Below, piece after piece: positions 1 through 39,697 of a stretch of 39,697 nucleotides of DNA. The DNA is from Solimonas sp. Lineage in GTDB: Bacteria; Pseudomonadota; Gammaproteobacteria; Nevskiales; Nevskiaceae. The stretch is taken from assembly GCA_030149365.1 (NCBI GenBank), contig JASBRP010000025.1:1-39697 (forward strand), given 5' to 3'. The notes beneath the pieces are model-generated. The model was given only the letters and a program-made list of their open reading frames with translations, made no database searches and had not been told where the DNA came from. Both the position numbers and the translations under genes were made by a program. Every line of letters begins with the position of its first letter. Positions within the stretch are counted from its first letter, which is position 1.

Positions 1-246
1 CAATACGTCCTCGGACCAGGGCATCTTCATGCCCAGGATCTTGGCGGAGTTGAACAGGCGCCGGGTGTGCTCTTCCAGGCGGAAGATCGCGGTGCCCTGG
101 GGGGTCTTGTAGGCGCGCACGCCCTCGAAGCAGCCCACGCCGTAGTGCAGCGAGTAGGTCAGCACGTGGGTGGTGCACTCGCGCCAGGGCTTGAGTTCGC
201 CGTCGTACCAGATGAAGCCGTCGCGGTCGTTGAACGGGGTGCTCAT
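1..246 (-). CDS. ilvE: Branched-chain amino acid aminotransferase IlvE, N-terminal part (truncated by window edge)
   Basis: This is the first 82 codons of a class IV (fold-type IV) PLP aminotransferase; the rest lies left of base 1. The translation starts MSTPFNDRDGFIWYDG and continues through THVLTYSLHYG and FEGVRAY, which are the hallmark N-terminal motifs of bacterial IlvE. The family interconverts leucine, isoleucine and valine with their 2-oxo acids, using glutamate/2-oxoglutarate, in the cytoplasm. The catalytic lysine would lie outside the window. The ATG at 246 matches the usual family start. Immediately upstream on the same strand are a terminator-like hairpin and a TATAAT element. 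In Pseudomonas, ilvE follows glnE and precedes waaF/waaC; here glnE is 13 kb upstream in the same orientation. Confidence 0.93.
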   Translation of the reverse strand, partial: MSTPFNDRDGFIWYDGELKPWRECTTHVLTYSLHYGVGCFEGVRAYKTPQGTAIFRLEEHTRRLFNSAKILGMKMPWSEDVL

Positions 247-272
247 GCTGCCGGTTTCCGTGTGAGGGGCGT

Positions 273-296
273 AAAAAAGGGCCGCGAATGGCGGCC
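273..296 (-). terminator. Intrinsic-terminator-like hairpin in the ilvE leader
   Basis: Read on the minus strand, GGCCGC, loop CATTC and GCGGCC are followed by C and six T residues. This is a compact GC stem with a U-tract, pointing toward ilvE and ending 26 bases before its start codon. It could be the old terminator of a gene that once lay upstream, or an attenuator or 5' stem-loop of ilvE. No leader peptide was identified, so attenuation is only a possibility. Confidence 0.55.
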
Positions 297-306
297 GTAA
301 GCGAAT

Positions 307-312
307 ATTATA
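307..312 (-). promoter_or_regulatory. Possible -10 element for ilvE
   Basis: A perfect TATAAT on the minus strand sits in a small AT-rich patch in otherwise GC-rich DNA, 61 bases from the ilvE start. The best -35 at normal spacing (GCAACA, 16-base spacer) matches only three of six consensus bases. Transcription from here would start almost at the hairpin at 273-296. An overlapping TATTAT on the plus strand could serve the divergent acyltransferase gene. Confidence 0.35.
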
Positions 313-422
313 TGCGCTACAGCCGATATGTTGCGCGCCTTCCCCCCAGGGACGACCCTATCCGGCGGTTCTGTCTTGTCCGTCATATCCCTTTGACCAC
401 CCGGGGCTCGTCCGCTGCCGTC

Positions 423-2447
423 ATGACCATTCCTCTGCATTCCTCTCACCCGTATCGGGCGGATATCGACGGCCTGAGGGCCATCGCGGTCGGTGTCGTG
501 GTGCTGTACCACGCGGGGATTGGCGGCCTGACCGGGGGGTTCATCGGCGTCGATGTCTTCTTCGTGATCTCGGGCTATCTGATCACCTCGATCCTGCTGC
601 GGGAACGCAGCAGTGGAAGGTTTTCGCTGGCGGACTTCTACGTCCGCCGGGCCCGGCGCATCCTTCCCGCACTCTTTGTCGTGCTGGGAGCCAGCCTGCT
701 GCTGGGAATGCTGGTGCTCGCCCCCTCCGAGCTCCGCTCCATGGGGAAGAGCGCGGCCTTGACCAGTGTCTTTGCGTCCAATCTCCTGTTTGCACGCAAA
801 GGCGGCTACTTCGACGGTGCCGCCGAACTGGAACCCCTGCTGATGACCTGGTCCCTGGCCATCGAAGAGCAGTACTACCTGCTGTGGCCCCTGCTCCTGG
901 GCCTGCTGTTCCGGAGCCGCCACCTGTTGCTGCTGTCGCTGCTGCTCTGCGCGGCGTCCTTCCTGCTCTCTTCCTGGGCGGTAGTCCACTCCCCCCGCCA
1001 GGCCTTCTACCTGCTGCCCTATCGCGCCTGGGAACTGGGCGCGGGAGCACTGCTCGCGATCTATCACCACCAGCACCCGGGAAAGCAGCCGGGCACGCTC
1101 CCGGCCGGCCTGGCCTCCCTGTTCGGGCTGGCCATGGTCGTCCTGCCTACCTTCCTGTACGACGCCGAAACCCGTTTCCCAGGGCCCTGGGCCCTGCCGC
1201 CGGTGATCGGCACCACGTTGCTGATCTGGGCCGGCCCGGGAGCCTGGGCCAACCGGCATGTGCTCTCGGCCAGGGGAATGGTCCTGCTGGGACTGATCTC
1301 CTATTCCCTCTACCTCTGGCACTGGCCCCTGCTTTCCTTCGCCCGCATCATCGAGGGAGTCACGCTACCCATCGGTATCGCCGGAAGCATGGTGCTGGCC
1401 TCCCTGGTGCTGGCCATCCTCACCTACCGGTACGTCGAGACCCCCTTCCGGAGGGGCAGCGGCGCACCGCAATCCCGCGTGCTCTGGCGCTATGGCTTCG
1501 CCATCCTGCTGATGGCGGGCCTGTCGGGCGCGTTGTACGGCACGGACGGCCTGAAGCAGCGAGTGCCGGCCCAGGACGCCAATCTGGCCGAGCGCATGCT
1601 CGCCGATCACAGCCATCGGTTCGCCCATCAGTGCATGGGGGACAAGGAAACCGAACCCCTGTACCTGACGCCAGCCTGCACCTCCAACCCGGAGGCCTCG
1701 CGCCGTGTCGTGGTCTGGGGTGACTCCCATGCCACGCACTATGCCGACGCATTGGAGCGGCACTTCATCGAGCGTGGTTTCGGCGTCACCTTCGCCGCTG
1801 CTTCAGGCTGCCCTCCCATTCTGGATGTCGATAGCGGAAAGAGTCGCGACGCTCGCTGCATGGCCAGGAATCACGCGCTGATGACCTGGATTCTCCAGAC
1901 CCCCGAAATTCATGGGGTCGTGCTCGCGGCGCGCTGGGCCGGCTACACCTTGGGCAAGGGTGCAGACGGCATCGACTGGGTCAAGATACTCCGGCGCAGC
2001 GACTCATCGGCCGCCCGCCATACGCCGGGCGCATTGACGCTGCTCTCGGAAGAACTGGGCAAGCAGATCCACCAGTTGCAGGCGGCGAACAAGTTCGTCG
2101 TGCTCGCCGGAGAAATACCGGAAGCCCCCTTCAACGTACCAGCCTGCATCGAGGCACGCTCCCTGTGGATGCGTGACGCCGATTCCTGCCAGATCAATGA
2201 GGCGCCCGCGCGCAAGCGCATGGAAGACACCAACCGGATGCTGTCCGCGCTATCGGAGAAGACCAATGCCTGTACGGTATTTCCCGCGGAGGCACTGTGC
2301 GACGATGGGACCTGCGACATCCTGGACCCGGGTGGACAACTGATGTATGTCGATGCCCATCACCTAAGCGTGTTTGGCGCGGCGCATCTTTCCCGCTCCA
2401 TCAAGCTCGACGAATGCCTGCAAGGCCCCAGGCAGGGCCGACTCTGA
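423..2447 (+). CDS. Acyltransferase-3 family membrane protein with C-terminal SGNH domain (OafA/YrhL type)
   Basis: A protein of about 674 residues in two parts. The N-terminal half is an integral-membrane acyltransferase-3 domain: YRADIDGLRAIAV near the start, FFVISGYLI, RARRILPAL and about ten hydrophobic segments. The C-terminal part looks like an SGNH hydrolase/esterase domain with VVWGDSH (Ser435 nucleophile) and a DAHH motif (Asp644, His647). Family members such as OafA O-acetylate LPS, peptidoglycan or capsule, moving acyl groups across the inner membrane onto sugars. The open frame extends to 288, but the family begins close to the YRxDIDGLRA motif, so the ATG at 423 is preferred. It lies divergently from ilvE and upstream of two glycosyltransferases, which suggests O-acylation of the surface glycan made here. 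The exact substrate is unknown. Confidence 0.88.
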   Translation: MTIPLHSSHPYRADIDGLRAIAVGVVVLYHAGIGGLTGGFIGVDVFFVISGYLITSILLRERSSGRFSLADFYVRRARRILPALFVVLGASLLLGMLVLAPSELRSMGKSAALTSVFASNLLFARKGGYFDGAAELEPLLMTWSLAIEEQYYLLWPLLLGLLFRSRHLLLLSLLLCAASFLLSSWAVVHSPRQAFYLLPYRAWELGAGALLAIYHHQHPGKQPGTLPAGLASLFGLAMVVLPTFLYDAETRFPGPWALPPVIGTTLLIWAGPGAWANRHVLSARGMVLLGLISYSLYLWHWPLLSFARIIEGVTLPIGIAGSMVLASLVLAILTYRYVETPFRRGSGAPQSRVLWRYGFAILLMAGLSGALYGTDGLKQRVPAQDANLAERMLADHSHRFAHQCMGDKETEPLYLTPACTSNPEASRRVVVWGDSHATHYADALERHFIERGFGVTFAAASGCPPILDVDSGKSRDARCMARNHALMTWILQTPEIHGVVLAARWAGYTLGKGADGIDWVKILRRSDSSAARHTPGALTLLSEELGKQIHQLQAANKFVVLAGEIPEAPFNVPACIEARSLWMRDADSCQINEAPARKRMEDTNRMLSALSEKTNACTVFPAEALCDDGTCDILDPGGQLMYVDAHHLSVFGAAHLSRSIKLDECLQGPRQGRL

Positions 2448-2537
2448 CCATCGAAATGGGCAGTCCCGGCGGCATCGCCGCATGGGAAAGCCGATACGGA
2501 TTAACATTTGGACAAGCCCGTCACCCAGAATCCGGAA

Positions 2538-3578
2538 ATGGCCCTGGCCGATTCGCTTCCTGTCCGGGGAGAGCAGCCCCGCATCCTGATCGTGCGGCTG
2601 TCTGCGCTGGGGGACATCGTGTTCGCCAGCAGCCTGCTGGATGGCCTGCGCCAGCGCTTCCCACAGGCCCACATCGCCTGGCTGGCCCAGACCGGCTTCG
2701 GCGGCGTGCTGGAGGGCGATACGCGCCTCGACCGGCTGATCCGGATTCCCAAGGAAACGCTGAAGTCCCCCAGGGCCCTGCAGGCCCTGCGCCGCGAACT
2801 GACGGCGCAGGCCTATGACTGGGTCATCGACTGCCAGGGGCTGCTGAAGTCCCGGTTCCTGGCCCGCCTGGCCGGCGGCGCCACGCGAGTCGGGTTTTCC
2901 TCCAAGGAACCGGGCAAGGTGTTCATGGATCACCTGCTGCCCAAGGGAGGGAATCCGGCCGACATCAGTTCGGAGTATCGCTATCTCGCGGAGCAGATCA
3001 CCGGCTTGCCGGCAGCAGCGCCTCGGCTGCTGGTGTCGACGGACACAACGGCGCGCGTGGCGGAGGCCCTGTCCGCGCACGGACTGCAGGCCGGGTTCAT
3101 CGCCCTCTGCCCCTTCACGACGCGCCCGCAGAAGCACTGGATGGAGGACTACTGGCCACAGTTGGCGCAGGAACTCGCCCGGAAAGGCGTGGGCCCCTTC
3201 GTGATCCTGGGCGGGCCGGCCGACCGGCCCGCCGCCGAGCGCATCCATTCGCAACTTCCGGCCGGCAGCATCAACCTGGCCGGCGAAACGCGCCTGCCGG
3301 ACCTGGGCGGCTGGCTGTCGCAGGCCGGCCTGGTGATCGGCGTGGATACCGGCCTGACCCATATCGGCATCGCGGTGCGGCGCCCGACGCTGGCGCTGTT
3401 CGGCTCCACCTGCCCCTACACCCGCGGGGCGGATTCGCCGCTGACCGTGATGTATGACGCCCTGCCCTGCGCCCCCTGCAAGCGCAAGCCGACCTGTGGC
3501 GGCGACTGGACCTGCATGAAGCAGCTGACGCCCCAGCGTGTCGCCGCGAAAGCCCTCGAATTATTGGAAATGGCATGA
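2538..3578 (+). CDS. GT9-family LPS heptosyltransferase
   Basis: About 346 residues, glycosyltransferase family 9. The N-terminus has RILIVRLSALGDIVFASSLL, typical of WaaC/WaaF-like enzymes that use ADP-heptose. The C-terminal half has VIGVDTGLTHIGIAV and LFGSTCPY, the GT-B donor-binding region, and ends with a cysteine-rich segment (CAPC, CGGDWTC) followed by LTPQRV, seen in many GT9 members. It would add L-glycero-D-manno-heptose to the LPS inner core at the cytoplasmic face of the inner membrane. The frame can also start at TTG 2508, but the ATG at 2538 lies closer to the conserved domain; neither start has a strong ribosome site. It overlaps the next gene by four bases (ATGA). WaaC versus WaaF cannot be settled by eye. 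Confidence 0.85.
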   Translation: MALADSLPVRGEQPRILIVRLSALGDIVFASSLLDGLRQRFPQAHIAWLAQTGFGGVLEGDTRLDRLIRIPKETLKSPRALQALRRELTAQAYDWVIDCQGLLKSRFLARLAGGATRVGFSSKEPGKVFMDHLLPKGGNPADISSEYRYLAEQITGLPAAAPRLLVSTDTTARVAEALSAHGLQAGFIALCPFTTRPQKHWMEDYWPQLAQELARKGVGPFVILGGPADRPAAERIHSQLPAGSINLAGETRLPDLGGWLSQAGLVIGVDTGLTHIGIAVRRPTLALFGSTCPYTRGADSPLTVMYDALPCAPCKRKPTCGGDWTCMKQLTPQRVAAKALELLEMA

Positions 3579-4657
3579 AGATCGTTCACGTCGAAACCGG
3601 CATGCATCTCTACGGCGGCGCGCAGCAGGTGGCCTACCTGTTGCGGGGCCTGTCGACGCAGGGTGTCGACAACGTGCTGGTCTGCCCACCCGGTGCGAGC
3701 ATCGGCCAGCATTTCGCCGGCAGCGCGGTGAAGGTCATCGAAACACCCTGCAAGGGTGACCTGGACCTGGGCTTCATCGGCCGACTCAAGCGCATCCTGC
3801 TGGACGAAAAGCCCGACCTGGTCCACCTGCACAGCCGCCGCGGTGCCGACGTGCTGGGTGGGCTGGCGGCCAGCCGCGCCAAGGTGCCAGCGATCCTCTC
3901 GCGCCGCGTGGACAACCCGGAGTCGCGCCTGGCGGCCCGGCTGAAATACCGCCTCTATAACCGGGTAATCTGCATCTCGCAAGGCATCGCCGACGTGCTG
4001 CTGTCCGAAGGCGTGGAAGCCTCCCGCGTGCGCGTGGTGCGCAGTGCGGTGGACGCCAGCCCCTGGCTGAACCCGGAGCCGCGCGCCGCTTTTTGCGCCG
4101 CATTCGGCCTGCCGGAGGAACCGCCGCTGCTCGGCGTGGTGGCACAGTTGATCGAGCGCAAGGGCCACCGCTATCTCTTCGAGGCCCTGGCGTCACTCAA
4201 GGACCGCCATCCGTTCAGCCTGGTGGTGTTCGGCCAGGGCCCGCTGCGCGAGGAACTCGAGGCCTTGGCCGCCCGCCTGGGGCTGTCGGAGCGGCTGCGC
4301 TTCGCCGGCTTCCGCAAGGATCTGCCGCGCTGGCTCGGCAACCTGGACCTGCTGGTACATCCGGCCCTGATGGAGGGCCTGGGCGTGTCGCTGCTGCAGG
4401 CCTCGGCGGCCGGCGTGCCGATCATTGCCTGCCGCGCGGGTGGCATGCCAGAAGCGGTGCGCGACGGCCTCAGCGGCCTGCTGGTTCCGCCAGGCGACAG
4501 CTCCGCCCTGCGCGAGGCGCTGGCGCGGCTGCTGGAAAACCCGGACTACCGCCGCGAGCTCGGCCGCAACGGCAGCCGGCTGGCGCGGGAGGAGTTCTCC
4601 GCCGAGGTGATGGTGGCAGGCAACCTTGGCGTCTACCGCGAGCTGCTCGGGCGCTAG
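3575..4657 (+). CDS. GT4-family glycosyltransferase
   Basis: 360 residues with the two-lobed GT-B architecture. The N-terminal lobe has a glycine-rich loop (HLYGGAQQV, residues 11-20) and LVHLHSRRGADVLG. The C-terminal lobe has GVVAQLIERKGHRYL, VVFGQGPLREEL and LVHPALMEGLGVSLLQA, the GT4 donor-sugar site. The usual E-x7-E pair reads Glu267 and Gln275, so the second glutamate is replaced by glutamine. The start overlaps the heptosyltransferase stop (ATGA), so the two are translationally coupled. Its stop converges on the FkbM gene with a four-base overlap. It probably adds a sugar to LPS core or O-glycan in the cytoplasm; donor and acceptor are unknown. Confidence 0.88.
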   Translation: MKIVHVETGMHLYGGAQQVAYLLRGLSTQGVDNVLVCPPGASIGQHFAGSAVKVIETPCKGDLDLGFIGRLKRILLDEKPDLVHLHSRRGADVLGGLAASRAKVPAILSRRVDNPESRLAARLKYRLYNRVICISQGIADVLLSEGVEASRVRVVRSAVDASPWLNPEPRAAFCAAFGLPEEPPLLGVVAQLIERKGHRYLFEALASLKDRHPFSLVVFGQGPLREELEALAARLGLSERLRFAGFRKDLPRWLGNLDLLVHPALMEGLGVSLLQASAAGVPIIACRAGGMPEAVRDGLSGLLVPPGDSSALREALARLLENPDYRRELGRNGSRLAREEFSAEVMVAGNLGVYRELLGR

Positions 4658-5520
4658 CGCCTGTAGACCGTGTTCATGCGGGTGCGCTTGGCCACCGCAT
4701 AGCCCTTGCCGAGGATGGCGCCGGTCAGGTCCTGGCTCCACAGCTTCTCAGAGTTCTCGATGACGATGCAGCGCGGTAGCAAGGCGTCCGGCGCGGTCGC
4801 CAGGAAGGGAATCAGCGCCCGGTCCTCTGCGCCTTCAATGTCGATCTTCAGGGCGTCGATAGCACCGATGCCCAGTTCGGTGAGAACGGTCAGCAGGGGC
4901 CGACAACGCACCCGCACCGTGCCGCCCGACTGGTGGTTGATCGAGATGCTGCTGCCGCCGAGGTTGCCGGCGTCCAGGCGCAACTCGAACTCGCCCTCGG
5001 CATCGCTGACGCCGATCTGCAGGATGTCTACCTTCGGCCAGCCAGCTGTGGCACCCGCGCGGGTGGCTTCCAGGTTGAAGGACAGCCGCTGGTGCGCCGG
5101 CGGGTTGGGTTCGAACGCCACGATGCGGCCCGCCGGCCCCAGGCTCTGGCTGGCGGATAGCGAGTAGATACCCACATTCGCGCCGATGTCCACGAACACA
5201 CCGTCACGCGGCAGCTCCCTGGCAATCCACTCCCTCTCGAGCAGATCGAAGCGCCACGGCATGAACAGGAATTTGCGCTCCGAGTTGTTGTCACGCAGGT
5301 AGCAGCGCATGCGCAGTGCCCCAACCGAGGTATCAATTGGCAGCGGAGCCAGCTTCAGCACCAGCCTGCGGATGATCTGGGCGATCTGCTGGCCGAACCA
5401 GTTTTGCGGCAGCCCCTGGGCAAAGGCGATCAGCCTCGCGATCCAGCGAGGCGGAGCATGGTGACCGTAGGGGTTTGTCGTATCGGGATTCATGACGGAA
5501 TGCTTGATGTGGAAGTCCAT
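4654..5520 (-). CDS. FkbM-family SAM-dependent methyltransferase
   Basis: 288 residues. The class I methyltransferase core starts around residue 108 with VFVDIGANVGIYSL (SAM-binding glycine-rich loop, 110-117), followed by RIVAFEPNP (acidic residue for the SAM ribose) and later LKIDIEGAEDRAL, a signature of the FkbM family. Family members O-methylate sugars or other small molecules, and many lie in surface-polysaccharide clusters. This is the last gene of the minus-strand pse operon, 63 bases after the HisF-like gene. It could methylate the pseudaminic acid derivative or another residue of the glycan. The N-terminal 60 residues are not recognisable. The start could also be Met10. Confidence 0.85.
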   Translation of the reverse strand: MDFHIKHSVMNPDTTNPYGHHAPPRWIARLIAFAQGLPQNWFGQQIAQIIRRLVLKLAPLPIDTSVGALRMRCYLRDNNSERKFLFMPWRFDLLEREWIARELPRDGVFVDIGANVGIYSLSASQSLGPAGRIVAFEPNPPAHQRLSFNLEATRAGATAGWPKVDILQIGVSDAEGEFELRLDAGNLGGSSISINHQSGGTVRVRCRPLLTVLTELGIGAIDALKIDIEGAEDRALIPFLATAPDALLPRCIVIENSEKLWSQDLTGAILGKGYAVAKRTRMNTVYRR

Positions 5521-5583
5521 GCGACCGCGTGCCCTGCCATCACGGCCGGCTGGTCGCAGCCATGTACAGAGGTTGGAACGACT

Positions 5584-6360
5584 TCAGTCGGTTTCAACGA
5601 AATTGCGCCTTACCGGAATTCCAGCCTGCTGCAGATGACGCTTGGCCTCGGCTGGGGTTTGCTCGGTGAAATGGAACATGCTCGCCGCCGCCACTGCCGA
5701 GGCGCCGGCCTCCTTCACCGCCAGTACCATGTCCTGGTAGCTGCCGGCGCCGCCAGAGGCAATCACGGGGATCGCCACGGCCTGGGTGATTGAGGACACC
5801 AAGCGCAGGTCGTACCCCTGCATGGTGCCGTCGAGGTCGATCGAGGTGATCAGGATTTCACCCGCGCCGCGATCCGCCAACTCCCGCGCCCAGCTTATCG
5901 GGTCCTTGCCCGTCGCCCGGGTGCCAGCATGGCTGAAACACTCGTAGCGGCCCGGCTCCATCTGTCGTGCATCGATGCTTGCGATCACACATTGCGCGCC
6001 GAAATGCGCCGCCGCCCGATCAATGAGCGAGGGATCGTCATAGGCAGCGGAGTTGAGGCATATCTTGTCCGCACCGGCCTTCAGCAGATGGACGATGTGG
6101 TCGACGCTATTGATACCGCCACCCACCGTCAGCGGCACGAAGCACTCGTCGGAGAAATCGGAGACCGAGTCATGGTCAGGCGCCTGCTGATCCTGCGACG
6201 CATTGATGTCGACGAGGATGAGTTCGTCGACGTCGCGCATGTTGTAGACCTTGATCGACGGCAGCACCGAACCGACGCGACGCCAGCTGTTGAAGCCGAC
6301 ACCCTTGACCAGGCCAAGGTTCTTCCACAACAACGTCGGGATTACGCGAACTTTCAGCAT
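5584..6360 (-). CDS. hisF2: HisF2/AglZ-type HisF paralogue (acetamidino modification or ammonia-channel subunit)
   Basis: 258 residues with the (beta/alpha)8 barrel of HisF: VPLTVGGGI (76-84), VIASIDARQ (125-133), ILITSIDLDGTMQGYD (169-184) and VIASGGAGS (199-207). The housekeeping enzyme has CLD at positions 9-11 with catalytic Asp11; here the sequence is TLL, so Asp11 is Leu while Asp130 is kept. True imidazole-glycerol-phosphate cyclase activity is therefore unlikely. It matches the HisF2 type found in nonulosonic-acid and LPS clusters, where HisF/HisH-like proteins are thought to feed ammonia to an N-acetyl-sugar amidotransferase (PseA/WbpG). It overlaps hisH2 by seven bases. No PseA/WbpG homologue lies in this window. 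Family assignment is firm; the exact reaction is inferred. Confidence 0.85.
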   Translation of the reverse strand: MLKVRVIPTLLWKNLGLVKGVGFNSWRRVGSVLPSIKVYNMRDVDELILVDINASQDQQAPDHDSVSDFSDECFVPLTVGGGINSVDHIVHLLKAGADKICLNSAAYDDPSLIDRAAAHFGAQCVIASIDARQMEPGRYECFSHAGTRATGKDPISWARELADRGAGEILITSIDLDGTMQGYDLRLVSSITQAVAIPVIASGGAGSYQDMVLAVKEAGASAVAAASMFHFTEQTPAEAKRHLQQAGIPVRRNFVETD

Positions 6361-6974
6361 GAGCCGTACTCAAGGAAGTTCCGGAGCAGCCGGTGTCCCG
6401 CCTTGGAGCTCTTTTCCGGGTGAAACTGCGTGCCGAAGACATGCCCCTCGCCTACCGCCGCGGCGAAGGAGACGCCGTACTTGCAAGTCGCGAGAACATG
6501 CTCTGGCTGCGCACAGAAGACATAGCTGTGCACGAAGTAAAAATCGGTTTCATTGCCGATGTGCGCAAACAGCGGGTGCGTGGATACCACCTCGACATCG
6601 TTCCACCCCGCGTGCGGCACCCTCTCGCGGCAGCCCAGGGTATCGAGCCGGGCAACCTTTCCGGGGATCAGGTTCAGGCCGCGGCTGCTGCCGCCTTCCT
6701 CGCCCTGGGAAGCCAGCAACTGCATGCCCAGGCAGATGCCAAGGATGGGCTTGCGGTGCTCGATCACCTGCTTGCGCAACGCCTCGTCCCAACCGTCGGC
6801 ATGCAGGCGCGCCGAGCCCTCGGCGAAACTGCCCACTCCGGGCAGCACAATGTGCTGCGCATCCCACAAGGCACCAGGATGGTCGGCGATGAACGCCTCG
6901 GCATGCAGCTCGGCCAGCGCACGGCGCACCGAGCCCAGATTGCCCATCCCGTAGTTGATGATCGCCACCTTCAT
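6354..6974 (-). CDS. hisH2: HisH-type glutamine amidotransferase (HisH2)
   Basis: 206 residues, class I glutamine amidotransferase. The oxyanion strand NYGMGNLGSV is at residues 7-16, the nucleophile elbow is PILGICLGMQLL with Cys81, and the C-terminal GTQFHPEKSS supplies His185 and Glu187, so the glutaminase triad is complete. In histidine synthesis HisH hydrolyses glutamine and passes ammonia through the HisF barrel. Here its partner is the adjacent HisF2-type protein (seven-base overlap) and the context is the pseudaminic acid operon, not a his operon. The pair probably supplies ammonia to amidate a sugar N-acetyl group to acetamidino, as in the PseA/WbpG systems. It begins 78 bases after the sialyltransferase-like gene. 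Confidence 0.88.
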   Translation of the reverse strand: MKVAIINYGMGNLGSVRRALAELHAEAFIADHPGALWDAQHIVLPGVGSFAEGSARLHADGWDEALRKQVIEHRKPILGICLGMQLLASQGEEGGSSRGLNLIPGKVARLDTLGCRERVPHAGWNDVEVVSTHPLFAHIGNETDFYFVHSYVFCAQPEHVLATCKYGVSFAAAVGEGHVFGTQFHPEKSSKAGHRLLRNFLEYGSC

Positions 6975-7052
6975 ACGTTGTCGTCGTTCAGCCGGTTGAG
7001 GTTGTCGTGCTTACCGCGGAGTCGATTGTACTGTTACCCGACCACCCTCCGA

Positions 7053-8096
7053 TCAGGACAAGGTCCGGATACCCAGGGACCGGTAGATGCGCAGGATGGG
7101 GTCGTCTTCAAAGCCCGGCAGTACCAGGGTGGCAACCCGGACATCGGTGCCGAGCCACTGCAGGTAGATCAGCGCGCTGGTCAGCATGCCGACGACCTCG
7201 GTGCCGCTGAGCAGCGGCGCAAGGATTTCCAGCGGCAGGCGCTGCGGTACCTCGATCACCCCGCGATCCGGCAGGTCCAGGGCCATATCCTGGGACCTCG
7301 GGTGCCGCTTGATGGCGACCATGCCCCCGGCCGCCACGGTCTGGTCGAGCATCTGCTGCAGGCGATCCCGGACCTGGGGGTGCGCACGCATGAAGGAATC
7401 GTGCGGGAGGGCCAGCAACAACTGGATACCGTCCAGAGCCCTGGGGTCCAGGCCTGCCCGCAGATTGGACTGGGCACAGATCGCCTGCACGACCGGAAGG
7501 TGGAACCACTCGGGCTGCATGGCACGAAGGGGTTTCTGCCGCAGCCCGTCATGCACCTGGTCGGGCAATACGACCCAGGCCTCGTCCACGGCCCGCGAGG
7601 TGCCGAGATAGGCCACGCGCTCGCTCGACACACCGTAGATCATGCTGCGAAAGCGGTCTGCCGCCGCCCGCCCCAGGGCGGATTTCGGCACCGAGGGATC
7701 AGCCAGGGTGGAATAGGTCGCAGCGCCATCGTCAACATAGGCGGCGGTCGCCTGCGGCGCCACGGAAAGCGCGGCATGGAACTCCGCCCGGCAGTCATTG
7801 CCCACGGCCACATAGTCGGGAGCGAAGCGCCGCGTGTAGTCCATGACTTCGCGCATCCGCGTGCGGGCATTTGCCAGCTTCTGCTTGGCCTTCTTGCCGA
7901 CCTGCAGGAAGCGCCCCGTTTCCGCGAAGGGGCCCTTCATGCCTCCTGCGATCTCCTCGGCGATGAAATCGCGGTCGCTCGGACGTTGGTCAATCAGCAC
8001 CAGGGCACAATGCTGGCCCGCAAACGCGCCGGCCGCGATCCCCAGCGACCAGAGACTGTGCAGCGGGGTAGACGAAAGGAACAGGATATTGGACAT
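7053..8096 (-). CDS. Sialyltransferase-like glycosyltransferase, candidate nonulosonic (pseudaminic) acid transferase
   Basis: 347 residues, recognised only by motifs. It has the set shared by bacterial sialyl- and polysialyltransferases of the GT38/GT52/GT80 type: a D/E-D/E-G motif (VDDGAATYS, Asp122-Asp123-Gly124), a basic HP motif (AIKRHPR, His265-Pro266) and a later S/T pair (LTSAL, Thr306-Ser307). The N-terminus MSNILFLSSTPLHSLWS resembles the first strand of these GT-B enzymes. It lies directly after pseI, 15 bases apart, in the operon that makes CMP-pseudaminic acid. It is therefore the natural candidate to move pseudaminic acid from CMP onto an acceptor glycan. Acceptor and linkage are unknown. 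No signal peptide is seen, so it should act in the cytoplasm. Confidence 0.65.
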   Translation of the reverse strand: MSNILFLSSTPLHSLWSLGIAAGAFAGQHCALVLIDQRPSDRDFIAEEIAGGMKGPFAETGRFLQVGKKAKQKLANARTRMREVMDYTRRFAPDYVAVGNDCRAEFHAALSVAPQATAAYVDDGAATYSTLADPSVPKSALGRAAADRFRSMIYGVSSERVAYLGTSRAVDEAWVVLPDQVHDGLRQKPLRAMQPEWFHLPVVQAICAQSNLRAGLDPRALDGIQLLLALPHDSFMRAHPQVRDRLQQMLDQTVAAGGMVAIKRHPRSQDMALDLPDRGVIEVPQRLPLEILAPLLSGTEVVGMLTSALIYLQWLGTDVRVATLVLPGFEDDPILRIYRSLGIRTLS

Positions 8097-8111
8097 GCCT
8101 CGCCCCGTCGT

Positions 8112-9167
8112 TTAGCCCAGCAATTCCCAGGAGGCCGGCGTACCGCGCACCACATCACGCGCCACGCGCTTGCCGAGCAGACGCTCGTAGTACTTCGGCG
8201 GCAATCCGAGTCCCGGACGGATCGCACGCAGGTTGGCGGATGTCAGCACGTCGCCAGCCTTGAGGTCCTCCGTGATGTACAGCGAGCGACGGAAGACCTT
8301 GGACTTCTCTTCCGAAGCGGTCAGTCCGTAGTGGATACGACCCATCGCCAGACGCGCCCTCTCAGTCTCCACGACCAGTTGCGTCAGCTCCTCCGGCTCC
8401 AGCGAAAACGCGGAGTCCACGCCGCCGTCGGCGCGACGCAGGGTGAAATGCTTCTCGACCACCGTCGCGCCCAGTGCGACGCTGGCCACGGCGGCACCCA
8501 CGCCCATGGTGTGGTCCGACAACCCGATCTGGCATCCGAACAGCTGGCGCAAATGCGGGATCGTGGCCAGGTTGGTGTTCTCCGGCGTCGCCGGGTAGCT
8601 GCTGGTGCACTTGAGCAACACCAGGTCCTTGCACCCGGCGCCGCGAGCCGCTTGGACCGCTTCGTCGATCTCCGCCACGCTGGCCATGCCGGTGGAAATG
8701 ATCAGCGGCTTGCCAGTGGCGGCCACGCGGCGGATCAGCGGCAGGTCGATGTTCTCGAAGGAAGCGATCTTGTAGCAAGGCGCATCCAGCGATTCCAGGA
8801 AATCCACCGCGGTGAAATCAAAGGGCGAGCTGAAGCCGATCATTCCATGCTGCGCAGCGCGCTCAAAGATCGGCTTGTGCCATTCCCAGGGCGTATAGGC
8901 TTCCTTGTAGAGATCGTAGAGCGAGCTGCCCTTCCACAAGCTGTTGGGATCGGAGATGAAGAACTCGCCGTGCTTCAGGTCCAGCGTCATCGTGTCCGCG
9001 GTATAGGTCTGGATCTTCAGCGCATGGGCACCCGCCTTCGCCGCGGCATCCACGATTTCCAGCGCCCGCTCGAGCGACTGGTTGTGGTTGCCCGACATCT
9101 CTGCGATCACGAACGGCGCATGCCCGGAACCGATCCGGCGATGGGCGATTTGGATGTCCTGGATCAT
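8112..9167 (-). CDS. pseI: Pseudaminic acid synthase PseI
   Basis: 351 residues of the NeuB family: a TIM barrel (about 1-280) followed by a C-terminal SAF/antifreeze-like domain (about 290-351, with YITEDLKAGDVLTSANLRAIRPG). It condenses 2,4-diacetamido-2,4,6-trideoxy-L-altrose with phosphoenolpyruvate to give pseudaminic acid. Visible motifs are FVIAEMSGNHNQS, HALKIQTYTADTMTL and PLIISTGMAS. The long TMTLD/FFISDPNSLW insert is typical of PseI rather than of sialic or legionaminic acid synthases. The start overlaps the pseG stop by four bases, so translation is coupled. The surrounding complete pse set supports PseI over NeuB or LegI. Confidence 0.93.
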   Translation of the reverse strand: MIQDIQIAHRRIGSGHAPFVIAEMSGNHNQSLERALEIVDAAAKAGAHALKIQTYTADTMTLDLKHGEFFISDPNSLWKGSSLYDLYKEAYTPWEWHKPIFERAAQHGMIGFSSPFDFTAVDFLESLDAPCYKIASFENIDLPLIRRVAATGKPLIISTGMASVAEIDEAVQAARGAGCKDLVLLKCTSSYPATPENTNLATIPHLRQLFGCQIGLSDHTMGVGAAVASVALGATVVEKHFTLRRADGGVDSAFSLEPEELTQLVVETERARLAMGRIHYGLTASEEKSKVFRRSLYITEDLKAGDVLTSANLRAIRPGLGLPPKYYERLLGKRVARDVVRGTPASWELLG

Positions 9168-10684
9168 GGCCTCAGCCTCTGTTCGTATGCCTGGTTCTTG
9201 AATGCATAGCCGGCTTCACGGAAAGCCCTGTGGGAGGCTACGTTGGCCTCCAGGACTTCGCCGACGACGGTCCGTACTTCGGGATACTCCGCCGCCAGCC
9301 AGCGACTGCCGGCACCCAGGATGGCCGGCCCATAACCGGCGCCTCCGCAACCCGGAACCAGGTAGATCGACACCAGGGCGCCGTCCTGTTGCACATCATA
9401 TCGCAACACCCCCACCGGCCGGCCCTGATCCTCCGCGATCAGCAATGCCCGCTGCGGGTCCGCAAGGACCCTCTGGAACCAGCGCTGGTGGTCGTCATAC
9501 GGGATCGCGGAACTGGAATGCGAATGCCGGCGGGTGCTCTCGTCATTGCGCCACTCGTATACGTTGCGCATGTCGTCGGCCCCGGCTCGCCGCAGCCGCA
9601 CCTCCGGCGCCAGCAGCCGGCGCGCCACCCGCTCCGCCCCACGGCCATCCGTCAACTCGAGGTTGAGCCGCGACACCAGCCGGAAATGAGTGGGGTCGGC
9701 GGCGATCGCATCCAGTTGCCGAGCCAGCGCTGCCCCATCCAGACCAGCAGCCTCGAGCGTCCAGGCCTTGCCGGCCGCGCCCATGGCCTGGGCGGAGGGC
9801 CGCTGGTTGTCCGCCACCACCAGGATCACCGAGGGCAGGCCCATGCAAGCCCGCTCCCAGGTCGTGGAGCCGCCCGCGCCGATCGACAGGTCCGCCACCC
9901 GCATCAGTTCGGCCATGTTGCCCACCTGCTGGTGGAACTGCAGGTTCGGATGGCGGGCACAGTAGTCCCGCAAGGACACGGCTGCCGGGTTGGCGGCACC
10001 CACGACGACATCGGCCGGGTGATCGCGAAGCACGGACAGGGCCAGCGCTTCCAGTGCCAAGCCGGTGTATCCCCCCGCGTCGACGCCACCCAGGAACACC
10101 AGCAGCCGGTGCAACTCTTCACGCGGCTGCACCTGCGGGCGGGTCGCCGCAAACTCCGCACGCAGCAACGCATAGTCCGGCCCGAGCAGGCGAATGCAGC
10201 CGGCCGGCAGCAAGGCGTCGTAGCGCTCCTCGGCATCCGGCAGCAGGGCCTGGTCCAGCAGCAGGTCGGCGTCGTGATCGCGGTCGGCGAGATCGTCGAT
10301 CACCGCTATGCGCCGCACGGCCTTGCGCAGCCGGCGCTGCCAGCCCGCATCGAGCGCGTAGTGATCGACGATCATCCAATCGACGCTACCCATCGCCTCC
10401 AGCACCCGCAGGCACTCATCCCCGTCGAGTTCCATCGGCACGCCGAGCCATTCGGCATGGGCCAATCCGCCGCCTTCAGGAAGCAGGCTGCACGGCAGCG
10501 GCAGCACATGCAGGGCATGGCCCTGGGCTCGAATCAATCCATGCAGGTGGCCCGGCAACTCCCGGCTGAGGAAGTGGACCTCCGCACCGCGGCTGCGCAG
10601 CGCCGCCGCCAGGGTAAGGCAGCGCATGACATGCCCGGTGCCCATGAGCAGGGACGCGTCCACGCGAATGGCGATGCGACGCAT
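9164..10684 (-). CDS. pseG: PseG-PseH fusion: UDP-sugar hydrolase plus GNAT N-acetyltransferase
   Basis: 506 residues carrying two enzymes. Residues 1 to about 345 are PseG, a GT-B-fold hydrolase that removes UDP from UDP-2,4-diacetamido-2,4,6-trideoxy-L-altrose; GTGHVMRC near the start includes His18, equivalent to the catalytic His17 of Campylobacter PseG, and GAGGSTTWERACMGLPS is the UDP-binding region. Residues about 358-506 are a GNAT acetyltransferase (VRLRRAGADD, YEWRND, IYLVPGCGGAGYG, VASHRAFREAGY), in the position and role of PseH, which acetylates the 4-amino group. No separate pseH exists in the window, so the fusion completes the pathway. Steps 3 (PseH) and 4 (PseG) are consecutive, so the fusion joins neighbouring reactions. 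It starts four bases after the pseF stop. Confidence 0.9.
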   Translation of the reverse strand: MRRIAIRVDASLLMGTGHVMRCLTLAAALRSRGAEVHFLSRELPGHLHGLIRAQGHALHVLPLPCSLLPEGGGLAHAEWLGVPMELDGDECLRVLEAMGSVDWMIVDHYALDAGWQRRLRKAVRRIAVIDDLADRDHDADLLLDQALLPDAEERYDALLPAGCIRLLGPDYALLRAEFAATRPQVQPREELHRLLVFLGGVDAGGYTGLALEALALSVLRDHPADVVVGAANPAAVSLRDYCARHPNLQFHQQVGNMAELMRVADLSIGAGGSTTWERACMGLPSVILVVADNQRPSAQAMGAAGKAWTLEAAGLDGAALARQLDAIAADPTHFRLVSRLNLELTDGRGAERVARRLLAPEVRLRRAGADDMRNVYEWRNDESTRRHSHSSSAIPYDDHQRWFQRVLADPQRALLIAEDQGRPVGVLRYDVQQDGALVSIYLVPGCGGAGYGPAILGAGSRWLAAEYPEVRTVVGEVLEANVASHRAFREAGYAFKNQAYEQRLRP

Positions 10685-10688
10685 GGCT

Positions 10689-11383
10689 TCAACCCACCTG
10701 GCGCAGCGCCCCGAACATCAGTTCCGCACGCCGCCAGTCCTCCGGCGTATCGATGTCCTGCACCCGGTAGCGAGGCAGCAACCAGGGGCGTGCCCGCTCG
10801 GAGAAGATCGGCACACGCCCCCGGAAGGCGGCGACACGCCCCCAATAGAACTGCCCTGCGTCATGCAAGGCCGGCTCCAGATCCTGAGACCGGGTGTTCA
10901 GGTGCTGCGGCTGGAACATCGCGACGCCACCGCCAGGCAGCTCGCGCAAAGCCCGCTGGATCGGGAACGCATAGTGCGTAGCGGAGAACGCGTAGTCGAA
11001 GCCGGGAGCATCGAGCAATGCCGCGGCACCCCGCAGGTCTTCCGGCAGCACCATCGGCGCGGTGGAGTACAGGCAGCACAGCTGGTCCGGCACATCGCCT
11101 TGCGAGGCCAGCTCGTCAATGGCGTGGACGATCACATCCAGGGTCGTGGCATGGTCATCGGACAATGCTGCAGGACGCAGGAACGGCACTTCGGCCCCGC
11201 ACTCCCTGGCGATCCTGGCGATCTCTTCGTCATCCGTCGAAACCACCACCCGCTGCGCGACTCCACTGGCCAGCGCCGCCTCGATCGACCAGGCGATCAT
11301 CGGCTTGCCGAAGAACGGCTTGATGTTCTTGCGGGGTATGCGCTTGCTGCCGCCGCGGGCAGGGATCAGGACGACTCGCCGGC

Positions 11384-11387
<4 letters not shown>
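10689..11387 (-). CDS. pseF: Pseudaminic acid cytidylyltransferase PseF
   Basis: 232 residues of the CMP-NeuNAc synthetase-like cytidylyltransferase family. The N-terminal CTP-binding loop reads IPARGGSKRIPRKN (residues 8-21), followed by VVVSTDDEEIARIA and LSDDHATTLDVI. It activates pseudaminic acid with CTP to CMP-pseudaminic acid, the donor for the transferase. Its start overlaps the pseC stop by four bases (ATGA) and it sits between pseC and pseG, so the pseudaminic assignment comes from both sequence and operon. The length is normal for PseF. Confidence 0.92.
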
Positions 11388-16405
<5,018 letters not shown>

Positions 16406-16409
<4 letters not shown>

Positions 16410-17887
16410 AGCGCCGGCATGCGGTCGAACCAGGGTAGCGCCCGCTCCAGCTGTGCCGCTACCCGCAGCAAGCGCCCCTCCTCGCCGAACGGCGCCACGA
16501 ACTGCAGACCCAGCGGCAGGCCCTGCGCGGTCTGGTACAGCGGCACCGACATCGACGGCGTGCCGGTGAGGTTGGATAGCTGCGTGAACGGCACCTTGGA
16601 CAGGCTCTGGGTGGCGATCTGCTCCACCATGCCGCTGCGCAGCAGCAGGCCGCCGCCACGCAGGCCCAGCACCAGCTTCTGCGCCGCGCGCAGGGCGGCC
16701 GGCTGGTCCAGCTCGCCGATACGCACCGGCGGGCAGGCCAGCGTCGGCGTCAGGTACAGGTCATGGGACAGGAAGAACTGCCCGAAGGCGCGGGCAAAGT
16801 CGTTCCACAGCCGGCGGCGGCGCACATACTCGCCGGCATCCAGCGCCGCGCCTGCCTGGGCGAAGACCCGCGTGTCGGGCTCGAAGTCGCTCTCCGCGCA
16901 GCCGGTCAGCGCACGGATCTCGGCGACACTGGCGGCGACATTGCCCATGTACATGGTGATGAAGCAGCGCGCCAGCAGCGCGCCGTCCACGGCCGGCTCG
17001 GCCTCTTCCACGTGATGGCCCAGCGATTCCAGCAGCTTCGCGGTCTTGTGCACCGCCTCGACGTGCTGCGGGTCCACCGGCGAACCCAGCGGCGAGCGCG
17101 TGCAGAAGGCCACGCGCAGGCGACCCGGCTCGCGCTGCAGCTCGTCCATATAAGGACGCTCTGGCGCACGGATCTCGAAGGGCGCACCGAGGTCCGGCCC
17201 CTGCAGCGCATCCAGCATGGCCGCGCTGTCACGCACACTACGCGACACCACCAGGTCACTGTTGGCGCCTTCCCAGGCCTCGCCCATGCGCGGGCCCAGC
17301 GGCACCCGGCCACGCGACGGTCGCAGTCCGAACAACCCGCAGCAGGCGGCCGGAATGCGGATCGACCCGCCACCATCGTTGGCGCCGGCCATCGGCACGA
17401 TGCCCGCCGCCACCGCGGCGGCCGCACCGCCGGAAGAACCGCCCGGCGTGTGATCCAGGTTCCAGGGATTGCGGGTGATGCCCCAGGCCCGCGATTCGGT
17501 GATGCCCTTCAGCGCCAGCTCCGGCGTCGCGGTCTTGCCGAAGATCACCAGCCCGGCGTCGAGGAAGCGCTGGGTGATCGCCGCATGCGAGGGCGCCTTC
17601 CAGTCGCGCAGCGGCACGGAGCCGGAACTCGCCGGCACCCCGCCGTAGTCCTGCACGATGTCCTTGATCAGGAAGGGCACGCCGGCGAACGGCCCCAGCA
17701 GCGTCCCGGCCGCCCGGGCACGGCCGATTTCGTGCATGGGGATGTTGATGGCGTTGATCTTCGGATTGACCTCCGCCGCGCGCGCCAGCGCAGCCTCCAG
17801 CAGCTCCGTGGCCGTGGTTTCGCCCCGGGCCACCAGCCCGGCCAGGCCCAGCGCGTCGTGCCGCGCATAGTCCGCTGCGGAAATCAT
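16406..17887 (-). CDS. Amidase signature family hydrolase
   Basis: 493 residues, amidase signature (AS) family. The Ser-cisSer-Lys triad is visible as Lys75 (PFLIKDIV), Ser151 ([10 protein letters not shown]) and Ser175 ([11 protein letters not shown]). AS enzymes hydrolyse amide bonds; relatives include GatA and 6-aminohexanoate cyclic-dimer hydrolase. No gatB or gatC is adjacent, so a tRNA-dependent amidotransferase role is unlikely. It has no signal peptide and should be cytoplasmic. A strong ribosome site (GGAGGAGAA) precedes the ATG at 17887. The stop overlaps the glnE start (four bases), so the two are co-transcribed. The substrate cannot be told from sequence. Confidence 0.92.
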
Positions 17888-17977
17888 TGGTTCTCCTCCA
17901 GTCTGAATTTTCTGCGCATAGAGTAGCGGCGTTCCGCGCCGGCCTTACAATCGCGCAAACGGATTCCGATAACGACC

Positions 17978-18577
17978 ATGAAACGCCCCACCGCCCTGCT
18001 CGCCCTCATGCTGGCCGCCTGCGCCAGCGGACCCACCACCGAACAGCTGCTGAGCTTCACCCCCGGCCAGGCCGTGCCGGTGGACCTGGCCGCGCCGCAG
18101 CTGGCGAACCAGGTGGGCAAGCGCATCACGCTCTCCGGCCTGGCCCGCCAGCGCGAGGGCAGCTGCCTGGGGGTGGCGCCGGTCTCCAACAATGACTGGA
18201 TGCTGACGGGTGAAAGGGAGTGCGTCTGGGTCAACGGACGTGCCCAGGGCGCCTCGCTGATGGACGTGCGCAACAGCAACAGCCGCGAGCCGCTGGCGGT
18301 AACCGGCAAGCTGATCCGGACCAAGGAAGGCGTGCTGGTGCTGATGGCCGAGCGCAGCCCGCCGCCAGCCGCGCCGGTCCACGCCGCCCCGCCGGCAGCG
18401 CTGCCGCCCCCCGTCCAGCCGCTGCCGCAGCCGGCCGAACCGGCCCCTGTTCCACCGCCGCGGGAAGCCGTACCGCCCCCCGCACCGCTGCCCGAGCCGC
18501 CGCCGGCCGAGGCCGCTCCGGCACCATTGCCGGAACCGCCCCTGCCGCCGGGTTATTACCGCTCGCCGGGCTACTGA
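17978..18577 (+). CDS. Proline-rich lipoprotein of unknown function
   Basis: 199 residues. An N-terminal lipoprotein signal (MKRPTALLALMLAAC, lipobox LAAC, Cys15) predicts attachment to the outer membrane. Residues about 20-125 form a small folded domain with two cysteines (GSCLG, ERECVWV) and beta-rich sequence (KRITLSGLA, EPLAVTGKLIR). From about 128 onward the protein is a Pro/Ala-rich low-complexity tail ending in PLPPGYYRSPGY. I do not recognise the domain. It is transcribed divergently from the amidase with about 90 bases between them, and converges on the DUF2061 gene seven bases after its stop. Confidence 0.75.
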   Translation: MKRPTALLALMLAACASGPTTEQLLSFTPGQAVPVDLAAPQLANQVGKRITLSGLARQREGSCLGVAPVSNNDWMLTGERECVWVNGRAQGASLMDVRNSNSREPLAVTGKLIRTKEGVLVLMAERSPPPAAPVHAAPPAALPPPVQPLPQPAEPAPVPPPREAVPPPAPLPEPPPAEAAPAPLPEPPLPPGYYRSPGY

Positions 18578-18584
18578 GAACCCC

Positions 18585-18803
18585 TCAGTGGCTGTGGGCC
18601 AACCAGCCCATGCCGCCGGCATTAGCTGCGGCCCGCTCGCCGCGGCGCTTCCAGATCTTCTCGTGGAAGTGGTAGGCCACGGTATTGACGCAAGGCTCCA
18701 CCAGGGCCACCAGGCCGCCGGTCATCCAGCTGCCGGTCATGGCCCAGACGACCAGGAAGGCGACGCCGATGTGCATCGCACCGAAACTCAGGGTCTTGAT
18801 CAT
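18585..18803 (-). CDS. DUF2061 small membrane protein
   Basis: 72 residues matching the DUF2061 family: KTLSFGAMHIGVAFLVVWAMTGS, GGLVALVEPCVNTVAYHFHEKIWKR. Two hydrophobic stretches (about 8-26 and 28-45) suggest a small inner-membrane protein; the C-terminus is His-containing. Function is unknown for the family. A strong ribosome site (AAGGAG) precedes the ATG. Upstream lies a promoter-like element overlapped by a Fur-box-like sequence, which suggests iron repression. Confidence 0.88.
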   Translation of the reverse strand: MIKTLSFGAMHIGVAFLVVWAMTGSWMTGGLVALVEPCVNTVAYHFHEKIWKRRGERAAANAGGMGWLAHSH

Positions 18804-18841
18804 GGCCGCTCTCCTTGGTTGATTGGGTTGGCTGGAGAAAG

Positions 18842-18870
18842 ATGATAATGATTCTCAATATTGATGCCAT
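18842..18870 (-). promoter_or_regulatory. Putative promoter of the DUF2061 gene overlapped by a Fur box
   Basis: On the minus strand, -35 ATGGCA (18865-18870; 4 of 6 consensus) and -10 TATCAT (18842-18847; 5 of 6) are separated by 17 bases. A 19-base Fur-box-like sequence at 18844-18862 matches GATAATGATAATCATTATC at 16 of 19 positions on this strand and covers the -10 and the spacer, so bound Fur would block the promoter. It also lies 20 bases upstream of the divergent TSUP gene. Confidence 0.6.
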
Positions 18871-18882
18871 TGATTTGTTCCT

Positions 18883-19680
18883 ATGGCGTCGATTGCCGCG
18901 GCCAATCGCCCCGGCCGGCCGGCCATGAGCCCCAGTGAGGCCGCCCTGCTGGCCGGCGCCGCCTTCCTGGCCGGGGGACTCAATGCCCTGGCCGGCGGCG
19001 GCAGCTTCCTGACCCTGCCGGCGCTGATGGCGGTGGGCGTGCCGCCGGTGGCCGCCAATGCCACCGGCACCGCCGCCCTGCTGCCCGGCTACCTCAGCGC
19101 CGCCTGGGCCTCGCGCCGGGACCTGGTCGCCCCGGCCGGCCTGGGCCTGCCCAAGCTGCTGGGGCTGGCCCTGCTCGGCGGCAGTGCCGGCGCCGCCCTG
19201 CTGCTGCTGACGCCGGACCGGCTCTTTGCCAGCCTCGCGCCGCTGCTGCTGCTGGCCGCCACGCTGCTGTTTGCACTGCAGCCGCGCCTGCAGCGCCAAC
19301 GCACCGCCACCGTGCCGGCGGCGATGGCCGCCGCCGTGATCCTGGCGGTGTGCCTCTACGGCGGGTACTTCAACGGCGGCCTGGGCATCCTGCTGCTGGC
19401 GGCGCTGTCACTGCTGGGGGTGCGCGAACTGCATCGCGCCAACGCCCTGAAGAACCTGGTCTCCGGCGTGCTCACCGCCATTGCCGTGGCCCTGTATGCC
19501 GCCGGCGAAGCCGTGCGCTGGGGCCCGGCACTGTGGATGATGCTATTCGCCACCGCCGGCGGCTACGCCGGGGCGCGCTGGGCGCGCCGTATCCCGCCGG
19601 CACGGCTGCGGGCCTTCATCGTGCTGTCCGGGCTGGTGATGGCCGCGCTGATCGCCCTGCGCCTGCGCGGGGCCGCATAA
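18883..19680 (+). CDS. TSUP (TauE/SafE) family membrane transporter
   Basis: 265 residues with about eight hydrophobic segments and the TauE/SafE signature GGLNALAGGGSFLTLPALMAVGVPP...ANATGTAALLPGY near the N-terminus, repeated more weakly as GGYFNGGLGILLLAAL in the second half, as expected for this duplicated fold. The family exports sulfite, sulfoacetate or other small organosulfur anions; the substrate here is unknown. Two starts are possible, ATG 18883 and ATG 18925; the later one removes a 14-residue polar extension and fits the family better, but neither has a good ribosome site. It lies divergently from DUF2061 across the Fur-box-like element. Confidence 0.88.
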   Translation: MASIAAANRPGRPAMSPSEAALLAGAAFLAGGLNALAGGGSFLTLPALMAVGVPPVAANATGTAALLPGYLSAAWASRRDLVAPAGLGLPKLLGLALLGGSAGAALLLLTPDRLFASLAPLLLLAATLLFALQPRLQRQRTATVPAAMAAAVILAVCLYGGYFNGGLGILLLAALSLLGVRELHRANALKNLVSGVLTAIAVALYAAGEAVRWGPALWMMLFATAGGYAGARWARRIPPARLRAFIVLSGLVMAALIALRLRGAA

Positions 19681-19707
19681 CCATAGGAATGCAGGGACAA
19701 ATCAAGG

Positions 19708-21219
19708 ATGATGGGCGCCGGTCCGCGCAGATGGGAGAACAGGCTTTTGAGGGATGAAGTGCACTACCTGCAGGGTATCGTCGCGCGGCACTGGCCGCAG
19801 GCCCGGGTCCTGATCCTGGGCGACGTCATCCTCGACAAGTACACCTACGGCCGCGTCGAGCGCATTTCCCCCGAAGCGCCGGTGCCGGTGGTGCGTGCCG
19901 ACCGCAGCAGCGAACAGCCGGGCGGTGCCGCCAACGTCGCCATGAACGTGGTCGCCATGGGCGGCAAGGCCACCCTGGTCGGCTTCACCGGCCAGGATGC
20001 CGACCGCGACCTGCTGCAGCGCCAACTGGCCGAGGCCGGCGTGGAAGCCGCCCTGGTCGCGGTGGCAGGCACCCCCACCACCGCCAAGCTGCGCGTGCTG
20101 GCCGGCCAGCACCAGATCGTGCGCCTGGACCACGAATCCACCGCCGAGCGCCCCGCCGCCGCTTACGCGGAGCTGCTGCAGCGCTTTGAAGCCGCCCTGC
20201 CCTCCGCCCAGGTCGTGATCCTGTCCGACTATGCCAAGGGCGTGCTGACCGAAGCGGTCTGCAAGCGCGCCATCGCCCTGGCCCGCCAGGCCGGCGTGCC
20301 GGTGCTGGTGGACCCCAAGTCGCGCGACTTCTCGCGCTACGCCGGCGCCACCACCATCTGCCCCAACCGCGGCGAACTGGCCCTGGCCACCGGCGTGCAA
20401 GGCACCCCCGAGCAGGAACTGCAGGCCGGCCAGCGCTATGTGTCGGAGCTGGGCCTGTCCTACCTCACGGTGACCATGAGCGAAAAGGGCATCTACCTGC
20501 TCTGGCCCGAGCGCCGCCACCACGCGCCGGCCGTGGCGCGCCAGGTGTTCGACGTCTCCGGCGCCGGCGACACCGTGATCGCCTCGCTGGCGCTCTGCGC
20601 CGCCGCGGGCGTCCCCCCCGAACAGGCCGCGGGCCTGGCCAACCTCGCCGCCGGCATCGTCATCGCCAAGGTCGGCACCGTGCCAGCCTCGTCCGGCGAG
20701 CTGCTGTCGGAGCTGCGCGCCCTCAGCGCCGACGCCTCGGACCGCAAGGCCATGAGCCTGCCGGAGCTGGCGGAGAAAACCGCCGCCTGGCGCGCCGCCG
20801 GCCAGAAGGTGGTCTTCACCAACGGCTGCTTCGATCTGGTCCACGTCGGCCACGTCACCCTGCTGGAACAATGCCGCGAGTTTGGCACCCGGCTGGTGGT
20901 GGGCATCAACAGCGACGCCTCGGTCTCGCGCCTCAAGGGCCCCACCCGCCCGATCATCGCCGAGCAGCAGCGCGCCCGCCTGCTGTCGGCGCTGGCGGTG
21001 ACCGACGCCGTGGTGATCTTCGACGAACCCACGCCGATCGAGGTCATCAAGGCCATCCGGCCCGACGTGCTGGTCAAGGGCGGCGACTACACCGAGGCCA
21101 CCGTCGTCGGCGCGCCGGAAGTGCGCAGCTGGGGCGGCCGCGTGGAGCTGGTGCCGCTGGTGGAAGGCTTCAGCACCAGCGACATCGTGCGACGCATCAC
21201 CGCGCAGGCCAAGGCCTGA
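19708..21219 (+). CDS. hldE: Bifunctional heptose-7-phosphate kinase / heptose-1-phosphate adenylyltransferase HldE
   Basis: 503 residues in two domains. The first (about 25-345) is a PfkB/ribokinase sugar kinase with VLILGDVILDKY, GGAANVAMNV and the catalytic DVSGAGDTV loop near residue 285. The second (about 365-503) is a nucleotidyltransferase with FTNGCFDLVHVGHV (HxGH near 379) and VKGGDYTEATVVG. It makes D-glycero-D-manno-heptose 1,7-bisphosphate and later ADP-heptose for LPS core. The product feeds the heptosyltransferase at 2538-3578. It forms an operon with gmhB, which supplies the intermediate phosphatase step. AAGG before the first ATG may be the ribosome site; the first about 15 residues are not conserved and a later TTG (19747) is possible. 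Confidence 0.95.
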   Translation: MMGAGPRRWENRLLRDEVHYLQGIVARHWPQARVLILGDVILDKYTYGRVERISPEAPVPVVRADRSSEQPGGAANVAMNVVAMGGKATLVGFTGQDADRDLLQRQLAEAGVEAALVAVAGTPTTAKLRVLAGQHQIVRLDHESTAERPAAAYAELLQRFEAALPSAQVVILSDYAKGVLTEAVCKRAIALARQAGVPVLVDPKSRDFSRYAGATTICPNRGELALATGVQGTPEQELQAGQRYVSELGLSYLTVTMSEKGIYLLWPERRHHAPAVARQVFDVSGAGDTVIASLALCAAAGVPPEQAAGLANLAAGIVIAKVGTVPASSGELLSELRALSADASDRKAMSLPELAEKTAAWRAAGQKVVFTNGCFDLVHVGHVTLLEQCREFGTRLVVGINSDASVSRLKGPTRPIIAEQQRARLLSALAVTDAVVIFDEPTPIEVIKAIRPDVLVKGGDYTEATVVGAPEVRSWGGRVELVPLVEGFSTSDIVRRITAQAKA

Positions 21220-21241
21220 CGCCCATCCCCGGAGCGCGATC

Positions 21242-21778
21242 CTGAAGGCGGCATTCCTCGACCGTGATGGCGTCATCAACGTCGACTCGGGCTACGTCTA
21301 CCGCTGGGAGGACTTCGCGTTCCTGCCCGGCGCCGTCGGCGCCATGCGCCGGCTCGCCGCCGCGGGCTACGCCCTGGTGGTGGTCACCAACCAGTCCGGC
21401 ATCGCCCGCGGCCTGTACACCGAGCCGCAGTACCAGGCCCTGACCGCGCAGCTGCGGCAGGCGCTGGCAGCCGAGGGCGTGCCGCTCGCCGCGGTCTACC
21501 ACTGCCCGCACCTGCCCGGCGGCAGCGTCGCCGCCTACGCCCGCGACTGCGACTGCCGCAAGCCCGCGCCCGGCATGCTGCTGCGCGCGCAACAGGAGCT
21601 GCGCATCGACATGGCCGCCTCCCTGATGGTGGGCGACAAGCCCTCCGACATCGAGGCCGCACGCGCGGCCGGCGTCGGCCGCGCCTACCTGGTAGGTAAC
21701 GCGCAGGCACCCGCCGACGGCCACTTCGCCGACCTGGCCGCCTGCGTCGATCACCTGCTCCCGGCAAACCCCGCATGA
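21242..21778 (+). CDS. gmhB: D-glycero-beta-D-manno-heptose 1,7-bisphosphate 7-phosphatase GmhB with non-canonical start
   Basis: 178 residues, HAD superfamily. The N-terminus reads LKAAFLDRDGVIN with nucleophile Asp7 and Asp9, then VVVTNQSGIARG, a zinc-binding set Cys88, His90, Cys103, Cys105, and MVGDKPSDIEAA. It removes the C7 phosphate between the two HldE reactions, and it follows hldE by 22 bases. No ATG, GTG or TTG lies in frame for at least 120 bases upstream of this motif; the first canonical start (ATG 21344) would delete the catalytic aspartates. Translation must begin at CTG 21242 (seven bases after GGAG 21231-21234) or at the preceding ATC 21239, or a base was misread. Confidence 0.9.
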   Translation: MKAAFLDRDGVINVDSGYVYRWEDFAFLPGAVGAMRRLAAAGYALVVVTNQSGIARGLYTEPQYQALTAQLRQALAAEGVPLAAVYHCPHLPGGSVAAYARDCDCRKPAPGMLLRAQQELRIDMAASLMVGDKPSDIEAARAAGVGRAYLVGNAQAPADGHFADLAACVDHLLPANPA

Positions 21779-22908
21779 CCGCGACCCGCCGGCCAGACGT
21801 GGACGCCCAACTGCGCGAAGCCGCCGCCTGGTCGCGCCGCTGGCTGTTCGAGTCCGCCCTGCCCCTGTGGTGGCAGGCCGGTGCCGACCACGCCGGAGGC
21901 GGCTTCCACGAGAAACTCGACCTGCAGGGCCACCCGGTCGGCACGCCCACGCGTGTGCGCGTGCAGGCGCGCCAGCTCTACGTCTACACCGAGGCCGGGC
22001 GCCTGGGCTGGCAAGGCCCCTGGCGTACCGCCATGGAACACGCCCTGGACTTCATGTTGCGCGAATACGCCCGTGGCGACGGCCTGTTCCGCAGCAACCG
22101 CGGCGGCAGCGACTCGGACCTGGACCTCTACGATCAGGCCTTCGTACTGTTCGCCCTGTCGCAGGCCTATGCCGCGGATGGGCGGCCGACGGAACTGCTG
22201 CGGCTGGCGCGCATGCTGATGGAGCGCCTCGACACGCTACTGGCGCATCCCCTGGGCGGCTACGAAGAGGCCAATCCGCGCCGCCTGCCGCTGCGATCCA
22301 ACCCGCACATGCACCTGCTGGAAGCCCTGCTGGCCTGGGTTGAGCTGGGCGTGGACCTACCCTTCCGCGAGCGCGCCCTGCAGATCGTGGCACTGGGCAG
22401 CCGGCGGCTGATCGATCCTGCCACCGGTGCCGTGGGCGAATTCTTCGACGGCGACTGGCGCTTTGCCGCCGGAGCCGAGGGCGAGATACGCGAACCCGGC
22501 CACCAGTTCGAGTGGGCGTTCCTGATGGATCAGTCGCAGCGCCTGCTCGGCAGCGACACCTCCGCGCAGGGCCGCGCGCTGGAACACTTCGGCAGTCGCC
22601 ACGGCATCGACGCACAGCGTGGAGTGACGATCGCGGCCGTGGACGCCGCCGGCCGCCCTGTCGACCGCCGTGCGCGGCTCTGGGCCCAGACCGAACGGCT
22701 GCGCACCAGCCTGCTGATGGAGAGCAGCCCCGGCGCCAACTCCCTGGCGGCCTTTGCCACCCTGCAGCGCTTCCTCTCCACGCCGGTGAACGGGCTCTGG
22801 TGGGAGTGGATGGCGGCAGACGGCGAGTTCGTCCGCGAGCCCTCGCCCGCCACCTCGCTGTATCACATCATGACGGCACTGTCGGACCTGTGCCGGCGGC
22901 ATCCCTAG
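21775..22908 (+). CDS. AGE-family (N-acylglucosamine 2-epimerase-like) sugar epimerase/isomerase
   Basis: 377 residues with the (alpha/alpha)6-barrel pattern of the AGE family: GGGFHEKLD near residue 41, RVRVQARQLYVYTEAG, DLYDQAFVLFALSQAY, NPHMHLLEALLAW, and GHQFEWAFLMD in the C-terminal third, which carry the His/Arg/Glu residues of the active-site funnel. The family interconverts aldoses and ketoses or 2-epimers, e.g. mannose/fructose, mannose-6-phosphate or GlcNAc/ManNAc. Translation is coupled to gmhB (ATGA overlap), which ties it to ADP-heptose or surface-sugar supply. The actual substrate is uncertain. The stop converges on the DUF486 gene with a four-base overlap. Confidence 0.88.
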   Translation: MTATRRPDVDAQLREAAAWSRRWLFESALPLWWQAGADHAGGGFHEKLDLQGHPVGTPTRVRVQARQLYVYTEAGRLGWQGPWRTAMEHALDFMLREYARGDGLFRSNRGGSDSDLDLYDQAFVLFALSQAYAADGRPTELLRLARMLMERLDTLLAHPLGGYEEANPRRLPLRSNPHMHLLEALLAWVELGVDLPFRERALQIVALGSRRLIDPATGAVGEFFDGDWRFAAGAEGEIREPGHQFEWAFLMDQSQRLLGSDTSAQGRALEHFGSRHGIDAQRGVTIAAVDAAGRPVDRRARLWAQTERLRTSLLMESSPGANSLAAFATLQRFLSTPVNGLWWEWMAADGEFVREPSPATSLYHIMTALSDLCRRHP

Positions 22909-23252
22909 CTGCGGAAGATGAAATACACCGCGCCGCACATGCAAAGCGCCGCCCACAGGTAGTCCAGCTTGATCGGCTGCTTCATGTACAGCACCACGAA
23001 GGGCACGAACACGCTCAGCGTGATCACCTCCTGCAGGATCTTCAGCTGCGGCAGCGTCAGCGCCGTGTAGCCGATGCGGTTGGCGGGCACCTGCAGCAGG
23101 TACTCGAAGAGCGCGATCCCCCAGCTCAGCAGCGCCGCGATGATCCAGGGCTTGTCGCGCATGTCCTTCAGGTGCGCGTACCAGGCCATGGTCATGAAGA
23201 TGTTGGACAGAATCAGCAGGCCGGTCGTCTGACCGAGAACACTCCAGTTCAT
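22905..23252 (-). CDS. DMT-superfamily DUF486 small membrane protein
   Basis: 115 residues from the ATG at 23252 (a TTG at 23264 would add four residues). It has four hydrophobic segments and the DUF486 pattern: LSNIFMTMAWYAHLKD, IIAALLSWGIALFEYLLQVPANRIGY and LKILQEVITLSVFVPFVVLY. It looks like a half-size drug/metabolite transporter that would need to dimerise; the substrate is unknown. The start codon is only 15 bases from the stem of an intrinsic terminator on the same strand, so its expression probably depends on read-through from the Bax-inhibitor gene or a promoter hidden in that gene's end. Confidence 0.88.
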   Translation of the reverse strand: MNWSVLGQTTGLLILSNIFMTMAWYAHLKDMRDKPWIIAALLSWGIALFEYLLQVPANRIGYTALTLPQLKILQEVITLSVFVPFVVLYMKQPIKLDYLWAALCMCGAVYFIFRS

Positions 23253-23267
23253 TTCTCGCCCCAAAAG

Positions 23268-23299
23268 AAAAAGCCCCGCCAGCAGGCGGGGCTTTTTTA
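23268..23299. terminator. Bidirectional intrinsic terminator
   Basis: A 13-bp perfect stem AAAAAGCCCCGCC / GGCGGGGCTTTTT (23268-23280 and 23285-23297) with loop AGCA gives a T-tract on both strands. It lies just after the stop of the Bax-inhibitor-1 gene (minus strand), which it most likely terminates. Confidence 0.9.
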
Positions 23300-23312
23300 T
23301 ACCTCATTTGCC

Positions 23313-24038
23313 TCAGTCGTCGTTGGCGACGCCCAGCAGGTGCAGCAGGCTGGTGAAGAGGTTGTAGATCGACACGTACAGCGTGGTGGTGGCCAGGATG
23401 TAGTTGGTCTCGCCGCCGTTCACGATCTCGCCGGTCTGGTACAGGATGATGCCGCAGGCGAACAGCGCGAACAGGGACGACAGCGCCAGGTGCAGCGGCT
23501 GCAGGTAGAAGCCGAACAGCGAGGCGCCCACCATCACGAGGCTCGCCACCAGCAGCAGGATCATGCCGCTGAACAGGAAGCCGCGCATGAAGCTGAAGTC
23601 ACGCTTGGTCTTCACCGCGTAGGCCGACAGCGCCACGAAGATCGTGCCGGTCATGCCCAGGGCCATCATCACGGTCTGCGCGCCGTTGGCCATGCCGAGG
23701 TAGCGGTTGATGATCGGGCCCAGGCCGAAGCCCAGCAGGCCGGTCACCGCGAACACCACCCAGATGCCGGCGGAGGAGTTGGCGGTGCGCGGCACCACGA
23801 ACCACAGCAGGCCCAGCGACACCAGCGAGCAGACCAGGCTGATGCCGTAGCCCACGCCCGCCGCCATCGACACGCCGGCCATCACGGCGCTGAACAGCAG
23901 CGTCATCGACAGCAGCAGGTAGGTGTTGCGCAATACCTTATTGGCGGAATCGACGGCGGTGTCGCGCACCAGCGGCGTGCTGCGCGGCTGCGCGCCGTTG
24001 CTCACCGGGACGGGACGGAATTCATTGTTCCAGCTCAT
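23313..24038 (-). CDS. Bax inhibitor-1 / YccA family membrane protein
   Basis: 241 residues with a polar N-terminus (about 35 residues) and seven hydrophobic segments, ending NLFTSLLHLLGVANDD. Landmarks are NKVLRNTYLLLSMTLLFSA, GLGPIINRYLG, SAYAVKTKRDFSFM and VSIYNLFTSLLHLLG, all typical of YccA/YbhL. E. coli YccA modulates the membrane protease FtsH; BI-1 relatives are calcium-leak channels. The conserved C-terminal acidic residues are present. A ribosome site (AAGGAG) precedes the ATG. A terminator follows the stop. Confidence 0.93.
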   Translation of the reverse strand: MSWNNEFRPVPVSNGAQPRSTPLVRDTAVDSANKVLRNTYLLLSMTLLFSAVMAGVSMAAGVGYGISLVCSLVSLGLLWFVVPRTANSSAGIWVVFAVTGLLGFGLGPIINRYLGMANGAQTVMMALGMTGTIFVALSAYAVKTKRDFSFMRGFLFSGMILLLVASLVMVGASLFGFYLQPLHLALSSLFALFACGIILYQTGEIVNGGETNYILATTTLYVSIYNLFTSLLHLLGVANDD

Positions 24039-24079
24039 GGCGGTCTCCTTAAGATCGCAAGAGTTTCGAGGGTTTCAGG

Positions 24080-24739
24080 TTAGAACGGTATCACGGAGGG
24101 CTTGCGCGTGTAATGCAGGTAGCCGGCATTGGCGCCCGCGCGCAGGCCCACGCCGGTGCGCATCGGCGCCATCACGATATTGCCGCTCTGCTGGTAGTTC
24201 ACGCCGATGCCCGCGGCCAGGTACAGGCTGCCTTCCACGCCGGGGAAGCGCTGGAACAGCTGCGAGGTATTGCGCAGGTTATAGACCAGGGTGACCGTCT
24301 TGGACGCGTTGCCGCCCCAATCCCAGCCCACCGAGGGGCCCTGCCAGTACACCGGCATGCTGTCGCCGCCCTTGTACTGCAGCGTGCCGCGGCCATACCG
24401 CAGGCCCACCACCACCGCCGCCGAGCCTTCCTCACCGATGATGTAGGCGTTGGGGCGGCCATACTTGGCAAACACCTTCTCCACCGCCTGGGCGACGTCC
24501 GCCGACGCCTTGCCGAAGAACTTCGAGGCCTCGGCCACGATCTCCTCGCTGGAATAGGTCTCCTGGCTCACCGGCCGGTCGGCCGGCGTGGCTTCCTCGG
24601 GCACCTGGGTTTCCGGCACCGGCTCGCCGGCGGCCTGGGACGTGGCGGGCGGCGGGGCCGCCTCGGCGGAGCTGATCGGCTCCATGCTCTGGCAGGCGGC
24701 CAGCAACAGGACCGCGGGCAGCAGGATGAGGGATCGCAT
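24080..24739 (-). CDS. DUF1134-domain lipoprotein
   Basis: 219 residues. The N-terminus (MRSLILLPAVLLLAAC, lipobox LAAC, Cys16) predicts a lipoprotein. A Pro/Ala/Glu-rich linker (about 17-60) is followed by a DUF1134 domain: SSEEIVAEASKFFGKASADVA, KYGRPNAYIIGEEGS, YWQGPSVGWDWGGNASKT and a glycine-rich end (GVGLRAGANAGYLHYT). DUF1134 has no known function; it resembles SYLF/YSC84-like lipid-associated domains in its glycine-rich strands, but that is only an impression. Probably periplasmic and membrane-attached. Confidence 0.87.
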   Translation of the reverse strand: MRSLILLPAVLLLAACQSMEPISSAEAAPPPATSQAAGEPVPETQVPEEATPADRPVSQETYSSEEIVAEASKFFGKASADVAQAVEKVFAKYGRPNAYIIGEEGSAAVVVGLRYGRGTLQYKGGDSMPVYWQGPSVGWDWGGNASKTVTLVYNLRNTSQLFQRFPGVEGSLYLAAGIGVNYQQSGNIVMAPMRTGVGLRAGANAGYLHYTRKPSVIPF

Positions 24740-24908
24740 GGATACGGCTCCTTTGATGTCCTAAGGCGATGACAATGGATTCTGCGTCATGCAGACCTCG
24801 CAAACCAGCCAGAAGTTCCGGCAGCACACTCGCAAGTCCATGAAAATACTGTGACAAGATTTTTTCGGACCCTGTGTCCCTACGGCAATAGCCATGTCGG
24901 GAGGGGCT

Positions 24909-24930
24909 TTGGATAATCCCGCTTATCCAA
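24909..24930. promoter_or_regulatory. Perfect operator-like palindrome upstream of the thiolase gene
   Basis: TTGGATAA (24909-24916), six-base spacer TCCCGC and TTATCCAA (24923-24930) form a perfect 8-bp inverted repeat, 24 bases before the thiolase ATG. Size and symmetry fit a dimeric repressor such as a TetR- or GntR-family fatty-acid regulator. It does not match the PsrA consensus I know. No regulator gene is adjacent. Confidence 0.5.
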
Positions 24931-24954
24931 ACCTTGCCCCGCAGGAGTGACACC

Positions 24955-26241
24955 ATGAAGTACGGCCGCCGCGTCGCCATCATCGGTGGTTCGCGCATCC
25001 CCTTCGCGCGTTCCAACACCGCCTACTCCACCAAGTCCAACCAGGACATGCTGACCGCCTCGCTCAAGGGCCTGGTCGACAAGTACCAGCTGCACGGCGA
25101 GCGTATCGGCGAGGTCCAGGCCGGCGCGGTGCTCAAGCACTCGCGCGACTTCAACCTGACCCGTGAATCCGTGCTGTCCTCCGGCCTGGCGCCGGAAACC
25201 GCCGCAGCCGACGTGCAGATGGCCTGCGGCACCGGCCTGGCCGCCGCCATCAACATCGCCAACAAGATCGCCCTGGGCCAGATCGAGTCCGGCATCGCCG
25301 GCGGCGTGGACACCACCTCCGACGCGCCGATCGCCGTGGGCGAGAAGCTGCGCAAGATCCTGCTCGAAGTGAACCGCGCCAAGACCGGCGCCCAGCGCTT
25401 CGCCGCGCTGTCCAAGTTCCGCCCGGCCATGCTGGCCCCGGCCATCCCCACCAACGGCGAGCCGCGCACCCGCATGAGCATGGGCGAGCACTGCGAAGTC
25501 ATGGTCAAGGAATGGAAAATCCCGCGCGAGGCGCAGGACCAGCTGGCCTACGAGTCGCACCAGAAGGCCGCCCGCGCCTGGGAGTCCGGCTTCTACGCCG
25601 ACCTGGTGGTGCCCTTCGCCGGCCTGGAGCGCGACAACAACCTGCGCCCGGACATCTCCATCGAGAAGATCTCCACGCTCGGCCCCGCCTTTGACCGCAA
25701 GTCCGGCCAGGGCACGCTGACCGCCGCCAACTCCACCCCGCTGACCGACGGCGCCTCCACCGTGCTGCTGGCCTCGGAAGACTGGGCCAAGGCCCGCGGC
25801 CTGGAGCCGCAGGCCTACCTGACCCACGTCGAGACCGCCGCCGTGGACTTCGTCAACAAGAAGGAAGGCCTGCTGATGGCCCCGGCCTACGCCCTGCCGC
25901 GCATGCCGGAGCGCGCCGGCATCAGCCTGCAGGACTTCGACTTCTACGAGATCCACGAAGCCTTCGCCGGCCAGGTGCTCTGCACCCTCAAGGCCTGGGA
26001 AGACCCCAGGTTCTGCAAGGAGCGCCTGGGCCTGTCCCAGCCGCTGGGCTCCATCGACCGCTCGCGCATGAACATCAAGGGCTCCAGCCTCGCCGCCGGC
26101 CACCCCTTCGCCGCCACCGGCGGCCGCATCCTGGCCACGCTGGCCAAGATCATCGCCGAGAACGGCCACAAGGGCCGCGGCCTGATCTCGATCTGCGCTG
26201 CCGGCGGGCAGGGCGTGGTCGCCATCGTCGAAGGCGCGTAA
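24955..26241 (+). CDS. Thiolase family protein, FadI-like acetyl-CoA C-acyltransferase
   Basis: 428 residues. The thiolase triad and motifs are intact: Cys91 in QMACGTGLAAA (acyl carrier), His334 in IHEAFAGQ, His383 in AAGHPFAATGG and Cys414 in ICAAGGQG. Overall spacing and the segments KILLEVNRAKTG, MSMGEHCEVM and NSTPLTDGAS resemble FadI, the trifunctional-enzyme thiolase of fatty acid beta-oxidation. No fadJ-like partner lies beside it, so it may act in short-chain or alternative beta-oxidation. ATG 24955 is chosen over 24934 because AGGAG lies seven bases before it and the conserved RVAIIGGSRIPFAR follows at once. An 18-bp hairpin terminator follows. Confidence 0.92.
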   Translation: MKYGRRVAIIGGSRIPFARSNTAYSTKSNQDMLTASLKGLVDKYQLHGERIGEVQAGAVLKHSRDFNLTRESVLSSGLAPETAAADVQMACGTGLAAAINIANKIALGQIESGIAGGVDTTSDAPIAVGEKLRKILLEVNRAKTGAQRFAALSKFRPAMLAPAIPTNGEPRTRMSMGEHCEVMVKEWKIPREAQDQLAYESHQKAARAWESGFYADLVVPFAGLERDNNLRPDISIEKISTLGPAFDRKSGQGTLTAANSTPLTDGASTVLLASEDWAKARGLEPQAYLTHVETAAVDFVNKKEGLLMAPAYALPRMPERAGISLQDFDFYEIHEAFAGQVLCTLKAWEDPRFCKERLGLSQPLGSIDRSRMNIKGSSLAAGHPFAATGGRILATLAKIIAENGHKGRGLISICAAGGQGVVAIVEGA

Positions 26242-26255
26242 AGCTTTAGTAGTTG

Positions 26256-26293
26256 CAACGAACAAGGCCCGCCTCGGCGGGCCTTGTTCGTTG
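26256..26293. terminator. Strong hairpin terminator after the thiolase gene
   Basis: An 18-bp perfect inverted repeat (26256-26273 and 26276-26293) with GC core GGCCCGCC / GGCGGGCC and flanks AACAA / TTGTT lies 15 bases after the thiolase stop. The U-rich part lies within the stem instead of as a clean T-run, but position and strength support termination. Confidence 0.75.
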
Positions 26294-26338
26294 GTTCGCC
26301 GCTCTATGGATGGTTAAGGAAGCTCTGATCTAGTTGCC

Positions 26339-26444
26339 GTTCGCCCTGAGCCTGTCGAAGGGTGGGCGGCAACTCATTGACGGACCTGGCGAGAAGTCCG
26401 CCCATGCTTCGATCCTTCGACAGGCTCGGGACTGCAGCACGAAC
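26339..26444. repeat. REP-like inverted pair (CTGAGCCTGTCGAAGG family)
   Basis: CCTGAGCCTGTCGAAGG at 26345-26361 and CCTTCGACAGGCTCGGG at 26414-26430 are inverted copies (16 of 17 complementary). Each is flanked on the outside by a GTTCG/CGAAC extension (26339 and 26444). This sequence is a familiar dispersed intergenic repeat in several proteobacteria. The paired inverted layout resembles a REPIN. The 406 bases between the thiolase and chrA hold only this, the next repeat and the thiolase terminator. Confidence 0.75.
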
Positions 26445-26469
26445 GGACTTCCTCAGAGGTTCCCCAAGT

Positions 26470-26497
26470 CGTCATACCGGCGAAAGCCGGTATCCAG
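26470..26497. repeat. Short palindromic dispersed repeat with GAAA tetraloop
   Basis: ATACCGGC (26474-26481), GAAA and GCCGGTAT (26486-26493) form a perfect 8-bp stem inside a CGTCAT...CCAG frame. Close variants (TCAT-C-GGCGAAAGCC-G-ATCCAG) are common dispersed intergenic repeats in many proteobacteria. It is a different family from the neighbouring REP-like pair. Confidence 0.7.
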
Positions 26498-26649
26498 CCC
26501 CGCCGTGATTCGCCACAGCCCGACTGGACGATCACACCTCAATCCGCCCCGGAAATCAGCGAAGAATTTTCTTATTTCCATAGTGATTTTTGCTCCGCCC
26601 CAAGCGGACCCTGTCCGTTTGGCCAGCCGCTTCTCCATAATCCGCGGAC

Positions 26650-27987
<1,338 letters not shown>

Positions 27988-28001
27988 CTCTGTAGCGGGT
28001 A

Positions 28002-28176
28002 GGGGCCAGATAACGCTACCCCAATCGCTGCGGCGGAGGCTGATTTGGCGCAGGGCAATGTCCCGAGACGCGTGGTGTACTCAATGTACATAAGCGGCTC
28101 GGGACGCAGCCATGTGCCAAATCAGCCCCGCCCTTTCAGGGGCACCGCAGCGGTTGGGGTAGCGTTATCTGGCCCC
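28002..28176. repeat. 175-bp long palindromic element
   Basis: The two outer arms GGGGCCAGATAACGCTACCC and its continuation to CGCTGCGG (28002-28033 and 28145-28176) are inverted copies differing at one base. Further in, GGCTGATTTGGC (28038-28049) pairs with GCCAAATCAGCC (28116-28127), TCCCGAG (28061-28067) with CTCGGGA (28098-28104), and TGTAC with GTACA around loop TCAAT. The right arm carries about 14 extra bases (near 28130-28143). No open frame or transposase is inside. It fills the gap between chrA and the czc leader gene. It resembles a MITE or a large REP-type hairpin; no clear target-site duplication is seen. Confidence 0.8.
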
Positions 28177-28197
28177 ATGGGTGTTCAATAAGGGGAT

Positions 28198-28581
28198 ATG
28201 CGCCGTTTCCGCTCACCACCGCTGATGCTGGTCCTGCTGCTGGGCTTGGCCCTGCTGCTGACGCGCGTCGTGGGCACGCACCTGCATTTCTGCCTGGACG
28301 GGCAGGAAGCCCCGGTCGCGGTGCATATCGCCGATGGCGAAATCCACCATGACGGCCACCAGGGCGGCGATGTCGAGATCGACGATGCCTCTGCCGCCAA
28401 ATCCTGGCAGCAGTCGCTGACCGCCAGCTTCCTGTTCGTCGCCATCGTGCTGCTGTGGCTGCCGGCGGCACCGCGCTCCATCCTGCCCCGCGCCGTGGCG
28501 GCCATCCTGCCGCAGCGCCGGCTTCCCCACGTCCTGAGGCCGCCCCTGCGCGGCCCGCCCCTCACCGCCTCCCTCGCCTGA
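28198..28581 (+). CDS. Small His/Asp-rich membrane protein heading the czc operon
   Basis: 127 residues. A hydrophobic N-terminal segment (about 8-26; signal or anchor) precedes a His/Asp-rich stretch (THLHFCLDG, VHIADGEIHHDGHQGGDVEIDD, residues 27-63), then a second hydrophobic segment (about 75-92) and a basic, proline-rich tail. The polar part would face the periplasm and could bind divalent metal. Similar small proteins precede czcC in other czc operons, but this is not an obvious CzcI. AAGGGGAT serves as ribosome site. It lies 49 bases before czcC and is probably co-transcribed. Function is inferred from context only. Confidence 0.7.
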   Translation: MRRFRSPPLMLVLLLGLALLLTRVVGTHLHFCLDGQEAPVAVHIADGEIHHDGHQGGDVEIDDASAAKSWQQSLTASFLFVAIVLLWLPAAPRSILPRAVAAILPQRRLPHVLRPPLRGPPLTASLA

Positions 28582-28630
28582 CGTTCTCCTGGCGCCCCTC
28601 GCGGCGCCTCACTGCCTTTGGGAGGCAATC

Positions 28631-29905
28631 ATGTTTCGCATGTCATACCGGGCGCTGCCAGCGCTCGGCCTGTTCGTATCGCTGGCGGTCGCTGCCAACG
28701 AGCCGGCCGTCTTCGACGGCCCACCCCTGACCCTGTCCTCCGCCCTGCAGCGCGCGGAGTCCCAGCACCCCGGCTTCGAGCAATGGCGCGCCGCCAGCCG
28801 CGCCGCCGCCAGCCGCGTCTCGCAAGCCGGGCTGCGTCCGGCAACCGAATTGCATGTGTCCGCCGAAAACCTGCTCGGCAGCGGCCCCTATCGCGGGGTC
28901 GACGGGGTCGAGACCACACTGAGCTTCAGCCAACTGGTCGAGGCCGGCGGCCAACGCGCGCGCCGCATCGAAGCCGCCGGTGCCGAGCAGTCCATGCTGG
29001 ACGGCGAAGCCGGGCTGGCCGCGCTGGACCTGCGGGCCGAAGTGGCGCGGCGCTACGTCCACCTGCTGTCGGACCAGGAGCAACTCGCCATCACCCACGA
29101 GGCCAGCGCGCTGGCCGAGAAAACCCTCAAGGAAGTGGAACGGCGCGTGGCCGCCGCCCGCAGCCCGCTGGCCGAGCGCTCGCGTGCCCGTATCGCGCTG
29201 GACCGGGCGCTCCTGGCAGAGGAACACGCCGAGCATGAACTGCTCAGCTCGCGGCGCCACCTCGCGGCAGCCATGGGCCAGCAGGAAGCGGACTTCGGCG
29301 TCGCCCACGGCGATCTCCAGCAGTTGTCACTCGCCGTGGAATTCGACGTATTGCTGGCGCGCCTGCAAGCCTCGCCACAGGCCTTGCAGGTCGGCAGCGA
29401 AGCGCGCCTGCGCGAGTCCGAATGGCGCTTGCAGCAGGCCCGCGCCCGCAGCAGCCTGACACTCGGCGCCGGACTGCGGCGGCTGGGCGAAACCGACGAC
29501 ACGGCCCTGCTGTTCTCCGCCTCGCTGCCTTTGGGCGCGTCACGCCGCGCTGCACCGCTGATCGCGGAAGCCGAGGCGCGGCGCGACCAGAGCGAAGCGG
29601 CGGGCCGCGCGACGATGCTGAAGCTGCAGGCCCAGCTCTACGAACTGTTCCAGGAGCTGAACCACGCCCGCACGGAATTCGAGACCCAGCGCGACCGCGT
29701 GGTACCCGCGGCCGATGAAGCGCTGCGCCAGACCCGCCATGCCTGGGAACGCGGCCGCTACTCCCTGCTGGAACTGCGCGATGCCCACAGCGAATGGACC
29801 GGACAACGCCGCCGCCTGATCGAGGCCGCCGCCGAGTACCAGGGCTATCTCATCGAAATACAGCGTCTCACCGGACAGCCGGTCGGCGCGACCCAACAGG
29901 ATTGA
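28631..29905 (+). CDS. czcC: Outer-membrane efflux protein CzcC (TolC family)
   Basis: 424 residues with a signal peptide (about 1-21, ending AVAANE) and the two-repeat outer-membrane-factor architecture: long amphipathic helices (SRVSQAGLRPATELHVSAENLLG; SFSQLVEAGGQRARRIEAAG) and a second repeat near SASLPLGASRR...RHAWERGRYSLLELRDAH. It forms the outer-membrane channel of the CzcCBA complex. GGGAGG precedes the ATG. It is four bases upstream of czcB. Metal class is taken from CzcA. Confidence 0.92.
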   Translation: MFRMSYRALPALGLFVSLAVAANEPAVFDGPPLTLSSALQRAESQHPGFEQWRAASRAAASRVSQAGLRPATELHVSAENLLGSGPYRGVDGVETTLSFSQLVEAGGQRARRIEAAGAEQSMLDGEAGLAALDLRAEVARRYVHLLSDQEQLAITHEASALAEKTLKEVERRVAAARSPLAERSRARIALDRALLAEEHAEHELLSSRRHLAAAMGQQEADFGVAHGDLQQLSLAVEFDVLLARLQASPQALQVGSEARLRESEWRLQQARARSSLTLGAGLRRLGETDDTALLFSASLPLGASRRAAPLIAEAEARRDQSEAAGRATMLKLQAQLYELFQELNHARTEFETQRDRVVPAADEALRQTRHAWERGRYSLLELRDAHSEWTGQRRRLIEAAAEYQGYLIEIQRLTGQPVGATQQD

Positions 29906-29909
29906 CCCC

Positions 29910-34017
<4,108 letters not shown>

Positions 34018-34044
34018 GGGGCTTCCCGCCACTGGAACCAGTGA

Positions 34045-34074
34045 GGGCGGCCGGGGGTCGAACCCCGGTCGCCC
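34045..34074 (+). other. Strong 12-bp stem-loop between czcA and the zinc-ribbon gene
   Basis: GGGCGGCCGGGG (34045-34056), loop GTCGAA and CCCCGGTCGCCC (34063-34074) pair fully with one G-U wobble. A weaker hairpin (34026-34050, CACTGG/CCAGTG core) lies just before it. No T-run follows, so it is not a classical terminator. It may stabilise czc mRNA 3' ends or reduce read-through into the next gene. Confidence 0.55.
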
Positions 34075-34097
34075 ATGTCCCCAATGAGGAGAAACGA

Positions 34098-34364
34098 ATG
34101 CTTTGCCCAGCCTGCCAGGCCGACCTGATGATGACGGAACGCCAGGGAATCGAGATCGACTACTGCCCCAAGTGTCGCGGTGTGTGGCTCGACCGCGGAG
34201 AACTGGACAAGATCATCGAGCGCAGCGCTGCGCCCCCGCGCGAACAGCCCGCAGCGCCGCCGCCGCGGCGCGATGACGACGACTACCGTCGCCACTCCGG
34301 CTACAGCGACCACGGCAAGCACGGCTACCGCCGCAAATCCTGGCTCAGCGACATCTTCGACTGA
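34098..34364 (+). CDS. Zinc-ribbon (zf-TFIIB type) small protein
   Basis: 88 residues. The N-terminal zinc ribbon has Cys3, Cys6 (MLCPAC) and Cys23, Cys26 (DYCPKCRGVWLDRGELDKII), the pattern of the zf-TFIIB family. The C-terminal half is low complexity: proline/arginine-rich, then Asp/His/Tyr-rich, ending RKSWLSDIFD. Family members are small cytoplasmic proteins of unknown role. GAGGAG precedes the ATG. It follows czcA by 80 bases across a strong stem-loop and is closed by a good terminator, so it may belong to the czc transcript. A role in metal response is only suggested by position. Confidence 0.85.
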   Translation: MLCPACQADLMMTERQGIEIDYCPKCRGVWLDRGELDKIIERSAAPPREQPAAPPPRRDDDDYRRHSGYSDHGKHGYRRKSWLSDIFD

Positions 34365-34410
34365 TCAGGGGCACGCCGGCGCTACCAGTGAACGAATGTG
34401 TTTTCACCCA

Positions 34411-34447
34411 GCCCCGTTCAGTCCCTCAGGAGTGAACGGGGCTTTTA
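34411..34447 (+). terminator. Intrinsic terminator after the zinc-ribbon gene
   Basis: GCCCCGTTCA (34411-34420) and TGAACGGGGC (34433-34442) form a perfect 10-bp stem with a 12-base loop, followed by TTTTATTT. It lies 46 bases after the stop and probably ends the metal-resistance transcript. Confidence 0.88.
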
Positions 34448-34700
34448 TTTACGTTGACCCCTATGGATACGGCTGGGCTCCACGGTCAATTACGACTGTG
34501 TTCCTGACGACTGAATCAGCTTCGAGGCCTCTGTGGGGGCCAGCTTGAACGGGCGTTCTGGGGCGATGAACGGCCCAGCCAGTCGTTCAATTTGCATCCT
34601 AGACTGGAGCCGGGGGTTCGCTCCTGCGAACCGGGGCCTCATCTCGCCGGCATGCCATCCGTAAAAATGGCGTGCGCGGTGTCTGAACGGAACTCATCGG
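34448..34700 (+). other. Gene-free leader region before the methyltransferase, with two hairpins
   Basis: No credible gene is seen here. Two stem-loops lie near its right end: GGTTCGC-TCCT-GCGAACC (34615-34632) and GCATGCCAT / ATGGCGTGC (34650-34658 and 34667-34675, one G-U pair). They may be part of the 5' leader of the methyltransferase gene, whose ribosome site is weak. No clear promoter could be chosen. Confidence 0.4.
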
Positions 34701-35492
34701 ATGACCACACAAGCCAAGGACCTGGCACAGAACATCAATCGCTTCTACGACGCGTCGATGTTCAGCGATCGCCTGATCAACTACTACGGCGGCAGCGACT
34801 ACACCAACTTCGGATACTGGACCGACACCACCCAGGACGCCCGCACCGCCTGCGATGCCCTGATGGACCAGTTGCTGGGCTTCATCCCGGAGAAGAAGGG
34901 GCGGATCCTGGACGTCGCCTGCGGCAAGGGCGAAACCTCGCGCTACGTCTCCCGCTTCTACCCTCCCGAGCAGATCACCGCGATCAACATCTCGGAGCGG
35001 CAACTGGCCCGCGGGCGCGAGATCGTCCCAGGCGCCACCTTCCGCCTGATGGACGCCACGGCCCTGGATTTTCCTGACGCCAGCTTCGACGCCGTCATCT
35101 GCGTGGAGGCGGCTTTCCACTTCAACACCCGCGAGAAATTCCTGCGGGAAGCGGCCCGCGTGCTCAAGCCCGGCGGGCACCTGGTGCTGAGCGACATCCT
35201 CACCACGCAGCGCGCCGACGAGGACCACCAGCGGCGCATCCGCGAGAACCACATCGCCAACCTGGACGAGTATCGCGAGCTCTACCGCCGCTGCGGCTTC
35301 TCGCCGGATATCGTCATGGATGCCACCGAGCACTGCTGGCGGGGCCACTACCGGCACATGGTGAACTATGCCCACGAGGCCCTGCTGCACAAGCAGGTCA
35401 CGCGCGACCAGCTGGAACAGTCCCTGGCCATCTACTACGAGCGCGCGCAATACATCGAGTACTACCTGCTGGCAGGCGCCGTACGCGCCTGA
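34701..35492 (+). CDS. Class I SAM-dependent methyltransferase
   Basis: 263 residues. The N-terminal NINRFYDASMFSDRLINYYG and YTNFGYW motifs resemble small-molecule methyltransferases of the tocopherol, sterol and sarcosine/dimethylglycine groups. The SAM site is ILDVACGKGETSRYV (Asp71-Gly77), followed by ITAINISERQLARG, FRLMDATALDFPDASFDAVICVEAAFHF and VLKPGGHLVLSDIL. It probably N- or O-methylates a small molecule or lipid-like substrate in the cytoplasm; the substrate is not evident. It converges on the DUF1631 gene (six bases between stops). Confidence 0.88.
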   Translation: MTTQAKDLAQNINRFYDASMFSDRLINYYGGSDYTNFGYWTDTTQDARTACDALMDQLLGFIPEKKGRILDVACGKGETSRYVSRFYPPEQITAINISERQLARGREIVPGATFRLMDATALDFPDASFDAVICVEAAFHFNTREKFLREAARVLKPGGHLVLSDILTTQRADEDHQRRIRENHIANLDEYRELYRRCGFSPDIVMDATEHCWRGHYRHMVNYAHEALLHKQVTRDQLEQSLAIYYERAQYIEYYLLAGAVRA

Positions 35493-35498
35493 GCGGGC

Positions 35499-37058
35499 TC
35501 AGCTCACGCGGCGCAACTCGCGCAACTGTGCAATGCCCTGAGTGATCCGGTCGTCGCGCATGCCCGACATGGCCATGCGTTGCGTCAGGCGCAGCATCAG
35601 GGCGTCCCACTCCTCGTCCTCGCCGAAACCCAGCTCGGACTGCTCCACGAGCTGGTCCACCATGTCCAGGTCCTGGCGCCAGCGCGGGTCGGTAGGCCCG
35701 TGGTCGAGCAGGCCCTTCATCAGCAACGGCCCCCAGCACTGGTGCAGGAACTCGTGCACCGCCACCGGAACCTCGCGTCCAAAGGTGGACAGACGCAGTT
35801 CCTCCATCACCCGGCGCTGCACGGCATGCAGCACCGACTGGCGCCGCTCCTTCGCCCGCTCGCGCTTGGCCTGCAGGAACTGCTCGATCTGCGCCTCGTC
35901 GATCGGCCGCTGCGTGAGGATCGCCTGGCGCACGAACTCCGGCGCCAGTTCGAACTGCACCAGCAGCTGCTCCAGCCGCTCCGCCGCGCGACGCTCCTCC
36001 TCGTTGCCGGTGACGCGGGCGGTAGCGGCCCTGAGCATCATCTCGTCCACCAGGCTGCTGACCGGATGGTGCGGCGAGGTGAACAGCGTCGCATCCGCCA
36101 GCGCCGTCTTGACCAGCGGCAGGCGCACGGCGTCCTGGCGCTGGCGCAGCTCGCGCGGCAGCAGCGGGTCGGCAACCGCCTCGCTGAAGAACTGCCCGGC
36201 CACGCTCATGCGCTGCAGGGGCGCGTGGCGCTGCTCCTCGGCCATGTCCGGCATGGATTGCTTCTCGGCCAGCGCCAGCAGGTCGGCCGCCAGCGAGCGG
36301 TCGTCGTAGTAGCGCTCGTCGGCCTCGGCCGCATAGTGGCGCAGCATCGACAGCGTGCCCTCGTCTATCTTCGGCTCGCGCGGCGGCGGTGCCTGCACCG
36401 GCAGCGAGGACAGCTGCAAGTCCACCTGCTGCGCCGTGCTGCCGATGGCGCGCAGCGCCACGATCAGGCCGCGGTAAAGCTCGCCCAGGCGCAGCAGCAC
36501 GTCCTCGCCGAAGCGCGCAAACAGGAACTTCAGGTGCGCCGCCGGCCAGCCGAGCTGCTGCGCGGTGTCCTGCAGCGCCCGGGACAAGCCCGCCGGCGCC
36601 AGCGCGCGCACATTCACCGGCACGTACAGCGTGCGGCGGATGGTCTGCAGGCGCTCGTCCAGGTCGGCCAGCAGGCGCGCGTACTTTTCCTCCGCCTGCA
36701 GTTCGGTGCGGCCCGACAGGAGCTCGTCACCTGGCTGCGCCTCGTCCAGCCCCGCACCGCTGCCGATCAGGCGCGCGTCCACCGCATAGATGAAGGTATC
36801 CACCCAGCGCTCGGAGATGATCGTGAACAGCCCGCGCAGCTCGCGGATCGACTCGCGGCGCGCCGGGTCGGTGGCGCGGCTCTCGTACTCGGCCAGCGCC
36901 TCGGGCATGCGGTGCATGAACGGCGCAAGCAGCCAGGCCAGCTCGCCGCGGACCGTGCGGCGCAGCGATTCGGCCGCTGCAAAGCCCAGGCGCTGCAAGT
37001 AAAAGGATGGGTCCGAGGCATGGCCGTCGGCCAGCGGGCGCTGCAGGGCCGGCATCAT
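35499..37058 (-). CDS. DUF1631 family protein
   Basis: 519 residues from ATG 37058 (the frame stays open to 37100 but without conserved sequence). It is mostly helical and charged, with the DUF1631 C-terminal region: FELAPEFVRQAIL, RQSVLHAVQRRVMEELRLSTFGREVPVAVHEFLHQCWGPLLMKGLLDHG and DPRWRQDLDMVDQLVEQSE. Many relatives known to me exceed 700 residues, so this may be a shorter version. The family is poorly understood; a cytoplasmic location is expected. AGGTG before the ATG may serve as the ribosome site. Confidence 0.85.
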   Translation of the reverse strand: MMPALQRPLADGHASDPSFYLQRLGFAAAESLRRTVRGELAWLLAPFMHRMPEALAEYESRATDPARRESIRELRGLFTIISERWVDTFIYAVDARLIGSGAGLDEAQPGDELLSGRTELQAEEKYARLLADLDERLQTIRRTLYVPVNVRALAPAGLSRALQDTAQQLGWPAAHLKFLFARFGEDVLLRLGELYRGLIVALRAIGSTAQQVDLQLSSLPVQAPPPREPKIDEGTLSMLRHYAAEADERYYDDRSLAADLLALAEKQSMPDMAEEQRHAPLQRMSVAGQFFSEAVADPLLPRELRQRQDAVRLPLVKTALADATLFTSPHHPVSSLVDEMMLRAATARVTGNEEERRAAERLEQLLVQFELAPEFVRQAILTQRPIDEAQIEQFLQAKRERAKERRQSVLHAVQRRVMEELRLSTFGREVPVAVHEFLHQCWGPLLMKGLLDHGPTDPRWRQDLDMVDQLVEQSELGFGEDEEWDALMLRLTQRMAMSGMRDDRITQGIAQLRELRRVS

Positions 37059-37188
37059 GCCGACACCTCGTGCGCGGGCTGCGGCCCGGCAACGGTGCAA
37101 CCGATCCTGGCGGCGCCCTCTGCCGGAGCGCCTGCGCTGCTGGACATCATGACGGCCTGACCCCGAAAAACTTCAAGAACCTCAACAC

Positions 37189-37223
37189 GTGAATCTGATG
37201 CATGAATCTGGTGCGTGAATTTT
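37189..37223. repeat. Tandem 13-base repeats (2.7 copies)
   Basis: GTGAATCTGATGC (37189-37201), ATGAATCTGGTGC (37202-37214) and the partial GTGAATTTT (37215-37223) are direct repeats with a 13-base period. They lie between phoD and DUF1631, upstream of DUF1631 on its strand. They may be a regulatory array or simple slippage repeats. Confidence 0.6.
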
Positions 37224-37227
37224 AAGG

Positions 37228-37259
37228 GGCCGCCCTCGGGAGAACTCCTGCGGGCGGCC
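37228..37259 (-). terminator. Terminator-like hairpin after phoD
   Basis: GGCCGCCC (37228-37235) and GGGCGGCC (37252-37259) enclose an inner GGAG-AA-CTCC hairpin. On the minus strand it follows the phoD stop by about 90 bases and precedes a short CCTTAAAATT stretch. The lack of a clean U-run makes this a moderate call. The 289 bases between DUF1631 and phoD hold only this hairpin and the 13-base repeats. Confidence 0.45.
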
Positions 37260-37347
37260 GCATTCCGCCAGTAAATACGGCCTACGCCCCCGCCGCGGCG
37301 AGCGCGCCCCTTTGTTCAGCAATAGCCATGCCCATCGCCCCAGCCAC

Positions 37348-38973
37348 TCAGGCCGCGCGCGGCTCGGTCGGCGTGGAAGCGCTACGCAGGCGGTTCTCGC
37401 CGCTGAGCGTGTAGCGCGCGGCGCCGAACTGCTCGGGCGAATCCTTCTCCAGGATCGTATCCACGTACCACCATTCTCCCGTAGTGCGCTCCGGCGTGAT
37501 GTCGAGCAACACGTAGCCGTGCTGCTCGCCGTCGAAGTACTTGATGTGCGGGTCGATCAGGCCAAAGGCCGTGCGCAGCAACGGCGTGGTGCCGGCCGGC
37601 AGGCCGCTGGAGGTGACGGAGGGCGAGACGAACTCCACGCCATGCGCCTTGATCAGGCCCAGGTCCAGCGGATCACCCACGATGTTGTCGATCAGCGTCA
37701 GCAGCTCGCCCGGGTCGCGATACAGCTCGTTGCCCCAGGAGCTGTGGATATCACCGGTCAGCACCACCAGGTTCTCCACAGCCCCGCGCTCCACCGCATC
37801 GAACACGCGGTCGCGCGCCGCCGGGTAGCCGTCCCACTGGTCGGCATTGAGCGCCAGCAGTTCCTCCGCCAGTGTGATGCCCAGCAGCGACAGGTCCGGC
37901 AGCGAGGCCAGGCGCAGCTGGCCGAACATCACCTGCTGGCCCAGCAGCGTCCATTTGGCGGTGGACGAGGTCAGCCGCTCGGTCAGCCAGTTCTCCTGGC
38001 GCAGGCCCAGCAACTGGCGCGTGGGGTCGTTCAGTTCGGGGCCGGAGGGCAGGATGCTCAGCGGCTCCTCGCGGCCATAGAGCCGCGTGTCGAGCATGAT
38101 CAGGTCCACCAGGTCACCGAACACGAACTGGCGCCAGATGCGCTGCGGGTCGGCCGGGTCGGCCACGCGGATCGGCAGCCACTCGAAGTAGGCCATGATC
38201 GAGGCCGCCTTGCGGAACTCCCAGGCACCCTCCTCCCCCTCGGTATGGTTGCCCGCGCCATGCTCCCAGGAGTCGTTGGTGGACTCATGGTCGTCCCAGA
38301 CCACGATCATCGGATGCTGCAGGGTCATCGCCTGCAGGTCGGGGTCCTGCCGGTACTGGGCGTGGCGGTCGCGATAATCGTCCAGCGTGACCATCTCTCT
38401 GCCATTACTGTGGGCGCGGTCCAGCCCCTCGACGCCGGACGAGCCCGACTCGTAAAGGTAGTCGCCCAGGTGGAACACCGCGTCCAGGTCCAGGCGCTCG
38501 GCGATACGGCCATACACCCCGAAATAGCCACCCGAGTAATTGGAGCAGGAGGTAAAGGCGAAGCGCAGCCGGTCCACCGACCCCACCGGCAGCGTCTTGG
38601 TACGCCCCACCGGCGACACCACCCCGCCGGACTCGAAGCGGTACCAGTAGCGGGTGCCCGGGGCCAGGCCGGTCGGGTCCACCTTCACCGTGTAGTCCCG
38701 CACCAGATCGGTCACCACGGTCTCGGACTGGACGATGTCCTTCATCTCCGGATCGCGAGCCACCACGTAGCGCACCCGCACCGGCCCGTCACGCTCCGGC
38801 GTGACGCGAGTCCACAGGATGACGCGGTCACTGAGCGGATCACCGCTGGCCACGCCATGGTCGAAGCGGACCGCGCCCGCCGCCCCATCCACCGGATCGC
38901 TGCTGCCGCAGCCGGGCAGCAGGGCCACGCCGGACAGGCCGCCGAGGCCTTGCAGGAACTTGCGACGCCGCAT
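37348..38973 (-). CDS. phoD: Alkaline phosphatase D (PhoD family), Tat-exported lipoprotein
   Basis: 541 residues. The N-terminus MRRRKFLQG has the twin-arginine motif and is followed by a hydrophobic stretch ending in a lipobox (ALLPGC, Cys22), so it should be folded in the cytoplasm, exported by Tat and lipid-anchored. A PhoD N-terminal beta domain (about 35-140, RVRYVVARDP, LAPGTRYWYRFES) precedes the metallophosphatase domain with FTSCSNYSGGYFG, AVFHLGDYLYESG, VWDDHESTNDSW, LLGQQVMFGQL and LTGDIHSSWGNEL, which carry the Fe/Ca ligands. It hydrolyses phosphomono- or diesters to recover phosphate. GGGGGA precedes the ATG. A single CTGTCAT half-site upstream hints at Pho control but is not a full Pho box. 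Confidence 0.93.
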   Translation of the reverse strand: MRRRKFLQGLGGLSGVALLPGCGSSDPVDGAAGAVRFDHGVASGDPLSDRVILWTRVTPERDGPVRVRYVVARDPEMKDIVQSETVVTDLVRDYTVKVDPTGLAPGTRYWYRFESGGVVSPVGRTKTLPVGSVDRLRFAFTSCSNYSGGYFGVYGRIAERLDLDAVFHLGDYLYESGSSGVEGLDRAHSNGREMVTLDDYRDRHAQYRQDPDLQAMTLQHPMIVVWDDHESTNDSWEHGAGNHTEGEEGAWEFRKAASIMAYFEWLPIRVADPADPQRIWRQFVFGDLVDLIMLDTRLYGREEPLSILPSGPELNDPTRQLLGLRQENWLTERLTSSTAKWTLLGQQVMFGQLRLASLPDLSLLGITLAEELLALNADQWDGYPAARDRVFDAVERGAVENLVVLTGDIHSSWGNELYRDPGELLTLIDNIVGDPLDLGLIKAHGVEFVSPSVTSSGLPAGTTPLLRTAFGLIDPHIKYFDGEQHGYVLLDITPERTTGEWWYVDTILEKDSPEQFGAARYTLSGENRLRSASTPTEPRAA

Positions 38974-39090
38974 CGTGGAATCCCCCGTTAAAAGGCTTCA
39001 AGTATCGGCAATCAAGATCACGGCAGGATGAAAAGGGCGCTAGGAGATATGACCCATGACAGACAGTGCCATCGCCCTCCTGCTCCACCC

Positions 39091-39156
39091 AGGACTCACT
39101 GCTGCTGAAGCAGTCCTCGCTGCAACGAGGGTGTCGCCAGGTTCGAAATCTGGCGA
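39091..39156. other. Three consecutive stem-loops in the region upstream of phoD
   Basis: Hairpin 1 pairs AGGACT/AGTCCT (39091-39096, 39112-39117) or, alternatively, ACTGCT/AGCAGT (39098-39103, 39109-39114). Hairpin 2 is CCTCG/CGAGG (39115-39119, 39126-39130). Hairpin 3 is TCGCCAG/CTGGCGA (39134-39140, 39150-39156) with loop GTTCGAAAT. Together they form a compact structured region. Otherwise, 38974-39413 holds no convincing gene. Confidence 0.45.
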
Positions 39157-39413
39157 AACTTATTCGAGTGCCGGTGGCCAAAAACAGCCCGAAGCGGATG
39201 TCGCGGTCGCTCAAATATCAGCCGCAAAGCGGGCGTTCAAAACATCGCTCTTGGCCTTGCCCCATGAATCACATCAGGCGACCTGATTTACGCGTCAGGT
39301 TTCATTGTCGCTGGGTCCTTGCAAACATCAACCTGGCGGCACGCGTGGCCTTGTGGTGCCGAGCCAAGAAGCGGCATAGTTATCGCCGAATATGAGCTCA
39401 GATTTTGCGCCCA

Positions 39414-39540
39414 GACTAACAATTTGTTTAACGGACAGGCTGTCAAAAGATCACGGGGAAATCAGATGCTTATGATTGAGGTTCATGGGGTCTTTAATTC
39501 CGCATACACGGACAGGCGTCCGTCTATTAGCTGTTAGAAC
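39414..39540 (+). repeat. attC-like integron recombination site
   Basis: The ends are imperfect inverted repeats: CTAACA (39416-39421) with TGTTAG (39532-39537), ACGGAC (39431-39436) with GTCCGT (39518-39523), and TGTC (39441-39444) with GACA (39511-39514), with unpaired bases between, as in attC hairpins. GACTAAC at the left and GTTAGAA at the right resemble the R-box core (RYYYAAC / GTTRRRY), keeping the invariant AAC and GTT but with one mismatch each. The length (127 bp) is like Vibrio-type repeats. A gene start follows nine bases later, as in cassettes. No integrase is visible. Confidence 0.5.
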
Positions 39541-39549
39541 TCCCCGAAG

Positions 39550-39697
39550 ATGAGCGCAATCGTCAGTGGACTTATCGGCGGCGTCGTCGCGACGTTAGTC
39601 ACAGCTTACATCGCCAAAACTGTTGGGAGAGGAGCAGCTCCAGGGCGCCTAGAATACGGCGGGTTCATGTGGGGCCTTGCCATAACATGCCTTGCAT
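39550..39697 (+). CDS. Putative cassette-borne membrane protein, 5' end only (truncated by window edge)
   Basis: 49 codons are present before the window ends. The translation starts MSAIVSGLIGGVVATLVTAYIAKTVG, a hydrophobic helix (about 3-22), then a polar stretch and a second hydrophobic segment beginning GGFMWGLAI. It is probably a small membrane protein of unknown function. Its codons (TTA, CTA, ATA, AGA, ACA) are rare in the rest of this GC-rich window, pointing to recent transfer. It begins nine bases after the attC-like site, the usual place of an integron cassette gene. No strong ribosome site is seen. Confidence 0.55.
   Translation, partial: MSAIVSGLIGGVVATLVTAYIAKTVGRGAAPGRLEYGGFMWGLAITCLA

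Follow-up and report, generated by a model that had tools for sequence, protein, structure and literature searches.

A spare HisH2/HisF2 pair in a Solimonas pseudaminic acid operon and its probable amidotransferase partner elsewhere in the genome

Among the genes for pseudaminic acid synthesis in a Solimonas sp. lie hisH2 and hisF2, which resemble the two subunits of a histidine biosynthetic enzyme. Genes of this kind are also found with sugar amidotransferases, to which they are thought to supply ammonia, and the question raised by this locus is what the pair serves when no such amidotransferase lies beside it. The window, meaning the whole stretch of DNA that was analysed, is 39,697 bases long and is an entire contig (C27) of a draft genome of 4.83 Mb, which consists of 69 contigs and is 93% complete.

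On the minus strand, the genes run in the order pseB, pseC, pseF, a pseG-pseH fusion, pseI, the gene for a 347-aa protein, hisH2, hisF2, and the gene for an FkbM-type methyltransferase (Table 1). The pse genes were identified by NCBIfam models, and only the pseH half of the fusion falls under its curated cut-off (49.8 vs 93.1 bits). Thus, the placement of the pair within a pseudaminic acid operon, made in the earlier note on this DNA, is borne out. From pseB through the 347-aa gene, neighbouring genes overlap or are at most 15 bases apart; a gap of 78 bases then precedes hisH2, which overlaps hisF2 by 7 bases. The 347-aa protein shows the fold by which the bacterial polysialyltransferase-like group is recognised. 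It has no match to PF07388, a model matched by 17 of the 21 members of its family, and its named relatives come from two Solimonas MAGs (68% and 45% identity). PF01973 (formerly MAF_flag10) is unmatched in the 93% complete genome, and an Rfam scan gave nothing at gathering scores.

Table 1. Features of the pseudaminic acid operon and the genes that follow it (window positions)
Feature	Position	Strand	Model match or remark
pseB, UDP-GlcNAc 4,6-dehydratase (inverting)	12526..13536	-	TIGR03589 542 bits, cut-off 408
pseC, aminotransferase	11384..12529	-	TIGR03588 571 bits, cut-off 424
pseF, CMP-pseudaminic acid synthetase	10689..11387	-	TIGR03584 314 bits, cut-off 206
pseG-pseH fusion	9164..10684	-	TIGR03590 (above cut-off) residues 3-300; TIGR03585 (below cut-off) residues 369-497
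pseI, pseudaminic acid synthase	8112..9167	-	TIGR03586 506 bits, cut-off 340
347-aa predicted CMP-sugar transferase, bacterial polysialyltransferase fold (candidate pseudaminic acid transferase)	7053..8096	-	
wbuX 3'-end remnant	6971..7021	-	16 codons in frame + stop overlapping hisH2 start as ATGA
hisH2, glutaminase subunit, triad intact	6354..6974	-	TIGR01855 223 bits, cut-off 105.4
hisF2, HisF-like barrel, predicted ammonia conduit for sugar amidotransferase	5584..6360	-	WbuZ model 290.9 bits, cut-off 299.7
FkbM-type methyltransferase, same direction as hisF2	4654..5520	-	TIGR01444 76.6 bits, cut-off 37.7

HisH2 (206 aa) and HisF2 (258 aa) are 41% and 40% identical, respectively, to the housekeeping proteins of the same genome. 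The housekeeping hisH, hisA, and hisF are located on contig C14, so that the pair in the window is the only spare pair found. As the earlier note had it, the HisH2 triad (Cys81, His185, Glu187) is intact, a point confirmed by comparison at conserved columns, and in the alignment HisF2, which begins MLKVRVIPTLL, has Leu at position 11 and retains Asp130. Asp11 is the catalytic residue of the cyclase HisF, and its loss was considered as a possible special event at this locus. However, Leu11 and Asp130 are invariant in all 121 aligned rows (HisF2 and its 120 best homologues), while 63 of 63 other HisF loci have Asp11. Thus, Leu11 is a mark of the HisF2 subfamily rather than a local loss. HisF2 also retains Arg5, Glu46, Lys99, and Glu168, whose positions presumably correspond to the ammonia gate of HisF. 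Deviations at conserved columns number 1 of 112 in HisF2 and 0 of 54 in HisH2, at or under the median of their relatives, and so neither protein shows a sign of decay.

HisF2 scores under the cut-off of the model for HisF of imidazole glycerol phosphate (IGP) synthase (TIGR00735, 247 bits, cut-off 294.55) and under those of both amidation-type models, TIGR03572 (WbuZ, 290.9 vs 299.7) and NF038364 (AglZ/HisF2, 264.1 vs 310). The WbuZ model does not discriminate: none of 146 genomes passes its cut-off, and the housekeeping HisF of this genome scores 283.7. Since this model fails to separate HisF from HisF2, protein identity, residue 11, and gene context were used instead. On these grounds, a role in histidine synthesis is very unlikely for the pair, and the probability that it backs up IGP synthase is close to nil. 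The HisF fold and the 40% and 41% identities are in keeping with such a role, but Leu replaces Asp11, a full housekeeping hisH-hisA-hisF set is present on C14, and the pair is set in a pse operon. The expectation in the earlier note that HisF2 should not carry out the normal cyclase reaction is supported to this extent.

In other genomes, HisF2 comes with an amidotransferase of the WbuX family. Among the 80 loci, of 589 candidates, that were used for the HisF2 alignment, 17 (L013 to L029) encode a HisF2 of at least 54% identity, all with Leu11, and the remaining 63 encode a HisF of at most 51% identity, all with Asp11 and none with a WbuX match. In all 17, hisH2-hisF2 is preceded on its own strand by a WbuX gene, which is immediately adjacent in 16 and some 1 kb off in L028. 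A WbuX-family gene, whatever its subtype, is carried by 31 of 369 genomes from the class. In these 369, the HisF2 subtype (E≤1e-78) and the matching WbuX subtype (at least 65% identical) occur in an identical set of four, this genome and three others, and in those three the WbuX gene and hisH2-hisF2 are adjacent. A set of 398 genomes of the phylum contributes three others with the HisF2 subtype, two with the order WbuX-HisH2-HisF2 and one (G574) with a lone HisF2. Counted together, 22 of the 23 other HisF2 loci have WbuX upstream in the same orientation (17/17, 3/3, and 2/3), 21 of them directly, and all 23 carry Leu11; this total pools three collections that were not de-duplicated by name, although no two of the 20 cassettes that were measured have the same identity values.

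A search of the whole genome for the WbuX family gives nothing in the window, in agreement with the earlier note, which had seen no PseA/WbpG there, and a single match elsewhere, at C44:1669-2712 (TIGR03573, 325 bits, cut-off 203). This WbuX protein has 383 residues (C44:1663-2814), with a PP-loop, SGGKDS, at residues 68 to 73 and a CXXC...GXCXXC motif formed by Cys5, 8, 25, and 28. Such a tetracysteine motif together with a PP-loop marks the family, according to PMC10607449. The only PDB sequence match of the protein at E≤0.001 is 8wex. It is 63 to 84% identical to the WbuX proteins of L013 to L029, and the gene that precedes it matches TIGR03587, the pseudaminic acid biosynthesis-associated methylase (283 bits, cut-off 112). 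Thus, the partner missing from the window exists in the genome, where it lies beside a pseudaminic-acid methylase. From this neighbour, and from relatives found within pse clusters, its substrate is predicted to be CMP-pseudaminic acid. The pair had been called an orphan, a description that does not hold for the genome as a whole; the matching subtypes of HisF2 and WbuX share a genome, but next to the pair there is only a remnant. The earlier note had also stated that a co-regulated PseA/WbpG gene elsewhere, giving standard Pse5Ac7Am, would make the system a conventional one, and a gene of this family is found, on C44, which answers the point as far as sequence tells.

The remnant lies in the gap before hisH2. 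The minus strand from 7021 down to 6974 reads LRGKHDNLNRLNDDNV, followed by a TGA at 6973-6971 that overlaps the hisH2 ATG as ATGA. The same ATGA overlap is present in 12 of 22 intact cassettes, and the tail of an intact wbuX is exemplified by that of L013, VKDKHGNLEKLNYDNP. Against a profile built from 118 wbuX tails (117 of 120 WbuX homologues plus L013), the remnant scores 19.9 bits, and the next best of the 1245 stop codons in the window scores -27. No shuffle of the 78-base gap (0 of 200,000) and no stop codon in the 63 Asp11 loci (0 of 56,008; best 1.9) attains the remnant score. For genuine wbuX tails the median score is 68 and the lowest -20, and the remnant is thus diverged yet of wbuX type. 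Compared by residue, 8 of its last 13 residues are as in L013 and L016, the best matches among the cassettes. Assignment of the 13-residue piece to a lineage was abandoned, as it is too short and 2 of 120 homologues of the C44 type also reach 8/13. These findings suggest that hisH2-hisF2 was apparently once preceded by a wbuX, since deleted save for its end, which would account for the absence of a partner locally. The remnant at 6971-7021 had not been reported in the earlier note.

The C44 protein may not be the amidotransferase with which the pair evolved. In a first tree of 21 rows, C44 WbuX groups with the proteins of Limnohabitans (L029), genome G303 (L096), and a planctomycete (L023) with support of 100/99, and its placement with L013, L014, and L016 is rejected by the AU test (p 0.002), the groups for which were picked after this first tree had been viewed. 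The methylase tree (11 rows) is concordant (alternative p 0.008). In larger trees, for which 11 of the 21 rows were dropped, 2 new loci and a sample of homologues were added (44 of 119 for HisF2, 38 of 120 for WbuX), and a simpler model was used, the WbuX group is recovered (50 rows, 100/99.6) and the alternative placement is again rejected (p 0.007), with a bootstrap that had not settled. In the HisH2+HisF2 tree, by contrast, L029, L096, and L023 form a clade (100/99) that excludes this genome, which sits nearer L013, L014, and L016. When it is constrained to the L029/L096/L023 group, the AU p value is 0.024 with 21 rows and 0.073 in a second test with 12 chosen rows, so that on the HisH2+HisF2 side alone the conflict is moderate. 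The larger HisF2 tree (56 rows) likewise has L029/L096/L023 apart from this HisF2 (100/99.6), which falls in a group of 7 close homologues (98/96). Identities run in the same sense: to L029 they are 84.6% for WbuX, 78.0% for the methylase, 65.5% for HisF2, and 49.1% for HisH2, vs 78.5%, 63.5%, 71.8%, and 63.8% to L014. Together, the trees and identities indicate that the intact wbuX probably stems from a different lineage than hisH2 and hisF2, the nearest HisF2 homologues having been compared without their WbuX. The assembly, being 93% complete, could lack a further wbuX of native type.

The site of the intact wbuX is chromosomal. The methylase and wbuX genes lie between a tRNA-Gly(ccc) gene (C44 249-322) and thiS, and the contig matches the same-genus genome G001 on either side, at 95% over C44:1-322 and at 89% from 3243 on. 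The matching flanks show that the islet belongs to the chromosome and that its content differs from that of the relatives; on their evidence, misbinning of C44 was rejected. The interval from tRNA-Gly to thiS (C44 322-3240) spans 2918 bases here, 937 in G001, 955 in G003, and 2477 in G002. Its contents match at 95% between G001 and G003 and in no other pair, giving three kinds in four same-genus genomes. The G+C content of the islet is 56.6%, against a value of 64.8% over the initial 20 kb of C44. The right end of the interval in G001 and G003 carries another copy of 39 bases of the tRNA-Gly gene, a pattern seen at old integration sites. Bounding of the islet by a direct repeat was also considered, but G000 shows the tRNA copy alone, and hence no mobile element is claimed.

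At the pse site, G003 has the operon in the same gene order through the 347-aa gene (window 7053-20000, 90%). The next genes in G003 encode a dehydratase, a nucleotidyltransferase, an aminotransferase, a glycosyltransferase, and another methyltransferase, and neither this site nor the tRNA-Gly interval of G003 carries hisH2, hisF2, wbuX, or the methylase. A WbuX match is lacking from all three other genomes of the genus, as is a second HisF at E≤1e-60. Thus, among the four, the amidation genes are found only here, and at two places. An assembly artefact, either a broken link between wbuX and hisH2 or a C44 derived from another organism, would be conceivable in a draft of 69 contigs in which the methylase-wbuX genes lie about 1 kb from a contig end and are lower in G+C than C44 over its initial 20 kb. 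Such an error is nevertheless very improbable, given that the flanks of these genes match same-genus genomes, that the pse operon matches G003, and that the junction on C27 bears a specific wbuX tail.

From these data, HisH2/HisF2 is most simply read as an ammonia-supplying pair that would feed the C44 WbuX in trans, to yield acetamidino-pseudaminic acid, a reading given a probability of about 0.68. Since a single WbuX and a single spare donor pair were found in the genome and their subtypes match, acetamidino-pseudaminic acid formed in trans is the likely product. In the proposed mechanism, HisH2 would hydrolyse glutamine, and the ammonia would travel through the HisF2 barrel, in which the gate residues are retained and the cyclase Asp11 is not. 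WbuX would activate the N-acetyl group of the sugar with ATP and add the ammonia, giving an acetamidino group on CMP-pseudaminic acid, and the 347-aa sialyltransferase-fold protein would move the product onto a surface glycan. As for history, hisH2-hisF2 may have come with a wbuX of its own, of which a later deletion left just the final codons; a methylase and wbuX of another lineage may have entered at tRNA-Gly and now serve instead. That the locus is a natural hybrid of this sort, in which the donor pair lost its amidotransferase in place and serves one of another lineage from the tRNA-Gly site, is judged an even bet.

Against this reading, the pair and WbuX lie on separate contigs and may not be co-expressed. 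The trees also suggest that the two have not co-evolved, and contact between them may be poor or absent. The pair could be a relic and recent leftover that no longer serves amidation, with C44 WbuX using free ammonia or other glutaminases. The loss of the adjacent wbuX and the different lineages of the two parts would fit, as would G574, whose lone HisF2-type gene (L112 8123-8971, Leu11) has neither HisH2 nor WbuX within about 8 kb and indicates that relic copies may occur. This explanation is nonetheless unlikely, although it carries real weight: hisH2 and hisF2 are intact with their active-site residues, they deviate at conserved columns no more than the median relative, and a close relative (HisF2 93%, transferase 90% identical) seems to keep its hisF2 and transferase genes near each other, both being listed with a longest contig of 8896 bases. 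The neighbours of the lone gene in G574 resemble pilins and ubiA by eye.

Of the two acceptors suggested in the earlier note, a distant PseA fits, given the C44 WbuX and the fact that its subtype and that of HisF2 share one set of 4 genomes out of 369, and nothing found calls for the other, a different enzyme that would use the ammonia for a novel modification of pseudaminic acid. The operon proteins that were scanned include no recognised PP-loop protein, and WbuX is physically distant, as one would expect if there were another acceptor; yet this alternative is quite improbable, because a WbuX of matching subtype is present and co-distributed, no other candidate was recognised among those same operon proteins, and the remnant points to a wbuX product as the probable original acceptor. 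New chemistry is not required, and it is the apparent hybrid arrangement that is unusual.

Several known systems bear comparison with the proposed supply of WbuX in trans. In Campylobacter jejuni, hisH and hisF presumably adjoin pseA. The C44 protein, as predicted from the genes, would be a PseA-type amidotransferase for pseudaminic acid like C. jejuni PseA (Cj1316c), but here it is unlinked from the pse operon, the adjacent copy is a stub, PF01973 is unmatched, and a sialyltransferase-fold enzyme is present in the operon. Like the known donor pairs (AglZ/HisF2, WbuZ), HisF2/HisH2 has Leu11, the glutaminase triad, and pairing with the WbuX subtype; unlike them, it is split from WbuX and falls under both curated cut-offs. 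Acetamidino-pseudaminic acid itself is known from Campylobacter (PMC3958885, PMC4690887), and a C. jejuni pseA mutant is described as lacking the acetamidino modification (PMC4690887). C44 WbuX shares the PP-loop, the zinc tetracysteine motif, and the family model with WbuX, WbpG, and LpNASAT (PMC10607449), which act in LPS synthesis (FucNAm, ManNAc3NAmA, and the Legionella O-chain), whereas here the gene stands beside a pseudaminic-acid methylase.

The pairing of an amidotransferase with a methylase for a nonulosonic acid recalls PtmG and the N-methyltransferase PtmH of Campylobacter and Legionella (Leg5AmNMe7Ac), in which PtmH methylates the amidine of legionaminic acid (PMC3766260, PMC13317340). 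Here, however, the sugar is pseudaminic acid, and of the 11 class genomes that match the methylase model, TIGR03587, 6 lack a WbuX match and only 5 have one (E≤1e-20). The idea of a dedicated amidine N-methylase is thereby weakened. A methylase of at least 45% identity accompanies 10 of 20 HisF2 cassettes, and by analogy the C44 enzyme may act on the amidine or on another position.

In a Sphingomonas exopolysaccharide cluster, mutants in the WbuX, HisF2, and HisH genes (12, 10, and 9, respectively), which have successive locus tags, are listed among those of colony-morphology genes in PMC11340318. Their shared altered morphology is as expected if the three proteins act together. In the open-licence literature, no report was found of a wbuX split from hisF2/hisH2, and the papers searched did not settle how ammonia is handed from HisF2/HisH2 to sugar amidotransferases of the PP-loop type; a word search of the main text of the structure paper (PMC10607449) finds neither HisH nor HisF. 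If the hybrid reading is right, the donor pair would be an ammonia module that can be exchanged between systems, and the genes for amidated pseudaminic acid can be acquired in two separate parts. Donor and acceptor of seemingly different lineages at separate sites would offer a ready test of contact specificity, and the lack of an amidotransferase in a cluster need not signal new chemistry.

Other loci hold more than one system: L014, L021, and L027 each have two WbuX-HisH-HisF sets of different types close together, suggesting that two amidations may stay separate in one cell. Within the pse operon, the 347-aa transferase shares just 68% identity with the corresponding G003 protein (L103 8098-9141), while pseB through pseI are 88 to 96% identical, and the transferase gene may have undergone fast divergence or exchange. 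The FkbM-type methyltransferase (4654-5520), which has no match at the corresponding place in G003, could be a putative glycan methylase. Farther along the window, at 26650-34017, a chromate efflux-type transporter is followed by a CusA/CzcA-type metal efflux set on the plus strand.
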